DNA of 59,867 nt from Candidatus Pacearchaeota archaeon (GTDB lineage: Archaea; Nanobdellota; Nanobdellia; Pacearchaeales; GW2011-AR1): NCBI GenBank assembly GCA_018221285.1, contig JAAOYJ010000041.1, forward strand, positions 1 to 59,867. The letters are read 5' to 3'. The number at the start of each line of letters is the position of its first letter. The stretch's first letter is position 1. Both the position numbers and the translations under genes were made by a program. A model generated the notes under the pieces. The model ran no database searches. It was not told the origin of the DNA and saw only the letters and a list, made by a program, of their open reading frames with translations. Of this stretch, positions 1 to 59,867 are shown in pieces.

Positions 1-120
1 GTTATGTATAAGCCAATTGAAGAGTTGGAAGAATATAGGAGTGTAAAGAAGCCTTATTGTATTGTGGTTCCGAGTAAGCTTCACTTTGTGGAGAAAGAGG
101 TTTTGGAAGAATTAAAATGA
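1..120 (+). CDS. dphB: C-terminal end of a probable diphthine synthase (partial)
   Basis: Only the last 39 codons lie in the window and the frame is open to its left edge. The tail contains PYCIVVPSKLHFVEKEVLEE, which resembles the end of archaeal diphthine synthase, where a VPGxLHxxExExL pattern closes the protein. That enzyme methylates the modified histidine of elongation factor 2 during diphthamide synthesis. The stop overlaps the next start as ATGA, so the two genes are probably cotranscribed. The call rests on a short tail, so a different methyltransferase-like protein is possible. Confidence 0.55.
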   Translation, partial: VMYKPIEELEEYRSVKKPYCIVVPSKLHFVEKEVLEELK

Positions 121-524
121 AAATTTATGTTGCTACAACATTTGAAAATAAAGAAAAACTTTTAGAGATTCATAAAAAAATTAAAGAAATGGGTCATGAA
201 ATTGCTTATGATTGGACAACCCATAAACCAATTAAACCTTATGACAAAAATAAAGACCTCGCAATCCAATATTCGTCAAAAGATATTGAAGGAGTGGACA
301 ATTGTGATATCTTTATTTTAATAAGTAACGAAAAAATAAGTCCTGGAATGCACACCGAATTTGGTGCAGCAATATTTTCAAATATGAAATATGGAAAGCC
401 ATTAATTTATGTTGTTGGAGAGCATACATCAAATTCTATATTTTATTTTCATCCTTCTGTCAAAATAGTTGATTCTGTGGATGAGGTAATTAGTGAAATC
501 GGAGTAAATAAAGAACAAATTTAA
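117..524 (+). CDS. Nucleoside 2-deoxyribosyltransferase-like protein
   Basis: This 135-residue protein has the compact Rossmann-like layout of the nucleoside 2-deoxyribosyltransferase family. It starts MKIYVATTF, has an acidic VDNCDIFILIS strand in the middle, and then GMHTEFGAAI, where the glutamate sits at the position of the family's catalytic residue. Family members move deoxyribose between bases or hydrolyse nucleotides; the substrate cannot be told here. The start overlaps the upstream stop by ATGA, and the ileS start follows 24 bp after its stop, so it probably belongs to the same operon. It could instead be a noncatalytic relative. Confidence 0.7.
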   Translation: MKIYVATTFENKEKLLEIHKKIKEMGHEIAYDWTTHKPIKPYDKNKDLAIQYSSKDIEGVDNCDIFILISNEKISPGMHTEFGAAIFSNMKYGKPLIYVVGEHTSNSIFYFHPSVKIVDSVDEVISEIGVNKEQI

Positions 525-548
525 AAATATCAAAAGCGAGGTATTAGA

Positions 549-3404
549 ATGGACATGAAACATGAAACTGCTGTTTCGCGGTTTTGGAAAAAGTATAAAA
601 TATTTGAGCAATCATTAGAGAAACCTGCAGGAGCTAAGCCGAAAGATGATTATATTTTTTATGATGGGCCGCCGTTTATTACAGGCTTGCCTCATTATGG
701 AACTTTGTTAACAAGTATCCCTAAAGATGTTATTCCAAGATATTGGACAATGAAGGGTTATAGGGTTGAGAGAGTTTGGGGATGGGATTGTCATGGATTG
801 CCTGCAGAAAACCAAGTTGAGAAAGAATTAGGGTTAAAGAACAAGAAAGATATTGAAAAATTAGGAGTCGGTAAATTTGTTGGAGCATGCAAATCTTATG
901 TTGATAATGTTTCTAGCCAATGGGATTGGTATATTGATAGAATTGCTCGGTGGGTTGATATGGATAATTCGTATAGGACAATGGATATTAATTTCATGGA
1001 AAGTGTAATTTGGAGTTTCAAGGAATTATATGATAAAGGACTTATTTATGAAGGGTACAGAACATCACTTCATTGTCCTCGTTGTGCGACGCCACTTTCT
1101 AAATTCGAGATTACAATGGATGCGGGTTCATATAAAGATATAACTGAAGAATCTGTAGTTGTAAAGTTCAAACTGAAAGGCGAGGATAAATATGTTCTGG
1201 CCTGGACAACTACTCCATGGACACTACCAGGAAATTTAGCTTTAGCAGTTAATGATAAATTGAAATATGTTTCAGTAAAAATTAGTTCTGAAACTTATAT
1301 CTTGGCAAAGGATAGAATGGAAGAAATCTTGAAAGATAAAAAGTATAAGATTGTTGAAGAATTCACAGGGAAGAAATTAGTTGGGTTAGAATATGAACCT
1401 TTGTTTGATTTAAGAAATAAAGAGATTAATGAAGATAAAAATACTTACAAAATTTATTCTGAAAAATTCGTGAGTACAGAAGAGGGCACAGGAGTTGTTC
1501 ATATTGCTCCTAATTTCGGGGAAGATGATTTTGAATCTGGTAAGAAAAATAGTTTACCGATGGTAGATTTGATGGATGAGAACGGAGCCTATACAGAAGA
1601 AGCAGGGGATTTTAAGGGACTTTATTTTTCAAAGGCGGGAAAAAAGGTTTTAGAAGATTTGGGAGAAAAGTTATTCTCGAATTTTAAAGTCACACACTCT
1701 TATCCATTCTGTTATAGATGTAATACTCCATTAATTTACAAAACTCAAAAAGCCTGGTATCTAAATGTTGACAAAGTTAGAGCTAAGATGCTCAAAACAA
1801 ATGAGAAGATTAGATGGGTTCCAGATTATTTCAAGCATGGAAGGTTCAAGTATAATTTAGAGAACGCGCCCCATTATAATTTGTCTCGTTCGAGGTACTG
1901 GGGTTCTCCGATGCCAATTTGGAGATGTGAAAAATGTGAAGAGATAAAAGTTGTAGGTTCAATTAAAGAGATTGAAAAATTAAGCGGGAAGAAAGTAAAG
2001 GATTTGCATTTGCCGAAAATTGATGACCATAAATTCAAATGTAAATGTGGGGAAATTATGAATCGTATTCCAGAGGTTTTGGATTGTTGGTTTGAGTCTG
2101 GGGCTATGCCGTTTGCGCAGTGGCACTATCCATTCAAAAGAAAAAATGATTTTAAGAAAATTTTTCCTGCGGATTTTATAATCGAATATACCGGTCAGCT
2201 TCGAGGGTGGTTTTATTATTTACATCTTCTTTCAAATAGTTTGTTTGGTTCTGAGAGTTTCAAAAATGTTGTATGCCACGGAGTTTTGGCTGGAACAGAT
2301 GGAAGAAAGATGAGTAAGTCTTATGGAAATTATCCTGATCCAAAAGAAACCTTGGAGAGATATGGGGGAGACGCAATAAGGATGTACTTTCTGTCAAGCC
2401 AGTTATTTGTTGGAGGGGATATGAACCTTTCTGAAGAAGACATTAAAAATTCTTTAAGGAAAAATGTCATGCTCTTATGGAACATCTACAAATTTTATGA
2501 ATTATCTACGGACAAAAAAGTTAAGATAAAGAAAACAAAAAGTAAGAATCTTTTGGACAGATGGATCATTGCTCGGTTGAATCAGTTAATTAAAGACGTT
2601 ACTAATAATATGGAAGAATATAATCTTCCTTCTGCAGCAAGACTTGTGACAGAGTTTATTGAAGATTTATCGACGTGGTATGTTAGGCAAAGTAGAGATA
2701 GATTCAATGATAATGATCTTGATGCAATTAGTACTTTTAAGGTTGTGTTGGAAACTTCATCAAAAGTTATTGCTCCATTCATGCCATTTTTAGCAGAACA
2801 TATTTGGCAAGGAATTACAAATAATGATTTTAAAAATAAAAACGAATCTGTTCATTTGCAGAAGTGGCCGAAGTATGATTATAAATTAATTGACAAACCT
2901 TTGATAGATAAAATGAAACTTGTAAGAGAAGTTGTTTCTAAAGGATTGATGGAAAGGGATAAAGCAGGAATTGGATTGAGATGGCCGTTGGCGAAAGTAA
3001 ATATTACTTCGGATGAAAAATTGAGTAAAGATTTTTTAGAGATTATTGAAAATCAGCTGAATATTAAGAAAATAAAATTCGAGAAAGGTGCTGAACTTTC
3101 TGTGGAATTAGACGCAAAAATGACTCCTGAACTTGAGGAAGAAGGGTATGCTCGGGAGATGTCGAGGCAGGTTCAAGCGTTTAGGAAAAAGTTGGGATTA
3201 GAGAAGAAAGATAGGATTGAGTTATCTATTTTTACCGACGAGGATTTCAAAAAAGTTCTTGAGAAGCGGAAAGAATTTATTCAGAGCAGGACAAATTCGA
3301 AAATGGTGGAAATTGTTACAACTAAGAAGGAAAGATTTAAAAAGAATATTGGGTTTAAAATAAAAGATAAAAGAGGCGAGATTGGGATTATAACTACCGA
3401 CTAG
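549..3404 (+). CDS. ileS: Isoleucyl-tRNA synthetase
   Basis: This class I synthetase of 951 residues charges tRNA-Ile. The HIGH motif appears as HYGT at residues 49-52, and KMSKS is at 587-591 followed by YGNYPDP. GWDCHGLPAENQVE and the TTPWTLPGNLAL and GTGVVHIAPNFGEDD stretches mark the catalytic core and the CP1 editing domain. Cysteine pairs (CPRC near residue 175, CEKC near 465) suggest zinc sites. The C-terminal third is the anticodon-binding region. Length is slightly short of the usual archaeal enzyme. The start is set by a GAGGT box at 538-542; a second ATG two codons later is possible. Confidence 0.97.
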   Translation: MDMKHETAVSRFWKKYKIFEQSLEKPAGAKPKDDYIFYDGPPFITGLPHYGTLLTSIPKDVIPRYWTMKGYRVERVWGWDCHGLPAENQVEKELGLKNKKDIEKLGVGKFVGACKSYVDNVSSQWDWYIDRIARWVDMDNSYRTMDINFMESVIWSFKELYDKGLIYEGYRTSLHCPRCATPLSKFEITMDAGSYKDITEESVVVKFKLKGEDKYVLAWTTTPWTLPGNLALAVNDKLKYVSVKISSETYILAKDRMEEILKDKKYKIVEEFTGKKLVGLEYEPLFDLRNKEINEDKNTYKIYSEKFVSTEEGTGVVHIAPNFGEDDFESGKKNSLPMVDLMDENGAYTEEAGDFKGLYFSKAGKKVLEDLGEKLFSNFKVTHSYPFCYRCNTPLIYKTQKAWYLNVDKVRAKMLKTNEKIRWVPDYFKHGRFKYNLENAPHYNLSRSRYWGSPMPIWRCEKCEEIKVVGSIKEIEKLSGKKVKDLHLPKIDDHKFKCKCGEIMNRIPEVLDCWFESGAMPFAQWHYPFKRKNDFKKIFPADFIIEYTGQLRGWFYYLHLLSNSLFGSESFKNVVCHGVLAGTDGRKMSKSYGNYPDPKETLERYGGDAIRMYFLSSQLFVGGDMNLSEEDIKNSLRKNVMLLWNIYKFYELSTDKKVKIKKTKSKNLLDRWIIARLNQLIKDVTNNMEEYNLPSAARLVTEFIEDLSTWYVRQSRDRFNDNDLDAISTFKVVLETSSKVIAPFMPFLAEHIWQGITNNDFKNKNESVHLQKWPKYDYKLIDKPLIDKMKLVREVVSKGLMERDKAGIGLRWPLAKVNITSDEKLSKDFLEIIENQLNIKKIKFEKGAELSVELDAKMTPELEEEGYAREMSRQVQAFRKKLGLEKKDRIELSIFTDEDFKKVLEKRKEFIQSRTNSKMVEIVTTKKERFKKNIGFKIKDKRGEIGIITTD

Positions 3405-3437
3405 TAATCCATTGAATTTGCTCTTTTAGAATAACAA

Positions 3438-3447
3438 TCTTTAAAAA
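3438..3447 (+). promoter_or_regulatory. TATA-like box for the first TrmB gene
   Basis: The motif ATCTTTAAAA lies about 35 bp before the ATG at 3477, with an A-rich stretch between. This spacing fits an archaeal TBP site with a short leader. It separates the regulator from ileS, whose stop is 72 bp upstream of the ATG. Confidence 0.5.
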
Positions 3448-3476
3448 GAAAAGAACCGAAAAAATAACATAATAAA

Positions 3477-4283
3477 ATGATAGTTAAAGACGAATTTTTG
3501 AGTCGATTAAGAAAGATTTTTGATTTGAATCTTTATGAAGTAAAAGTTTGGACTGCATTGCTTTCTCGAGGGACTTCGACTGCTGGAGAACTGAGCAATA
3601 TTTCTGATGTTCCTAGGTCAAGGACTTATGATATTCTTGAGAGTTTGGAGAAGAAAGGGTTTATTGTGATGAAGCTTGGAAAGCCGATTAAGTTTGTTGC
3701 TCTGAAGCCAGAAGAAGTTGTTGAAAGAGTAAAAAAGAATTTGATGCAGGCTGCTAAAGATAGATCGAAAAGACTTGAGACTTTGAAAGGTGACGAAGTT
3801 TTGAGTGAACTTAATACATTATTTACGAAAGGAATTAAGTTTGTTGAGCCTTCGGATTTGTCAGGAAGTTTGAGAGGCAGACAGAATTTGTATAATCATT
3901 TGGATATGATGGTGAGGGATGCTGAAAAGACGATCACGATCATAACCACAGCAGAGGGGCTGAATCGAAAACTTGAGGCATTATTGCCGAGTTTAGAAAA
4001 ATGTAAAAAGAGGGGTGTGAAGATAAGAATTGCCGCCCCGATTGACAACAACAATATCAAGGTCGCGAAGGCTTTGAAGAAAGTTGCAGAAGTTAAGAAC
4101 TTAGAAAAGATGAAAGCGCGGTTCGTTGTTATTGACTCCAACCAGTTGATGTTTATGCTTCTTGATGATGAGAAATTCCATCCGAACTATGATATTGGTA
4201 TTTGGATAAACACAGAATTCTTTGCTCAAGCTCTTGAACAGCTTTTTGATCTGGCTTGGAAAGAGATGAAAGCTGTTAAGTAA
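3477..4283 (+). CDS. TrmB-family transcriptional regulator (copy 1)
   Basis: The N-terminal 70 residues form a winged helix of the TrmB type, with DLNLYEVKVWTALLSRG and then DVPRSRTYDILESLEKKGF as the recognition region. The rest resembles the TrmB effector domain, usually a sugar sensor. It would bind operator DNA as a dimer. A close paralogue lies at 38709-39485 on the other strand and shares the DNA-binding helix nearly residue for residue. It is followed after 1 bp by a small membrane protein gene, a likely cotranscribed partner. The ligand and targets are unknown. Confidence 0.88.
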   Translation: MIVKDEFLSRLRKIFDLNLYEVKVWTALLSRGTSTAGELSNISDVPRSRTYDILESLEKKGFIVMKLGKPIKFVALKPEEVVERVKKNLMQAAKDRSKRLETLKGDEVLSELNTLFTKGIKFVEPSDLSGSLRGRQNLYNHLDMMVRDAEKTITIITTAEGLNRKLEALLPSLEKCKKRGVKIRIAAPIDNNNIKVAKALKKVAEVKNLEKMKARFVVIDSNQLMFMLLDDEKFHPNYDIGIWINTEFFAQALEQLFDLAWKEMKAVK

Positions 4284-4284
4284 A

Positions 4285-4530
4285 ATGGGTTGGAAAAATT
4301 GGAGTTATTCTAGAAAGGGTTTATTTATTGGTGCTATTTTAGGATTAATCTTAGGGATATCCCCTTTCTTCCTTGTTCTTGGGATTGAAAATTATATGAT
4401 GAATCTTGGTATTATGATGGCCCCCATTCCTTTTATTGGTTTCTTTTTAATGCCTTTATTCACCCTTTTTGGTTACGCTTTTCTCTTCGCACTAATTGGC
4501 TATCTCGTCGGAAAATTTAAAAAGAACTAA
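4285..4530 (+). CDS. Small two-helix membrane protein
   Basis: This 81-residue hydrophobic protein has two clear membrane segments, about residues 12-32 and 47-74, separated by a short MMNLGIMMAPIP turn, and a basic C-terminus ending GKFKKN. The ATG lies just after the TrmB stop, so translation is probably coupled. I do not recognise a family. The position suggests a role in whatever transport or sensing the TrmB protein controls, but this is inference. Confidence 0.6.
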   Translation: MGWKNWSYSRKGLFIGAILGLILGISPFFLVLGIENYMMNLGIMMAPIPFIGFFLMPLFTLFGYAFLFALIGYLVGKFKKN

Positions 4531-4636
4531 CTATTATAAGTTATAATAATAAAAGAGGCTGAGAGCGAGACCACAAGTCTCCCACTCATTCATTCCGATG
4601 GTTGTAGAAATAACTGAAAGGAGGTAATTGATTTAT

Positions 4637-4852
4637 ATGGGAAAGAAATTTAAGAAAAAAATGGATAAGAAGGTTAAGAAGATGGACTATCACGATGTGA
4701 AACTTGTTAAGTTATCTTCTATCGCGTTTGCACTTCTTGTGCTAAACTTATGGCCTGCAGCAATGGCTTGGGTTGCAAGTGTTCATTGGGGATGGTTTTT
4801 AGGAGTAACAATACTTTTTGTTTGGAGACCTGCTAGAAAGTTTTGGGCGTAA
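4637..4852 (+). CDS. Small basic membrane protein
   Basis: The protein has 71 residues: a lysine-rich N-terminus (MGKKFKKKMDKKVKKMD) followed by two hydrophobic segments near residues 27-45 and 48-63. The ATG at 4637 is preferred over an in-frame TTG at 4628 because the strong ribosome site AAGGAGGT at 4618-4625 is 11 bp from the ATG and only 2 bp from the TTG. The positive-inside pattern predicts a cytoplasmic N-terminus. No family is recognised. Confidence 0.6.
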   Translation: MGKKFKKKMDKKVKKMDYHDVKLVKLSSIAFALLVLNLWPAAMAWVASVHWGWFLGVTILFVWRPARKFWA

Positions 4853-4926
4853 GAAGATATTTTATTTTTTAATTATTGTTTTGTAATATAGGAATTCTTA
4901 AAAGTTAGTGTATTTAATCATAGTAG

Positions 4927-5220
4927 ATGATAGAAAAATCTAAAGGGAGTTATGGTCCTGATCAAAATCTTGATATTAAGGGATTACATGCCTATCTAAA
5001 AAAGAATGCTAAAAGACGTTCTCTTGGTCCGATAGTTACTCTAAAAAGATGGAGTTATGAATTTTATACTATAGATACTTTGGAAATTTTTAATGAGGAC
5101 GGAGAGATAAATAAGGTATTTTTAAAAGTTCACCCACAAGATGACAAATTCCCAAAACGTAAAAAATCGGCTAAGGACGTATTTAATGAATTAGAGAGTG
5201 TTCTTCTAAATAAAATTTAA
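4927..5220 (+). CDS. Hypothetical protein, 97 residues
   Basis: A soluble, charged protein with an alternating pattern (RWSYEFYTIDTLEIF, EINKVFLKVHPQD) that predicts a small beta-rich fold, and a helical tail. A TATA-like TTCTTAAAAG at about 4892-4901 lies about 30 bp upstream, supporting an independent leaderless transcript. It ends convergently with the small membrane gene at 5283. No family is recognised and no function is proposed. Confidence 0.5.
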   Translation: MIEKSKGSYGPDQNLDIKGLHAYLKKNAKRRSLGPIVTLKRWSYEFYTIDTLEIFNEDGEINKVFLKVHPQDDKFPKRKKSAKDVFNELESVLLNKI

Positions 5221-5282
5221 CTACTAACTTCTAACCCAAAAAAAATCCAAGAAAAAAGATAAAATAAAAAAATAATAAATGT

Positions 5283-5495
5283 TTATTTGTTCATGATTGC
5301 CATTACTGCCCCGACCAATGTTGTAACAATTACAATCCATCCAACTGCCCAGACAATCCAGATTCCTGCAGCAGATGTTCCACCTAACCATGATGGAAGT
5401 CTAAGGACTCCTTCAACCATTCCAAAAGCTACTGCTAATGAAACTACAACACCTGTAAACCATGCAAGAAAACTTAACGCATTTTGATTTGCCAT
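5283..5495 (-). CDS. Small two-helix membrane protein
   Basis: A 70-residue hydrophobic protein with membrane segments near residues 8-30 and 43-66 and a short LPSWLGGTSAAG loop between them. The start is supported by GGAGGT about 11 bp upstream, at 5507-5512 on the minus strand. It resembles small pilin-like or holin-like membrane proteins only in size and composition, so no function is assigned. A clean antisense frame over the same span is a shadow. Confidence 0.6.
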   Translation of the reverse strand: MANQNALSFLAWFTGVVVSLAVAFGMVEGVLRLPSWLGGTSAAGIWIVWAVGWIVIVTTLVGAVMAIMNK

Positions 5496-5604
5496 ATTAA
5501 TTTATAACCTCCTTTTTTATTTAATTATTTATTTTCCTAAGGAAACTTATCTTTAAATAACTTTCTCAATCCCGACTACAAAATAAAAATAAAAATAAAT
5601 TAAA

Positions 5605-6063
5605 TTACTTCTTTTTCTTTCTTACTACTTTTCTCTTCGCTGTTCTTCTTTTCTTAACCTTCTTCTTAACTGCTTTCCTTTTCACAGTTCTCTTCTTTGC
5701 TTTCTTCTTAACAGCTTTCTTCTTTTTCTTTCCGCCTGAAACCCCTGAAAGTGTTGCACGATATCCGATTGGGGCTTGTGCTGAAACCAAAGCCATTTCT
5801 CTAGCTGACAAGCTTCTTGCCCTAGCCATAGTCGTTCTAATCGAATTATCTAATCTCTTAAGTTCTAAGTTAGTCTTCTTTACTGAAGAAGCCAATGCCC
5901 TCTCAGAAATTTTTCCGAAGAAGAATCTTTTACACTCTTTATCAAATTGGTTCATGAGTGCTTGTTTCTCGTCTTGACGCCCACGAATCAACTCTCCTGC
6001 AGCAGTAAGATCTTTTTGCATCTTCACGAAGAAAGATACATTCATCTTTTTTGTTTGTGCCAT
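5605..6063 (-). CDS. Lysine-tailed, histone H1-like DNA-binding protein
   Basis: The first 110 residues are helical and charged, with KKTNLELKRLDNSIRTTMARARSL patterns consistent with a coiled or helical-bundle head. The last 43 residues are almost entirely lysine, arginine, valine and alanine in AVKKKAKKRTVKRKAV-type repeats, like the tails of histone H1 and bacterial Hc1/AlgP-type proteins. The likely role is nucleoid or RNA binding. A TATA-like TTATATAAAC at about 6107-6116 and GAGGA before the ATG support expression. It is not a histone-fold protein. The function is inferred from composition only. Confidence 0.6.
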   Translation of the reverse strand: MAQTKKMNVSFFVKMQKDLTAAGELIRGRQDEKQALMNQFDKECKRFFFGKISERALASSVKKTNLELKRLDNSIRTTMARARSLSAREMALVSAQAPIGYRATLSGVSGGKKKKKAVKKKAKKRTVKRKAVKKKVKKRRTAKRKVVRKKKK

Positions 6064-6133
6064 TTAATCCTCTTTTAATTTAATTAATTGTTTAAAGAAA
6101 AACTGGTTTATATAATTTTGTGTGGTTAGAAAT

Positions 6134-6200
6134 GCTCGCTGTCGCGAGGATGTTTGGGAAGTTGTTAATAGGATAGCTTCGCATTATAGGTTGGATAACT
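6134..6200 (+). repeat. Dispersed repeat, copy 1
   Basis: This copy runs from GCTCGCTGTCGCGAGG through the core GGATAGCTTCGCATTAT to GGATAACT. It lies between the 3' end of the minus-strand 59-residue gene and the promoter of the lysine-tailed protein. The 5' part can fold (CTCGC/GCGAG). Related copies are at 9131, 9487, 16919, 41138, 41881, 51560 and 56900. Confidence 0.8.
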
Positions 6201-6209
6201 TACATTATT

Positions 6210-6389
6210 TTATTCTCTAACCACCATTCCATATTCCCCAGTTTTAGGGTCTTGTCCAATAGAAACATCTATCTTAACAGTTCGCTCGCTTCCAGAAGTG
6301 TTTGTTTTGAAAGAACCATATCTTGGGAAATCTTTATGACCTTCCATTAATATCTCTGCTCCGAATATATCTTCAAAAGTTAATACCAT
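6210..6389 (-). CDS. Small hypothetical protein, 59 residues
   Basis: An intact frame of 60 codons including TAA, starting MVLTFEDIFGAEILMEGHKD and ending GEYGMVVRE. It has a strong TATA-like ATATTTATAATAT just upstream on the minus strand (about 6408-6420), close to the argS stop, giving a near-leaderless start. The mixed strand and helix pattern and the promoter make it likely real. Function unknown. Confidence 0.6.
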   Translation of the reverse strand: MVLTFEDIFGAEILMEGHKDFPRYGSFKTNTSGSERTVKIDVSIGQDPKTGEYGMVVRE

Positions 6390-6426
6390 AGAAATATCAG
6401 GGTTTCATATTATAAATATCTTTTCA

Positions 6427-8115
6427 TCACATCTCTTCCAAAGTTTCAATTCCTAAAAGGTCCAGAGAGTTTCTTAAAACTTGTCTGAATGCCTCGACAA
6501 GTGCAAGTCTGAAGGCTTCGTTTTCAGAACCAATCACAGGACACGCATGATAAAATTCATTGAATAGTTTTGCAACCTGGAAAGAATAATTTGCAATCAG
6601 CGACGGAGCGAGAGTGTTATATGCTCTTAGGACAGTATCTGGAAATTGGGAAAGTTTCTTAACTAACTCAAGTTCCTTTGGATCTAAATCTTCAATCTTA
6701 AACTTTCCTTGCGGACCTGCTTTTCTTAAAATAGAACTTGCTCTTGCATAACTGTATAGGATGTAGGGGCCTGTGTCTCCTTCGAATGAAACGAATTTTT
6801 TAATATCAAAAACCATGTTATGGGTTCTTGAGTTCTTCAGGTCTCCGTAAAAGATTGCTGCTATCGCCACTGTTAAAGCTCTTTTTTCTAATTCTCTTTT
6901 GGAAATTTTTGGTGCTCTTTTCTGGATTTCTTCTTTTGCTAATAATGTTGTTTTGTCGAGGATATCTTTCATGACAATTGACTTTCCTTTCCTTGTTGAG
7001 AATCTCTTTCCGTCCTTATCAAGGTAAAGCCCATGGTCAACATGAACACAATCTTTTGCCCACTTATATCCCATTAACTCAAGAATTTTAAAAACTTGTT
7101 TAAAATGTAATTTCTGTTCCTGGCCGACTTCATAAATCATTTTTTTGAATTTGTATTTCTTTTGTCTCTTTATTGCTGCTGCCAAATCTCTTGTTGCGTA
7201 AAGAGTTGTTCCGTCGCTTTTTTCAATCAATGAAACTCCTAAATTATGTTTTTTGAGATCTACAATCAATGCTCCGTCGCTTTTCTGTAAAAGTTTTTTC
7301 TCTTTCAATTCTGCGATAACTTTTTTCATTTCTTTGTTCTGCAGAGATTCACCGTCGTAAAAATCGAATTTTATATTTAGAAGCTTGTACATTTTTCTAA
7401 GGTCTTCTAAACTAAATCCTCTGAATATCTTCCACAACATCAAAGCCTTTCTGTCTCCTTCCTCAAGTCTCTTAAACCACTCTCGCGATTTCTTTTCATA
7501 GATTTTTTTATTTGCCTTTACATAAACTTCTAGCAGATGTTTTATGGGGATCTTTTCTAATTTTTTTTCGCTTCCGAATTTTTCATAACCTAAAAGAAGT
7601 TTTCCAAACTGGGTTCCCCAATCTCCTAAATAATTTATTCTTGTTACTTTAAATCCATAGAATTCGTGGAGGTTGGCAATTGAGTTTCCGATGATTGTTG
7701 ATCTTAGATGTCCTATCCCAAAAGGCTTTGCAATATTTGGTGAAGAGAATTCAACAACAACTCGCTTCCCTTTCCCAATCTTGCTTTTCCCGAAATTCTT
7801 TTTTTGAGTTATTGCTTCCCAGACAATTCTTCGTGCCATATCTTTTCTATCTAATATAAAATTAACATAAGCTCCTGAGGTCTGAACATCGTCGAAATCT
7901 GTCAGAGGGTACTTCTTAATTTTTGATCTTAGCTCCAAAGCAATCTGGCTAGGTTCTGACTTGAGTTTTGATGCAAGAAAGAAACAGGGAAACGCATAGT
8001 CCCCCATATCAGAGGATGGAGGCATCTCAATAATCCTCTCGATCTCATCCTTTTTCATCTTAACCCCTTTGTCTTTCAATGCCTTTTGAAGAATATTAAC
8101 CACCACTTGTTTCAT
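6427..8115 (-). CDS. argS: Arginyl-tRNA synthetase
   Basis: This 562-residue class I enzyme charges tRNA-Arg. The HIGH-like motif is GIGH at residues 133-136 inside SSPNIAKPFGIGHLRST. The KMSKS position is the degenerate FSTRKGKS, as is common in ArgRS. The N-terminal 90 residues match the Arg-tRNA recognition domain, and the last 130 (FEGDTGPYILYSYARASSIL onward) are the DALR anticodon-binding domain. It is divergent from trxB with 76 bp between starts; an AATTTATTAA box upstream is a plausible TATA. Confidence 0.97.
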   Translation of the reverse strand: MKQVVVNILQKALKDKGVKMKKDEIERIIEMPPSSDMGDYAFPCFFLASKLKSEPSQIALELRSKIKKYPLTDFDDVQTSGAYVNFILDRKDMARRIVWEAITQKKNFGKSKIGKGKRVVVEFSSPNIAKPFGIGHLRSTIIGNSIANLHEFYGFKVTRINYLGDWGTQFGKLLLGYEKFGSEKKLEKIPIKHLLEVYVKANKKIYEKKSREWFKRLEEGDRKALMLWKIFRGFSLEDLRKMYKLLNIKFDFYDGESLQNKEMKKVIAELKEKKLLQKSDGALIVDLKKHNLGVSLIEKSDGTTLYATRDLAAAIKRQKKYKFKKMIYEVGQEQKLHFKQVFKILELMGYKWAKDCVHVDHGLYLDKDGKRFSTRKGKSIVMKDILDKTTLLAKEEIQKRAPKISKRELEKRALTVAIAAIFYGDLKNSRTHNMVFDIKKFVSFEGDTGPYILYSYARASSILRKAGPQGKFKIEDLDPKELELVKKLSQFPDTVLRAYNTLAPSLIANYSFQVAKLFNEFYHACPVIGSENEAFRLALVEAFRQVLRNSLDLLGIETLEEM

Positions 8116-8191
8116 AACTAAAAGAAAGAAAGCAGGTTAATAAATTTGTTGTAAGCGTAATAGTTATAAACTGTTCTGAATAATTCACTGT

Positions 8192-9130
8192 ATGACATAC
8201 GACTTGATTATTATTGGTGCGGGGCCTGCTGGAATGACAGCAGCGATTTATGCTGCGAGGTATAAGTTGAAAGTTTTGGTGATTGGAAAAATTCCTGGAG
8301 GATATATGGGTGAGGCTCATGAGGTTTGTAATTTTCCTACTTATGAAAAGGCAACTGGGATGGAATTGGTTCAGAAGATGGTTAATCAAGTTAAGAATTT
8401 AGGTGTTGAAATAAAGACAGAGGAAGTTTTGGATGTTAAGAAAGGTAAAGAGTTTATTGTCTCGGCAGGGAAGAATGAATATTCGGCGAAGAAGATCTTG
8501 ATTGCTACAGGTTCTAAGAGGAGGTCGTTGGGAGTTGAGAGAGAGAAGGAACTTACCGGAAAAGGATTGCATTATTGTGCAACATGCGATGCTGGTTTTT
8601 ACAAGGATAAGATTGTTGGAGTTGCAGGAGGAGGAGATGCTGCTTTGACTGCTGCGCTTTTGCTTTCAAAGTTTGCAAAAAAAGTCTATCTAATATATAG
8701 GAGAGATAAATTCATCAATGCAGAGCCAACATGGGTGGACGAGGTTAAGAAGGTTAAGAATATAGAACCTCTTTTCAATTCTGAGATTACTGAATTAATT
8801 GGAAAGGATAAGCTTGAAAGAGTTAGATTAACACCCAAGGGTGTACCCTCTGTAGAGGAAGATGTAAATACAGAGGGCAATGAAGTTGTTGTTGATGGTT
8901 TGTTTGTTGAGATTGGAAGTATTCCTGGAAGTGTGATTGCTGAAAAGCTAGGAGTAAAGATGAAAGACAATTATATTATGGTTAGTAAAAATCAAGAGAC
9001 AAATGCTGGAGGAGTTTTTGCAGCAGGGGATGTTACAGATAATCCGCTGAAGCAAATTGTTACAGCTTGTGGGGAAGGGGCTATTGCAGGTTATAGTGTG
9101 TATAAGGAATTGATGAGAGAGAAGAAATAG
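8192..9130 (+). CDS. trxB: Thioredoxin reductase (NADPH type)
   Basis: The 312-residue flavoprotein has the FAD motif GAGPAG at residues 9-14, the redox pair CATC at 129-132, the NADPH-type motif GGGDAA at 146-151, and the C-terminal FAD motif GVFAAGDVTDNPLKQ. It passes electrons from NAD(P)H to thioredoxin or a glutaredoxin-like partner in the cytoplasm. A TATA-like AGTTATAAA at 8162-8170 lies 22-30 bp before the ATG, so the message is nearly leaderless. A dispersed repeat begins at the base after the stop codon. Confidence 0.95.
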   Translation: MTYDLIIIGAGPAGMTAAIYAARYKLKVLVIGKIPGGYMGEAHEVCNFPTYEKATGMELVQKMVNQVKNLGVEIKTEEVLDVKKGKEFIVSAGKNEYSAKKILIATGSKRRSLGVEREKELTGKGLHYCATCDAGFYKDKIVGVAGGGDAALTAALLLSKFAKKVYLIYRRDKFINAEPTWVDEVKKVKNIEPLFNSEITELIGKDKLERVRLTPKGVPSVEEDVNTEGNEVVVDGLFVEIGSIPGSVIAEKLGVKMKDNYIMVSKNQETNAGGVFAAGDVTDNPLKQIVTACGEGAIAGYSVYKELMREKK

Positions 9131-9198
9131 GCTCGCTGATGCTCGCGGATTAGGAGAAGTTGTTAATAGGATAGCTTCGCATTATACATTGAGCAACT
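9131..9198 (+). repeat. Dispersed repeat, copy 2
   Basis: This copy starts immediately after the trxB TAG and runs from GCTCGCTGATGCTCG to GAGCAACT, with the core GGATAGCTTCGCATTAT. The GCTC and GAGC ends are inverted. The placement in the 3' untranslated region suggests an RNA end or terminator role, or a neutral landing site. Confidence 0.85.
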
Positions 9199-9258
9199 GT
9201 ACAAGGTTCTATTATCTTAAATGGTAAACTTTTTAAACGACCTCTCTCATAAACAAAC

Positions 9259-9483
9259 ATGGTAAAAATAGATCAAGACAATCTTGAGAAGGCACTTAGT
9301 GCAAAAGAAGAATCTCAAATGTCGCAAGAAGAAGAGATTGGATTTCACAAAGGTGCATTGAATACTTTAGCGAATGAGAGGAACGAGTTGTTTAAGATGA
9401 TGCAGAATGTTGAAATGATTATGCAGGCACATATTAAGAGACTTGAAGAGTTGGGTGTTAAGATTCCTCAGGCAGAGAAGTGA
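9259..9483 (+). CDS. Small coiled-coil protein, prefoldin-like in size
   Basis: A 74-residue acidic helical protein with heptad-like spacing from about residue 20 to 66 (GALNTLANERNELFKMMQNV, MIMQAHIKRLEELG). The two helices could pair as a hairpin as in prefoldin beta, but the beta strands of prefoldin are not evident. The TATA-like ACTTTTTAAACG at about 9228-9239 lies 20-30 bp upstream. A dispersed repeat starts 4 bp after the stop. Function unknown. Confidence 0.6.
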   Translation: MVKIDQDNLEKALSAKEESQMSQEEEIGFHKGALNTLANERNELFKMMQNVEMIMQAHIKRLEELGVKIPQAEK

Positions 9484-9486
9484 TTA

Positions 9487-9553
9487 GCTCACTATCGTTC
9501 GATGGATATTTGAACAATTAATGGAATAGCTTCGCATTATATCTTGGGCAACT
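9487..9553 (+). repeat. Dispersed repeat, copy 3
   Basis: A diverged copy running from GCTCACTATCGTTCGATGG to GGGCAACT with the core GGAATAGCTTCGCATTAT. It begins 4 bp after the stop of the coiled-coil gene and ends about 25 bp before the tRNA promoter. Confidence 0.8.
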
Positions 9554-9578
9554 TACAATTTATCTGACTAGCTAAAGA

Positions 9579-9590
9579 TTTTTATATTAT
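9579..9590 (+). promoter_or_regulatory. TATA-like box of the tRNA-Leu unit
   Basis: TTTTTATATTAT is centred about 26 bp before the partial tRNA copy at 9610, not before the intact tRNA at 9666. Archaeal tRNA promoters normally place transcription starts 20-30 bp downstream, so the primary transcript should begin at or near the partial copy and carry a leader of about 56 bases. Confidence 0.6.
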
Positions 9591-9609
9591 TGATTTCTGG
9601 TGATTTCAT

Positions 9610-9623
9610 GCGAGGGTGCCGGA
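9610..9623 (+). repeat. Duplicate of the first 14 bases of tRNA-Leu
   Basis: GCGAGGGTGCCGGA is an exact copy of the tRNA 5' end at 9666-9679, placed 56 bp upstream. The sequence after it does not continue as the tRNA. It sits where the promoter predicts the transcript start. It may be a scar of a tandem duplication or integration at the 5' end of the tRNA gene. Confidence 0.75.
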
Positions 9624-9665
9624 TGTCTCCAATATGCTTTGGTTCGTCCAGCACGTCGTTGTTAT

Positions 9666-9749
9666 GCGAGGGTGCCGGAGTGGTCAAACGGGCTGCCCTT
9701 AAGAGGCAGTAGCTTAGTGCTTACGCAGGTTCGAACCCTGTCCCTCGCA
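9666..9749 (+). tRNA. tRNA-Leu (anticodon UAA)
   Basis: The 84-base gene has acceptor stem GCGAGGG paired with CCCTCGC at 9742-9748, discriminator A, anticodon stem CTGCC/GGCAG and loop CTTAAGA with anticodon TAA at 9700-9702. The extended variable arm (TAGCTTAGTGCTTACGC) marks the leucine class II type, and GGTTCGAACC forms the T arm. The CCA end is not encoded, so the CCA enzyme at 36626 would be needed. Confidence 0.96.
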
Positions 9750-9819
9750 TCATGCTATTATTTAGATAAACCCTTCTTCTCATTTCATCAATAAAAAGTG
9801 ATAACAAAAAACTATTCTT

Positions 9820-9843
9820 TCGACGACAATAATACTTTTAAAG
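9820..9843 (+). promoter_or_regulatory. Shared promoter element, copy A
   Basis: The 24 bp from 9820 to 9843, beginning TCGACGACAATAAT and ending with the TATA-like CTTTTAAAG, are identical to 11633-11656. Copy A ends 20 bp before the ATG at 9864 and copy B 20 bp before the ATG at 11677. Both genes encode exported proteins, so the block probably contains a TATA box plus an upstream site for a shared activator. Confidence 0.7.
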
Positions 9844-9863
9844 GTAGTAATTATTAATTTAAT

Positions 9864-10724
9864 ATGGTGACTAAAAAGGGCAGTAAAAAAGTAGGATTAA
9901 GTTTGATTATATTCTCGATTATTTTAATGACTGCGATGGTTGTTTATGCTGCTATTTCAGGGGTTAATTTTATTACGCCTGTTACAAACGATCAGATTTC
10001 AGATACACATGATATTCAATGGAATAATAATGAAAGCAACCTTAATATGGGATTACAATACAGAGTAGATAATTGTAATGATACTGGAACATGGAATAAT
10101 ATAAGTAATGATATTGGAAGTTCGACAAGTGGAAGCTATCTATGGAATACTTCAGGTTTGAGTGGAGATTATTGTTTAAGGATTTATGATAATGTGGCTA
10201 ACAAAGAGTATTCAGGGATTTTCACAATCGATAATGTGGATCCAACTGCTGATTTTGCGAATGAGCCTTATACGTGTACTGAAGGAGGATGGGTGATTAT
10301 AAATGCGTCAACGTCGAGTGATCCTGAAACTTCAATTGCAAATTATGCTTGGGATACAGATGGAGATGGATTTGACGATGGAAGTGGAACACCAGATTTT
10401 CTTAATTATACTTGTGGGAATGGAGACAATGTAACTACTGTTTCTGTACAAGTAACAGACGAGGCAGGGAACACAAATACTGGAAACACAACTGTGAATA
10501 TCTCTAATGTTGCACCGGTTTGTATCGGAATCACGACATCTATTAATAATGCTGTGGAAGGACAGGATGTGACTTTTACTGAAAACGCAACAGATATCAT
10601 AGATAGTTTAACTTATAGCTGGGACTTTAATGATAGTAATTCTAGTACTGGAAATCCAGTAACACATTCTTATGATACAGCGGGGACTTATACTGTAGGG
10701 GTAAATGTTTCTGATGGAGACTGA
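9864..10724 (+). CDS. Secreted PKD-domain surface protein, 5' part before an in-frame TGA
   Basis: The N-terminus is basic then hydrophobic (about residues 9-30), a signal peptide or anchor. A domain with PVTNDQI and NCNDTGTW motifs follows, then PKD-like beta domains with YAWDTDGDGFDDG and SYSWDFND-type cores and the DTAGTYTVGVNVSDGD strand. The frame stops at TGA 10722-10724, in the middle of the last PKD strand. The same frame continues past it to 11594, so this is the front of one 576-codon gene with a nonsense codon, not a complete protein. The promoter block at 9820 lies upstream. Confidence 0.75.
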   Translation: MVTKKGSKKVGLSLIIFSIILMTAMVVYAAISGVNFITPVTNDQISDTHDIQWNNNESNLNMGLQYRVDNCNDTGTWNNISNDIGSSTSGSYLWNTSGLSGDYCLRIYDNVANKEYSGIFTIDNVDPTADFANEPYTCTEGGWVIINASTSSDPETSIANYAWDTDGDGFDDGSGTPDFLNYTCGNGDNVTTVSVQVTDEAGNTNTGNTTVNISNVAPVCIGITTSINNAVEGQDVTFTENATDIIDSLTYSWDFNDSNSSTGNPVTHSYDTAGTYTVGVNVSDGD

Positions 10725-10748
10725 GGATATTGTCAGAACACAACAACT

Positions 10749-11594
10749 ATGATAGTCTATAATGTGACAGGATTATTTGATCAAGAAGCGATTGCACTAC
10801 AAAACTTAACGACAGACTTTAATAATAAAAATGGGAGTGTGGCTGGAAAATCATTTCATTCTGGATTAACAGGAGTAATAAATTGTACAAAGACGGAAGG
10901 ACCGGCTGATTTAATTATAACAGTAGATTCACAAAGTTGTGTTCTAACCTGGAACAATATAAAAAACAGTGATCAGGGAACAGATACTGTGACTGTAGAG
11001 ACTTTTAATGGGACTGATTATGCATTCTATTCATTTGATGTAACAGTTTACAGCTGGAAGATTGATTTGGTTGAAGGATGGAATTTAGTCTCTATTCCTT
11101 TGGTTCCTGAAAGTACAAATATAGCGGCAGTTTTGGGAGATATAAAAGATAATATTGAATATGGAAGTACTAGCCAGTATACCATCTTTAGTTATCAGTT
11201 TGATGGAAATGATGATAATGAGTGGCTTAAAGCAAGACCAACAAGTTCATGGACAGGAGATCTTAATTATGTTATTCCAGGTTATGCTTATTGGATAAAG
11301 ATGAGTGCTTTAGATACACTATATGGTTTTGGAGATAAGACTCCTAACCAAGGTCAGACACCTCCTTCAACAACAGTAGTAGATGGGTGGAATTTAATTG
11401 GTCACTATGGATTGAACACAGTGACAAATGCCAATGCCTTAACAAGTCTTGCTCTTGGGAACACAACTTATTATGATTATGTTGGAACAGACGGAAACTT
11501 CTATCCTCAGGAAGGATATTGGATAACTGCAAAGTTCCTACCAAACGGAATTGCTCCTTACACGCCTTCAACAACTTCTTATAATTTTGATTAA
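10749..11594 (+). CDS. Surface protein, 3' part after the in-frame TGA
   Basis: This frame is in phase with the upstream 9864-10724 frame; the codons from 10725 (GYCQNTTT) are also open, and the listed ATG at 10749 is only the first internal methionine. The residues complete the interrupted PKD strand. A second domain then carries two copies of a GWNL motif (EGWNLVSIPL and DGWNLIGHYG), seen in archaeal surface-layer-like proteins. No C-terminal membrane helix is visible. No separate promoter or ribosome site precedes 10749, so independent expression is doubtful. Confidence 0.65.
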   Translation: MIVYNVTGLFDQEAIALQNLTTDFNNKNGSVAGKSFHSGLTGVINCTKTEGPADLIITVDSQSCVLTWNNIKNSDQGTDTVTVETFNGTDYAFYSFDVTVYSWKIDLVEGWNLVSIPLVPESTNIAAVLGDIKDNIEYGSTSQYTIFSYQFDGNDDNEWLKARPTSSWTGDLNYVIPGYAYWIKMSALDTLYGFGDKTPNQGQTPPSTTVVDGWNLIGHYGLNTVTNANALTSLALGNTTYYDYVGTDGNFYPQEGYWITAKFLPNGIAPYTPSTTSYNFD

Positions 11595-11632
11595 TTTTTC
11601 ACTAATTTCGAGGAATAAAAAAACCTATTTCC

Positions 11633-11656
11633 TCGACGACAATAATACTTTTAAAG
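11633..11656 (+). promoter_or_regulatory. Shared promoter element, copy B
   Basis: Identical over 24 bp to 9820-9843, including the CGACGACAATAAT upstream part and the CTTTTAAAG TATA-like part. It supports the ATG at 11677 as the start of the next gene and argues against the longer frame that begins at 11551 inside the preceding coding region. A weaker relative, CGACGACAATTATTAAAAAC, precedes the gene at 18290. Confidence 0.7.
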
Positions 11657-11676
11657 AAAACGTGCATTTAATTTGT

Positions 11677-12516
11677 ATGAAAAAATTGATTATTAATTTG
11701 ATGTTTGTTTTAGCCTTAAGTGTTGTGATTGCGAGCGGCCTTACAATTCCTGTGAAATATACTGGAAATTTAATATATGATGGAATTGTTGTCAACGGTG
11801 ATTTTAATGTTACTGCGTTTATTGGAGATAATATTATGAGTTCAGGGACTGCATCGGGAGGGGTTTATGAAGTGGATGTTTCTTCTTGCTGCGGGGTTGG
11901 TTCTGGAACAATTGATTTCTTTGTAAATGGTATTGAAGCTAATGAACATCCTGCTTATAATGGAGAGGAAGATTATGGAAAGGTTACTGAGATGAACCTT
12001 ACATTCGATGAAGAGATTCCTCAGACAAGTTCGTGTGGAGATGAAGAAGTTAATCCTGGTGAGCAGTGTGATGGGAGTAATATTAATTTTGCGACATGTG
12101 CGAATGTGGTGGGCACAGGATGGACAGGAACAGTCAGTTGTACAAACTCATGTGCTTTTGATATTTCAGGGTGTAGTTTTACTGGAATTGTAAACCCTCC
12201 AAGTTCATCTGGAAGTTCAAGTAGTTCATCAAGTGGAAGTTCTTCAAGTAGTTCAGGAGGACCATATTCTCCAAGCACTGCAAATACTCCACTAACAAAC
12301 TCTGATCCAACTCCAAATGAAAATCCTTTAATTGGATTAGACTCTGGTAAAGAACCGTCTTCAGCAGGGATTACAGGAGCAGCAACAGGCATCTTAAGTT
12401 CAAGCGGAGGCATTGCCCTATTGTTTGTAGTATTGATCCTTGTATTGGGTATCGCTGTAATGATAATCCAAAAGAGAGGCAAAAGCCTAATTAAAACACC
12501 ACCACAAAACTTATAA
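11677..12516 (+). CDS. Anchored surface protein with DUF4215-like cysteine domain
   Basis: The 279-residue protein starts with a signal peptide (MKKLIINLMFVLALSVVIAS). A beta domain follows, then a cysteine-rich CGDEEVNPGEQCDGSN segment of the kind repeated in DUF4215 and Myxo-type cysteine proteins, a serine-glycine linker of about 35 residues, and a C-terminal membrane helix (GGIALLFVVLILVLGIAVMI) with a basic tail. This is the layout of a cell-surface protein with a low-complexity stalk. It shares its promoter block with the PKD gene upstream. The ligand is unknown. Confidence 0.75.
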   Translation: MKKLIINLMFVLALSVVIASGLTIPVKYTGNLIYDGIVVNGDFNVTAFIGDNIMSSGTASGGVYEVDVSSCCGVGSGTIDFFVNGIEANEHPAYNGEEDYGKVTEMNLTFDEEIPQTSSCGDEEVNPGEQCDGSNINFATCANVVGTGWTGTVSCTNSCAFDISGCSFTGIVNPPSSSGSSSSSSSGSSSSSSGGPYSPSTANTPLTNSDPTPNENPLIGLDSGKEPSSAGITGAATGILSSSGGIALLFVVLILVLGIAVMIIQKRGKSLIKTPPQNL

Positions 12517-12567
12517 ACAACTAATTGATAAAGTAATCACTTTAAAGTTACAATCAAATAAAACAAA

Positions 12568-13593
12568 ATGGATAATAATGACGCTTATACAGGAGGGAGA
12601 GAAGGGAACAGATATTCTGGTTGGAGAGTGATAGGAAATATTCCTGGAGTTAAACCATTAGTATTAACAGCTCTTGTTCTTGGGGGAGCAGCAGGATGTG
12701 GTTTTGGAAAGAGGGAACCATTTACATCTCAGGGAAATATTTTTGGAAGAACTTTCACTGTTGACATTAGATCAGCAGAATCAGTAACAGAGGGACAAGA
12801 TGGAGAAGGCCCTGGAGACATAGAAGTTAATGATATACGGACAGAAACAGAAAAGGCTACACCTCCAACATATGGTATGGGTAAAGTGTCAGAAGGGAGA
12901 GAACTTTATGGTGGTCCTCGGGATGATACGTTAGGTTTAGATCCAGAAAGAGAAGATACAAGGAATGAATTTGAGCTATTTTATGGAGATCACCCAGCGA
13001 AGGGAAAAGCTCTCCCAAAATGGAAAAAACAGTTTAATGATTTGGGTTATGAAAAGGGAACAGGATCGGCTGCGGAACAAGAGCGTGAGGCGGCAGAAAG
13101 ATTTGAAAAAAGACAAACAGGAAACCTTGAGAAGGCTGCACAGCAAGGGATTGGAAAAGAAAGTGATCTTATATTAGAGAAACCACCAGCTTTTGAAAGG
13201 CCTCCAACAATAGGGCCAAAAGCTGAAGAATCTTGGAAAGATATGTTTACTAATCCTTTAAAAAAAATTGGGAATTATTTTTGGGACAGAGATGAAGTAG
13301 CAGTAGGAGCAGTTGAAAAGCCTGGAGAATCTTGGATGGATAAATATATGCCTAAGTTCTCAATACCAAATTTTTCAGAGTTCTTTAAACCATTAAAATT
13401 CAACGATAAGAAATGGTGTGGTGAACACCCTACTGAATGTAAAGAGAGTCTAGCGGCTTTTATGAATTATGATCCTACAGGAGGTAATCCTAATGGAGGA
13501 AATGGTCCTGATGGTAAAGGAGGTACTGGTGGAAGTGGTGGAAATACTGGTGGTGGAGGTCACGGTGGAGGAGCAGGAGCAGGAGCAAGATAA
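12568..13593 (+). CDS. Hypothetical exported protein with glycine-rich tail
   Basis: The 341-residue protein has one hydrophobic segment (PLVLTALVLGGAAGCGFG, about residues 30-47) whose cysteine resembles a lipobox. The middle is hydrophilic and rich in Glu, Lys and Pro, and the last 45 residues are mostly glycine and asparagine with GGNPNGGNGPDGKGG. A TATA-like ACTTTAAAG at 12539-12547 lies 21-29 bp before the ATG. The next surface gene begins 11 bp after its stop. No family is recognised; an anchored spacer or adhesin component is plausible. Confidence 0.55.
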   Translation: MDNNDAYTGGREGNRYSGWRVIGNIPGVKPLVLTALVLGGAAGCGFGKREPFTSQGNIFGRTFTVDIRSAESVTEGQDGEGPGDIEVNDIRTETEKATPPTYGMGKVSEGRELYGGPRDDTLGLDPEREDTRNEFELFYGDHPAKGKALPKWKKQFNDLGYEKGTGSAAEQEREAAERFEKRQTGNLEKAAQQGIGKESDLILEKPPAFERPPTIGPKAEESWKDMFTNPLKKIGNYFWDRDEVAVGAVEKPGESWMDKYMPKFSIPNFSEFFKPLKFNDKKWCGEHPTECKESLAAFMNYDPTGGNPNGGNGPDGKGGTGGSGGNTGGGGHGGGAGAGAR

Positions 13594-13603
13594 ATAATAT
13601 AAA

Positions 13604-16600
13604 ATGAAAACTATAAAAACAATACTGATAGCACTTATATTAATCAACTGTGTTCTTAGTGTGTCTGCTATTACAGGTGTTCAGTTTGTAGATAGTTTCT
13701 GGGATGATTCAAATTCTTTGGCTGTTACAGGTGTTCAGGAAGTGATTTACAAATGTTCAGATTCTGCATGTTCTTCCCAAGGAAGTTTAATTACTAGTGT
13801 AAATTCTGGAGGTTCAAATCAAATAACAATCGAGTTTCCATATAATCCTTCATCAACTGAAAACAATCAAGATTATTATGCTCATTTCACATTCAAAGAC
13901 GGATATCTTCCAATGGAGTACATTGATAATATTTGGGGATATGGAGTTACTAACAATTATAATTATAGATTATTAAAAGAAACTTCTTGTCAGGCGCCGA
14001 TTGATTCGTTCAGTGTTACAAATCAAAATTTTGCTAATGAGCCAGTTGTTATTAATATGGTTGCTGAACTTGGTGCAAACACTGATAGTGCTTTCACAGA
14101 TCTAAGGATCCCTTGGTTTCCAGTAGGATATGCAGACCATTATTCTGTTGAGACAAGGGTTACTTTGGAGGTTCTAGATGGAAGTGATAATGTGGTTTAT
14201 ACAGATACAGAGGATTTGAATATTCTTATGGATACTACTGAGAATGCCCAGTTTGTATGGACACCTACAACTCAAGGAAACTACAGGGCAAGAGTGAGAA
14301 CAGATGTGATAGACAGCCAGTGTAGTCAGAGTAACACAGTACAAGATACATCTTCAAAGGATTTTGTGGTATTACCGAACAGACCGCAGGACGAATGTTA
14401 TACAATATTAAATAACTTAGAGACTGAGCAAAGCGGGACTACTTTCAAAATCTTATTTGATAAAATAAGTAATTATGCTAGTGATGCTTTTGTAAAGACT
14501 GCTGTACCTACGAGATTGGCTTATCAGATTGCAGATGGTCCGATTCTTTTATATACTAATAACATTCTTCTTTCAGCAAATTCAAACACAGTTGATCCCC
14601 AAGCAATTGAGATTGACTGGACTCCTCCTTATGATGAGAATTTTGAAGTACAAATAACTGGTGTTGCAGAGAGTGCTTTTTGTAGTGGGGTTGCGAATCC
14701 TGCAGAGACAGCTACTCTGTCTTTTTTCGCAGTAGAATCAGATACAGTAATCTATTCTACAACGTTTCTTATTAGAGATTCCATTACAGGAAACCCTATT
14801 GAAGATGCAGTGGTTAATTTTGGTGCGCTAAATGGATTAACAGATAGCTTAGGAAGGATGGTATTTGAAACTGAAGCAGGCGTATATGTTTGGGGAGTTG
14901 GAGCTTTGGGCTATATTAATGGGACAGGGATTTTAATAGTAAATTCTAACCAGACACTGAGTGTTCAGATGACTGCGGCGATTCTAGATAATGACGGTGA
15001 TGGTTTTGGAAGTGATGTTGATTGTAATGATAATAATGCTAATGTTTGGCAGAATTTGGCAGGATATACTGACGCAGATGGGGATAATTTTGGGGTTGGA
15101 GCTGTACAACAAGTTTGTTCAGGATTGAATTTACCAACAGGTTTTACAAATAACTCTGTTGTAGATTGTGATGATACAGATGTTGCTGTAAATCCTGATG
15201 CTACAGAAATTTGCGGAGATGAAATTGATAATAATTGTAATGATGAAACTGATGAAGCACCTTGTTCTGTGGATAATGATGGTGATGGATTTGCAGAGGA
15301 TATTGATTGTAATGATAATAATGATAGTATATGGCAAAATATAACTGGGTACACAGATGTTGATGGAGATGGAATTGGGGTGGGGGCTGGGCAGCAGATT
15401 TGTTCAGGATTGAATTTGCCTTCAGGGTTTACAGATAATGCTGGTCCAGACTGTGATGACAATAATGTGAATGCTTGGCAAAATCTTACAGGATATACTG
15501 ATGCTGATGGAGATGGTTTTGGGTTTGGAGCTGCACAGCAAGTTTGTTCGGGAGCTAGTTTGCCAACAGGTTTTACAGATAATCCTGTTGCAGATTGTAA
15601 TGACACAGATGTGAATGTAAATCCAGGAGCTCCAGAAATTTGTGGTGATGAAATTGATAATGATTGTGATGATGAAATTGATGAGACACCTTGTTCTGTG
15701 GATAATGATGGTGATGGTGTTGCAGAGAGTCTTGATTGTAATGACAATGATGAGGATGTCTGGCAGAATTTGATAGGCTATACTGACAATGACGGAGATG
15801 GATTTGGAGTAGGCAATCAAATTAATATTTGTTCGGGAGCTAGTTTGCCTCCAGGATATACAAACAATCCTGCTAATGATTGTGATGATACTGACGCGAA
15901 CATAAGTCCTGGGGCTGAAGAGATAGATGGTGATGGGATTGATAATAATTGTAACAGAGTAATCGATGAGAGCGGAATAGATGATGACCAAGATGGTGAT
16001 GGGATTCCTGATATTGACGACCCTGATGCAGATGGAGACGGGGTAATGGATTCTCCTTTTGGGAATGTTGATCCTGATGGAGATATTGATAATGATGGGA
16101 TACCAAACATAGATGATCAAGATATGGATGGTGATGGGATACCAAATGGTGTTGACCCTGATGCAGAAGGTGACGATGTGATAGATGACGCTGTTTGTGG
16201 GAACTGGGTATTAGAGGATATTGAGCAGTGTGATGATGGTAATTCAATAAATGGAGACGGTTGTTCAAATGTCTGTCTTGTTGAAGCAGGAGATGGTGGA
16301 GATGATGATGATGACGATGGTGGGACAAGTTCAAGTGGAAAAAGCTCAAGGAAATGTAGTCCAGATTGGAAATGTTCTGATTGGAGTGAATGTACAAATG
16401 GTATGAAGACAAAAAGTTGTACTGATTTGAATTTTTGTGGAGACTCTTCAAGTAAACCTATTGAGGCAACAGAATGTGGTGGAGGTTTTATTACAGGATT
16501 CTCAACAATTGGATTGAGAAGCAAGATAGAAGCTTTTGATGTAGAAGAATTCGTGAAAAGCCCGCCTTTTATTGTTGGAGTAGGAGCAGTTCTTATTTTG

Positions 16601-16636
16601 TTAATGTTAAGTTTATTCTTGCCAAGGAGAATTTGA
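13604..16636 (+). CDS. Large surface protein with MopE-like metal-binding and thrombospondin-3-like repeats
   Basis: This is a 1010-residue exported protein. After a signal peptide (TILIALILINCVLSVSA) come about 430 residues of beta-rich domains, one carboxypeptidase-regulatory-like (PIEDAVVNFGALNGL). Four repeats follow, each with DxDGDGFG and DCNDNN acidic loops, a WQNLxGYTDADGDGFG unit and a CSGxxLPxGFT unit, as in MopE-type metal-binding motifs. Thrombospondin-3-like Asp loops follow (DGDGIPDIDDPDADGDG), then a DUF4215-like CGNWVLEDIEQCDDGNS, a TSP1-like CSPDWKCSDWSEC, and a C-terminal membrane helix with RRI. It is likely a calcium-stiffened surface stalk. Confidence 0.85.
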   Translation: MKTIKTILIALILINCVLSVSAITGVQFVDSFWDDSNSLAVTGVQEVIYKCSDSACSSQGSLITSVNSGGSNQITIEFPYNPSSTENNQDYYAHFTFKDGYLPMEYIDNIWGYGVTNNYNYRLLKETSCQAPIDSFSVTNQNFANEPVVINMVAELGANTDSAFTDLRIPWFPVGYADHYSVETRVTLEVLDGSDNVVYTDTEDLNILMDTTENAQFVWTPTTQGNYRARVRTDVIDSQCSQSNTVQDTSSKDFVVLPNRPQDECYTILNNLETEQSGTTFKILFDKISNYASDAFVKTAVPTRLAYQIADGPILLYTNNILLSANSNTVDPQAIEIDWTPPYDENFEVQITGVAESAFCSGVANPAETATLSFFAVESDTVIYSTTFLIRDSITGNPIEDAVVNFGALNGLTDSLGRMVFETEAGVYVWGVGALGYINGTGILIVNSNQTLSVQMTAAILDNDGDGFGSDVDCNDNNANVWQNLAGYTDADGDNFGVGAVQQVCSGLNLPTGFTNNSVVDCDDTDVAVNPDATEICGDEIDNNCNDETDEAPCSVDNDGDGFAEDIDCNDNNDSIWQNITGYTDVDGDGIGVGAGQQICSGLNLPSGFTDNAGPDCDDNNVNAWQNLTGYTDADGDGFGFGAAQQVCSGASLPTGFTDNPVADCNDTDVNVNPGAPEICGDEIDNDCDDEIDETPCSVDNDGDGVAESLDCNDNDEDVWQNLIGYTDNDGDGFGVGNQINICSGASLPPGYTNNPANDCDDTDANISPGAEEIDGDGIDNNCNRVIDESGIDDDQDGDGIPDIDDPDADGDGVMDSPFGNVDPDGDIDNDGIPNIDDQDMDGDGIPNGVDPDAEGDDVIDDAVCGNWVLEDIEQCDDGNSINGDGCSNVCLVEAGDGGDDDDDDGGTSSSGKSSRKCSPDWKCSDWSECTNGMKTKSCTDLNFCGDSSSKPIEATECGGGFITGFSTIGLRSKIEAFDVEEFVKSPPFIVGVGAVLILLMLSLFLPRRI
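14980..15960 (+). repeat. Tandem MopE-type repeat block within the surface gene
   Basis: Four imperfect protein-level units are visible. Each carries a WQN(L/I) anchor, GYTDxDGDxxG, a CSGxxLPxG(F/Y)T unit and a DC(D/N)D loop; some DNA segments such as GATAATGATGGTGATG recur nearly exactly. The acidic periodicity also produces long open frames on the opposite strand, which are artefacts. Confidence 0.85.
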
Positions 16637-16638
16637 GT

Positions 16639-16914
16639 ATGGAGAAATATAATATTGTAAGCTATGATGAAGATAATCAGACAAGATATGGTTTCATAGC
16701 CCCTTCTATAGGATGTGGAAATAAACTCAGAATTTGTAAAGAGAATAATCATATTGAAATGATGTCTCTTGAAAGATTAACTAAAGTGGATGATATAAAA
16801 GATATAAAGGAAATTAAGGACGAAAGCCCAGAGGCAAGGCAAAGAAGAGGTTTCATGATTGTAGCAAATGCATTTATGGCCATAGAAAAATTATTTGAAG
16901 AAATGTGTAAATGA
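16639..16914 (+). CDS. Small hypothetical protein, 91 residues
   Basis: The ATG at 16639 is preceded by AAGGAGA at 16624-16630, inside the end of the surface gene, so translation is probably coupled to it. The TTG at 16633 overlaps the previous stop and is less likely. The protein is charged, with a DDIKDIKEIKDESPEARQRR stretch and a helical tail (VANAFMAIEKLFEEMC). No family is recognised. A dispersed repeat begins 4 bp after the stop. Confidence 0.55.
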   Translation: MEKYNIVSYDEDNQTRYGFIAPSIGCGNKLRICKENNHIEMMSLERLTKVDDIKDIKEIKDESPEARQRRGFMIVANAFMAIEKLFEEMCK

Positions 16915-16918
16915 AATT

Positions 16919-16982
16919 GCTCGCTAACGCTCGAGATAAAAAGTAGTTAATAAAATAGCTTCGCATTATACTTTGAGCAACT
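16919..16982 (+). repeat. Dispersed repeat, copy 4
   Basis: A clean copy running from GCTCGCTAACGCTCGAGAT to GAGCAACT with the core AAATAGCTTCGCATTAT. It begins 4 bp after the preceding stop. The ends TTGCTC and GAGCAA form an inverted pair. It lies between that gene and the convergent 85-residue gene. Confidence 0.88.
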
Positions 16983-17011
16983 TATCATGGTTTCTTGTGA
17001 TTCGTTTATTA

Positions 17012-17269
17012 TCACTTAACCATTCCCTTAATTTCAGGCATTTTATCCTCGATGAATTCTATAATCTCTTTTTTGTATTTTGGGTTTAAGGAAATATTAG
17101 TGTATGTTGGCTTCTTTTGAATTAAGAGCCATTTCTTCTTTGATAAATCTTTAACAATCTTCTTTAGATTTTGAAATCTCTTATAGTGTTCTAATCTGTC
17201 ATACTTTCCCCCCCAATTTTTCTTACTGAATGCCAACTTAAACATAAGCTGTGCTTTCTCTTTTTCCAT
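17012..17269 (-). CDS. Small basic protein, possible winged helix
   Basis: An 85-residue lysine-rich protein (QNLKKIVKDLSKKKWLLIQK, then LNPKYKKEIIEFIEDKMP). The helix-strand-helix pattern fits a minimal winged helix, but no recognition motif is diagnostic. A TATA-like ACATTTAAAAT at about 17290-17300 supports the ATG. The start is divergent from the wHTH gene at 17390, so the pair may regulate each other; this is inference. Confidence 0.5.
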   Translation of the reverse strand: MEKEKAQLMFKLAFSKKNWGGKYDRLEHYKRFQNLKKIVKDLSKKKWLLIQKKPTYTNISLNPKYKKEIIEFIEDKMPEIKGMVK

Positions 17270-17389
17270 AAAATATAAGAAAACTAACTATTTTAAATGT
17301 TTCTACTTTTGATAGTTTTAAGTCAAAGATGGAAATATTTATAAACAGGAGTTACATTGGTTACACATACACACACATACACAAACAAA

Positions 17390-17725
17390 ATGAAACAAAA
17401 AGAAAATAAATCTGCATTTTTAGAATATGTTGGAGATACTCCTCAATTGAGAATTCTGGATTTCTTTATTGGGAATCATTTTTTTGATTTTCCTCTCACA
17501 GAGATTGCAAGAGAATCTGAGGTTAGTTATAATTCTTTGAAAATGGTTCTTCCAAAGTTTCTTGAGAGAGAAATCTTGATTAAATCTAGAAGGGTTGGAA
17601 AATCTGATTATTACAAGTTTAATATGGAAAATGAATTCGTTAAAAACATTATCAAGATTGCATGGCAGTTGACTAAGAAGGATTTGTTTGAGGAGGATGT
17701 TAAACTCCCAAACCAAAAGCATTAA
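17390..17725 (+). CDS. Winged-helix transcriptional regulator
   Basis: The 111-residue protein has a short wHTH core (RILDFFIGNHFFDFPLTEIA, then VSYNSLKMVLPKFLEREILI and a basic wing). The ATG at 17390 is chosen over the TTG at 17357 because a strong TATA-like ATATTTATAAA at about 17335-17345 implies a start near 17362. The leader contains a CA-rich run (ACACATACACACACATACAC). The C-terminal tail is helical and acidic. It is likely a local DNA-binding regulator; the ligand is unknown. Confidence 0.7.
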   Translation: MKQKENKSAFLEYVGDTPQLRILDFFIGNHFFDFPLTEIARESEVSYNSLKMVLPKFLEREILIKSRRVGKSDYYKFNMENEFVKNIIKIAWQLTKKDLFEEDVKLPNQKH

Positions 17726-17811
17726 AAACTAATTATTTCTATTAAATTTTTCCCTCTTGGAAAAATTGTAAGTTCGATGCTGCTTTCGCATCTCATTACG
17801 ACGCTAAGCAA

Positions 17812-17821
17812 ATATTTATAT
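17812..17821 (+). promoter_or_regulatory. TATA box of the SRP RNA gene
   Basis: ATATTTATA followed by TAG lies about 25 bp before the predicted RNA 5' end at 17844. The region between the wHTH stop at 17725 and here holds only an AT-rich stretch and a GATGC/GCATC hairpin near 17777. Confidence 0.7.
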
Positions 17822-17843
17822 AGTGTTTTTGTTGCTTATCATC

Positions 17844-18102
17844 GTAGACCAGGTTGGCGGGTTAGTCCTCCGCTGTTTGCAAACGGACTTTAGGCAGACT
17901 GCAAGAAGGTCGGTGACAAGTGCGTTGGAAAGTCCTTGTTCGGACGTTGACGTTTTGTCCTCTTTGATCTTGCAGGTGCGAAATGGGTCAGGCCTTGATC
18001 GGAGCAGCCCTAAACATTTGTTAAGATGCTTGGAGGGTCGCAGAACTGAGGAAGAATAAGGGTAGCTCTCTTTACAATCTTTGAGCTGGCTTTCGGGTCT
18101 AC
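17844..18102 (+). ncRNA. ffs: Signal recognition particle RNA (archaeal 7S type)
   Basis: This GC-rich island inside AT-rich DNA carries the SRP helix 8 signature: GGGTCAGG with, on the other arm, GGAGCAGCCC, enclosed by AAATG/CATTT. The 5' bases GTAGACC pair with GGTCTAC near the 3' end, and TTGGC pairs with GCTGG, forming helix 1 as in archaeal SRP RNA. GGGTTAGTCCTCCGCTG near the 5' end fits the Alu region. Length is about 260 bases. A 78-codon frame across it is an artefact. The 3' end is set by helix 1; a second copy of the 3' end lies at 18212. Confidence 0.87.
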
Positions 18103-18107
18103 ACTAA
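18083..18107 (+). repeat. Direct repeat at the SRP RNA 3' end, copy A
   Basis: These 25 bp, containing GGCTTTCGGGTCTACAC, form the 3' strand of SRP helix 1. They match 18212-18236 with one mismatch (C to T in the fourth base). The first copy is the natural 3' end of the RNA. Confidence 0.85.
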
Positions 18108-18211
18108 ATTACCAGCTCCGAATAAATTCGGACGCTCGCGAGGATACTCTTCGCATAGTTCATTGCACTCCCAACTTTGTTGGATGCTCGCCGATGCGGT
18201 CGCTTCGCATA

Positions 18212-18236
18212 GAGTTGGCTTTCGGGTCTACACTAA
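18212..18236 (+). repeat. Direct repeat at the SRP RNA 3' end, copy B
   Basis: The second copy of the SRP 3' end, separated from copy A by 104 bp. The spacer holds a CCGAAT/ATTCGG hairpin at 18119-18132 and two segments resembling the dispersed repeat (GCTCGCGAGGATACTCTTCGCATAG and GCTCGCCGATG with CGCTTCGCATAG). This is how an insertion or a target-site duplication at an RNA gene end looks. The whole gap from 18103 to 18289 holds no gene. Confidence 0.85.
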
Positions 18237-18289
18237 TATATACTTCTAACGACGACAATTATTAAAAACTAGATTGATGAAATAAAGTT

Positions 18290-18718
18290 ATGGAAACGAT
18301 TAGAGATAGTAAAGAAATACATCAAGGTTATGTTGAAGCCGCAATTGAATTAATAAGAGAGGAAATTTCGCAGAGATTGATATCTGAAGAAGAATTGCCT
18401 TTTAATCCCCAACATATTGTGGGGACTGGACCAATTTTTATTGTTGGAAAAGGGATATATTCTTTAGCAGAAAATTATTCTAGTCCAGTTGAATTTATAC
18501 TTAGTCGAACTGGAATTGAATTTGATGAACCTGAAGAAAATTTACTAAGAAAATTAAAAGATGATTATATGGGTTGTGCAGGAATAATGCCCATCCCTAA
18601 TTTTACAGCTGATAAAACTTCTAATTTATATTTAGGTCCTAGTTTAGAAAGTAGATTTCCATCAACAGGAGATATTAATCATTTTAAAGCAACTTTTTAT
18701 ATGACTAAAAAATATTAA
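18290..18718 (+). CDS. Hypothetical protein, 142 residues
   Basis: A soluble acidic protein with helical N-terminus (VEAAIELIREEISQRLISEE), a glycine-rich turn (HIVGTGPIFIVGKGIY) and a C-terminal segment with PIPNFTADKTSNLYLGP. No family is recognised. TTATTAAAAAC near 18258 is a likely TATA box, preceded by CGACGACAAT as in the two surface-gene promoters, so it may share their control. The pilus locus begins 45 bp after it. Confidence 0.5.
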   Translation: METIRDSKEIHQGYVEAAIELIREEISQRLISEEELPFNPQHIVGTGPIFIVGKGIYSLAENYSSPVEFILSRTGIEFDEPEENLLRKLKDDYMGCAGIMPIPNFTADKTSNLYLGPSLESRFPSTGDINHFKATFYMTKKY

Positions 18719-18763
18719 TTTTCGAAACACTAATTTAATAAACTCTTTTAATTTATTTCCTAT

Positions 18764-19210
18764 ATGGAACGAGGTGACAAGTCTGGACAGTTTTATCTTG
18801 TTGGAGCAATTATACTTATTGCATTTATCATAGGGTTTGCAACTATCTCAAATTATTCAAAGAAAATGGGAGGCACAAAGATTATTGAGTTAGGGGAGGA
18901 GTTGAAGGTTGAAGGGGCGAGAGTTTTGGATTATAATATAATTAATGATGAGGATAAGATTGAGGATTTTACGATTACATTTAGCGAGTACGCAGGAGAG
19001 GACGTGGAGATATATTATATCTTTGGAAAAGAGAGTGGTTTAGAATTATATAATGGGACTGGATTTATGAGCCCCCTTGGGAGCGTTGATGGAAAGATAC
19101 AAGCTACTATTGAAGGAGTAGGTTATGATTTTGATTTAAAATCAGGTGAGAATTTTTATTTTGTGATCTTACAAGAAATTGAAGGAGAGTATTATATTGT
19201 TACAAATTAA
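18764..19210 (+). CDS. Pilin-like protein at the start of the pilus locus
   Basis: The 148-residue protein has a short charged leader (MERGDKSGQF) and one long hydrophobic helix (YLVGAIILIAFIIGFATI), then a beta-rich outer domain. This is the layout of archaeal type IV pilins or minor pilins, which are cut by a prepilin peptidase and inserted through the hydrophobic helix. TAATTTAATAAAC at 18731-18743 is a plausible TATA box. The end overlaps the next gene, which supports cotranscription. The exact cleavage site is not obvious. Confidence 0.65.
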   Translation: MERGDKSGQFYLVGAIILIAFIIGFATISNYSKKMGGTKIIELGEELKVEGARVLDYNIINDEDKIEDFTITFSEYAGEDVEIYYIFGKESGLELYNGTGFMSPLGSVDGKIQATIEGVGYDFDLKSGENFYFVILQEIEGEYYIVTN

Positions 19211-19712
19211 AACTAATAAAAAAGGGCTGAGTATTATGGTAGGGTATGTTTTGCTGATTGTGGCAGTGATTGTGATGAGCACCATTGTTTACCAAGGATT
19301 AAAGACCTATGTTCCAAGAGAGATACTTGATTGTCCAGACGGGGTCTCTGTTTTTATAAAAGATGTTAATTGCTCGATAAGTTTACCTAATCATACCCTC
19401 TCCATCACTCTTCAAAACAACGGAAGATTTAATCTCGGAGGATATTTTATACATGCGACAGATGACACAAGAACAGTTGACCTTTCAAATAATCTTGTTG
19501 AAGTCGCCTATCAAGCAGAGAATTTGATTAGATTTGGGTTAGATGATGCTAATTCTCTTTCTCCACAAGATGAGCAAGATTATAATTTTGATTTAGATGG
19601 TCAGATCTATTCTATCGCGATAACTCCTGTGAGATTCCAGGAAGAGGATGGTAAATTGAGATTGGCAAGTTGTAGTAATGCAAAAGTTAGGGAAGAGGTT
19701 AGTTGCATTTAA
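19197..19712 (+). CDS. Pilin-like protein
   Basis: The chosen start is TTG at 19197, placed 7 bp after AAGGAGAG at 19182-19189. A TTG at 19179 lies before that ribosome site and is less likely. The protein starts MLQIKTNKKG then LSIMVGYVLLIVAVIVMSTIVYQG: a basic leader, a possible KKG cleavage site and a hydrophobic N-helix. The outer domain has paired cysteines (LDCPDG, VNCSIS) and an LQNNGRFNLGGYFIHATD strand pattern. It overlaps the upstream gene by 14 bp. It is a major or minor pilin subunit. Confidence 0.7.
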   Translation: MLQIKTNKKGLSIMVGYVLLIVAVIVMSTIVYQGLKTYVPREILDCPDGVSVFIKDVNCSISLPNHTLSITLQNNGRFNLGGYFIHATDDTRTVDLSNNLVEVAYQAENLIRFGLDDANSLSPQDEQDYNFDLDGQIYSIAITPVRFQEEDGKLRLASCSNAKVREEVSCI

Positions 19713-19752
19713 TCATCAAAGAATTTAAAAACATAGATTTACTTAATATAAC

Positions 19753-20220
19753 ATGAGTAACAAAAAGAATAAGGGTGTGTCTCCTGTTATCGCAACAGTA
19801 TTATTAATCGCAATGGTTCTTGCAAGTGGGGTTGTTGTTTTTATCTGGTTTAATCAAATGACTACTGAATCAATCACAAAGTTCGGAGGAACAAATGTTG
19901 AGCTTGTTTGTGATGAAGTGAGATTTGATGCGAGTTATGATGGGGGGGTTTTGTCTCTTTCTAACAACGGAAATGTTCCTATCTTTGGAATGAAAGTTAA
20001 AATTGTTGATAAGGGAAGTCATAAAACAGAAGACTTAAAGACTTTAAATCCTGCTAATTGGCCTCCAACTGGATTGAATCAAGGAGGAATTTTTTCAGGG
20101 AGTATTGGGATTACAGGAGATAGCATAGTTTTAACACCTGTTTTAATGGGAACTTCTGACAAAGGAAAAAGAACTTTTGTATGTGATGAAAGAAGGTATG
20201 GGTATGAGTTAACAGCGTGA
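19753..20220 (+). CDS. Archaeal type IV pilin
   Basis: The N-terminus MSNKKNKGVSPVIATVLLIA is the classic archaeal pilin leader: basic residues, glycine at the cleavage site, then the VSPVIATVLL helix, as in the DUF1628/Pilin_N family. Residues after 35 form a beta-rich head with NNGNVPIFGMKVKIVDKG and a disulfide-capable cysteine pair (VCDE near residues 53 and 147). ATTTAAAAAC near 19729 is a likely TATA box, so it can be expressed alone as the main subunit. Confidence 0.85.
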   Translation: MSNKKNKGVSPVIATVLLIAMVLASGVVVFIWFNQMTTESITKFGGTNVELVCDEVRFDASYDGGVLSLSNNGNVPIFGMKVKIVDKGSHKTEDLKTLNPANWPPTGLNQGGIFSGSIGITGDSIVLTPVLMGTSDKGKRTFVCDERRYGYELTA

Positions 20221-20259
20221 TTTGAAAACATTTATTAACCTTAAATAATTCTTACATAT

Positions 20260-20802
20260 ATGAATCATAAAAAAGAGGTAAAACAAGTTTTACCCCATTA
20301 CGACTTTTTTTTAAAAAATCGCAAGGGTGTTTCTGGAGTTGTTACAGTAGTTATTTTAGTGGCGTTGGTGATGACTTCTGTAGCCATTGTATGGACAGTT
20401 GTAAACAATATGGTGGAAGACAAACTTGGGGAGGCTGAATCGTGTTTTGGGAATTTTGAAAAAATAACTCTCAACAATAGATACACTTGTTATAATTCTA
20501 GTTCAAATGAAACAATGTTCTCGATAAATGTTGGAGATATAGTGGTTGATGAAGTGATTGTTTTGGTATATGAAGGAGGAGCTACTAATAGCTATACAAT
20601 AACAGATACTATTACTACTATTCCTAACTTAGAAAATTATACTGGGGGCACGTCAATAATACTCCCTGATAAAAACGCAGGTTTAACTTATATCGCAAAA
20701 GACTACACTAGTTCACCAGATTATATAGAGATAGTTCCTGTATTAAATGGTAAGCAATGTGATGTTGCGGATAGAATCCCAAAAATTGAGAGTTGTAGTT
20801 AG
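20260..20802 (+). CDS. Archaeal type IV pilin-like protein
   Basis: After a longer leader than usual (about 24 residues, MNHKKEVKQVLPHYDFFLKN) comes RKGVSGVVTVVILVALVMTS, the pilin cleavage region and hydrophobic helix. The head is beta-rich with cysteines at CFGNF, YTCYN and near the C-terminus. A TATA-like CATTTATTAACC near 20228 lies upstream. Shorter starts are not supported, as no internal ATG precedes the glycine. It is probably a minor pilin or an alternative subunit. Confidence 0.75.
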   Translation: MNHKKEVKQVLPHYDFFLKNRKGVSGVVTVVILVALVMTSVAIVWTVVNNMVEDKLGEAESCFGNFEKITLNNRYTCYNSSSNETMFSINVGDIVVDEVIVLVYEGGATNSYTITDTITTIPNLENYTGGTSIILPDKNAGLTYIAKDYTSSPDYIEIVPVLNGKQCDVADRIPKIESCS

Positions 20803-20868
20803 AGAGTTCTGGTTGCATTAATTATTTAAAGATTCATAATCTTTGATTGTTAAATAAAAGAGGATAAA

Positions 20869-21399
20869 ATGTTAAACCAAGTTAGAGGACAAGTATGGAT
20901 TGAGACAGTGGTATATACTTTGATTGCATTTATTATGATCGGGTCTGTTCTTGCATTTGTCAAACCAGAAATAGAAAAGATTCAGGATAAAGCAGTTATA
21001 GACCAATCATCTGAGATGCTTAATGATATTAATAATATTATTTTAGATATCGGGGTTCCGGGCAATCAGAGATTAATAGAAGTGGGGTTGAAGAAAGGTA
21101 ATCTTAAAATTGATGGGGCTGGAGACAAGTTGATTTTTGAGATAGAAAGTTTATATGAATATAGCGAACCAGGAGAGAATGTCTCAAAAGTTGACGGAGG
21201 AATAGTCGCTTTTACGGAAAGCCAGGGCAAGTATAATTTAATAACCTTGACAAGAGATTATGGTGAGGCGTATAACTTAACATTTGATGGCCAGGATTCA
21301 TTAAAAACAATAACTAAATCCTCGACAGCTTACAAACTACTTATTTCGAACGAAGGGGAAATTGCAAATAAAATAACAATTAATATGGAGGTCAATTGA
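20869..21399 (+). CDS. Pilin-like protein of the pilus operon
   Basis: The protein starts MLNQVRGQVWIETVVYTLIA and has one N-terminal helix (TVVYTLIAFIMIGSVLAFV) with a glutamate near the start of the helix, as in class I pilins where Glu5 is needed for assembly. The outer part is mixed helix and strand with a GNLKIDGAGDKLIF segment. AGAGGA before the ATG is a ribosome site. The stop overlaps the ATPase start as TGATG, so the two are translationally coupled. Confidence 0.7.
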   Translation: MLNQVRGQVWIETVVYTLIAFIMIGSVLAFVKPEIEKIQDKAVIDQSSEMLNDINNIILDIGVPGNQRLIEVGLKKGNLKIDGAGDKLIFEIESLYEYSEPGENVSKVDGGIVAFTESQGKYNLITLTRDYGEAYNLTFDGQDSLKTITKSSTAYKLLISNEGEIANKITINMEVN

Positions 21400-22949
21400 T
21401 GCTTGCAAGAGGGGTACAGGATTATCCGAAGGTTTCAATAGATTTTTCTCCAGAGATTCCTCCTTTGAAGAAGATTACAGATAAAACAAAAATAGATATT
21501 AGATATGCTTTAATTTCTCCATTTGCTTTTGCACATATTTATTGGGATCCAAAAACTTATGAAGTAGTCTATGAGATTGAAGAACCGTTACTAACAGATG
21601 AGGAGATGAGTAAAAAAAAGCAAATAATCGCTGCTATGAGAGCTATGATTAGTTTTGATAATCTAATTGAAAAGGATAAAGATTCGTTGTTGGATTATAT
21701 TGATCATAGGCTTAAAATTATCGTACTTGAACTGGGGATAGAAATTTCTTATGAGAGTTATAAGAAGATATATTATTATCTTTGCAGAGATTTTATAGGA
21801 TTTAATGAAGCAGAACCCTTGCTGAGAGATTATTATGTGGAAGATATTGAATGTAATGGTTCTAATACTCCTGTCTATATTATTCATAGAATGTATCGGA
21901 ATCTGCAAACAAATCTTATCTTTAAGGATTTTGACGTGCTTGAAGGATTTGTTGAGAAACTTGCTCAAAGATGTGGGAAGTATATCTCTTATGCCAAACC
22001 TATTTTAGATGGAAGTCTACCTGATGGAAGTAGAGTAAATGCGACTTATACAAAAGATATCACAAGTAGAGGACCGACGTTCACAATAAGAAAGTTCACA
22101 AAAACTCCTTGGACCCCTACCCAGTTAATTTCATTCAATTCGCTAAGTCCTGAAATGTTGGCATATCTTTGGTTAATAGTTCAGTATAAAATGAATATAT
22201 TAATTGCAGGAGGGACCTCTTCAGGTAAAACAACTTTGCTTAATGCGCTTGCTTTCTTTATATCTCCTGAAGCCAGAGTTGTAAGTATTGAAGATACTAG
22301 GGAGCTAAATCTTCCTAGAGAAAACTGGCTTCCAAGTGTTGTTAGGACTGCTACAGGTTTTCAAAAAGCAGGGGAAATTGATCTTTTTACTTTATTGAGA
22401 AGTTCTTTTAGACAAAATCCAGATTATGTAATTGTTGGGGAGGTTAGAGGTAAGGAGGCTTATGTATTGTTTCAAGGTATGGCTTCAGGACATTCATCAA
22501 TAAGTACTATCCACGCGGATTCTGTTAATACTGTTGTCAAGAGATTAGAAACTCCTCCGATAGAACTTTCTCCTAATCTTCTAAATGTTCTTGATTGTGT
22601 ATGTGTTATGACGCACGCGATTGTTGCAAAACAAGAGACAAGAAAATTAAAGGAACTTGTTGAAATAATCAATGTGACTAATGAAGGGGTTGCAATAACC
22701 AACACGCCTTTTGTTTGGAATCCATCAGATGATAGATTTTACTTCAAGAAAAATAGTAAGATCTTTGAAAAAATTTCAAAAAGATATGGGCTAAAGATTG
22801 AGGAAATTGATTTGGAGTTTAGAAGAAGGGTTCAGATAATTTATAAATTGTTTCAGAAGAAAATTTTTGATTTTGATGAAGTACAAAAAATGATTAATCA
22901 TTATTATAAAAAACCTGAAGAAATCTTGAAAAAATTGGGAATTGAATGA
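21399..22949 (+). CDS. Type IV pilus/archaellum-type secretion ATPase (TadA/FlaI/PilB family)
   Basis: The 516-residue ATPase powers pilus assembly. The Walker A motif GGTSSGKTT is near residues 271-279. An Asp box (VVSIEDTRELNLP) is followed by VIVGEVRGKEAYVLFQGMAS (Walker B region) and STIHADS (His box). The N-terminal 200 residues form the FlaI/TadA N-domain. The ATG at 21399 is 6 bp after GGAGGT at 21387-21392, better spaced than the TTG at 21396. It is likely hexameric at the cytoplasmic membrane, working with the TadC-like proteins downstream. Confidence 0.93.
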   Translation: MLARGVQDYPKVSIDFSPEIPPLKKITDKTKIDIRYALISPFAFAHIYWDPKTYEVVYEIEEPLLTDEEMSKKKQIIAAMRAMISFDNLIEKDKDSLLDYIDHRLKIIVLELGIEISYESYKKIYYYLCRDFIGFNEAEPLLRDYYVEDIECNGSNTPVYIIHRMYRNLQTNLIFKDFDVLEGFVEKLAQRCGKYISYAKPILDGSLPDGSRVNATYTKDITSRGPTFTIRKFTKTPWTPTQLISFNSLSPEMLAYLWLIVQYKMNILIAGGTSSGKTTLLNALAFFISPEARVVSIEDTRELNLPRENWLPSVVRTATGFQKAGEIDLFTLLRSSFRQNPDYVIVGEVRGKEAYVLFQGMASGHSSISTIHADSVNTVVKRLETPPIELSPNLLNVLDCVCVMTHAIVAKQETRKLKELVEIINVTNEGVAITNTPFVWNPSDDRFYFKKNSKIFEKISKRYGLKIEEIDLEFRRRVQIIYKLFQKKIFDFDEVQKMINHYYKKPEEILKKLGIE

Positions 22950-22989
22950 TTAGGAAAATCTTTAATAACAGGATTTACTTCTGTTAGCT

Positions 22990-23154
22990 ATGAGAAAAGA
23001 GGAAATCGCATTTCTTGCACAGATGGTTGATGCTCTTGAAGAAGCAGGAGCTAATCTCGAGCAAACTTACTTAAGAGAAGAATATGAAAAATTCGATCAG
23101 GCTAAAAAAATGCTTATCCAAATCCAAAAAAAAATTTCTGAGGTGGTTAAGTAA
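22990..23154 (+). CDS. Small helical protein between ATPase and TadC-like genes
   Basis: A 54-residue frame, too short for usual cut-offs, starting MRKEEIAFLAQMVDALEEAG and ending KKISEVVK. It is entirely helical and charged. TCTTTAATAAC near 22957 is a TATA-like box, and the stop overlaps the next ATG as TAATG, so it is translated with the membrane component. It may be a small adaptor or assembly factor of the pilus machine. It is not recognised as a known family. Confidence 0.65.
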   Translation: MRKEEIAFLAQMVDALEEAGANLEQTYLREEYEKFDQAKKMLIQIQKKISEVVK

Positions 23155-24461
23155 TGGAACAAAAAGGTGATTTTCTAAAGGAATTAAAAAAGAACACATC
23201 AGATATTAAAAAAATGGTTAGAGAGATTTCTTCTCTTTCCGCAAGTTTGGGGGGAATGGCTGATAGAAGTGAAAAAGGGCTTCTCTCTTCTCAGATAGGT
23301 TCACTGAAAGTTTCTTTAAGAGAAGCGAATGAAAAGATTTCAGATATATTGGACGAAGCATATCTTGTAAAACCTTTGGACTATTATAAGAAAAAAGATT
23401 CCCCTAAAGATCCGAAAGGGATGAAAGTCCAGTCTACGAAGTCTTCTTCTAAGGCATTAAAATCTTTAAGAAAATCTATCTCAAAGCTTGAGATAGAAAC
23501 AATGAAAAGAATGAAAAAAAGTGGGGAGAAGGTTAAAAAAAAGAAAATTAAAAAAGCTAGTAAGTATGTTGGGGTATCCAATAAAATTTTCTCAAATTTT
23601 TCAATGTCTATCGTCGATAAGGAGATGTTTAGAAATCTAAAAAGAGATTTAATAAAAGCTAATATGCAATTTATTCCTGCAAATTATCTCTCAGTTATAT
23701 TTTTTACAACCTTGCTCTCTTCAATTTTTGGAGTTTTTCTGTTTTTATTTTTTCTGTTTTTTGATCTTAGCTCAAGTCTTCCAATTATAGTTCCTTCCTC
23801 AGAAAATATTGTAGGTAGGCTCATAAAAGTTATTTGGGTCATTTTTATAATTCCATTGGGAACCTTTTCTTTTATGTTTTTTTATCCATGGCTTGAGAGG
23901 AAATCAGCAGAAGGCATAATAGACCAGGAGCTACCTTTTGCAACGATTCATATGGCTGCCATTGCTGGCTCAATGATTGATCCAAGCAAGATTTTTAGTA
24001 TAATCATTTCAACTAAAGAGTATCCAGAGTTAGAGAAAAAATTTACGAAATTGATAAATGAAATTCATGTTTATGGGTATGATTTGGCGAGTGCTATGAG
24101 AAATATGGCATTTTATAGTCCAAGTGCAAAACTTGCAGAATTATTTAATGGAATTGCTACGACAATCGCTTCTGGAGGAGATCTTGCGGATTTTTTTGAT
24201 AAAAGAGCTATGAGCTTACTTTTTGAACACAGACTTGAAAGAGAAAAACAGATAAAGGCTGCGGAAACTTTTATGGATATCTACATAAGTGTTGTTATTG
24301 CAGCTCCGATGATTTTAATGCTTTTATTAATCATGATGAAAGTAAGTGGGCTAGGAATAGCATTTAGCACATCAATGATCTCTTTGATTATTATCTCAGT
24401 AGTCTCAGTGGTTAATGTTGTCTTCATCACATTTTTACATATGAAACAACCGAAAGTATAA
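23154..24461 (+). CDS. TadC/FlaJ-like pilus membrane platform protein, first
   Basis: The 435-residue protein has a 170-residue charged, coiled N-terminal region (many lysines, GEKVKKKKIKKASKYVG), then membrane helices (about 182-208 and 224-247), a cytoplasmic T2SSF-type domain (ELPFATIHMAAIAGSMIDP, DLASAMRNMAFYSP), and two more membrane helices near the C-terminus. This is the platform fold that anchors the ATPase. The long N-terminal coil is extra compared with ordinary TadC and could contact the ATPase or the 54-residue protein. Confidence 0.85.
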   Translation: MEQKGDFLKELKKNTSDIKKMVREISSLSASLGGMADRSEKGLLSSQIGSLKVSLREANEKISDILDEAYLVKPLDYYKKKDSPKDPKGMKVQSTKSSSKALKSLRKSISKLEIETMKRMKKSGEKVKKKKIKKASKYVGVSNKIFSNFSMSIVDKEMFRNLKRDLIKANMQFIPANYLSVIFFTTLLSSIFGVFLFLFFLFFDLSSSLPIIVPSSENIVGRLIKVIWVIFIIPLGTFSFMFFYPWLERKSAEGIIDQELPFATIHMAAIAGSMIDPSKIFSIIISTKEYPELEKKFTKLINEIHVYGYDLASAMRNMAFYSPSAKLAELFNGIATTIASGGDLADFFDKRAMSLLFEHRLEREKQIKAAETFMDIYISVVIAAPMILMLLLIMMKVSGLGIAFSTSMISLIIISVVSVVNVVFITFLHMKQPKV

Positions 24462-24468
24462 AAACAAA

Positions 24469-25305
24469 ATGGAACTAAAAAAAATACATGGAATTGGAAT
24501 TGGGATATCAATTGTGATTATATCACTTGCTTTATTGTTTAGACAAAGCAAGGCGTTCCTTCTTCTTTTAGGAATTGGAATTTTAATTGGAGTTTTTCCA
24601 TTTATATTTTCTTTGATTACTGAAACGAGAATCTCTACTGAAAAAGAGGAGATGTTTTTAGAATTTACAAGGAACCTTGTTGAAAGTGTAAAGACAGGAA
24701 CACCGATAAGTAAGAGCATAATTAATGTTAAAGGAAAGGCCTACGGGGTCTTAGGGGCAAATATAAATAAACTTGGTAGCCAAATAGCGTTAGGAATTCC
24801 ATTGGGTGATGCTCTTAAGACTTTTGCCCAAGATGTTAATAATAAATCTATCTCTAGGGCGTTGGTTTTGATTGGGCAGGCAGAGAAAGCAGGAGGAGAC
24901 ATAGGAGGAATACTTGAATCGGTTGCGGAAGCTGTGAGCATGTCAGACAAATTAAAGAAAGAAAGAAAGGCTGCTATATCGACGCTGGTTGTTCAGGGAT
25001 ATATCATATTCTTAGTATTTATTATAATTATTTTGGTTATGCAGTTTAAAATACTTCCAATGGTTTCAGGTATTTCTGTAATTGGACAAGGGTTTGGAAG
25101 TACGGGAGCAGGAGGGTCATCAATATCCCAACAAGAATTATCTAGTGCATTTTTATATTTGCTTCTGGCACAAGGGCTTTTTAGCGGGCTTACTATTGGA
25201 AAACTATCTGAAGGAAACATAAAGGCTGGCGCAAAACACTCTTTTGCACTTATGTTTCTTGCATTTATGATTTCTGCTGGGGCGAATTTATTTTTGGGAG
25301 CGTAA
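24469..25305 (+). CDS. TadC/FlaJ-like pilus membrane platform protein, second
   Basis: This 278-residue protein has an N-terminal pair of membrane helices, a cytoplasmic T2SSF domain (FLEFTRNLVESVKTGTPISK, then GQAEKAGGDIGGILESVAEAV), and three C-terminal membrane helices. It starts 8 bp after the first platform gene. Archaellum FlaJ is usually one polypeptide, so this locus appears to split the platform into two proteins that probably form a heteromer, as some bacterial Tad systems do with TadB and TadC. Confidence 0.85.
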   Translation: MELKKIHGIGIGISIVIISLALLFRQSKAFLLLLGIGILIGVFPFIFSLITETRISTEKEEMFLEFTRNLVESVKTGTPISKSIINVKGKAYGVLGANINKLGSQIALGIPLGDALKTFAQDVNNKSISRALVLIGQAEKAGGDIGGILESVAEAVSMSDKLKKERKAAISTLVVQGYIIFLVFIIIILVMQFKILPMVSGISVIGQGFGSTGAGGSSISQQELSSAFLYLLLAQGLFSGLTIGKLSEGNIKAGAKHSFALMFLAFMISAGANLFLGA

Positions 25306-25336
25306 TTCATATAAACCCTTTTCTCCTCAATCAATT

Positions 25337-26092
25337 ATGAGGTGCAAGAGCAAATCAAAGATTTCAACATATCCAATTCGATTGAATAAAAGAGGTTCGC
25401 ACGTGGGAGTTATCCTGTCTCTTTTGATATTCCTAGGATTCATACTTTTTTTGTATGTTGCTCTAGAACCAGTAATAACGACTGATGAAGGAGAGCAAGT
25501 TCTTTTAGACACTCTAAAAATAACTCTTATGGAAAAAGTTTCAGAGAATTTGACTGCAGTTACAATTTTTATTAATGAAAGTTATACCTCTGGAGAGGGT
25601 TGTATTGAGATTGCTCATCTAGCTGAAACAGCAGGATTAAATTCAATTGTTAAGGATCAAGATGGCACAATAATTAATTCTAATTCAACACAGAATGATT
25701 TGAGAATAGAATGGGAAGATAAGAGATTCTTTAAGGTTTATTATTCAAATGAATCGTTTAATTCCTATCCTGCTGGAGAGGTTACTTGTGTTTCGCCAGA
25801 GGAAGATACTGAATATTCGATTGGACTAGTAAGAGAAGACAAACAGATATTTGAGACGAAGATAATTGAATTAAAAAATACTTATGAATCTGATTATAGC
25901 ACTCTTAGAAGAGAGCTGAATGTTCCAGGAGATAATGATTTTGGTTTTGATTTTGAGTATGCTAATGGGACGATTATCGAGGCTGGAAGCGCTAGTTCGC
26001 AATCGAACATTTATATTGAAGGTGTTCCGATTCAATATATTGATAGGGAGGGAAATATCTCCTCTGGAGAAATAAAGATAAAGGTATGGTAA
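25337..26092 (+). CDS. Pilin-like protein after the platform genes
   Basis: The 251-residue protein starts with a 23-residue basic leader ending LNKRG, then a hydrophobic helix (VGVILSLLIFLGFILFLYVA) and a large mixed outer domain with cysteines (EGCIEIA, VTCVSPEED). It is longer than the other pilins, so it may be a minor or tip subunit. CATATAAAC near 25309 is a possible TATA box. It is followed after 1 bp by another pilin-like gene. Confidence 0.7.
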   Translation: MRCKSKSKISTYPIRLNKRGSHVGVILSLLIFLGFILFLYVALEPVITTDEGEQVLLDTLKITLMEKVSENLTAVTIFINESYTSGEGCIEIAHLAETAGLNSIVKDQDGTIINSNSTQNDLRIEWEDKRFFKVYYSNESFNSYPAGEVTCVSPEEDTEYSIGLVREDKQIFETKIIELKNTYESDYSTLRRELNVPGDNDFGFDFEYANGTIIEAGSASSQSNIYIEGVPIQYIDREGNISSGEIKIKVW

Positions 26093-26093
26093 A

Positions 26094-26582
26094 ATGATAA
26101 AAAATAAAATAATGAAATCAAATGATGTTCATACTAATTTTTCTCCAAAAAATAAGAGAGGATGGATTAAAATTATTGAGGCATTTACTGCAATATTGCT
26201 TATAATGGGGGTTGTGCTCTTAGTTCTGAATAAAGGGGATATTGGAGAAAAGGATTTCTCCGAGGAGATTCAAGAGAAAGAGGTTTCTATTCTGAGAGAG
26301 ATTGAATTGAGTAATGCACTTAGAGATGAAATACTCACTGTTGATTCCTTGCCTGTTGAATGGGGGGTTTTTAATTCGTCTGGTTTAAATGATACTAAGA
26401 TAAAAATAATTGAAGAGACTCCGAGCAATCTAAATTGTGAGGCAAAACTCTGTGAGATGAATGATGATTGCTTATTATCCGCCGCAAGTGAGGAAAATGT
26501 TTATGTTCAATCAGTTGTAATATTCGCTAACACAGAAACTTATAGTCCGCGGCAGTTGAAGTTGTTTTGTTGGGATAAATAA
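26094..26582 (+). CDS. Pilin-like minor subunit
   Basis: The 162-residue protein starts with a charged leader (MIKNKIMKSNDVHTNFSPKN), then KRGWIKIIEAFTAILLIMGV, a prepilin-like KRG cleavage region and a helix with a glutamate close to its start, as in class I pilins. The head has four cysteines (NCEAKLCEMNDDCLLS and FCWDK). It closes the pilus locus; rtcB follows 27 bp later on the same strand with its own TATA-like box. Confidence 0.7.
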   Translation: MIKNKIMKSNDVHTNFSPKNKRGWIKIIEAFTAILLIMGVVLLVLNKGDIGEKDFSEEIQEKEVSILREIELSNALRDEILTVDSLPVEWGVFNSSGLNDTKIKIIEETPSNLNCEAKLCEMNDDCLLSAASEENVYVQSVVIFANTETYSPRQLKLFCWDK

Positions 26583-26609
26583 TATAAACTCTTTCTCCCC
26601 TTTTTTATT

Positions 26610-28025
26610 ATGAAAAAACTAAAGAAAATTGATAAGCATATCTATGAAATTCCTAAGCAAAGAAAAATGAATGTTCCTGGAAGGATTTATGCTTCAGAGG
26701 AAATCATTAAAGCGATTAAGGAAGATAAAACCCTTTCACAAGTAAGTAATGTGGCGTGCTTGCCTGGGATTCTGAAGGCTTCTATAGCATTGCCTGACGC
26801 ACATCAAGGATACGGGTTCAGCATCGGCGGAGTTGCAGCTTTTGATATTGAGACAGGTGTTATTTCTCCTGGAGGAGTTGGTTATGATATTGATTGTTCT
26901 GTTAAGTTATTAAAAACAAATCTCACAAAAAAAGATATTCTCTCAAAACAAAAAGAAGTTGTCGACGCGCTTTTCAGGAAAATACCGTCGGGAGTTGGGA
27001 GAGGAAGCAAGTTCCAGATTACAAGAAGTGAATTGAATAAACTTATGGAACAAGGTGCAAAGTATATGGTTGACAAGGGTTATGGAGTTAAGGAAGACTA
27101 TTTGCATACAGAAGAAGAAGGAAGAATCAAAGGTGCTGACCCTAGTAAAGTTTCAGATAGAGCTATTAAGAGAGGGCTTGGGCAGTTAGGGACACTTGGA
27201 GCAGGAAATCATTTTTTAGAAATTCAATATGTTGACGAAATATTTGATAAGAAAGCTGCGAAAGTTTTTGGAATAGAAAAAGATCAGATTACAATTATGA
27301 TTCACTGTGGCTCGAGAGGTCTGGGGCACCAGGTCGCAAGCGATTATATTAACCTCATGGAAAAGAAATATGGTTGGCCTGAACAAGATAGAGAACTTGT
27401 GCATGCTCCTATTAATAGTAAGTTAGGTAAAGATTATTTTGGAGCAATGGCTACAGCAGCAAATTATGCTTTTGCAAATAAACAGCTAATCACACATTGG
27501 GTTAGAGAGGAGATGAAATATTTGTTTCCAAAGGTGAAGATAGAAACTGTTTATGAAGTTTGCCACAATATTGCAAAGTTTGAGAATCACTTGGTGGATG
27601 GAAAAATGAAGGAAGTTTTGATACATAGGAAAGGCGCTACAAGAAGTTTTGGTCCTGGAAGAGAAGAGGTTCCTGAGTTTTGTAGAGAAGTTGGTCAGCC
27701 AGTTATTATTCCTGGAAGTATGGGAACAGCGTCGTACTTATTAGTTGGAACAACAAAAGCAGAGGAATTAACTTTTGGTTCAACAGTTCATGGAGCAGGA
27801 AGAGTAATGTCAAGAGGTCATGCGCTGAGATCAATTAAAGGTGAAGAAGTTAAAAAACGTCTTCAGAAAAAAGGTATTGAAGTAAAGTCAGGGAGTTGGA
27901 GGGCAATGGCATCAGAAGCTCCTGAAGTTTACAAAGATGTTGATGAGGTTGTAAGAGTTGTTGACGAACTTGGGATAAGTAAAAAGGTTGCTAGATTAAA
28001 ACCTTTGGCTGTGATTAAAGGTTGA
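26610..28025 (+). CDS. rtcB: RtcB RNA ligase (tRNA splicing)
   Basis: The 471-residue enzyme joins 2',3'-cyclic phosphate and 5'-OH ends, sealing tRNA exons after splicing with GTP and Mn. Active-site motifs are GYDIDCSVKL (metal cysteine at residue 96), LGAGNHFLEIQ, MIHCGSRGLGHQV and VHGAGRVMSRGHA, whose His is the guanylylated residue. There is no intein. A TATAAAC-type box lies about 25 bp upstream, so it is transcribed separately from the pilus genes. Archease is not seen in the window. Confidence 0.97.
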   Translation: MKKLKKIDKHIYEIPKQRKMNVPGRIYASEEIIKAIKEDKTLSQVSNVACLPGILKASIALPDAHQGYGFSIGGVAAFDIETGVISPGGVGYDIDCSVKLLKTNLTKKDILSKQKEVVDALFRKIPSGVGRGSKFQITRSELNKLMEQGAKYMVDKGYGVKEDYLHTEEEGRIKGADPSKVSDRAIKRGLGQLGTLGAGNHFLEIQYVDEIFDKKAAKVFGIEKDQITIMIHCGSRGLGHQVASDYINLMEKKYGWPEQDRELVHAPINSKLGKDYFGAMATAANYAFANKQLITHWVREEMKYLFPKVKIETVYEVCHNIAKFENHLVDGKMKEVLIHRKGATRSFGPGREEVPEFCREVGQPVIIPGSMGTASYLLVGTTKAEELTFGSTVHGAGRVMSRGHALRSIKGEEVKKRLQKKGIEVKSGSWRAMASEAPEVYKDVDEVVRVVDELGISKKVARLKPLAVIKG

Positions 28026-28030
28026 TTACA

Positions 28031-28116
28031 TTCAACCTGCGAAGATTATGCTTTGCAAAAACCTTCGGAAGCAAGAAGCTGCGAAGCTTTTTGTAAAAGA
28101 CTTCGGAAGGGCTGGG
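28031..28116 (+). repeat. Imperfect tandem repeat and hairpin downstream of rtcB
   Basis: Two related units begin CTGCGAAG at 28037 and 28079 and each contains CTTCGGAAG. The block is bounded by TTCAACC and GGGTTGA, an inverted pair that would close a long hairpin. It lies between the rtcB stop and the TATA box of the protease gene. It resembles a small mobile or REP-like element but is not the same family as the 65-bp dispersed repeat. Confidence 0.7.
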
Positions 28117-28173
28117 TTGATAATTAAGGAAAAATATTTATATATGTTCTCCCTAAGGTTACTATAGTAAAAA

Positions 28174-29550
28174 ATGACAAAAAACAGATTATATAGTAGT
28201 TTTAGAAATATTGTTGCAGCAGCCCTCATAACTATTTTCACAGGTGGAACTGCTACAGCAAGGAGAAACCCTGCGGCTGTTTATTGTAATGAAATGGGTT
28301 ATGAGTATAGCATAGTGCAAACTTCTAGAGGAGGGCAGAAAGGAGTCTGTACAGTAAATGGAGAGAAATTTGGTATTTGGCCTTTTTTCAAAGGAGAAGT
28401 CGGCACAGAACATTCTTTTTGTGCAAAACAAGGTTATAACACTAAAGCTTCAACAGAGAGTAACCCTTATTCTTCAGAATCTGCAATTTGTGTTGAAAAA
28501 ACAACAGGTTTAGAGAAAAAAGCTTTAACAGCAGAAACTCCAAAAGGAGTTTCAATGATAGAATTAATGATAGGGTTTTCTGAAAAACTAAGTAGCCCTT
28601 CAGAAGAAACTCCTGAACTATATCCTCTTCAAATTCTTAAAGGAAAGTCATCCTCTATTGCACCAAAAACTACGCCAAAAACTGCAACTAACCTACAGTC
28701 TTATTTTAGTTGGAAAAACTTGATGACTCCTGTCAAAAATCAGGGAGCTTGTAATTCATGCACAGCTTTTGCAGCATTAGGAGCAATTGAAGGAAATTTA
28801 AAAATAGCTTCAGGAGATCCAGATTATAATCCTGATTTATCAGAAGAGCAATTGAATTCATGTGAGGGAGTAGTTGGCTGTAATACGGGAGGATCTGTCG
28901 CAACAAATTTCAATGTTGCAATAGTTAGCGGCATTGTGGGTGAAAGTTGTTTGCCATATACTGGGAACGATAATGCATGTAATCTTTGCACAGATGAAGA
29001 AGATAGACGTACTTTTATTGAGAGTTGGGGAGGGATAGGAGATTCCTCATGGTATTCTTTAGACAATGCCCAACAAATAGAGTTAACAAAACAGGCTCTT
29101 AGAGAAAGTCCTTTAACCACTATTATTTATATGAGTGGAGGATTTGATGATAATGGGATATATAAATGTGACTCTATTGATATAAGGAGAAAACATACTG
29201 TTGTTCTTGTAGGTTATGAAATTACAGGAGATATTCATACAAGTTATCTGGAAGCTAAAAACTCATATGGGGTGGGGTTTGGAGACGAAGGTTATTTTAA
29301 AATAGGATTGGATGGAGTTTATTCTGGAGAAACTTATGCACAATGTGGAGCACTCTCTAGAAGACCATATTTTGTAAATGTAGGCGCAGCTCCAGAACCT
29401 ACTGATCTTGAGAAAGCTATTCAATCTCTTCAAGTTGTTTCAGGAATGCCTGTTGGAAATGTGCAGGAATTGGATGTTAGTGGAAATGGAAGAGTTGGTT
29501 TAGAGGATGCTTTAATTCATATTCAAAAAGCTTCTGGATTAAGACAATAA
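28174..29550 (+). CDS. Secreted papain-like (C1A) cysteine protease with DUF333 and dockerin domains
   Basis: After a signal peptide (NIVAAALITIFTGGTATA) come DUF333-like cysteine segments (NPAAVYCNEMGY through CTVNG, and a partial second one). The C1A protease follows: oxyanion Gln190, catalytic Cys196 in NQGACNSCTAF, His in KHTVVLVGYE and Asn in EAKNSYGVGFGDEGYF. The tryptophan usually after the catalytic Cys is Thr here. The last 45 residues (DLEKAIQSLQ to DVSGNGRVGLEDALIHIQKA) are a type I dockerin module. The product is probably exported and tethered by the dockerin to an unknown partner. Confidence 0.88.
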   Translation: MTKNRLYSSFRNIVAAALITIFTGGTATARRNPAAVYCNEMGYEYSIVQTSRGGQKGVCTVNGEKFGIWPFFKGEVGTEHSFCAKQGYNTKASTESNPYSSESAICVEKTTGLEKKALTAETPKGVSMIELMIGFSEKLSSPSEETPELYPLQILKGKSSSIAPKTTPKTATNLQSYFSWKNLMTPVKNQGACNSCTAFAALGAIEGNLKIASGDPDYNPDLSEEQLNSCEGVVGCNTGGSVATNFNVAIVSGIVGESCLPYTGNDNACNLCTDEEDRRTFIESWGGIGDSSWYSLDNAQQIELTKQALRESPLTTIIYMSGGFDDNGIYKCDSIDIRRKHTVVLVGYEITGDIHTSYLEAKNSYGVGFGDEGYFKIGLDGVYSGETYAQCGALSRRPYFVNVGAAPEPTDLEKAIQSLQVVSGMPVGNVQELDVSGNGRVGLEDALIHIQKASGLRQ

Positions 29551-29614
29551 ACAAAGAATAGGGTTGATTAATTTTTAAGTAAAGATTTATAAATTATAAT
29601 TATATTAATAGGAT

Positions 29615-31021
29615 ATGAGAAAAGAAAGAGTTATTATGTTATGTTTAATTTTTAGTGTTATAATGTTTTCTTCATTAATTTATGCTTGTGATGAAGATCA
29701 ATTAATTATGAAATTATCAAATGATACAAATGCTCATGGAGAAATATATGATGGGGTGGGAGGATATTTAACAGAGATTTGTTATGATGTGCTTTTTGAA
29801 GATACATATGATGAATTAGATCCACATAGTTGCATTGTGATCCCTGATTCAAACAAAGTAATTGGATTATCAAATGATACAAATGCTCATGGAGAAGTTC
29901 CTGAAAACACAAATTATGCTACTCCTGTTTGTTATGGGGATTTGGAATGTGAAAATAGAACTGGAGCATGTGATGAGGACCAAACATGCATAGTAACTTT
30001 ATCTTCAGGTACAAATGCTCATCTTGCGGCATGTGATTCTTCAGGGGCTTATAATACAAAAATTTGCTGTATTTCACCATCTGCAGGTATTGCGCCAGGC
30101 ATTCCATACTGGGCAAATATAGAGGGTAATTTTCTAACAAAGGCGGAAGTAATGCCAGAAGTTACAACTTTGGTACTGAGTTTAATAGGAGTACAATTAG
30201 GAGAAGGTGCAAATATTGAAGCTAAAATTTATGAATATGATTGGCCATTCGAAGATCAACCGATAAAAACATTGTATGGAACTTCAGATGTGAATGGAGA
30301 GGTAAGAATTAATTGGACTGCGAGTAAAGAGGATTTAGATTTTGCAAGAGATGGAGATGGAGAATTCGATAATTTTTATTTTATAATGTATAATGGTACT
30401 GATCCTGTGGGAACGCAAAGTGGTGATTTGAATATCACAGAAATTGATAATTGTGATTGGGTTACTTATTGTATGCACTACAGTTCGCAGACCTCGTGTT
30501 CGAAGAATGTTTGCCAGGTAGAAAATATTAGTGCAGAATTGAACAATCCTAGTATGACTTGTGGAAAAGAGTACAACTCAGAAATTGAATGTTATGAAGG
30601 ATATGGTTGTTCATGTAAATGGAATGGGGAAGAATGCGGCCCAAATTATGAACTCGAGATATCAGATTGTGCAGGAGACCCTCCTAACAAATCAATCATT
30701 GGTTCTTGTGATTATAATGAGGATAGTGAAGATGATTGTGGAGACGGGTCTTTAACTTATTCATGGGAAGGAGATTGGGCATGGGATATTTTGAATAGTG
30801 TTTCAGGAGATCCTGGTGACACAAATTATATAGAAGACCCTATTGGAAGTGATGACTGGCACTATGATCCTTTAGTAAGATCTGCCGAGTGTGTTAATGG
30901 AGGGAGCACTGTTCCTTGTCCTGCACGAGTTCAGCTTCCGTTCTTTGGGTTTTATAACTTTGTAGGATCATTAATCTTAATTTGTTTGGTTTATGGTTTA
31001 TTGATTAAGAGAGAATATTAA
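29615..31021 (+). CDS. Anchored surface protein with SxxTNAH repeats
   Basis: The 468-residue protein has a signal peptide (IMLCLIFSVIMFSSLIYA), three N-terminal repeats each built around LSNDTNAHGE or LSSGTNAHLA and closing in a cysteine, a beta domain with ANIEAKIYEYDWPF, a cysteine-rich region (TYCMHYSSQTSC, GYGCSCKWNGEEC), and a C-terminal membrane helix (VGSLILICLVYGLLI) with a short basic tail. The 30-bp DNA of the first repeat core (29714-29743) recurs exactly at 29867-29896. Function unknown; it is probably a surface adhesin. Confidence 0.7.
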   Translation: MRKERVIMLCLIFSVIMFSSLIYACDEDQLIMKLSNDTNAHGEIYDGVGGYLTEICYDVLFEDTYDELDPHSCIVIPDSNKVIGLSNDTNAHGEVPENTNYATPVCYGDLECENRTGACDEDQTCIVTLSSGTNAHLAACDSSGAYNTKICCISPSAGIAPGIPYWANIEGNFLTKAEVMPEVTTLVLSLIGVQLGEGANIEAKIYEYDWPFEDQPIKTLYGTSDVNGEVRINWTASKEDLDFARDGDGEFDNFYFIMYNGTDPVGTQSGDLNITEIDNCDWVTYCMHYSSQTSCSKNVCQVENISAELNNPSMTCGKEYNSEIECYEGYGCSCKWNGEECGPNYELEISDCAGDPPNKSIIGSCDYNEDSEDDCGDGSLTYSWEGDWAWDILNSVSGDPGDTNYIEDPIGSDDWHYDPLVRSAECVNGGSTVPCPARVQLPFFGFYNFVGSLILICLVYGLLIKREY

Positions 31022-31064
31022 TCTCCATAAGAATATTTATAAAATAGGATTCCTATTTGTTTTT

Positions 31065-33773
31065 ATGAAAAGAGGTATTGTAATTTGTTTGATAAGTTTG
31101 GTGTTGATGTTCACTTTTGTTTCTGCAGATTTTGATGTTGGTGATCCTTCTCATTTGTTGACGCAAAGCGCCTATAGTCCTGGAAGCCTAATAGAAGGAT
31201 GGATAAATATTAGCCTAAATAATGAGTCGGCAGACTCTCTTTTTGAAGATTCTAACTCTAATTCAATATCTTTGGTTGACTTGCTGGAAGAAAATTCTGA
31301 GTTTGATTATTCATGTAGTACTACAGATTGTACTGAAGATTATTCTGCAACAAAGGGAGAATTGAGTAAATCTTATAGTGTTGATATAGGTGGTTCTAAA
31401 ATTACTGGTTTCAAGTTCGAAGGAGATATAACAGATATAGTATCTATAAGTTTTAAGGTTGAAAGTGATGCAGCTACTTCATGCTATAATCAATTGAGAA
31501 TTGATTTCCTTAACGACGGAATATATGATAAAGGAAATGATCAGCCAACAGACGCCCTTTGTTCAATACTCGAAGATAATGGATGTTTTGATGAGGGAGA
31601 GCCTGTGGACGATGGGAAAGTTGGAGTAATCCCTTATTGTCAAAGAGTATCTCTTTCGACATCTCCAGGATTTAAAGTTAGTACTTGGATGAAGAAAGTT
31701 GGGGATACTGGAAAAGTAAGAATGTCTCTGCATACTCTTAATGGAGTTGAAGTTGATGGAGCAAGTTGTGAATTTCCTGATGCTTCGCCAGAAGGGGGAG
31801 AAGTTTCTTGTGAGATTGATTACCTTAATTTTAATTCTGAAGATTATTATGTTTGTATATCTTCAGATGACGGAGAGGGGGATTACATCATAAAAGGGTA
31901 TTCCGCCCCTGATGATGGTTGTGGATTTAAAGGACATCCTACTGGAGGTAATAATGAAGATTCTGCGAATAATATTTCAATTGTGGGAAAAAAATTTGCA
32001 GGGCTTGAAGGAACTCCTGTTGAGATATCAAACTCGCTTATTAATGATGAAACATTAGGAGCATTAGTTAAAGAGTATATAATGAGAAAATACGGGAGCC
32101 TTAATTGCTTTGGAAAAGATTGTGTGGTCCCGATAAGAATTAGAATTGAAAGTGGCCAGACCATAACTGTAAGCAATCTTTCAATAAATTATAAGGTCGG
32201 AACATATGATAGAGAGGAGAATAGTTTTTATGATTTAGAGGAAATTCCTGCAACAGTAAACTCTGTGGGCTTCCAGAAATTATATCTAAATAAGGGGAAT
32301 TTTACAGCCCCTTCAGGTTATGGTGGGTCGACATTTAATTTAAAACTTGGTAATGAAGAAGTATTTTCAGATGTCTTAACTACTCAGAACCTGCCACAGA
32401 TTAAATTTTTAACTCCTACTAAAACTGCTTCTGCTTATCCAACTCCTTTCGAAGTCGAAGTTGATTTTCCAGGAAATATTTCAAAATACAAATGGGATTT
32501 TGGAGATAATCAAACACTTGAGACTCCTACTAATAAAGTGGTCCATACATATACTTCAACAGGAGACTATAAATTAAGGGTGGAAATAACAGATAAGAAT
32601 CAACGAACTTCTTACAAGATATTTGATATATTTGTGGGGTCTCCTGGAGAGATAATAAACAGTACGCTAGAAAAGATGGCAGAAGATTTGATTAATATTG
32701 GATTACAAATAAAGGATTTTTCTGAATTCTCGCAGAAAAGTCTGGAGACAGTTATAAGGGTTGATACATTAGATAGTAAGGTGAAGCAAATCAAGAGAGA
32801 TTTTAAGGCGGCTTATTCAGAAGAGGAACTTAATAAGATACTTACTGACTTGCTGGCTCTGAAAGTTCCTGAATCTCTAACAATAAGTAAGAAAACTGAT
32901 TTAATTACGTTTTATCCTAATGAGGATTATATAAACTTGAATATTTTGGGTTCGATTGATGAAGAAGGCAACATTAGTGAAGAGGGACCATATATCGATG
33001 CTATTCTTTTATGGAATCAGGAGAATCTGGAAACAAGAATTAATTTCAAAGAGATTTTAGCCACCTATGATGATTTTGAAGATCCTATCTTAAGTGTTTT
33101 TGATGTGGTAGTTAAGAGAGAAGGTGGTTCAAAATACAATCCTTATTTCATCATTCGTAAATTAGATGGTCTTGAGTTTGAAGAGAATTATCTAGAAAGT
33201 GAAGAAAATGGATATATCTATATAGAGTTAAATCAGGATCAAGAGACAATTTCATTTTCAACAACAGAGAATATTGACTTTACTGAATTGCCTCTTTTTA
33301 TCTCACCTCCAATTAGCAGATTATCTCTAGCAGACAATTCTGGGATAATCACTGAAGGAGAAGATGATACTTCAAAATGGGTCTTGTTTTTTATCGTCCT
33401 TTTCATAATCCTTGTTATTGGTTTTGTAGTCTACATAGTCTTACAGGAATGGTATAAGAGAAGGTATGAGGGTTATTTATTCAAGGATAGAAATGATTTG
33501 TACAACATGGCGGCGTTTATCCATAACGCTGAAAGCAAGGGGTTGAGAGAAGGGGCGATTAAAAATAAATTGAGGAAGGCGGGATGGAATTCTGAACAGA
33601 CCACATATGCTGTAAAGAAATATCTTGGAAAGAGGACAGGGATGTTGGAGATTCCAATTGATAAGTTCCTTGCAATATTCAAGAGGAAGAAAGTGAAGAA
33701 AGTTGTTGTTAAGAAGAAAAGCCAAATTTCTAAAGGATATCTTGGACCTAAAAAAGCTTTCAAGAGATATTAG
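31065..33773 (+). CDS. Large surface protein with PKD domain and cytoplasmic helical tail
   Basis: The 902-residue protein begins with a signal peptide (GIVICLISLVLMFTFVSA). Its extracellular part has several beta domains, a PKD module (YKWDFGDNQTLETPTNKVVHT, then STGDYKLRVEIT) near residues 470-520, and a helical region. A membrane helix (WVLFFIVLFIILVIGFVVYIV) is followed by about 120 cytoplasmic residues with a three-helix module (GLREGAIKNKLRKAGWNSEQ) and a basic end. This inside tail is unusual for a stalk protein and could bind DNA or a cytoplasmic partner. ATATTTATAAAA upstream is a good TATA box. Confidence 0.75.
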   Translation: MKRGIVICLISLVLMFTFVSADFDVGDPSHLLTQSAYSPGSLIEGWINISLNNESADSLFEDSNSNSISLVDLLEENSEFDYSCSTTDCTEDYSATKGELSKSYSVDIGGSKITGFKFEGDITDIVSISFKVESDAATSCYNQLRIDFLNDGIYDKGNDQPTDALCSILEDNGCFDEGEPVDDGKVGVIPYCQRVSLSTSPGFKVSTWMKKVGDTGKVRMSLHTLNGVEVDGASCEFPDASPEGGEVSCEIDYLNFNSEDYYVCISSDDGEGDYIIKGYSAPDDGCGFKGHPTGGNNEDSANNISIVGKKFAGLEGTPVEISNSLINDETLGALVKEYIMRKYGSLNCFGKDCVVPIRIRIESGQTITVSNLSINYKVGTYDREENSFYDLEEIPATVNSVGFQKLYLNKGNFTAPSGYGGSTFNLKLGNEEVFSDVLTTQNLPQIKFLTPTKTASAYPTPFEVEVDFPGNISKYKWDFGDNQTLETPTNKVVHTYTSTGDYKLRVEITDKNQRTSYKIFDIFVGSPGEIINSTLEKMAEDLINIGLQIKDFSEFSQKSLETVIRVDTLDSKVKQIKRDFKAAYSEEELNKILTDLLALKVPESLTISKKTDLITFYPNEDYINLNILGSIDEEGNISEEGPYIDAILLWNQENLETRINFKEILATYDDFEDPILSVFDVVVKREGGSKYNPYFIIRKLDGLEFEENYLESEENGYIYIELNQDQETISFSTTENIDFTELPLFISPPISRLSLADNSGIITEGEDDTSKWVLFFIVLFIILVIGFVVYIVLQEWYKRRYEGYLFKDRNDLYNMAAFIHNAESKGLREGAIKNKLRKAGWNSEQTTYAVKKYLGKRTGMLEIPIDKFLAIFKRKKVKKVVVKKKSQISKGYLGPKKAFKRY

Positions 33774-33820
33774 CAAGTGAATCACACAAAATTTAATAAA
33801 GGGGTTTTACAAAATATTAT

Positions 33821-34462
33821 ATGGTGATAAAAATTTTTGGAGATTATTTTAAGCGAATTTTTTCTAACTTGTTTAAGGGCAAGGGGGATATTAAGTTAGG
33901 ATTCTATGGGCCGCCGAATGCTGGAAAGACAAGTCTGGCAAATAGGATATGTAAGGATTTTACAGGGGAGGAGATTGGAAGTGTTAGCAAGGTTCCTCAT
34001 GAAACAAGAAGTGTGCAGTTCAAGGAGAAAGTTGAAATCAAACATAAGGGAAAAACTATGATGTTCAAAATGATAGATACTCCAGGGATTGCGACAAAGA
34101 TAGATTATGAAGAATTCCTGAAGTATAAGGTGAAAAAGAATGTTGCTAAAACAAGGGCAAAAGAGGCGACGCAGGGAGTTATAGAGAGTATAAAGTGGCT
34201 TGATGATATGGATGTTGTTGTGATTGTGCTTGACTCGACAAAGAATCCTTACAATCAAGTTAATATCACGATTATTGGGAATTTAGTTGCACGAAAGATT
34301 CCTGTTTTGATTGTTGCAAATAAAATAGATTTAAAGAAAGCAGATGTTAAAAAAATTGAGTCAGCGTTTCCAGAATACGAGACTGTTGGGATTAGTGCAA
34401 AGAAAGGCGATAACTTAGAAGAGTTTTATGAATCATTATTTAAATTGTCGAAAAAAGTTTAA
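33821..34462 (+). CDS. Era-like small GTPase
   Basis: The 213-residue protein has a P-loop GPPNAGKTS at residues 30-38, a G3 DTPGI, a G4 NKID and a G5 SAK. There is no KH or other C-terminal domain, so it is shorter than bacterial Era. The next gene, 38 bp downstream, encodes an OapB/ArvB-like protein, and an OapC/ArvC-like zinc-ribbon gene lies at 35876; this trio occurs together in archaea. The likely role is in RNA or ribosome handling, but the substrate is unknown. Confidence 0.85.
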   Translation: MVIKIFGDYFKRIFSNLFKGKGDIKLGFYGPPNAGKTSLANRICKDFTGEEIGSVSKVPHETRSVQFKEKVEIKHKGKTMMFKMIDTPGIATKIDYEEFLKYKVKKNVAKTRAKEATQGVIESIKWLDDMDVVVIVLDSTKNPYNQVNITIIGNLVARKIPVLIVANKIDLKKADVKKIESAFPEYETVGISAKKGDNLEEFYESLFKLSKKV

Positions 34463-34500
34463 AAGTATATGATACAATATATATAATAGAGTTAGATAAA

Positions 34501-34917
34501 ATGGCTAAGAAAAAAAGAGGCAAGAAGAGGTTGAAGAAGATAAAGGGATTTTCTATACAGTTTTTACCTTATTCTGAGATCAGGAATTTGGACAGCACAG
34601 AAAGGATTCGGAAAATTCTTAATATTGTTTTAGGAAATAATATTTTGATTTTGCAAGGGAAGTTAAGGCCAGAAGAGGAGACAAGATTGATTGGAGACAC
34701 AATGGCTATGATTGGGCATGTAAAGAATTTCAAGGGAATAGAACTTGCAGTAATTTCTGAAAATGGCGATGATAATTTTTTGAATAGGTTCAGAACAGGA
34801 ATTGTGAATGCTCTTTCTAAGGGTGAACTTGGAGCAATAACAATCATTGGTCCTGCGACAATTGTGAAAGAGATTAAGCGAGACCCTAAGAAGATTGAGT
34901 TAATGTTGAATAAATAA
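34501..34917 (+). CDS. DUF2073 (OapB/ArvB-like) family protein
   Basis: The 138-residue protein has a basic N-terminus (MAKKKRGKKRLKKIKG) likely to touch RNA, followed by an alternating alpha-beta body (RPEEETRLIGDTMAMIGHV and GELGAITIIGPATIVKEIK). The match is to the DUF2073 family found next to Era-like GTPases and to the zinc-ribbon partner here. It starts 38 bp after the GTPase, so the two are likely cotranscribed. The family name is recalled, not searched. Confidence 0.75.
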   Translation: MAKKKRGKKRLKKIKGFSIQFLPYSEIRNLDSTERIRKILNIVLGNNILILQGKLRPEEETRLIGDTMAMIGHVKNFKGIELAVISENGDDNFLNRFRTGIVNALSKGELGAITIIGPATIVKEIKRDPKKIELMLNK

Positions 34918-34918
34918 C

Positions 34919-35149
34919 TTATCTCTCTAACTTCTTAGAGATAGTTAATAAGGGGTAAGTATTTTCATCCTTACTTATTTCTAATGTTAAGTTGGAAGGA
35001 TTTATCCCCCCTAAACATTGTTCTTCCGCCAAAGTTTGAAGAAGACCAGAGAGATTTCTATCCGCAATCTGGAATTTTTTATCCCCTCCATCATAACTTG
35101 CAGTTACAGTATACACTCCAGCATATCCTGGTTTTTCTTTATCGTTCAT
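34919..35149 (-). CDS. Hypothetical protein, 76 residues
   Basis: The ATG at 35149 (MNDKEKPGYAGVYTVTASYD) is chosen because a TATA-like TCTTTAAATAG lies at about 35170-35180, which gives a leaderless start; the TTG at 35164 would fall before it. The protein is small with beta strands and a helical QTLAEEQC region. Its stop abuts the convergent DUF2073 stop. Function unknown. Confidence 0.5.
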   Translation of the reverse strand: MNDKEKPGYAGVYTVTASYDGGDKKFQIADRNLSGLLQTLAEEQCLGGINPSNLTLEISKDENTYPLLTISKKLER

Positions 35150-35207
35150 TAAAATTTCTTCCAACCTATCTATTTAAAGATTTATATCATAAAAGAGATA
35201 GATAATT

Positions 35208-35783
35208 TTATTCTAATATTTGTAAAACTTTATTTTGTTGGTAAAATTGTTCGACACTGTCTTTAATCCCCATTGTTATCCACCAAGGAGGATTAGTTGA
35301 AAAATCTCTTGGTTCTCCCTTATATTTTATTTCTCCTTTGTAAATCATATGTGGCAAATGAAAAGGAATTAAATGAGGCCCTAATCTCCCTCCTTCTTTT
35401 TCAGGACGAACATGAACCAAATGATCTCCTTTAAACCAAACACCATTTCTTAAAACAGCCCTTCTGATTGCTACATCGTGTATATGGTTGTTTACCGTTT
35501 CTTGAATATCATAACTAAATTTTGCCTCTATATTTGAAGGTGCAGTATCATAAACATCGGAAGCAGTTGAGATAAGCCAATTTAAGACATCTTTATTTGC
35601 TTTAAAGAATTCATAATATCCATCTTCATATATTTGAAGGGCTTCTGGTTTTTGGATAATTTGGTCTCCCCATTGCCAAGCTATTTTCCATTTACCACTT
35701 CCAAATTCTCCATCATATTTTTCATGAATTTCATTTCTACTTGTTCCAAAATATCCTGGTCTTTCAATTATTTTCCTCTCCAT
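35208..35783 (-). CDS. Conserved-looking hypothetical protein, 191 residues
   Basis: A soluble protein rich in aromatic residues (KWKIAWQWGDQ, PPWWITMG) with an ordered, enzyme-like composition, including HVRPEKEGGRLGPHLIPFHL. No signal peptide or membrane helix is seen. TCTTTAAATAAG upstream is a TATA-like box. Nothing in the motifs lets me assign a family, although the density of conserved-type residues suggests a real fold. Confidence 0.55.
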   Translation of the reverse strand: MERKIIERPGYFGTSRNEIHEKYDGEFGSGKWKIAWQWGDQIIQKPEALQIYEDGYYEFFKANKDVLNWLISTASDVYDTAPSNIEAKFSYDIQETVNNHIHDVAIRRAVLRNGVWFKGDHLVHVRPEKEGGRLGPHLIPFHLPHMIYKGEIKYKGEPRDFSTNPPWWITMGIKDSVEQFYQQNKVLQILE

Positions 35784-35875
35784 AATATTAAAACTTATTT
35801 ATCTTATTTAAAGATAATTATCCTCCAGGAGGTGTTTTCAGAAAAAATTAAATACTCTAATCTTCTTACTTAATC

Positions 35876-36289
35876 ATGCCACACCAATGTGTAAAATGTT
35901 CTAGGATTATTCCTGTAGCAAGTAAAGAGTTGCTGGAAGGATGTGCTGATTGTCATGGAAGGTTTTTCTTTTATATTCGGGATGAGCAGATGCAAAAGGT
36001 GAAGGAGAGTCCGATTGATATTCCTGAAGAAGAGAAAAGCACGATTGAAAAGGATATTCGTGAGATGGCAGGGATTACAGACGAGGATGCTCCAGTTATT
36101 TTAGATATTGAATCTGTCAGAGCTGTTGGTTCTGGAAAGTTTGAGATTGATATTGTGAATCTGTTTAGAAAAGACAGACCATTAATTTACAAACTTGAAG
36201 AAGGAAAGTATATTATTGATTTAGCATCAACACTAGACAAAAGCATGAAAGATGTTCATGAGATTAGAGATCCTCTTGGTAAGAAATAG
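35876..36289 (+). CDS. DUF2072 (OapC/ArvC-like) zinc-ribbon protein
   Basis: The 137-residue protein begins with a zinc ribbon (CVKC near residue 5 and CADC near 25, both CxxC) and ends with a mixed domain (DIESVRAVGSGKFEIDI). It matches the DUF2072 family that accompanies the Era-like GTPase and DUF2073 protein in many archaea; here all three lie within 2.5 kb, with two minus-strand genes between. It is probably an RNA-binding partner. The family is recalled, not searched. Confidence 0.75.
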   Translation: MPHQCVKCSRIIPVASKELLEGCADCHGRFFFYIRDEQMQKVKESPIDIPEEEKSTIEKDIREMAGITDEDAPVILDIESVRAVGSGKFEIDIVNLFRKDRPLIYKLEEGKYIIDLASTLDKSMKDVHEIRDPLGKK

Positions 36290-36575
36290 GTAATCCGTCT
36301 AAGATTATACTGTATTTAGACACTCTCGTCCTATAAGAATTAAAAATACTCCTCAACTCAGATTTTGGTAAAGGAAGGTACCCTTTTCTAACGATCCTTT
36401 TACTTTTTAATCTTGATTTTAAGAAAAAAGAATGGGGGGATGGTGTGGTATTTCTTAGTTTTTCGACAAGGGCTCCTTGACGACCTAATGTTCCAATACA
36501 GATAATTTTAGAATTAGTTTGGAGATAAACATTATTTCCTTTTCGTAAGAGATTCACATGTGTTATTCCTTCCAT
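36264..36575 (-). CDS. Hypothetical protein, 103 residues
   Basis: A basic protein with a beta-rich start (GITHVNLLRKGNNVYLQTNS) and a lysine and arginine-rich middle (FFLKSRLKSKRIVRKG). It overlaps the end of the zinc-ribbon gene by 26 bp on the opposite strand. The ATG at 36575 lies 30 bp from a TATA-like ACTTATAAA shared with cca. The basic character suggests nucleic acid binding; no family is recognised. Confidence 0.55.
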   Translation of the reverse strand: MEGITHVNLLRKGNNVYLQTNSKIICIGTLGRQGALVEKLRNTTPSPHSFFLKSRLKSKRIVRKGYLPLPKSELRSIFNSYRTRVSKYSIILDGLPISYQEDL

Positions 36576-36596
36576 AAGAAATTCTATTTGATTAGA

Positions 36597-36605
36597 TTTA
36601 TAAGT
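36597..36605. promoter_or_regulatory. Shared divergent TATA element
   Basis: TTTATAAGT on the plus strand reads ACTTATAAA on the minus strand. It lies 29 bp before the cca ATG at 36626 and 30 bp before the minus-strand ATG at 36575, so one TBP site sits symmetrically between two leaderless genes. Confidence 0.65.
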
Positions 36606-36625
36606 ATTATGACACTACCCTAATC

Positions 36626-37897
36626 ATGACAACGAAAGTCCTCAAGCAAGTTCTAGAACAAGTAAAACCCCCTAAGGAAGATTTGGATTTTATAGATAAA
36701 CATCTAAAATCATTTTTGGAAAAGATAAAGAAGAATGCTGCGAAGTTGGGGATTGACGCAGAGGTTTTTGTCGGCGGAAGTTTTGCCAAAGGAACTGTGA
36801 TAAAGAAGGATTATTACGACGTGGATGTTTTTGTGAGGTTTGATAAGAAATATAGAAAAGAGGATTTATCAAAACTAGCGAAAAAGATTCTTAGTAGAAT
36901 GAAAGGGGTTTCGGTAATACATGGTTCAAGAGATTATTTTCGGTTGAAAATAACAAAGGATTTTTTTATTGAGATAATCCCTGTGTTGAAAGTGAAACAT
37001 CCTCGAGAGGCGGATAACATAACTGACTTGTCCTACTCGCATGTGAAGTATATGCACAAGAGGGTGAAGTCGCAGAAGATTTTAGATGACATAAGAATTG
37101 CTAAGGCGTTTTGCTATGCTAATCATTGCTATGGTGCTGAATCTTATATTAGAGGGTTCTCAGGTTATGGATTGGAATTACTAGTTTATCATTATGGAGG
37201 TTTCCTAAAATTTATTAGAGCAATTGTAAAGATAAGTGATAAGGAAGTTATAGATATTGAAAAACAACATAAGATCAAGCGGGCTATTTTGATGGATTTG
37301 AATAGTTCAAAGTTGCAGTCGCCGATTATACTGATTGACCCGACGTATAAGCAGAGAAATGTTCTGGCTGCATTATCTTATGAGACCTTTGAGAAATTCC
37401 AAAAAGAATGTAAAAAGTTTTTGAAAAGCCCGTCTGTAAAAGCATTTGAAATTAAGAAGACAGATTTGGAAAAAATAAAGAAGCAAGCTGTAAAGAACAA
37501 ACATGAATTTATCTTGCTGGAAGCACAGACAAATAAGCAAGAAGGGGATGTTGCAGGAAGTAAGTTATTGAAGTTCTACAAACATCTTGACAAAGAGGTT
37601 GCAAGGTATTTTGATGTTAAGAACAAAGGCTTCAATTACAATGGAAAGAAATCAGCAAGGTATTTCTTTGTAGCAAAGAGTAAGGGAAAGATTTTGAGAG
37701 AAGGGCCTTTTGTCAAAGATAAAAAGAATGTTAAAAGATTTGAAAAAGAGCATAAACACACTTTCATAAAGAAAGGTAAGGTTCATGCTTGGGAAAAAGT
37801 TGATTTCAGCCTCGGTAAATTCATTGCGAACTGGAAAAAGAAAAATAAGAAGAGGATGAAAGAGATGAGTGTTAAGGGTTTGATTGTTTTAGGATAA
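36626..37897 (+). CDS. cca: CCA-adding enzyme (archaeal class I tRNA nucleotidyltransferase)
   Basis: The 423-residue enzyme adds CCA to tRNA 3' ends. The nucleotidyltransferase motif GGSFAKG is at residues 50-56, followed by the catalytic carboxylates DVDVF at 65-69. FFIEIIPVLKVKHP carries the third acidic position, and RGFSGYGLELLVYHYGGF is typical of the archaeal class I neck. The tail is basic. The tRNA-Leu in this window has no encoded CCA, so the enzyme is needed. It shares the divergent TATA box at 36597. Confidence 0.95.
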   Translation: MTTKVLKQVLEQVKPPKEDLDFIDKHLKSFLEKIKKNAAKLGIDAEVFVGGSFAKGTVIKKDYYDVDVFVRFDKKYRKEDLSKLAKKILSRMKGVSVIHGSRDYFRLKITKDFFIEIIPVLKVKHPREADNITDLSYSHVKYMHKRVKSQKILDDIRIAKAFCYANHCYGAESYIRGFSGYGLELLVYHYGGFLKFIRAIVKISDKEVIDIEKQHKIKRAILMDLNSSKLQSPIILIDPTYKQRNVLAALSYETFEKFQKECKKFLKSPSVKAFEIKKTDLEKIKKQAVKNKHEFILLEAQTNKQEGDVAGSKLLKFYKHLDKEVARYFDVKNKGFNYNGKKSARYFFVAKSKGKILREGPFVKDKKNVKRFEKEHKHTFIKKGKVHAWEKVDFSLGKFIANWKKKNKKRMKEMSVKGLIVLG

Positions 37898-38176
37898 ATA
37901 TCTTAAAATAGAAATCGCTGTTGCTCCTGTTAAGAATCTTGCAGCATTCTTAACAGAGTAAAGAATCATTTCCTCTTGAGGAGTTTGAAAGCCATTTAAT
38001 CTATCTGCAAAAGGGCTACTTATATAAGTAACTAAAGGGGTACCCACAATTCCAGCAAAAACGCTTCCCCCTGGAAAAATAAGTTCTCCAAGAGCTCCAA
38101 AACCTAAAAAAATATGGTCATCATTTTTATTTCTTGCTGATTTTTCTAATTCGTTTGGGTTGTCTCCTCTTTCCAT
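37889..38176 (-). CDS. Small membrane-associated hypothetical protein
   Basis: The ATG at 38176 is selected because GGAG lies 9 bp upstream and the start follows the previous stop as TAAAATG; the longer frame from 38215 would overlap the upstream coding region. The product has 95 residues with a hydrophobic hairpin (FGALGELIFPGGSVFAGIVG) and a C-terminal TGATAISILRYL helix. It is the last gene of an operon led by the second TrmB gene. Confidence 0.6.
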   Translation of the reverse strand: MERGDNPNELEKSARNKNDDHIFLGFGALGELIFPGGSVFAGIVGTPLVTYISSPFADRLNGFQTPQEEMILYSVKNAARFLTGATAISILRYLS

Positions 38177-38177
38177 T

Positions 38178-38459
38178 TTATTTTTCTCCATCATAAAATT
38201 TATCTCTCCAATCAATTATAAAATTCTTATCAAAATCATATGCTGCAAATTTATCCATGGCCTGATTAAACTCTTTTTCAGGTTTATCAATTAATCTTGC
38301 TACATATTCAACAATATTGACAATACCGTCTCCATCTGAATCATGTTTCATAATCTCATCATAAGTAGAGTGATTGTTTCCTATTGCATAAGCAAAAGCT
38401 GAACTTGTTAAAGTAATCAATACTAACGGAATAGTTAGTATCTTTATTAGAGATTTCAT
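38178..38459 (-). CDS. Exported EF-hand-like small protein
   Basis: The 93-residue protein has a signal peptide (SLIKILTIPLVLITLTSSAF) and two acidic loops, DSDGDGIVNIVEY and DFDKNFIIDWRDKF, that resemble EF-hand calcium sites. It starts 1 bp after the previous stop, with GGAG before the ATG. The product is probably a calcium-binding exported or periplasmic-side protein that could work with the surface stalk proteins, but its partner is unknown. Confidence 0.65.
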   Translation of the reverse strand: MKSLIKILTIPLVLITLTSSAFAYAIGNNHSTYDEIMKHDSDGDGIVNIVEYVARLIDKPEKEFNQAMDKFAAYDFDKNFIIDWRDKFYDGEK

Positions 38460-38460
38460 T

Positions 38461-38703
38461 TTATTTTTCTCCTTCTAATAACTTCTCAACTTTTCCAACT
38501 TGTTTTCTAAGAGTTTCGGAATCCTCATCCCACTTTTTATTTGGCTCCCGTTCATATCTTTCAATAAACGTCATTGCGTAATCTAATTGGTCTCTTGTGA
38601 GAACATGTAATTTCTTTTCAAGATTAAGTCTAGCATAACCCACATATTCAAAAACTAAGGAAGCTACGTTATAATAATTTGAATTGTCAAAATCCTTTTT
38701 CAT
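38461..38703 (-). CDS. Small helical protein, 80 residues
   Basis: A charged helical protein (LVFEYVGYARLNLEKKLHVL, DYAMTFIERYEREPNKKWDE, LRKQVGKVEKLLEGEK). GGAGGT lies before the ATG, at the end of the second TrmB gene. It is in the same tight operon as the EF-hand-like gene. Function unknown. Confidence 0.6.
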   Translation of the reverse strand: MKKDFDNSNYYNVASLVFEYVGYARLNLEKKLHVLTRDQLDYAMTFIERYEREPNKKWDEDSETLRKQVGKVEKLLEGEK

Positions 38704-38708
38704 CCCAA

Positions 38709-39485
38709 TTACCTCCCAAGCGCCTTCTCAAACAATCCTGCGAAAGCTTGTGAAAAGAAAGGTGAGTTTAACCAGATTGCAATATCCTCGTTGTTCTTAT
38801 CTTTTGATAGATAGAACAAAAGCTCCTTTCTATCAATTATGAAAAACTTAGCTTCGATGTCTACTTTCTTAATTTTAATCTCGAAAAGATTTGCCAATTG
38901 CTTGATTAAATCTTCGTCGCCTGAAAGAGCAATCTTTACCTTAATCTTTGATTGCTTAAGATAGTCAAAAGTCTGTTTGAAGAGTTTCTGTTTTGATTTG
39001 ATGTCTTCTGCGTTTGTGCAAACAATTACTTCTTTCTTTGCTTCTTGAATAATTTCTTTAAGATAATTAGTGATCGTTGATTTTCCTTTCAGAGCTGCTG
39101 AGATGTCTTCTCTCTTTACAGGATCAATTCCACCCTTATACAACTCTTCAAGTTGAGTAAACTCGTTAGTATCCTTAATCTTCGAAAGACTATCTACTCT
39201 TTCCTCTGCTTCTGTTCTAACATTGTTTCTTAGTTTCTCAATAATTATCTTCGGTTTAACACCAAGATACTTAACTGGTTTCCCGATTTTGATTATTGCG
39301 AATCCTTTCTTCTCAAGACTCTCAAGAACATCATAGGTTCTTGACCTTGGAACTCTCGAAATCTCTGCAATCTCTCCAGCAGAAGCGACTCCTTTCCCAA
39401 GCAAAGCTAACCATACTTTTGTCTCATAGACATTCAAATCAAAGTAATCTTTGATTTTATTTATTAATTCTTGTTTGACTAACAT
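38709..39485 (-). CDS. TrmB-family transcriptional regulator (copy 2)
   Basis: The 258-residue regulator has an N-terminal winged helix (DLNVYETKVWLALLGKG, then RVPRSRTYDVLESLEKKGF), nearly identical to copy 1 at 3477. The C-terminal effector domain is diverged, so the two copies probably share or cross-recognise operators but sense different ligands. It leads an operon with three small genes. A palindromic-looking TATA element at 39515-39525 lies upstream, shared with the divergent gene. Confidence 0.88.
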   Translation of the reverse strand: MLVKQELINKIKDYFDLNVYETKVWLALLGKGVASAGEIAEISRVPRSRTYDVLESLEKKGFAIIKIGKPVKYLGVKPKIIIEKLRNNVRTEAEERVDSLSKIKDTNEFTQLEELYKGGIDPVKREDISAALKGKSTITNYLKEIIQEAKKEVIVCTNAEDIKSKQKLFKQTFDYLKQSKIKVKIALSGDEDLIKQLANLFEIKIKKVDIEAKFFIIDRKELLFYLSKDKNNEDIAIWLNSPFFSQAFAGLFEKALGR

Positions 39486-39514
39486 TTTTACTACTCAGTT
39501 CAGAGAAAAAAATA

Positions 39515-39525
39515 CTTTATAAATG
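39515..39525. promoter_or_regulatory. Divergent TATA-like element between TrmB copy 2 and the plus-strand gene
   Basis: CTTTATAAATG reads CATTTATAAAG on the other strand. It is 40 bp from the minus-strand ATG at 39485. On the plus strand it is 45 bp from an ATG at 39560 and 83 bp from the ATG at 39598. Confidence 0.5.
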
Positions 39526-39597
39526 TTTCTATCTGTTACTTTTCTAAAGTGAGGACAGAATGGAAAGTTATTTAAATGGGAAATTTTTGAGGGATGT

Positions 39598-39966
39598 ATG
39601 GAAAGAAAAAACCCTCCTTTTGGAACTAACAAAGGGGAAAATAAAGATGAGAAATTTTTCAAAAATAGATTTGTCAAAAATAGATTTTCAAATTCTTCTT
39701 ATGCAGGAAAAGTTATGGAGATTGATCCTCATGATGTTTATCTAATACCATCAATATTTGCTGAACAATTACCAGGTAAAAATGGTAAAGGCTCTTTAAC
39801 ATTAAGGTTAGAAACTGAAACTCCTTCAAAAGTAAATCTTCAAGGTCATGAAGGGATATTACCAATGACAGAAAAACATTTCTATGAATATATTGAAAGT
39901 GTGAATAAGCTTAGAGATGATAAATTAATTGTTCAGAGAGTATATGCTCCTAAGACTGTATTTTAA
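39598..39966 (+). CDS. Hypothetical protein, 122 residues
   Basis: The C-terminal two thirds look like a real soluble domain (VMEIDPHDVYLIPSIFAEQL, GSLTLRLETETPSKVNLQGH). The N-terminus is uncertain: the ATG at 39598 has a GAGGG just upstream, but the promoter at 39515 better fits the ATG at 39560, which lies in another frame and yields only 61 codons. A frameshift near the start would join them. Function unknown. Confidence 0.45.
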   Translation: MERKNPPFGTNKGENKDEKFFKNRFVKNRFSNSSYAGKVMEIDPHDVYLIPSIFAEQLPGKNGKGSLTLRLETETPSKVNLQGHEGILPMTEKHFYEYIESVNKLRDDKLIVQRVYAPKTVF

Positions 39967-40034
39967 CCAACCAATAACTTCCCAACCAACATCCCTGCAA
40001 AAATCCCTGCAGTAATATAAGGCATTTGGTAAGA
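39963..40034 (-). pseudogene. Scar of a duplicated presenilin-like gene C-terminus
   Basis: The minus strand reads SYQMPYITAGIFAGMLVGKL then a stop, closely matching the end of the protease gene at 40128 (MPYITAGIFLGMLTSW). There is no upstream coding region, only a 90-bp unrelated spacer, so this is the 3' end of a lost tandem copy. It overlaps the convergent hypothetical gene by a few bases. Confidence 0.75.
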
Positions 40035-40127
40035 AAACGGCGTTTTCTTGGAACAGTCCATCTTTCCCTTCGCACTGAAGCAGTTTGCCTAAACACTTCG
40101 ACGGCAAAAATTACATTCAGGATTGAT

Positions 40128-41078
40128 TTATAGTAATGCCCATGATGTCAGCATTCCAAGGAAGATTCCCGCTGTAATATAAGGCATTGCAGGATAAAAC
40201 TTCTTTTTTTCTGCAAAGAAAAATAAATAACCAATTCCAAGTGTTGCTCCGAGTGTTACAAGTAATGCTGAAGCCAGTCCAAAAGTCTTAAACATAACTC
40301 CTGCAGCAATTATTGGAAATATAACGTCGCCTCCTCCGAGAATCGCCACATTCATCTTGAACTTCTTTGCCTTGAATTTCTCTTTTGAAACTTTTTTATC
40401 CTTATACCTTGCCTTGAATAAATTAATCTTCTTCTTGGTCTTTTTATCAGTATATGGAACAAAAAATCCTCCAAAGATATTCAACTTGTCTATTTGATAC
40501 TTTGCCATCTTCTGCATTATCCCTGAATGCCAAACAGCCCACATATCATAAACAGAGATTAGGACAAGAAGCGCGATGATAGTGTAGATATTCAGTATCG
40601 GGACAAACACTGCAGCGATTCCAGGATAAACAAGAAGTTCTGTAATATTGTGTACAAGGAATTCTCTTCGGTAGATTTTGATAAATGCTAAAGGGATTGC
40701 AATTATCAAAGAGATTGTAGTGGCATATCCTAATGGGGATAGAACCGAATTAAATGAAATTCCTAAAGCAATAATCACCACAACAAAAAACCAGAGTTTC
40801 AGGACAAACGCAATCCTGAATTTAGTTAGTAAAAAAAGAAGAGTGATAGCAATGATAAATGCGAATATAATCGAGATGAAAATTTCATTAAATTCTCCAG
40901 CATCTTTTACTTCTGGAGTTTCCAAACCAAACGGTAAGTCTGGCGCATCAACCTCAACAACCTCTCCATTAACAATCTTGGTCGAAGAATAATGATTAAC
41001 AACATACAACCCAATAAACTGAGTTAGGATAAACATTATCAAAAGAACTGCTGTAATTTTTAGATTATACTTTGTCAT
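40128..41078 (-). CDS. Presenilin/signal-peptide-peptidase-like intramembrane protease
   Basis: The 316-residue multi-spanning protein has the YD motif (SVYDMW, Asp178) and the GxGD-type motif GGGD (Asp251), the two catalytic aspartates of the A22 family, plus a PAMPYITAG segment at the PAL position near residue 297. Nine or so helices are predicted. The loop between the two aspartates is lysine-rich and about 60 residues long. It probably cleaves membrane peptides such as signal-peptide remnants or pilin leaders. A duplicate end lies just downstream. Confidence 0.88.
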   Translation of the reverse strand: MTKYNLKITAVLLIMFILTQFIGLYVVNHYSSTKIVNGEVVEVDAPDLPFGLETPEVKDAGEFNEIFISIIFAFIIAITLLFLLTKFRIAFVLKLWFFVVVIIALGISFNSVLSPLGYATTISLIIAIPLAFIKIYRREFLVHNITELLVYPGIAAVFVPILNIYTIIALLVLISVYDMWAVWHSGIMQKMAKYQIDKLNIFGGFFVPYTDKKTKKKINLFKARYKDKKVSKEKFKAKKFKMNVAILGGGDVIFPIIAAGVMFKTFGLASALLVTLGATLGIGYLFFFAEKKKFYPAMPYITAGIFLGMLTSWALL

Positions 41079-41137
41079 TTTAACCTCTTTATTAAAATAA
41101 GAATGAAAAAGAAGTTTTTAAAGTTTTAATTAAAATA

Positions 41138-41169
41138 GCTCGCTGTGCTCGAGATAAGAAAGTAATTAA
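41138..41169 (+). repeat. Dispersed repeat, copy 5 (partial)
   Basis: A left-half copy with GCTCGCTGTGCTCGAGAT and AGTAATTAAT; the AGCTTCGCATTAT core is lost and only CAGCATTAT is seen 20-30 bp later. It is placed between the protease start and the collar-like gene end. Confidence 0.65.
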
Positions 41170-41270
41170 TCAAAAATAACCTGATAAGTTACTCCCAGCA
41201 TTATATGAAGTTATATCATTAATAACATCTTCCTTAACGAAGAAATCTGGCAAAGCCGATTTCGGAGAAA

Positions 41271-41825
41271 TTAATTCTTCTGACAATAAACAATATTTAG
41301 ATATGGGGGCCACGAATTCATTGCAGATGAGCCGGTGTTTCCTGTGCCTCCAACAGTAGTGCCAGAAGAACTTCCTGTTGAGGTAGTTAAATGTCCTGCT
41401 CCTGTAGACATTGCCCATCCCTGACCCCCAGTTCCTTGAGCCATACTGGCACCGTTTGCACCAATCACAGACATATGTGAAGAGGTATGGGTGTGGGCAA
41501 TCACAGTATTATATGTATGAGTATGGCTCCCAGCACCATGAGAATGAGTTTCTGCTCCTCCTGATCCTACATAAGTTGGATTTCCTCTTGGAACTTTTCC
41601 GTCTAATTCACTAAACCTAGTCCAATCTTGAGGGCATGAAGTATCGAACATCATAATTGCGCCAGAAGGAGTTCCTCCTCCCTCAATCTCTCCAGCACTA
41701 TGTCCAAACACCACAGGATCAGAAGTTCCGTAAGCAACAACCCCAATCCCAACTAAAACAATAAACATCATTGCCATCAAAGTATACAAGGCCCTGTTAG
41801 AAATTTGAATATTTATCTTCCTCAT
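41271..41825 (-). CDS. Membrane-anchored protein with phage-tail-collar-like domain
   Basis: The 184-residue protein has an N-terminal membrane helix (RALYTLMAMMFIVLVGIGVV), then a collar-like domain: FDTSCPQDWTRF, DGKVPRG, and SWPPYLNIVYCQK at the end, which matches tail-collar proteins of phage. The middle is rich in His, Gly and Ser (ETHSHGAGSHTHTYN). The anchor replaces the usual tail context, so it is probably a cell-surface display or adhesin, not a virion part. No other phage genes are near. Confidence 0.8.
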   Translation of the reverse strand: MRKINIQISNRALYTLMAMMFIVLVGIGVVAYGTSDPVVFGHSAGEIEGGGTPSGAIMMFDTSCPQDWTRFSELDGKVPRGNPTYVGSGGAETHSHGAGSHTHTYNTVIAHTHTSSHMSVIGANGASMAQGTGGQGWAMSTGAGHLTTSTGSSSGTTVGGTGNTGSSAMNSWPPYLNIVYCQKN

Positions 41826-41880
41826 TTTATGTTATGTAAAAGATTAGGAGTTTTATAAATATTGTTGTTTTGAAGAAATA

Positions 41881-41944
41881 GCTCGCTGACGCTCAAGATA
41901 AGAAAGTAGTTAATGAAATAGCTTCGCATTATACATTGAGCAAC
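41881..41944 (+). repeat. Dispersed repeat, copy 6
   Basis: A full copy from GCTCGCTGACGCTCAAGAT to GAGCAACC with the core GAAATAGCTTCGCATTAT. It lies about 25 bp past the minus-strand fttA stop and about 55 bp before the collar-like gene start. Confidence 0.85.
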
Positions 41945-41968
41945 CAAGATTTTGATAAGAATATAAAA

Positions 41969-43852
41969 TCATCTCAATCTCAATGTATCCAACATCCTCG
42001 GAACATTTGTTTCAATCCTGTTGAGTTTGTAAATTGCTGATGCAAGGTCTAGAGACTTAGAGACTTCTCCATGATTAATGATTACTCTTTTTGGTTTTGG
42101 CCTCATATTATTAAAGAAAGAGATTAGTTCATTTCTTCCTGCATGGGCTGTGAATCCTTCAACTGTTTGAATTTCCAAATTAATTTTTACGATTTCCTCT
42201 TTTCCATCTACCATCATCCTTGTCTCTTTGATTCCGTCCTGAACTTGCTTTCCTAATGAACCAACTCCTTGATAACATACGAAGATTATTGTGTTCTTCT
42301 CGCTGACTGCAAACTCCTTAAGATACTCAACTGATGCTCCTCCTACAAGCATCCCTGATGTTGCAAGTACAACACAAGGATCTCCTTCAACAACTTTCTT
42401 TCTTTCTTGAGGTGAACCAACCCTTGAGAATATGTCTGAAACAAAAGGGTTCTGATCTTGGAATATTTGGGACCTAACGTTGCTCCCTAAAAAATCAGGA
42501 TAAGCGGTGTGGATAGCATTGATATCCCATATCATTCCATCAATATAAATCGGAACCTTCTTCATTTTCCCTGCCTTCATTGCAGCCTCAAGTATAAGCA
42601 TGGATTCCTGCGCCCTCCCCAATCCCAACTCTGGTATCAAAACTTTTCCTCCTCTTTCAACTGTTTTGTTTACTAATGCAATTAATTCATCTTCTGATTG
42701 TGCTCTCGGAGGAAGTATATCCCTTTTTGACCCATAGGTTGATTCTGTAATTACAGATTCTACTCTTGGAAAAGTTGATACTGCAGGATCTAATAATCGT
42801 GATTTTCCATATTTGAAATCTCCGGTGTAAAGTAAATTATGCGCACCGTTTCCGATATTCAAATGAACCATTGCGCTTCCTAAAGCATGGCCTGCATTGT
42901 AAAGAGTCAGCCTCACATCAGGGGTCACGTCTGTAACTTCATTATAGTTCAGGCATATACTATGTTTAACCATCTCCTTAATGTCCTTTGAATCGAATAG
43001 AGGTTTTGCGGCTTGCTTGTAGGCTACTCCGATAAAATCCAACGACATCAGAGCCGCGATATCTCTCGACGGATAAGTCATATAAACAGGGCCCTTGTAA
43101 CCCATCTTATACAAATATGGTAATAACCCGACATGGTCCAAATGAGCGTGGCTAATTATCACAGCATCTAATTGTTGAATATCAAACTCTGGGACATCAA
43201 AAATAGGGAATTTATTCGCGTCATTGGCTGCAACATCAACCCCACAATCAAGAAGAACTTTTGAATTCGGGGTCTGCAAAAGTATACACGTTCTTCCAAC
43301 CTGCCTTGCACCTCCTAAAAAAGTCAGCCGAACCCACAAATCCGCCTTATCAGGATTCCAATCAGTGTAAATCTTCTTCCCAATTGAATTAAGAAATTTT
43401 CTTCGATAGTTATTATTTGCATAAAGAACTTCTCTAATGTTTTCTGTAATCTGGCTTTTTATTGCAGGTGACCTTTGGACCTGGGGAGTCCAGAGAGTTG
43501 TATTTTTTATCTCCTCAAGAATAGAACCTTGTTTACCAATAACCATCCCTGGCTTTTTTGCCTCAATCACAACTATGCTTCTATGAAAATCAAAAATTAT
43601 ATTTGTTATCTCTGCTTCCTCAGGGACAATTCTCTTAATGCTTGCCTCTGCTCTTTCTTTTTCCTCTAGAATCTTCTGGTCTGCTCTGAGCTCAATTCTC
43701 TTCTTTATCTCATTGACAATCTCTCTTATCTTTCCACCATCTTCCTTAAAAAATTGTTCATTATCTGTATAGAGAACTATATTCGCGCCTTCAAAACACG
43801 CTTCTTTAACCTTTCCGTGCAGTTTTTCTTTTATTTGTTTTAATATACTCAT
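41969..43852 (-). CDS. fttA: FttA/aCPSF1, beta-CASP ribonuclease for transcription termination
   Basis: The 627-residue protein has N-terminal KH-type RNA-binding domains (GKQGS at about 106), then a metallo-beta-lactamase core with HAHLDH at residues 235-240 and a beta-CASP domain (STYGSKRD, ATSGMLVGGASVEYL, and VEGFTAHAGRNELISFF with the final histidine region). It cuts nascent RNA 3' ends and releases RNA polymerase. Length and layout match the archaeal aCPSF1 group. It is in the same direction as psmB, 69 bp upstream. Confidence 0.94.
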   Translation of the reverse strand: MSILKQIKEKLHGKVKEACFEGANIVLYTDNEQFFKEDGGKIREIVNEIKKRIELRADQKILEEKERAEASIKRIVPEEAEITNIIFDFHRSIVVIEAKKPGMVIGKQGSILEEIKNTTLWTPQVQRSPAIKSQITENIREVLYANNNYRRKFLNSIGKKIYTDWNPDKADLWVRLTFLGGARQVGRTCILLQTPNSKVLLDCGVDVAANDANKFPIFDVPEFDIQQLDAVIISHAHLDHVGLLPYLYKMGYKGPVYMTYPSRDIAALMSLDFIGVAYKQAAKPLFDSKDIKEMVKHSICLNYNEVTDVTPDVRLTLYNAGHALGSAMVHLNIGNGAHNLLYTGDFKYGKSRLLDPAVSTFPRVESVITESTYGSKRDILPPRAQSEDELIALVNKTVERGGKVLIPELGLGRAQESMLILEAAMKAGKMKKVPIYIDGMIWDINAIHTAYPDFLGSNVRSQIFQDQNPFVSDIFSRVGSPQERKKVVEGDPCVVLATSGMLVGGASVEYLKEFAVSEKNTIIFVCYQGVGSLGKQVQDGIKETRMMVDGKEEIVKINLEIQTVEGFTAHAGRNELISFFNNMRPKPKRVIINHGEVSKSLDLASAIYKLNRIETNVPRMLDTLRLR

Positions 43853-43921
43853 TTTTACAACTTATCATTTAGTTTAGAAAATTTATACATTTTCATTACC
43901 CTCTCAAAACTATTTCACAAA

Positions 43922-44599
43922 TTATTTCTTATCTGGCTTGTCATCTTTGTAGTCTGGCTCAATTGTTTGCTCAACTACTTTCTTGATTCCATCTTTTGTG
44001 ATTGTGAAAATATCAAATCCATATCCTGAAGCTGTGTCTCTTTGGGTTGAAGATTTCAAAGCTTCTTTTGCAAGTTCAACCCCTTCTTTAATACTTAATC
44101 CTTTTTTATATTGTCTCTCAAATAAACCATAAACATATTGCATTCCAGAACCAACATTCGCATCATAGTCATCCACTTTGTCGATTGTTCCATCAATCCC
44201 AATAGTATAAAGTTCGGTAGAACCATCTTCATTAAATCCTCCAAAAAGACTTCCAACAATGCTTGGAATCATCGAATGTTGTCTTATATTTGAGAATGAA
44301 ACACTTGCTAGAAGATTTGCTGCTTGTTTTATAGTGGGTCTTGATTTTGATCTTAATTCCTTTAACTTCAATTCAGCAGGAATAATTTTCCATAATCTTT
44401 GCCCATCAGAAGCTTGTCCTGCGATAGACATTAAGGAATAATCGTTTAATTGCCTAGTTTTAACAAAGTTTTTCTTCCCAACAATACTGGAACCTAATGT
44501 GACTTGTCTATCGCTCGCCATCACAACTCCGTCCTTACAAACAATTCCAAGAATCGTGGTTCCTGTCTTCAAAATTGAGTTTTTTATTTCAGCATCCAT
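43922..44599 (-). CDS. psmB: Proteasome beta subunit
   Basis: The 225-residue protein carries a short propeptide (MDAEIKNSILKTG) and then TTILGIVCKDGVVMASDR; Thr14 after Gly13 would be the N-terminal catalytic threonine after autoprocessing. Lys residues near GKKNFVK fit the catalytic Lys33 position. It forms the inner beta rings of the 20S core with psmA at 51719, which is encoded separately on the other strand. TTTTTATAAATTC upstream is a TATA box. Confidence 0.95.
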   Translation of the reverse strand: MDAEIKNSILKTGTTILGIVCKDGVVMASDRQVTLGSSIVGKKNFVKTRQLNDYSLMSIAGQASDGQRLWKIIPAELKLKELRSKSRPTIKQAANLLASVSFSNIRQHSMIPSIVGSLFGGFNEDGSTELYTIGIDGTIDKVDDYDANVGSGMQYVYGLFERQYKKGLSIKEGVELAKEALKSSTQRDTASGYGFDIFTITKDGIKKVVEQTIEPDYKDDKPDKK

Positions 44600-44674
44600 T
44601 TTAATAGAATCATCTAATTATTATTAGAATTTATAAAAATTAGGAGGATTTTGATTATTTAAAGTTTTCGGAAG

Positions 44675-46726
44675 TCAAGCTTCAACAAAACTTCGACCAT
44701 TCTCCTTCTTTATCCTAATCACGTTTTCAACGAATCCCTCTATCTTTTGCTCGTGGCTGACAATAATTAATTGTGCTACATTTAGCTGATCTAAGACTTC
44801 TCTCATCTTATCAAGCTGCTGATCTGAAAATCCATCTGTTGGCTCGTCGAGAATTACAAAATCACGGGTCTTGATCTTGCTTAGCATAGAATTGATAACC
44901 TGATTCAGTGCAAGACGATAGGCAAGTGCAACTGCTGTTCTCTCCCCTCCTGAAAGATATGTATAATCAATTTCATAATCTTGCTGTTCTATTATTGGGG
45001 TGAAGTCGTCACTAATGGAAATATTGAATGACTCTGAGACAAGCATGCTGAACCATTCTTCAAAAAGTTTGGAGAACTCAACTTTAAGATTAACCATTAC
45101 GTTTTTCTCAATAAGCGAAATGACTGGTGCGAATTTCTTAGAAAGCCAATTCTCTAATTCTATTATATAATCCAGCTGCTTTTTGATTTCTTCTGTCTTC
45201 TTGATTCTCTCTTTTAATTCCTCAACCTGTGTTGAAAAAACTTCTATCTCCTTTTTCAACTCTGCGACTTTTATCTCGGCAAGTCTCTCGTCATTCAAAG
45301 CATTGTTAAGTTCTTTCTGCTTTGATTCAAAAAGATTATCAAACTTTGCAAACTCAAACACAGAGTCTCTTAAAGTTCCCATTTGATTGTTTAAAAGTTC
45401 AACATCGTTCTCCAATAACTTGTTTGAGATCTCAATCTCCTTAAGCCTACCTTGTTTCTCTTCGATTCCTTGGAGTTTAATTTTTAGAATATTTAATTCC
45501 TGGATTCTCTTTTCAGCCATAGAGATTTTAGAATCTATCTCTGTCATGCTTTCGAAAAGTTTTTGTTTTGCGAGATTCAGAGATTCGGCGTGCTTTATGT
45601 TTTCAGACGTATTTGAACTAAGTTTGTTAACGACATTCGCTTTGTAAGTTGGTCCAACGTCCTGCATACACGTCGGGCAAACTTCAATATGAGTAAGTTT
45701 CTCCTTAATCTTCTCGTTTTCCTTATTCTTCAAATCCAATGAGTAAATTCTGGTTGAAATCTCAATACTCTTCTGATTAAATTCCTCTTTCTCTTTTTTC
45801 CTTAAAGCAATCTCTGAAGCAAGTCTCTCTATCTCTAACTCGTCAAACCTTAGTTCGCTTAACTCCTTTATCTGACCCTCGATTTGTTTAGTTATTTCTA
45901 AATTGTTTGAGAGAGATTCTTTTTTATTCAAAACCATGATCTTAGTTTTTTCAATCTCTTGCTGAAATTTATTTTTCTCTTCAATCTTCTTAGAGATCTC
46001 TTCTTTCTCTTCTTGAACTTTCTTTCTCTTTTCTTCTTTAGAAAAAAGCTCTTTCTCGACTGACACAAGATTATAATGTTTTGCTTCCAATTCATTTTCC
46101 TTTGAAAGAATATTCATCCTATCCTGTTCAATTGTTTCTGTCAGTCCTTCTTTCAATCTCCTTTCTTCTCTTAATTTTGAGGTTACGATTGAAATGTTCT
46201 CGAGGATTCTTTTGTATTTATCAATCCCGAATATATGCCTTAATGTGTTGGTTCTTGTCACAGGGTCCTGAAGAATTATTTGTTTCATTTCTTCCTGAGG
46301 AGTATAAACTGTAAACTTGTAAAGAATATTCTGCTTCTTTGAAAACTCGCCAGGATAACTGAGCAAATCCAAAATTGAGTTTTTTAATTCTGTTACTGAA
46401 AGTTCTCTTTTCTCTCCGTTGATTCTTATCGAGCAATAATCTTGTGAGATTGTTTTACTTCCTTTTTTCAAAGTTCTTTCAACAATAACTTCTTTATCGT
46501 CGACGACAAATTCAATTTTCACTCCCCCTGTATCCTTACCATTTTTCAAAAGAGCTGAACCTCTCTGACCTGGTTGTAGACCAAACAAAGCAAATTCTAT
46601 TCCTAAAAGAATCGAAGTTTTTCCAGAACCAATATCTCCTGATAACAAAGTAGAACCCTCTGAAAACTCAACCTCTTGATTTTCATAACTTCTGATATTG
46701 TTCAACACAATCTTTTTTAGACGCAT
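44675..46726 (-). CDS. rad50: Rad50 DNA double-strand break ATPase
   Basis: The 683-residue SMC-like protein has the N-terminal P-loop GDIGSGKTS (30-38), a long coiled coil with a zinc hook (CPTC), the signature LSGGER at 591-596 and Walker B VILDEP near 627. The arms are shorter than in many archaea. It works with Mre11 in end resection. The partner gene at 47233 is in the same direction but 507 bp away, with an opposite-strand gene between. Confidence 0.95.
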   Translation of the reverse strand: MRLKKIVLNNIRSYENQEVEFSEGSTLLSGDIGSGKTSILLGIEFALFGLQPGQRGSALLKNGKDTGGVKIEFVVDDKEVIVERTLKKGSKTISQDYCSIRINGEKRELSVTELKNSILDLLSYPGEFSKKQNILYKFTVYTPQEEMKQIILQDPVTRTNTLRHIFGIDKYKRILENISIVTSKLREERRLKEGLTETIEQDRMNILSKENELEAKHYNLVSVEKELFSKEEKRKKVQEEKEEISKKIEEKNKFQQEIEKTKIMVLNKKESLSNNLEITKQIEGQIKELSELRFDELEIERLASEIALRKKEKEEFNQKSIEISTRIYSLDLKNKENEKIKEKLTHIEVCPTCMQDVGPTYKANVVNKLSSNTSENIKHAESLNLAKQKLFESMTEIDSKISMAEKRIQELNILKIKLQGIEEKQGRLKEIEISNKLLENDVELLNNQMGTLRDSVFEFAKFDNLFESKQKELNNALNDERLAEIKVAELKKEIEVFSTQVEELKERIKKTEEIKKQLDYIIELENWLSKKFAPVISLIEKNVMVNLKVEFSKLFEEWFSMLVSESFNISISDDFTPIIEQQDYEIDYTYLSGGERTAVALAYRLALNQVINSMLSKIKTRDFVILDEPTDGFSDQQLDKMREVLDQLNVAQLIIVSHEQKIEGFVENVIRIKKENGRSFVEA

Positions 46727-46851
46727 GATAAAACGAGAAAGAGAGTATATTTAAGGATTATTGGGGTGGGATTGTTAATAGTTAATATTGTAACCACTAA
46801 TAAAAGATAACATATAGAAAGACTTATAAGTATTAATTCTTGTGATTAATC

Positions 46852-47232
46852 ATGGAAAATTACGATAATATTAATGCGACATTCTCTGAAGGTAGTGGGT
46901 CTGGAAGCAAGGAATATTCTCTTAGAAAGTTGCCTGTCTATGAACTAATTAGTGGAAATACTCATAGAATTAATCCAAAAATTCCTTTTTGCATGCAAAT
47001 GCATAGATCATTTATTTCTAGAGAGATAATTGATATGGAAAAAGAAAATGGAATTTTTGTTCTAGAAGGAGATTTAGAAGGTGGAACTTATAAAGAACAA
47101 ATAGCAAGAGAATTAGAGAATGGGCCAAGCCTTAAACAAAGATTAAGAAATTCATTAAGCTTCCTTAGGAATCTTGCAGGTGTTTTAATCAAAGGTGAAG
47201 ATAAAGATGTTTTAGACTTTCTTAAGAAGTAA
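46852..47232 (+). CDS. Hypothetical protein inserted between rad50 and mre11
   Basis: This 126-residue gene runs opposite to both neighbours. GACTTATAAGTATT at about 46818 is a TATA-like box, so it has its own promoter. The protein is soluble with a helical, charged end (NGPSLKQRLRNSLSFLRNLAGVLI). Its stop abuts the mre11 stop. No family is recognised. It may be a later insertion that split an ancestral mre11-rad50 operon. Confidence 0.6.
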   Translation: MENYDNINATFSEGSGSGSKEYSLRKLPVYELISGNTHRINPKIPFCMQMHRSFISREIIDMEKENGIFVLEGDLEGGTYKEQIARELENGPSLKQRLRNSLSFLRNLAGVLIKGEDKDVLDFLKK

Positions 47233-48393
47233 TCAAAACCCCATCAACTTCTTGGAGGTTTCCATCAAACGATTTGTGAAGCTGTCTGTTGTTTCTCCTT
47301 CCTGCTTTTCAATTGCAAGAGAGTTGATTAATTCTGGGATTAGTTTGTTGAAATCAGAGGGGTTCTGCTCTGAGTAAATCTTCACTGTTTCCTCTTCGAT
47401 GTTTTCCTTATCTGTAACGTTTATCTCTAATTCATCTTCCTTGGTTTTCAAGTCGTGAGTATTCCTTAACATAAAATAAACTTTCTTTTGCTTGGCGAAT
47501 TCTTCTATCTGAGCGAACTTTATATCAGAAGTTTTCTGGTGTTCTAGTTCTCCCTTAATTCTCAATAGAACTATTTTATCCTCAATATCAAGTTCGTCCA
47601 GCTTTGAGATTATCTGCTCTGTTGCTGTAAGCGCGTTTTTCACTTCTATCCTTAAGGGCACAACATCCTTAATTTTCAATTTTATTTTTTGTAAAGAATT
47701 TTCAGCTTCAGTATCGACAATGTAAAAGCTTCCGTGTTTAAGATCTTCGAGTTCCTGAAAATTGTTTGGGAATACTGGCCCAGGATAAACAAAATTCTGA
47801 TATTGAAAATCTATATGTAAATGCCCAAGAGCATAATAATCTGCCTTGGGAATTAAATCAACTTCCACCGCGTCGATAGGCAATGTTCCTTTTGCTTTGT
47901 CAATTGTTGTATGAAACATGAAGATCTTAAACATCCCAGGAGCATCGTTGAGTTTTATTTTTCTCAGATCTCTTGTTTCCAATCCTGATTTTTTTCCAGG
48001 ATAACCATAAAGTGCAATTCCTTCGTGAATAGTTGGGTTCAAGATTATCCCATCTTCTGTCTCCTCGAAATCTGCGACGTTCTTACAAAAACCTGCTTTT
48101 TCTAAAACATCTAGGAAAGTTTTTCCAGATACAGAATAATCATGCGAACCTGCGATTATAAAACAAGGGATTCCTGCCTCCTTGAGTCTTCTGAACTCGG
48201 CGAAGGTTTCTTTGAGTATCTCTATTGGAGGGTAAGCAGAGTCGAATAAATCTCCTGCAATCAGAACGAAATCTAAATCCTTTTCGATGCAAGTGTCTAT
48301 CAACTTTCTGAAAGATTGGAAGTTCAAATCCTGCAACGGCTGTTGCTTCCATCCTCCAAGATGTACATCAGCAATGTGGGCAAACCTAACCAT
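47233..48393 (-). CDS. mre11: Mre11 nuclease
   Basis: The 386-residue calcineurin-like nuclease begins FAHIADVHLGG (motif I, metal-binding Asp and His), with VLIAGDLFDSAYPP, IAGSHDYSV and ALGHLHIDFQYQ covering motifs II, III and the histidine region. The C-terminal part is the capping and Rad50-binding region. It resects double-strand breaks with Rad50. A TATA-like TTTTATATACC lies upstream at about 48414. Confidence 0.94.
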   Translation of the reverse strand: MVRFAHIADVHLGGWKQQPLQDLNFQSFRKLIDTCIEKDLDFVLIAGDLFDSAYPPIEILKETFAEFRRLKEAGIPCFIIAGSHDYSVSGKTFLDVLEKAGFCKNVADFEETEDGIILNPTIHEGIALYGYPGKKSGLETRDLRKIKLNDAPGMFKIFMFHTTIDKAKGTLPIDAVEVDLIPKADYYALGHLHIDFQYQNFVYPGPVFPNNFQELEDLKHGSFYIVDTEAENSLQKIKLKIKDVVPLRIEVKNALTATEQIISKLDELDIEDKIVLLRIKGELEHQKTSDIKFAQIEEFAKQKKVYFMLRNTHDLKTKEDELEINVTDKENIEEETVKIYSEQNPSDFNKLIPELINSLAIEKQEGETTDSFTNRLMETSKKLMGF

Positions 48394-48438
48394 AGAATAT
48401 GTAAAAAGAAGTGGTATATAAAATTGATTGTGATGAAG

Positions 48439-48912
48439 TCAGAATAATCCTCCAAAGAACTCGATTAATTTCTCTTTGAATAAAAGGGTTACGATTAAAG
48501 CTCCCACAAAAACAAGGATAAGAATTATAGAAATGATTATCATTTTTCTACCGGATTTACTTTCAGGTTGTTTGTAGTCTGAGACTTTTAAAGGAGATTT
48601 TACTTCTTTTGGTTTAACTAACGGGCCTGATTGGGCAGGAGACCCCTGAGATGTTTGGCCATAATTTGAAACACTTTGTGTGGGTTTGCTTACTATTGGT
48701 TCTGTAGGAGGAGTTCCAGGTTTTGTTTCTGGTTGGGCAGGTTTTGCTTGGCCAGGTTTTGGAGCATCTAAAAAACCAGCCACTGTCTCAATATCTTCTT
48801 TGTTGTAACCGGCATTAATGAATGTCAGCTTTGCCCTAGCAAGAGATTCTCCCCTATTCAAAGCCATTTTCAATCCTTCAAGAATTTCTCCTTGTGTAGA
48901 AATTTTATCCAT
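48439..48912 (-). CDS. C-tail-anchored protein with UBA-like helical module
   Basis: The first 45 residues form a helical module (ILEGLKMALNRGESLARAKL, then FINAGYNKEDIETVAGFL) similar in pattern to UBA-like folds and to the inside tail of the 902-residue surface protein. A Pro, Ser, Gln and Lys-rich linker follows, then one membrane helix (MIIISIILILVFVGALIVTLL) and a short end. The topology puts the helical module in the cytoplasm. The function is unknown. Confidence 0.6.
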   Translation of the reverse strand: MDKISTQGEILEGLKMALNRGESLARAKLTFINAGYNKEDIETVAGFLDAPKPGQAKPAQPETKPGTPPTEPIVSKPTQSVSNYGQTSQGSPAQSGPLVKPKEVKSPLKVSDYKQPESKSGRKMIIISIILILVFVGALIVTLLFKEKLIEFFGGLF

Positions 48913-48967
48913 TTTATCCTCTTTTATATAACTGATTAAAGAAAGCTTTGTTTAAAAAATTATGGAC

Positions 48968-50311
48968 TTATAATTCCAAAACTTGTCCGTCTTGCATCAG
49001 ATGACATTTTTTCCCTGTATCGTAGCCCATCTCTCTTGCAAGTTCAATCATTGGAGTAAGTTGTTGGGTTGTTCCGTGAGAAGGGATTATGTGTTCTGGC
49101 TTTACTATTGAAAGAAGGTCTCTTAAATCTTCTCGTCCTCCGTGACCTGAAACATGAACCTCATCGAAGAGTCTAGCACCAGCTTTTCTTAATCTCTTGT
49201 CCATGTTTTCTTTATTTGCCATATTGGCTGGAACAGGAATTGTCTTCGAAGAAAATATTATATTATCATGTTGTCTGAAATCAAAAGGAAGTTTTCCTCT
49301 TGCAAGTCTGTCAAGAATACTTCCAGGTTCTCCTTGGTGGCCTGTGCAAATAACTAAAGATTTTTCTCTATTTTTACTAACTTGTCTTAAAATTGACTCT
49401 ACTTGTCTTTTGTAACTTCCAATCTGAATGTCTCTTTTGAAAGGACACAGCCCAACCTCATCTGCAGCAGAGAGATATTTATTCATACTCCTTCCAATCA
49501 CATAAACTTTTCTATTTAGTTTTTTTCCAAATTCCACAATGCTCTTTATCCTTGCTACATGAGATGAGAAGGTTGAAACAAAAATCGCAGATTTTTCATT
49601 CTTTATTGTCATCAGGACTTCCTCTACCAAAGCTTTCGCAACTTTCTCGCTTGGGGTTTTTTTATTCTCACTTGAATAAAGAGAATCTACAATTAGGACT
49701 TTTACGCCTTTCTTTGAAATTCTATCCAATGCTTTATAGTTTGGGGGCAAACCCATAACAGGAGTGTTATCTAGTTTGAAATCATTTGCATAAAGAACAA
49801 CGCCTTCTGGAGTATGTAGGGCAATCATTGATGTTTGGAGAGTTGAATGGGTTGCATTAATGAATTCTGCCCTATAATCTCTTTTTTTCCCTTTGACTAT
49901 AAAAGATGAATTTGGATTTACAGTTATTAATTTATTTGGAACTTTTATTTTCTCATCTTCTAAGATTTTCTTCAAAACTGCAATAGTATATGGGGTTCCC
50001 ACAATGGGTGCCTTGTATCTATAGCCGATATAGGGAAGTGCGCCAATATGGTCAAGATGAGCGTGTCCTAAAAGAATTGCTCTTACTTTGTTTCTTATTC
50101 CAAGTTTATCAAGAAGATCATCATCTGGCAATGCTCCGATTCTCCTTAGTTTTTTTTCGGAATAAGTGCGTTGTTGCTCTTCTTCCTCTTGAAGTTCGAT
50201 TAGCGCGGGAAGATAAACCCCTGCATCAAGGATAATCGCATCATCCTTTAGTTCAACTACAGTCATATTCTTCCCTACTTCAGTAAATCCTCCAATAGTA
50301 TGAATCTTCAT
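48968..50311 (-). CDS. Archaeal RNase J, 5'-3' exoribonuclease
   Basis: The 447-residue metallo-beta-lactamase and beta-CASP enzyme has HAHLDH at residues 83-88, INATHSTLQTSM with a metal histidine, YANDFKLDNTPV, CTGHQGEPGSILDRLARG, and VHVSGHGGREDL with SHGTTQQLTP in the last third. It degrades RNA from the 5' end. Length is typical of archaeal RNase J (shorter than bacterial). It complements the 3'-5' exosome genes at 53484 and fttA. Confidence 0.93.
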   Translation of the reverse strand: MKIHTIGGFTEVGKNMTVVELKDDAIILDAGVYLPALIELQEEEEQQRTYSEKKLRRIGALPDDDLLDKLGIRNKVRAILLGHAHLDHIGALPYIGYRYKAPIVGTPYTIAVLKKILEDEKIKVPNKLITVNPNSSFIVKGKKRDYRAEFINATHSTLQTSMIALHTPEGVVLYANDFKLDNTPVMGLPPNYKALDRISKKGVKVLIVDSLYSSENKKTPSEKVAKALVEEVLMTIKNEKSAIFVSTFSSHVARIKSIVEFGKKLNRKVYVIGRSMNKYLSAADEVGLCPFKRDIQIGSYKRQVESILRQVSKNREKSLVICTGHQGEPGSILDRLARGKLPFDFRQHDNIIFSSKTIPVPANMANKENMDKRLRKAGARLFDEVHVSGHGGREDLRDLLSIVKPEHIIPSHGTTQQLTPMIELAREMGYDTGKKCHLMQDGQVLEL

Positions 50312-50378
50312 TTTATCTTCAACTCTTTTATGATAATTATAAAGGAGGGTTTATAAAATATTGTCTCTTCAATAAACT

Positions 50379-50435
50379 ATGAGAGCAAATCAAAAATTTC
50401 CACTCATTCGTCTTCCAAAAGAGGAATCCAAATGA
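50379..50435 (+). CDS. Leaderless upstream ORF overlapping rnp2
   Basis: A frame of 18 residues (MRANQKFPLIRLPKEESK) starts at the likely transcription start: GTTTATAAAATA at 50349-50360 is 25-30 bp upstream. Its stop overlaps the rnp2 start as ATGA. It may be a translated leader that couples ribosome entry to rnp2, or only a remnant of a longer start; low but useful evidence. Confidence 0.45.
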   Translation: MRANQKFPLIRLPKEESK

Positions 50436-50710
50436 AGTCTTTGAAACCCACGATGAGAGAGAAGAAGAGATATTTGTTAGTTAGAGGTAAGGATCTTAAG
50501 GCGAATGTTGAGAAGGCGATTCTTGAGTTTGTTGGGGTTTTGGGGATGTCGAAGGCGGGTTTGGTTTGGATTAAGTCGGGTTCTTCTTCTGCGATTATTT
50601 CTGTGAATCGCGGGGCTGTTGATTCTGTTCGCGGGTCGCTTTGTGCCTTTTCAGAGAAGATGGTTGTTGAGAAAGTGAGTGGGACTTTGAAGGGTTTGAG
50701 AGGGAAGTAG
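50432..50710 (+). CDS. rnp2: RNase P protein Rnp2 (Pop5)
   Basis: The 92-residue protein starts MKSLKPTMREKKRYLLVRGK, a form of the Pop5 opening where LRPxxREKKRYL is typical, followed by an alpha-beta RNA-binding fold with SSSAIISVNRGAVDSVRGSL. It is a subunit of archaeal RNase P, which trims tRNA 5' ends. GAGG lies about 7 bp before the ATG. No other RNase P protein is in the window. Confidence 0.85.
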   Translation: MKSLKPTMREKKRYLLVRGKDLKANVEKAILEFVGVLGMSKAGLVWIKSGSSSAIISVNRGAVDSVRGSLCAFSEKMVVEKVSGTLKGLRGK

Positions 50711-50739
50711 GATGGAATGGATTTGATTCAGTTAAGTAA

Positions 50740-51159
50740 TTATTGAAGATCATCAGCAGATAAGACATTTATTTTATACTTTAAAGTTTCAGCTTTTTTT
50801 GATAATTCTTCTTTTTTTGCTTCTGAAACTATAAAAAAACTTGGAAGAAAAGATATTTTTTCTCTGGAAGCTATTTTAAGAGCATATTCATCATCGCCTA
50901 ATGCTCCGTCATAATAAGATTTTTCATTAATAGAAGAAAGTATTGCTGGAGCGAAATCAACCTTTTTTTCAGAAATATTTTCTAATGTCCTATCGCAACT
51001 TATTATTTGAATGGAGATGTTAGTATCATGAAAAACTAAATCCATTAATAATTTAAGTTGATTTGTGATGCCTGTTTTTATAATCCCTTTTGAAGATTCT
51101 TCTAAAAAAGAGATGTGTAAAAAATAAATTCCTTCAGGCAGGGTTTTGGATTGTATCAC
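50740..51159 (-). CDS. Hypothetical protein, 139 residues
   Basis: The GTG at 51159 is chosen because GGGAAGGGGG lies 6 bp upstream; the longer TTG frame from 51177 would start in front of it. The protein is soluble with an alpha-beta pattern (GIYFLHISFLEES, NISIQIISCDRTLENI, KISFLPSFFIVSEAKKEELS). It overlaps the end of the upstream gene by about 26 bp, so the pair is cotranscribed. No family is recognised. Confidence 0.5.
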   Translation of the reverse strand: MIQSKTLPEGIYFLHISFLEESSKGIIKTGITNQLKLLMDLVFHDTNISIQIISCDRTLENISEKKVDFAPAILSSINEKSYYDGALGDDEYALKIASREKISFLPSFFIVSEAKKEELSKKAETLKYKINVLSADDLQ

Positions 51160-51406
51160 TTTTTTCCCCCTTCCCAAAAGCTAAATTAACAAATGCTTGT
51201 GGGTTATTTTTAACTGCCTTAACATCTACTATCGTATAATCGCTTCCACTTTCTGCTATAAATCCTAATATCTCTTTGTTACTTGCAGATGTAAAATCAG
51301 GATTTTTTAATACTCCCTTAGAAATTTCTACATCTCCCCTTCCCATAGAGGATAAGACGTCTTCTTTCGTTTTAAATATCGCAATTTTATCTTTTTGTTC
51401 TGTCAT
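51134..51406 (-). CDS. Hypothetical protein, 90 residues
   Basis: A small soluble protein (KTKEDVLSSMGRGDVEISKG, then SNKEILGFIAESGSDYTIVD) with a likely alpha-beta fold. Its 3' end overlaps the following gene on the same strand. The 312 bp from its start to psmA hold only a degraded dispersed repeat and the psmA promoter. No function is proposed. Confidence 0.5.
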   Translation of the reverse strand: MTEQKDKIAIFKTKEDVLSSMGRGDVEISKGVLKNPDFTSASNKEILGFIAESGSDYTIVDVKAVKNNPQAFVNLAFGKGEKSDTIQNPA

Positions 51407-51559
51407 ATTTTTATTAAAAAAACTCCTTTTTTAAACTTTGTTGTTCTGTTTTTTTACCTCCTTTCATTTCTTTTTCGCTGAAATTAAGAATGAAACTACT
51501 CTTAAATATCTTTTCCTTGAAGTAAGAGAGAGTTTTAACTAACATAAAAAAAACAAAGT

Positions 51560-51620
51560 GATTGAACTATAAGTAATCTTCTATTAACAACCCCCCATCA
51601 ATCTCGCCCCACGCGAGCTA
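51560..51620 (-). repeat. Dispersed repeat, copy 8 (diverged)
   Basis: Read on the minus strand from 51620, TAGCTCGCGTGGGGCGAGATT and then GTTGTTAATAG match the left half of the family; the AGCTTCGCATTAT core is degraded. The CTCGC/GCGAG arms form a hairpin. It lies upstream of the psmA promoter, unlike most copies, which follow stop codons. Confidence 0.6.
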
Positions 51621-51630
51621 AAATCCCCTC

Positions 51631-51646
51631 CGAAAAACTTATAAAC
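51631..51646 (+). promoter_or_regulatory. BRE and TATA elements of psmA
   Basis: CGAAAAACTTATAAAC combines a BRE-like CGAAAA and a TATA-like ACTTATAAA. The start would be near 51670, after the TTG at 51665, so the psmA ATG at 51719 is favoured. A second TATA-like AATATATTATT at about 51686 could give a leaderless transcript. Confidence 0.55.
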
Positions 51647-51718
51647 TCTTCATAATTCTGAATTTTGAGAGAAGAGAAACAACTTAATATATTATTAAAT
51701 TCTCGGAATATACAAAAA

Positions 51719-52444
51719 ATGGATATGCCAACAGACATCCAGCATCAAGCAATGGGTTATGATAGAACCGCGACTATGTTCTCACCGGAAGGTCATTTGC
51801 TTCAGGTTGAGTACGCAGAGAAAGCTGTGAGGCTCGGAAGTGCGAGTATTGGAATGCAGTGTGCTAACGGGGTTTTCATATTGGCTGATAAGAGGATAGT
51901 TGATAAACTGATAGTTCAGAAGTCAGCGAATAAGATATTTGAAGTTGATTCTCATGTTATTGCGAGTGTTACAGGGATTGTTTCAGACGCGAAAGTTCTT
52001 GTTGAGAGGGCACAGGTTTTGTCCCAACAGCACAGAATAACTTATGATTCTCCAATTGAGCCAGAGTTAGTAATCAAGGAAGTTGCGGGTGTTCAACAGC
52101 AATTTACACAATATGGTGGAGCAAGACCGTTCGGAGTTTTCATCATGGTTGCAGGGATTAACGGCAAAAAGCCAGAGCTTTATACAAGCAGTGTTACAGG
52201 GAATTATTTTGCATACAAGGCGAATGCTATTGGAGAGGACGATGAGAAACTTAGGGAAATGCTGAGAGAAAAGTATAAGGAAGATTTGATGATTAAGAAA
52301 GGTGCTAAGATTGCATTGGACATTTTCAAGGAAGTTCAAGGAAAGAAGTTTGATATTAACAGGTTTGAACTTGGTTATATCTCAAATGAGGATTTAAAGT
52401 TAAAGAAGATTGAGGGCGAAGAGATTCAGGAGTTTGTGAGATGA
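51719..52444 (+). CDS. psmA: Proteasome alpha subunit
   Basis: The 241-residue protein has the alpha signature GYDRTATMFSPEGHLLQVEY at its start and VLVERAQVLSQQHRITYDSP in the middle. It lacks the catalytic threonine, as expected. It forms the outer rings of the 20S core that gate substrate entry. The ATG at 51719 is preferred to the TTG at 51665, which would precede the predicted transcription start. The stop overlaps the next gene as ATGA. Confidence 0.95.
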   Translation: MDMPTDIQHQAMGYDRTATMFSPEGHLLQVEYAEKAVRLGSASIGMQCANGVFILADKRIVDKLIVQKSANKIFEVDSHVIASVTGIVSDAKVLVERAQVLSQQHRITYDSPIEPELVIKEVAGVQQQFTQYGGARPFGVFIMVAGINGKKPELYTSSVTGNYFAYKANAIGEDDEKLREMLREKYKEDLMIKKGAKIALDIFKEVQGKKFDINRFELGYISNEDLKLKKIEGEEIQEFVR

Positions 52445-52737
52445 GATTAAGCGCGGCTGCTGAAAAAGAGTATCTTGAAGGGAGAAAAAACATACTAGTA
52501 ATCCCTGAAACAGGTGTTAGTTTAGAAGACTTATCTGAAGGACAAATATTGCAGTTTGCTGATGGGAGAACAGAAGTCGTTGAAGATATTGATACGGGAT
52601 TAATGGTATTATATACTCAAAGGGAAGTAGATAACGACGGGAAAAGGAAGGTTTTATTCATAGACCATAGAATCCCTGAGGGACTTTATCCTAATTCGGC
52701 AGGATTCACTTATGATTTCGAGAAGATTCCAAATTAA
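52441..52737 (+). CDS. Hypothetical protein between psmA and SBDS
   Basis: The 98-residue protein overlaps psmA by ATGA and SBDS follows 1 bp after its stop, so it sits inside the proteasome-exosome operon. It has a beta-rich pattern (GQILQFADGRTEVVEDI, GLMVLYTQREVDN). It is not a usual member of this archaeal gene cluster. No family is recognised. Confidence 0.6.
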   Translation: MRLSAAAEKEYLEGRKNILVIPETGVSLEDLSEGQILQFADGRTEVVEDIDTGLMVLYTQREVDNDGKRKVLFIDHRIPEGLYPNSAGFTYDFEKIPN

Positions 52738-52738
52738 A

Positions 52739-53416
52739 ATGACAAAAACATTAGCAAGAATTAAACAAGCAGGAAAGAATTTTGAAATTATTGTTGATCT
52801 TGATGAGGCGTTGAAGTTCAAGAAAGGTGAAAGTTCTTTTATCGAAGCTGAAGGTGACAAGGTCTTTACTGATTCTAAGAAAGGTGAGGCAGCGTCGGAT
52901 TCTGATTTGAAAGATTCTTTTGGAACTACAGATACTAATGAGATAATTCAGAAAATTGTTAAGGACGGCGAGGTTCAGTTGACTCAGGAGCATAGAAGTG
53001 CGGAACAGGAGCAGAAGTTCAAACAGGTTGTTGATTTTTTGGTTAGTAATGCAGTTGATCCTCAGACAGGAAATCCGCATACAGCAGATAGGATTCAAAG
53101 TGCGTTGAAACAGGCCCATGTTAATGTTAAGAATGCTCCGATTGAGAGCCAGATTAAAGATATTGTTGATGAAATAAGCAAGATTATTCCGATAAAGATT
53201 GAGGTTAAGAAAGTTAAGATTACTATTCCGGCGGTTCATACAGGCAAGGCTTACGGAGTGGTTACCCAATACAAGGAATCAGAGAACTGGCTTGACGACG
53301 GAAGCTTGGAAGTTGTTGTTAATGTTCCTGCAGGATTGATAATGGATTTTTATGATAAATTAAATAATGTAACTCATGGCAGTGCGCTGACTGAGGAGAT
53401 AAAGGGAGAAGATTAG
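52739..53416 (+). CDS. SBDS ribosome maturation protein (Sdo1)
   Basis: The 225-residue protein has the SBDS N-terminal domain (LARIKQAGKNFEIIVDLDEA), the central helical domain (QEQKFKQVVDFLVSNAVDPQ, PHTADRIQSALKQAHVNV) and a C-terminal ferredoxin-like domain. It helps release eIF6 in late large-subunit maturation. The ATG at 52739 follows the upstream stop directly and is preferred over an earlier in-frame start inside the upstream gene. Its place next to rrp4 is conserved in archaea. Confidence 0.94.
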   Translation: MTKTLARIKQAGKNFEIIVDLDEALKFKKGESSFIEAEGDKVFTDSKKGEAASDSDLKDSFGTTDTNEIIQKIVKDGEVQLTQEHRSAEQEQKFKQVVDFLVSNAVDPQTGNPHTADRIQSALKQAHVNVKNAPIESQIKDIVDEISKIIPIKIEVKKVKITIPAVHTGKAYGVVTQYKESENWLDDGSLEVVVNVPAGLIMDFYDKLNNVTHGSALTEEIKGED

Positions 53417-53482
53417 ATGACAAAAAGACTAAGCCAAACACTTAAAAACGAAAAATTTGTGACTATAGGAGAAGAGAAATAA
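53417..53482 (+). CDS. Possible 21-residue ORF between SBDS and rrp4
   Basis: The frame starts 1 bp after the SBDS stop and ends 1 bp before the rrp4 ATG. A TATA-like ACTTAAAAAC lies within it, so this may instead be a small promoter region that lets rrp4 be transcribed alone. Low confidence as a coding gene. Confidence 0.2.
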   Translation: MTKRLSQTLKNEKFVTIGEEK

Positions 53483-53483
53483 A

Positions 53484-54149
53484 ATGACAGAGAGAAAAAT
53501 AGTAATACCTGGTGAAGTGATCGCGAAAGGAGATGACTTCTTGCCTGGTGAGGGAACAGAGAAAAATGATCAAAGCATAGTTGCAATGAGGTTTGGCTTG
53601 GCTGAGGAAAATGGTAAGCTTGTTAAAGTGATTCCGTTGTCAGGAGTTTATCAACCTCGAAGAGGAAATGTTGTTATAGGAAAGGTTGAGAATATTACTC
53701 TGAATGGTTGGTTTCTTGATATTGGTTGTGCAGATAATGCTTTCTTGTCTTTGAAAGAAGTTCCGAGATATGTTAACAGTGACGGGCTTGAGGAAGTTAT
53801 GGAAATTGGAGATGTTGCAATTGCAAATATATGGACAGTGAATAAGAGAGGGGTTGACCTGAGTATTAAGTCGAGGGGGCTAGGAAGGCTTGATGAAGGG
53901 ATAATTGTTCATGTAAATCCTAACAAGGTTCCAAGAGTTATTGGGAAAGAAGGAAGTATGGTTAATTTAATAAAAGATAACACTGGTTGTAATATGACTG
54001 TTGGTCAGAACGGAATTATCTGGATTAGAGGAAACAAAATCGAGGATGAATTACTTGCAAAAGAAGCTATTCAATTTGTAACTGAAAAATCTTTTATACC
54101 AGGATTGACTGAAGCAGTAACTAAATGGTTTGGGGAACAGAAGAAATAA
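53484..54149 (+). CDS. rrp4: Exosome subunit Rrp4
   Basis: The 221-residue protein has the N-terminal strand (VIPGEVIAKGDDFLPGEG), an S1 domain (YQPRRGNVVIGKVENITLNG) and a KH domain (RVIGKEGSMVNLIKDNTGCN). It forms the RNA-binding cap of the archaeal exosome over the Rrp41-Rrp42 ring. AGGAGAAG before the ATG is a strong ribosome site. The order rrp4-rrp41-rrp42 is the usual archaeal one. Confidence 0.94.
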   Translation: MTERKIVIPGEVIAKGDDFLPGEGTEKNDQSIVAMRFGLAEENGKLVKVIPLSGVYQPRRGNVVIGKVENITLNGWFLDIGCADNAFLSLKEVPRYVNSDGLEEVMEIGDVAIANIWTVNKRGVDLSIKSRGLGRLDEGIIVHVNPNKVPRVIGKEGSMVNLIKDNTGCNMTVGQNGIIWIRGNKIEDELLAKEAIQFVTEKSFIPGLTEAVTKWFGEQKK

Positions 54150-54150
54150 A

Positions 54151-54864
54151 ATGGCAAAAGAATTCAAAAGACACGACGGAAGGAAGTTTAATGAACTTCG
54201 GAAGATGGGGGCTAAAGTTGGTATTGTTCCTAATGCTGATGGAAGTGCAGAATTCTGGTTTGAAGGTGTTAAGGGGAGAACAAAGGCAATTGCTGCAGTT
54301 TATGGTCCAAAGAAAATGCATCCACAACATTTACAAGATCCAAAGAAATGTACCCTAAGATGTAATTATAATATGATGAGTTTTTCGGTCGAGGATAGGA
54401 TTAGGCCTGGTCCGAATAGAAGAAGTACTGAAATTAGTAAAATAATTCAGTGGGCTTTAGAGCCTGTTCTGATGATTGATGAATACAAAAATATGGTTAT
54501 TGATGTGCATATGAATATAGTTGACGCTAATGCTTCGACAAGATGTGCTGCAATCAATGCAGCTGCAATGGCACTGGCGCACGCAGGGATTCCAATGAGA
54601 GACATGGTTTCAAGTGTTTCAATCGGAAAGTTGGATAAACAATTGGTTGTTGACGTAGATAAAACTGAAGATTGCGTTTTTGATGAAGGTGAAGGAGCTT
54701 CAGATATTCCAATAACTTTCACAAACAATGGAAGGATGACACATATTCAAATTGACGGAAACATTGATAAGAAGCAATTAATGGAAGCTGTTAATCTTGC
54801 ACGAGAAGCTTGCAAGGATATTTATGAAGTTCAAAAGAAAGCGCTTAAGGAGGTTGGAGAATGA
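54151..54864 (+). CDS. rrp41: Exosome subunit Rrp41
   Basis: The 237-residue RNase PH-fold protein begins EFKRHDGRKFNELRKM. The catalytic region includes RCNYNMMSFS and the acidic VVDVDKTEDCVFDEGEG that binds metal. It is the active subunit of the exosome ring and degrades RNA 3'-5' with phosphate. The ATG at 54151 follows the rrp4 stop; the earlier in-frame ATG at 54130 lies inside rrp4. The end overlaps rrp42 as ATGA. Confidence 0.95.
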   Translation: MAKEFKRHDGRKFNELRKMGAKVGIVPNADGSAEFWFEGVKGRTKAIAAVYGPKKMHPQHLQDPKKCTLRCNYNMMSFSVEDRIRPGPNRRSTEISKIIQWALEPVLMIDEYKNMVIDVHMNIVDANASTRCAAINAAAMALAHAGIPMRDMVSSVSIGKLDKQLVVDVDKTEDCVFDEGEGASDIPITFTNNGRMTHIQIDGNIDKKQLMEAVNLAREACKDIYEVQKKALKEVGE

Positions 54865-55661
54865 AAACACCAACTTTAACAGGAAATAGAATTAGGAAAT
54901 ACTTAGCAGAAGGAAAAAGGTTTGATGGTCGTGGGCCTGATGAGTTTAGAGAGATTGTAATTGAGACTGGTGTTTTGAAAAACGGTGATGGTAGTGCGAG
55001 GGTTAAGATTGGGAAGACAGAAGTTTTAGTTGGGATTAAAATGGCTATGGGAACTCCTTATCCTGATTCGCAAGACAAAGGAACAATGATGGTTACAACA
55101 GAGTTGCTTCCATTGAGTTCGCCGAGGTTTGAGTATGGTCCTCCGAAGTTTCCGTCGATTGAGTTGGCAAGAGTTATTGATAGAGGGATTAGGGAGAGTA
55201 ATTTTATTGACTTTAGTAAATTATGTGTAGAGGTCGGAGAGAAAGTATGGACAGTCTTCATAGACATTTATACAATTAATGACGACGGTAATATAATGGA
55301 TGCTGCAGGGATTGCAGCTGTTGCTGCTTTGAAGAATGCTAAAATGCCTAAATTTGATAAAGAAGAAGGAAAGGTTTTGTATGGAGAGTTGACTGAGAAT
55401 CCTCTTCCATTGAAGAAAGATGTTACAATCCCAATAACAATTCATCAGGTTGGAGATAACTTTTTAGTTGATCCTACAAGAGAAGAGGAAGACTTAAGTG
55501 AGACAAGAGTTACAATCGGAAGCAATTCAAAAGGAATCATATCTTCAATGCAGAAAGCAGAATTGAAATCATTAAGTATAAAAGAGTTTGAAGGTATATT
55601 AGATTTATCTGAAAAAGTAAACAAAGATGTTCTCAAAAAGATTGAGAAGAGTTTGAAATGA
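54861..55661 (+). CDS. rrp42: Exosome subunit Rrp42
   Basis: The 266-residue RNase PH-fold protein has KRFDGRGPDEFREIVIETG near the start and the VFIDIYTINDDGNIMDAAG and AAVAALKNAKMP segments. It is the noncatalytic ring partner of Rrp41. Start and stop both overlap neighbours by ATGA, so the four genes from rrp4 to rpoK are tightly coupled. Confidence 0.95.
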   Translation: MKTPTLTGNRIRKYLAEGKRFDGRGPDEFREIVIETGVLKNGDGSARVKIGKTEVLVGIKMAMGTPYPDSQDKGTMMVTTELLPLSSPRFEYGPPKFPSIELARVIDRGIRESNFIDFSKLCVEVGEKVWTVFIDIYTINDDGNIMDAAGIAAVAALKNAKMPKFDKEEGKVLYGELTENPLPLKKDVTIPITIHQVGDNFLVDPTREEEDLSETRVTIGSNSKGIISSMQKAELKSLSIKEFEGILDLSEKVNKDVLKKIEKSLK

Positions 55662-56026
55662 ACCCAAAAGATTTTACACGATATGAAACAGCAAGGATTC
55701 TTGGAGCACGGGCTTTGCAGGTTGCAATGAATGCGCCGTTGTTGATTAAGATTGGTAAGGAAGATTTAGAAAAGATAAATTATGATGCTTTGAAGATTGC
55801 AGAGGTTGAATTTAATTCAGGCATTCTTCCGATTTCTGTTAGAAAACCTTTTCCAAAGAAAAAGGATGAGGAATTGAAGAGGGTTAAAGAAGTTAAGTTG
55901 AGTGAAAAGAGAAAGATGGAGATCGAGGCTGAAGAAGCAGCAGAGATTGCAAAAGAAGGTGAGATAATGGCTCTTGCAAATCCAGAGGATGAGAGGGAAG
56001 AATCAAGTTCTAGTGAAGAGAGTTAG
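55658..56026 (+). CDS. rpoK: RNA polymerase subunit K (RpoK/Rpb6-like) with acidic tail
   Basis: The first 65 residues match RpoK: TRYETARILGARALQVAMNA and then AEVEFNSGILPISVRKPF. This subunit helps assemble the polymerase near the clamp. The usual length is about 55-100 residues; here a 55-residue charged C-terminal tail (SEKRKMEIEAEEAAEIAKEG, EREESSSSEES) is added. The start overlaps rrp42 by ATGA. The link to eno and rpsB downstream is a conserved archaeal order. Confidence 0.88.
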   Translation: MNPKDFTRYETARILGARALQVAMNAPLLIKIGKEDLEKINYDALKIAEVEFNSGILPISVRKPFPKKKDEELKRVKEVKLSEKRKMEIEAEEAAEIAKEGEIMALANPEDEREESSSSEES

Positions 56027-56105
56027 GATTTATTCTATATCTTGATGTAACTATTAAGTAAGAACAAATGGAAACATTTAAATAGTTTAGATTTTTACGA
56101 AAAGT

Positions 56106-56429
56106 ATGAAAAAAGATTCAAATAAACCGGAAGGAGAAAAGTCTTATGTACCAGCGGAGAGGTTGAGACCCTCAGATTTTATCCCATCTAAAGGTAGAGA
56201 TGAATTTTATGAAAGAAATACTGGCAAATCTAGTTTGCATAGACTTATCGATGGAGAAGATCCTATTTTATTTTCTCTAGGAGTACGAAGTGCAGAAATG
56301 ACTCCGCTTGCTAGAGAAAATTTGGATATTTTAGATTTGGCAAACTTCGGGTACAATTCTCTTATGGTTTTAGGAGCATCTGGATTAATTACTGGACTTA
56401 TAGCAGCAGCCCATTATCTAACAAATTGA
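56106..56429 (+). CDS. Hypothetical protein with C-terminal membrane helix
   Basis: A 107-residue protein with a hydrophilic first 75 residues (RLRPSDFIPSKGRDEFYERN) and one hydrophobic helix at the end (SLMVLGASGLITGLIAAAHY). ACATTTAAATAG at about 56073 is a TATA-like box, so it has its own promoter within the rpoK-eno gap. It ends 2 bp from the convergent HIT gene. Function unknown. Confidence 0.55.
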   Translation: MKKDSNKPEGEKSYVPAERLRPSDFIPSKGRDEFYERNTGKSSLHRLIDGEDPILFSLGVRSAEMTPLARENLDILDLANFGYNSLMVLGASGLITGLIAAAHYLTN

Positions 56430-56431
56430 AA

Positions 56432-56854
56432 TTAAAAAGAAATTTCTGCTTTTATCTTGTCTACAATTTTTTTAAGTATTTTTGGATTTAATTTCTTCTC
56501 CCTATATTTGTCATAATGATGGGCAAAAACTTCGTCATGGAAAACTTCTCCTTCAAATTTTACTATTTTTTTGTATCTTGGCCAACAATGTAGATGAACT
56601 TGTGGTTTTGGGTTTTTTGCCTTATATGCATCATTCATCAAACATGTCCAATTAAACATGGTAGCTCCAAATGCTTTTTTCAATGCAGTTTCCATCTTCT
56701 TAATAATCTGGAATAATTCTTCAGCCTCTTTAGAAGTAATCTTAGAAAGTAATCTGGAGTCTCTTTTAAGTATAATATAGCTTCGTCCCAAATAATATTG
56801 ATTCTCTGCCAATTCAAGAACCCAATATTTTGTTTCAATAATTTTTTGATTCAT
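56432..56854 (-). CDS. HIT-family nucleotide-binding protein
   Basis: The 140-residue protein ends its core with QVHLHCWPRY, a HIT-like HxHxH motif where the third His is replaced by Trp. Earlier strands (YYLGRSYIILKRDSRLLSKI) and the helix with ALKKAFGATMFNW fit the HIT fold. Such proteins hydrolyse or transfer nucleotidyl groups; the altered motif makes the activity uncertain. It is divergent from eno. Confidence 0.85.
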   Translation of the reverse strand: MNQKIIETKYWVLELAENQYYLGRSYIILKRDSRLLSKITSKEAEELFQIIKKMETALKKAFGATMFNWTCLMNDAYKAKNPKPQVHLHCWPRYKKIVKFEGEVFHDEVFAHHYDKYREKKLNPKILKKIVDKIKAEISF

Positions 56855-56899
56855 AAAGCATCTTATCTTTTAGAATTAATAAATCTTATTATTTAATAC

Positions 56900-57021
56900 A
56901 TTCACTTCGTTCATAATTAATTTAAGTTATTAATAAGATAGCTTTGCATTATGGGGAGTAACTAAGCACCCTGTTATTTTTATTAACTACTTCTTTATCT
57001 CGAGCAACTTGTTGTGAGCAA
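56900..57021. repeat. Dispersed repeat, copy 7, composite inverted arrangement
   Basis: The left part (56900-56962) reads ATTCACTTCGTTC with AAGATAGCTTTGCATTAT on the plus strand. The right part (56981-57021) is the family's left half on the minus strand (GCTCGAGATAAAGAAGTAGT). Two opposed pieces therefore sit back to back between the HIT gene start and the enolase promoter. The 214-bp gap has no gene. Confidence 0.7.
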
Positions 57022-57069
57022 TATTCCAAACATCAAAATCCTTAAATAGTCTTCTCAATTATTCAATTC

Positions 57070-58260
57070 ATGGTTGTGATAAGAGGCGTATCTGCGAAGA
57101 GCATACTTGATTCTCGTCGGGAAAAGACAATTCATGTTTCTATTAAAACTAATGTTGGTAGCTTTTCTGCTTCTGCTCCAAATGGAAAATCAAAGGGGAA
57201 ACGCGAGAAAAAATCCTATAAGAAAGATTTGGCTGGAGATATTAAGACCTTGAAAAAGTTTAGTGATTATTTCTCAGAAGAGATTATAGAAAAGTTTAGC
57301 GATCTTAGAAGAGTGGAAGATATTGTAGATGGGCATGTTGGAGCGAATACGCTTTTTGCGTTAGAGTCTGCTGTACTTAAGGCAATGGCTAAAGAGCAAA
57401 AAAAAGAAGTTTGGGAATTGATTAATCCGAAAGCAAAGAAACTTCCCCGACTTGTTGGTAATTGTATTGGAGGAGGAAAGCATTCAGAAACAACACCGCC
57501 CGGTGTACCCCAAAGCACTAAATACAGGGGCAAGAAACCTGACTTCCAAGAATTTTTGTTGATTCCAAAATCAAAATCTGTTAAAGATTCTTTTGATAAA
57601 AATAAAGAGGCAAAGAAAGCGGTTGAGATGATGCTGAAATATAATAATAGCAAATTCAAGAGTGAGAAAAACGACGAGGATGCTTGGGTAACTCCATTGA
57701 ATGAGAAAGAAGTTCTTGAGGTTTTGAAAAAGATTAAACTTCCGCTTGGGCTGGATGTTGCTGCTTCTAGTTTTTTTAAGAGGAAGATATATCATTACAA
57801 GAATCCGATGCTTAAACGGACAGCTGCGGAGCAATTAAACTATCTTTCAAATCTGATTAAGAACTTTAATTTATTTTATATAGAGGATCCTTTTGACGAG
57901 AATGATTTTGAGAGTTTTGCTAAGTTGTTGAAGAAGTTTCCTGACAATTTGATTGTTGGAGATGATTTGACTGTGACTAATCATAAATTACTACTAAAGG
58001 CGTTGAAGGATAAAAGTATTAGTGCAATAATTGTTAAACCGAATCAATGTGGTTCGTTGTTGGAAGTTAAGCAAGTCTGCGAGGTTGCGCGAGATAATAA
58101 TATTAAAATTGTTTTTTCGCACAGAAGTGGAGAAACCAACGAAAGTATACTCGCTGATTTAGCATTTGGGTTTCAAGCTGATTTCTTTAAATGTGGTATA
58201 ACAGGTAAAGAAAGGGAAGCGAAGTTGAAGAGGTTGGTGGAGATTGAGAGAAGTTTATAA
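57070..58260 (+). CDS. eno: Enolase, diverged
   Basis: The 396-residue enzyme interconverts 2-phosphoglycerate and phosphoenolpyruvate. Catalytic and metal motifs are kept: DFQEFLLIP, GLDVAASSF, YIEDPFDE, VGDDLTVTN, IVKPNQCGS and SHRSGETNES with FFKCG. The usual SGASTG loop near residue 40 is NGKSKG, and the H159-region loop is GGGKHSETTPPGVP. It is shorter than typical enolase (about 420-430). CCTTAAATAG about 25-30 bp upstream is the promoter. Confidence 0.92.
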   Translation: MVVIRGVSAKSILDSRREKTIHVSIKTNVGSFSASAPNGKSKGKREKKSYKKDLAGDIKTLKKFSDYFSEEIIEKFSDLRRVEDIVDGHVGANTLFALESAVLKAMAKEQKKEVWELINPKAKKLPRLVGNCIGGGKHSETTPPGVPQSTKYRGKKPDFQEFLLIPKSKSVKDSFDKNKEAKKAVEMMLKYNNSKFKSEKNDEDAWVTPLNEKEVLEVLKKIKLPLGLDVAASSFFKRKIYHYKNPMLKRTAAEQLNYLSNLIKNFNLFYIEDPFDENDFESFAKLLKKFPDNLIVGDDLTVTNHKLLLKALKDKSISAIIVKPNQCGSLLEVKQVCEVARDNNIKIVFSHRSGETNESILADLAFGFQADFFKCGITGKEREAKLKRLVEIERSL

Positions 58261-58581
58261 TTTTAATTCTTTTGCTATCTTAATCAAACCTTCGAAAGCA
58301 TCCAATCCTTCTTGATTCATTATTTCATCCATTGTTGACTTCATCATTAATGAAGCATCCATAGGCTGGTGTATTAAAGGAATATCTTTTCTTGAAGCAA
58401 GAATTTCATCTGTTCTAGGAGTTCCATAGGTTGTATGGCGAAAACAATGATCACAATAATCTCCTTCTTGGTTTAATTTCTTATGGCCTCCAGAATCGCA
58501 TTCTTTATATCGCTGAGTAAGAGGTTCTGATGCTTTACCAAATGTTTGAAATATTTTTGAAGATCTTTCAGTTTCTGCCAT
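58255..58581 (-). CDS. Small protein with Cys/His cluster
   Basis: The 108-residue protein has CDSGGHKKL and GDYCDHCFRH, a possible Cys2-His or Cys2 zinc site, followed by a helical C-terminus (MDASLMMKSTMDEIMNQEGL). Its last 6 bp overlap the enolase end. The start is divergent from rpsB with 86 bp between. No family is recognised. Confidence 0.55.
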   Translation of the reverse strand: MAETERSSKIFQTFGKASEPLTQRYKECDSGGHKKLNQEGDYCDHCFRHTTYGTPRTDEILASRKDIPLIHQPMDASLMMKSTMDEIMNQEGLDAFEGLIKIAKELKL

Positions 58582-58667
58582 GTTATTATATTGAAACAGA
58601 TTATTTAAGGATTGTTAATATCAATCACTATAGAAACCCTTATAAATTAATTTTCATCTGAGTTCTC

Positions 58668-59504
58668 ATGACAGAAGATAAAAAAGCAACTGAAGAGGAG
58701 AAATTGCCAAAGGCAAGCGAAGACTCTAATGAATCTTCTGAAGAAGTTGTCGACGAAAAATTAGAAGTTGAAGCTGAGAAAGAATCAACAGATCCTAAAA
58801 CAGAAAAATCTCTTGAAGATAAAAAGAAGGAACTTTTGGAAAAAGCTGCGAAGCTAAAGGGAAAGGTTGATATTACAAAGACTGCTGAGTTGAAAGAGCA
58901 GGTTAAGATTAAGAAACGGACAGATATGTTGATTCCTCTTGAAGAGTATGTGAGGGCAGGGATTTATCTTGGGACAAAAGTTGTGACCCCGGCGATGAAA
59001 CCTTTTGTTTATAGAAGACGGGCTGATGGTTTGGCGATTTTCAACACAGATATAATCGATGAGAAGTTGAAAGAAGGGGTTGAATATTTATCTAAGTTTA
59101 ATGCTGAAGATATTATACTTGCTTGTAAGAGGCCGGCAGGATGGAAGGCTGCTAAGATGTTTTCTAAGTTGACAGGGATTAGAGTTTTCACAAAGAAATA
59201 TCCTGCAGGAGTTTTGACTAATACCACACTTCCTGATTTCTTTGAGAATGAATTGACAATAGTTACAGACTCTTGGCTTGATAAGAATGCTTTGAAAGAT
59301 ACAGTTATTGTAAAGAAAAAAGTTCTGATGGTTTGCGACACAAATAATTTTTCAAAAGGTGCTGATCAGATTATAATTGGAAACAACAAGAGTGCAAAAA
59401 GCTTGGGAGTTATTTTCTACTTGCTTGCGCGAGGATTTTGCAAAGCAAAAAAGATTGATGTTGATATTCCTGATTTGGAGTGGTGGACTGGGGAAAGAGA
59501 GTAA
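58668..59504 (+). CDS. rpsB: Ribosomal protein uS2 with long acidic N-terminus
   Basis: Residues from about 85 match uS2: PLEEYVRAGIYLGTKVVTP, DEKLKEGVEYLSKFNAEDII, YPAGVLTN, TDSWLDKNALKDTVIV and SLGVIFYLLARGF. It joins the small ribosomal subunit with uS5. The first 85 residues are a charged tail (EEEKLPKASEDSNESSEEVV, KKKELLEKAAKLKGKV) absent from most archaeal uS2. CTTATAAATTAA about 25-40 bp upstream is the promoter. The neighbour eno is the conserved partner. Confidence 0.94.
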   Translation: MTEDKKATEEEKLPKASEDSNESSEEVVDEKLEVEAEKESTDPKTEKSLEDKKKELLEKAAKLKGKVDITKTAELKEQVKIKKRTDMLIPLEEYVRAGIYLGTKVVTPAMKPFVYRRRADGLAIFNTDIIDEKLKEGVEYLSKFNAEDIILACKRPAGWKAAKMFSKLTGIRVFTKKYPAGVLTNTTLPDFFENELTIVTDSWLDKNALKDTVIVKKKVLMVCDTNNFSKGADQIIIGNNKSAKSLGVIFYLLARGFCKAKKIDVDIPDLEWWTGERE

Positions 59505-59546
59505 GTCAATCACATAAATCTTTAAATAGATCTCCCATAATTTTTA

Positions 59547-59813
59547 ATTGTTAAATTCTTAGAAGATATTGGAGAAGTTAAAATACAACTAACTGATGAA
59601 GACAGCATATTTACTTCAGGAAAAGAGCCAAAATATGTTCGGAATGGAAATCAAAATATATTTAGAGTAGTTGATACGCAAGATTCTTTAAAACTTACTG
59701 TGTCTTTATTAGAAAAACAAGATTATAATCCAAATAGACATGAAGTTGGGTGTTGGAGGACTTTTGGAAGTTATGTTCATTTGAATGACATCCTCCGCAC
59801 CCTAAAGGGCTGA
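59547..59813 (+). pseudogene. Small gene truncated by the mobile element, no normal start
   Basis: An open frame of 88 residues (VKFLEDIGEVKIQLTDEDSI and so on) has no ATG, GTG or TTG at its beginning; an upstream in-frame stop lies at 59538-59540 and ATT at 59547 is the first plausible start. A TATA-like CTTTAAATAG at 59519-59528 places transcription near 59547. The last codons after about 59787 come from the mobile-element end, so the true 3' part is lost. The original function is unknown. Confidence 0.45.
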
Positions 59814-59867
59814 AGCACTGAATCTGCGGTTTCCAATAAACGACCTCAAACAAATTTTGTCTGGTGA
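59787..59867 (-). mobile_element. Right end of an IS200/IS605-type element with TnpB/omega-RNA-like terminus (partial)
   Basis: Read on the minus strand, the end contains GCCCTTTAGGG, then GCGGAGGATGTCA, the pattern that closes many IS605-family elements and the 3' end of TnpB guide RNA (omega RNA); the insert meets the host gene after GTCA. A short open frame to the window edge (last codons RFSASAL then TAG at 59802-59804) may be the end of tnpB. The element continues past the window, so its transposase is not seen. The call rests on a family pattern recalled, not searched. Confidence 0.65.

Follow-up and report, generated by a model that had tools for sequence, protein, structure and literature searches.

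A short hairpin element between duplicated gene tails at the SRP RNA gene and other loci of Pacearchaeota genomes

Rickettsia palindromic elements are short palindromic insertions. Gene hybrids of a different kind are made by the mobile ORF elements of fungal mitochondria, which are known from atp6 of Allomyces and from atp6, atp9, cox2 and nad3 of Glomus, bring a foreign carboxy-terminal end while the native end remains downstream, and carry a LAGLIDADG or GIY-YIG endonuclease gene (PMC3630166). Integron gene cassettes with attC hairpins occur in archaea (PMC9668308), and a review of archaeal tyrosine recombinases makes no mention of 7S RNA, SRP, signal recognition, protein-coding genes or RNase P (PMC8371274). 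Here we compare with these systems a locus in a stretch of 59,867 nucleotides from a Candidatus Pacearchaeota archaeon (the window; its genome, G000, is assembled in 43 contigs, with an estimated completeness of 81.8% and a contamination of 5.77%), in which the 3' tail of the SRP RNA gene is present twice.

The SRP RNA gene of the window belongs to the Rfam family Archaea_SRP (RF01857), whose model it matches over its full length (1-317 of 317) with a score under the gathering score of 96.5, as is the case for most relatives: a search of 56 genomes, including the window's own, gave a match in 45, and 14 of the 56 were above the gathering score. The tail attached to the gene, copy A, is the 3' end of the archaeal SRP RNA, and it recurs as an orphan, copy B, at a spacing of 129, with 24/25 bases identical and a sole mismatch (C at 18086, T at 18215). 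A preliminary description had reported this 25-bp repeat with one mismatch around a 104-bp insert, and repeat, positions and insert length all proved exact (Table 1). The 20-mer GGCTTTCGGGTCTACACTAA, taken from the repeat, occurs at exactly two places in the window even when up to 3 mismatches are allowed, compared to a mean of 0.00 in 100 shuffles. The preliminary description had also proposed that the locus be compared with related genomes, and this comparison showed that the spacer is not a fixed part of the SRP gene: at the 30 SRP loci compared, out of 44 matched relatives, none has a second SRP 3' end within the next 400 bases downstream (355 bases in one), the best downstream tail score being 10.2 as opposed to 22.8 in the window. 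A single copy of the SRP 3' end is the norm among relatives. Because the Rfam match uses copy A, the gene is expected to be intact, and the SRP RNA produced is probably the normal form ending at copy A, with copy B inert.

Table 1. Positions of the SRP RNA gene, its duplicated tail and the parts of the intervening spacer in the window
Feature	Position	Strand	Evidence
SRP RNA gene (archaeal 7S RNA)	17842..18104	+	Rfam RF01857, 72.7 bits, E 2.9e-16
Copy A of the SRP 3' tail, attached to the gene	18083..18107	+	direct repeat 24/25; single in 30/30 relatives
Spacer between the SRP tails	18108..18211		exactly 104 bp
S', CCAGCTC	18112..18118	+	copy A begins with its exact reverse complement, the 7 bases GAGCTGG
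Small hairpin 1, CCGAATAAATTCGG	18118..18131	+	sequence, fold, aligned unit
Core 1, GCTCGCGAGGATACTCTTCGCATA variant	18134..18157	+	covariance model 21.2 bits, E 0.0043
Linker, similar in the two-core units of ybjQ and G001	18158..18170	+	unit alignment
Small hairpin 2, CCAACTTTGTTGG	18171..18183	+	fold; 5' arm able to pair with the start of copy B
Core 2, GCTCGCCGATGCGGTCGCTTCGCATA	18186..18211	+	covariance model 45.9 bits, E 1e-9
Copy B, the orphan SRP 3' tail	18212..18236	+	direct repeat

The G000 assembly contains another SRP RNA gene, 88% identical over 201 bases, on contig C18 (2892-3094), which is either a second gene or derives from a related strain within the assembly; it is broken off at the contig end with its 3' end missing, and hence unusable for the comparison of tails. 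On the same contig (L037), a leader-like sequence, GAGGTGATGGGCCTCAGAAACCTAATTCTGAAT, which we take to resemble a C/D-box RNA, stands ahead of four successive small genes (1365-1410, 1725-1765, 2045-2085 and 2455-2500). The SRP RNA 3' end of another genome, G008 (L026, 1200-1505), adjoins an array of a different palindromic repeat, in which the SRP tail is not repeated.

The spacer, with a GC content of 0.51 compared to 0.352 for the window, gave no Rfam family at gathering score. It is made up of two tandem cores of a dispersed hairpin element, one of the GCTCGCCGANNNNGTCGCTTCGCATA type and one a GAGGATAC variant, and each core is preceded by a small hairpin of its own; it holds more than the hairpin and the "fragments" of the dispersed repeat that the preliminary description had noted. 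Two-core units of about 100 bp are found at the SRP gene, at the 3' end of a G000 gene that we presume to be ybjQ from the look of its protein, and at another gene in G001, and they differ from each other in that cores are swapped or replaced by variants. A genome search with the SRP gene and its spacer returned short spacer matches at four other places, and the 26-bp core GCTCGCCGANNNNGTCGCTTCGCATA shared by these matches occurs 6 times in the genome when up to 3 mismatches are allowed (reversed control, 0), while the core variant with GAGGATAC is present at 2 places in G000.

The core is able to form a hairpin with conserved unpaired bases. Among 34 aligned cores, a set that includes three more divergent ones (the last two rows and the near-chance row of G098), the share of cells that pair is 90.8%, and both sides are altered in 19 cells, compared to 5.4 in shuffles (0/500), the double changes being located chiefly at pairs 10-21 (C-G to T-A) and 12-20 (G-C to A-T). 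The core pattern at up to 3 mismatches occurs in 7/180 genomes of the family (control 0), and a looser pattern in 10/200 genomes of the order, among which G201 is probably chance-like. A covariance model at E<=0.1 has matches in 13 of 22 chosen genomes, the weakest being near chance level and the counts including 19 for G109, 16 for G001, 16 for G028 and 11 for G000. The element-bearing genomes include G000, G001, G007, G028, G059, G081, G098, G109 and G152, and their congeners G002, G115 and G135 are poor in it. Stricter filters applied across the phylum left 3/279 genomes with a match at E<=1e-4, every one from the family of the window. A degenerate exact core pattern, run against 84,980 species genomes, hit 8 stretches, each with Candidatus Pacearchaeota or Nanoarchaeota in its title; a stricter pattern gave no match in that collection, nor did two core patterns in a search of viral contigs. 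Among the genomes searched, the core was found only in those of Pacearchaeota or Nanoarchaeota.

In two genomes (L046, L049, L055), the reading frame of Lys-rich protein tails runs through the core and meets no stop there, and these cores appear to be translated. The window contains a second dispersed repeat in six copies (6159-6210, 9157-9208, 9512-9563, 16941-16992, 41904-41955 and 56924-56975), which ends in AGCTTCGCATTATAC, an optional A and TTGAGCAACT and is often directly behind a stop codon; two of its members match the core covariance model weakly (E 0.079 and 0.27), across a longer insert, and the repeat is probably a longer relative of the element. Tandem DNA repeats also underlie the Asp-rich repeats of a 1010-aa open frame at 13604-16636 on the plus strand.

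The sites of the element have a layout in common: a gene tail A is followed by S', an inverted copy of the start of the tail, by one or more hairpins, and by a gene tail B. We scored flanking tail duplication automatically at 37 sites, at which the cores were located by regular expression and which were kept if the flank was sufficient, using random positions in the same locus as the control. Duplication was detected at p<=0.02 at 18 sites, compared to 0.7 expected, and at p<=0.05 at 25; the 12/37 sites without duplication above chance (p >0.05) count against the explanation that we favor below. The three bases following the last core are RWG at 28 of the 37 sites, duplications range from 13 to 56 bp, and at the other sites read the unit is similar in size to the SRP spacer. 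In both G000 and G028 the element lies between two copies of the ybjQ tail, and tail-plus-hairpin units occur in tandem in G007, G028 and G152, for example as two 93-bp units at a gene of G007, while a G028 gene ending in KGEEVA has three tails. RNA genes are targets as well: a tRNA in G098 and, as Rfam matches confirm, the RNase P RNA of G059 and of G152, with tails that by their sequence resemble RNase P RNA at element sites in G028 and G001 and tRNA-like sequence at sites in G000 and G001.

At the 3' end of ybjQ in G008 (L092, 1823-2210), five ybjQ tails stand in tandem, and between them lies a palindromic unit that has no core in common with the element of the window; the stop is followed by the same inverted arm, GCCATAAG. 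The layout of tails and hairpins may not be confined to this core. A core-independent scan for it gave 67 hits, as many as the reversed-sequence control (67); in the window the scan and the control gave 1 each, and in the core-bearing loci 26 each. For so symmetric a layout this control is not valid and the scan is uninformative. A stricter scan of the window had one hit, no more than its controls would lead one to expect.

S', which is reverse-complementary to the start of the tail, is placed after tail A and often directly behind the stop codon, and its sequence changes with the gene: CCTTGCA, for example, at ybjQ (tail ATGCAAGG) and the arm given in Table 1 at the SRP gene. The longest S' matches at 22 sites read by hand add up to 136, compared to 88.2 +/- 5.3 when targets were swapped, and none of 2000 swaps reached 136. 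The match is at least 6 bases long at 14/22 sites and at most 5 at 8/22, and the latter count against the explanation favored below. Because S' matches its own target over swapped ones, related units bear different arms at different targets. The 5' arm of small hairpin 2 was not counted as S', because nearly the same sequence is present at ybjQ, where the target is different.

Tails A and B of coding genes differ mostly by synonymous changes. In 20 hand-picked pairs, two of which come from one array (L078), 60 of 72 changed codons are synonymous (83.3%) and 12 nonsynonymous, compared to a neutral expectation, for the same number of random changes, of 18.4% synonymous on average and 33.3% at maximum (3000 runs). 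These figures leave out pairs with no codon differences (L075, the stop aside, L138 and L140), pairs that are short and Lys-rich or unclear in frame (L056, L058, L061, L062, L066, L068, L071, L079, L080 and L125), the in-frame case L049, the RNA genes and the ybjQ array of G008; the pairs L053, L063, L064, L070 and L133 were trimmed where the tails are no longer alignable, and L059 where its tail A ends. Within 17 codons, the ybjQ pair of G000 shows 12 changes, every one synonymous. Certain B tails have an in-frame ending of their own, such as KLR versus KLRAPR in G028. A decaying duplicate should not keep mostly synonymous changes, whereas the joined ends of orthologous genes would, and on this sequence evidence tails A and B look like gene ends from different lineages. 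A comparison of the ybjQ ends of 11 genomes marked neither tail A nor tail B as foreign. The downstream tails of the G008 ybjQ array, which has the different hairpin, show amino-acid changes and one frameshift, as decaying duplicates do. Tails are near-identical at the SRP gene, in G007 and at the RNase P RNA gene of G059, and since the SRP tails differ at one base, there is no sign of an imported tail there.

We therefore favor, as the rather likely explanation, that the SRP spacer is the insertion of a short palindromic mobile element of Pacearchaeota that has no ORF, and we propose that what moves is the tail of a gene together with an S' matched to the target and a bulged hairpin, set directly before another copy of the same tail. 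The layout and its statistics were observed; the donor, the intermediate and the enzyme are inferred. One of the two tails would derive from the orthologous gene of another lineage; joining would occur at a short homology, S, usually beginning with RWG, via a folded single strand and with the help of an enzyme. The target gene would gain a working tail with the old one left behind, such that the host gene retains a complete 3' end in copy A while copy B stays downstream. More tentatively, and in our judgment possible but with the odds against it, Pacearchaeota may have a recombination system that moves gene tails, in which the foot of the hairpin is rebuilt to fit the target, the orthologous genes of other lineages and RNA genes (SRP, RNase P, tRNA) are entered and the tail is swapped with the gene remaining functional, akin to an integron cassette whose site is set by base-pairing rather than by a fixed sequence.

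As for a mobilizing enzyme, Y1 transposase genes are present in 6/20 genomes, 5 of which bear the element (G001, G007, G028, G098 and G109), and none was found in the 81.8% of the G000 genome that the assembly is estimated to cover. At 4 loci with Y1 (IS200-type) genes, no core-like hairpin beside the gene matched the model at E<=1. Phage-integrase domains occur in 18/20 genomes, with or without the element, and for this reason do not discriminate. None of the 20 genomes, G000 being 81.8% complete, has an integron integrase (TIGR02249) above cut-off; such an integrase may be missing from attC clusters. None of these searches turned up a mobilizing enzyme, and this, like the incomplete and partly contaminated state of the G000 assembly, counts against the favored explanation.

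The explanations that dispense with a moving tail have to account for the arm and for the synonymous divergence. A transposition-like insertion of the hairpin at a long staggered cut, in which the hairpin is attached to the strand end at S, its free end folds back to copy S into S', and filling of the gap then yields a second tail running from S to slightly beyond the stop, would involve no import and would leave the tails identical at insertion; it accounts for the target-specific S' and fits the near-identical tails of the SRP gene, of G007 and of the G059 RNase P RNA, but a downstream tail free of selection should lose amino acids, yet the changes are mostly synonymous, certain B tails have their own different in-frame endings, and duplications of 13-56 bp would be long and variable for staggered cuts. 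We regard it as unlikely, though deserving of attention. Palindromes between direct repeats are prone to slippage, and tandem arrays are present in G007, G008, G028 and G152, as would be expected if local replication slippage or template switching at a palindrome had provoked a tandem duplication of the tail in place, with no mobile tail at all. That process requires the hairpin to be there first, yet the hairpin lies between tails at unrelated genes with S' fitted to each, and the synonymous divergence is left unexplained, which makes slippage an improbable source of the layout.

The SRP locus taken by itself had suggested two further readings in the preliminary description, an integration scar and an alternative 3' end of the SRP RNA. 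The idea of an integration was upheld insofar as relatives have a single tail and the element lies at unrelated loci, which points to an insertion; its classical form, the scar of a tyrosine-integrase element at the SRP RNA 3' end that later shrank to 104 bp, is very improbable. Direct repeats at the 3' end of an RNA gene and the phage-integrase domains of most genomes speak for such a scar, but those domains are present irrespective of the element, S' is specific to the target, protein genes are struck too, and the repeat varies per locus, with no single att sequence shared by the insertions. We rejected a classical att scar on these grounds and because no remnant of a larger element, nor any larger version at the sites read, was detected. 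That copy B serves as a functional alternative SRP RNA 3' end, or that the spacer is a conserved 3' processing module, is the least probable proposal, one to which we give hardly any credence: copy B does retain the 3' strand of helix 1, and in the minimum-energy fold of the longer transcript the 5' strand pairs with copy B to close the molecule, but this fold is no better than that of shuffles (z -0.56), the arrangement is absent from the 30 relatives, and the same element resides at functionally unrelated genes.

If the favored explanation, insertion of a mobile element carrying a gene tail, is true, a gene-less element of less than 110 bp would be able to give essential genes, for RNA as well as protein, a new end and yet leave them working, and tail replacement would recur at the same genes in different archaeal genera. 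It would be a prokaryotic counterpart of the hybrid genes of fungal mitochondria and a route of horizontal transfer for gene ends in very small genomes, and it would point to a new mobilizing enzyme. Fragments of gene tails downstream of genes in these assemblies would then not necessarily be assembly errors.

Our literature search, with most subscription journals outside its coverage, returned no such element in archaea. The element resembles REP/RAYT palindromes and IS200-like Y1 elements in being a short dispersed palindrome with conserved bulges, but no Y1 gene was found in the G000 assembly and no core beside the 4 Y1 genes; to our knowledge, neither the duplication of gene tails nor a target-specific arm is among the features of REPs. 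By description only, it can also be likened to mitochondrial double-hairpin elements and Rickettsia palindromic elements, which are short palindromic insertions, sometimes with two hairpins per unit, and for which we know of no tail duplication or target-matched arm; the in-frame position of some cores within Lys-rich ORFs adds to this likeness. Integron attC sites have the fixed core sites GTTRRRY and RYYYAAC. A bulged hairpin between inverted short sites, as in attC, is present here, as indicated by covariation and by the match of S' to S, but the fixed core sites are absent, since the hairpin is followed by a site that changes from gene to gene (RWG at 28/37 sites). Compared with the integron cassette, the order of content, inverted short site, bulged hairpin and direct short site is the same and tandem arrays are formed in both, but the short site of our element changes with the target gene and its content is the tail of a gene rather than a gene. 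In the fungal hybrids (PMC3630166), an element likewise lies between two tail copies, of which the proximal one is the working copy, and the differences are mostly synonymous. Unlike those elements, the pacearchaeal one is shorter than 110 bp, has no endonuclease gene, enters RNA genes and has a target-matched arm beside its hairpin. The element is closest in effect to the gene hybrids of fungal mitochondria and closest in geometry to the integron cassette, and we file it under neither.
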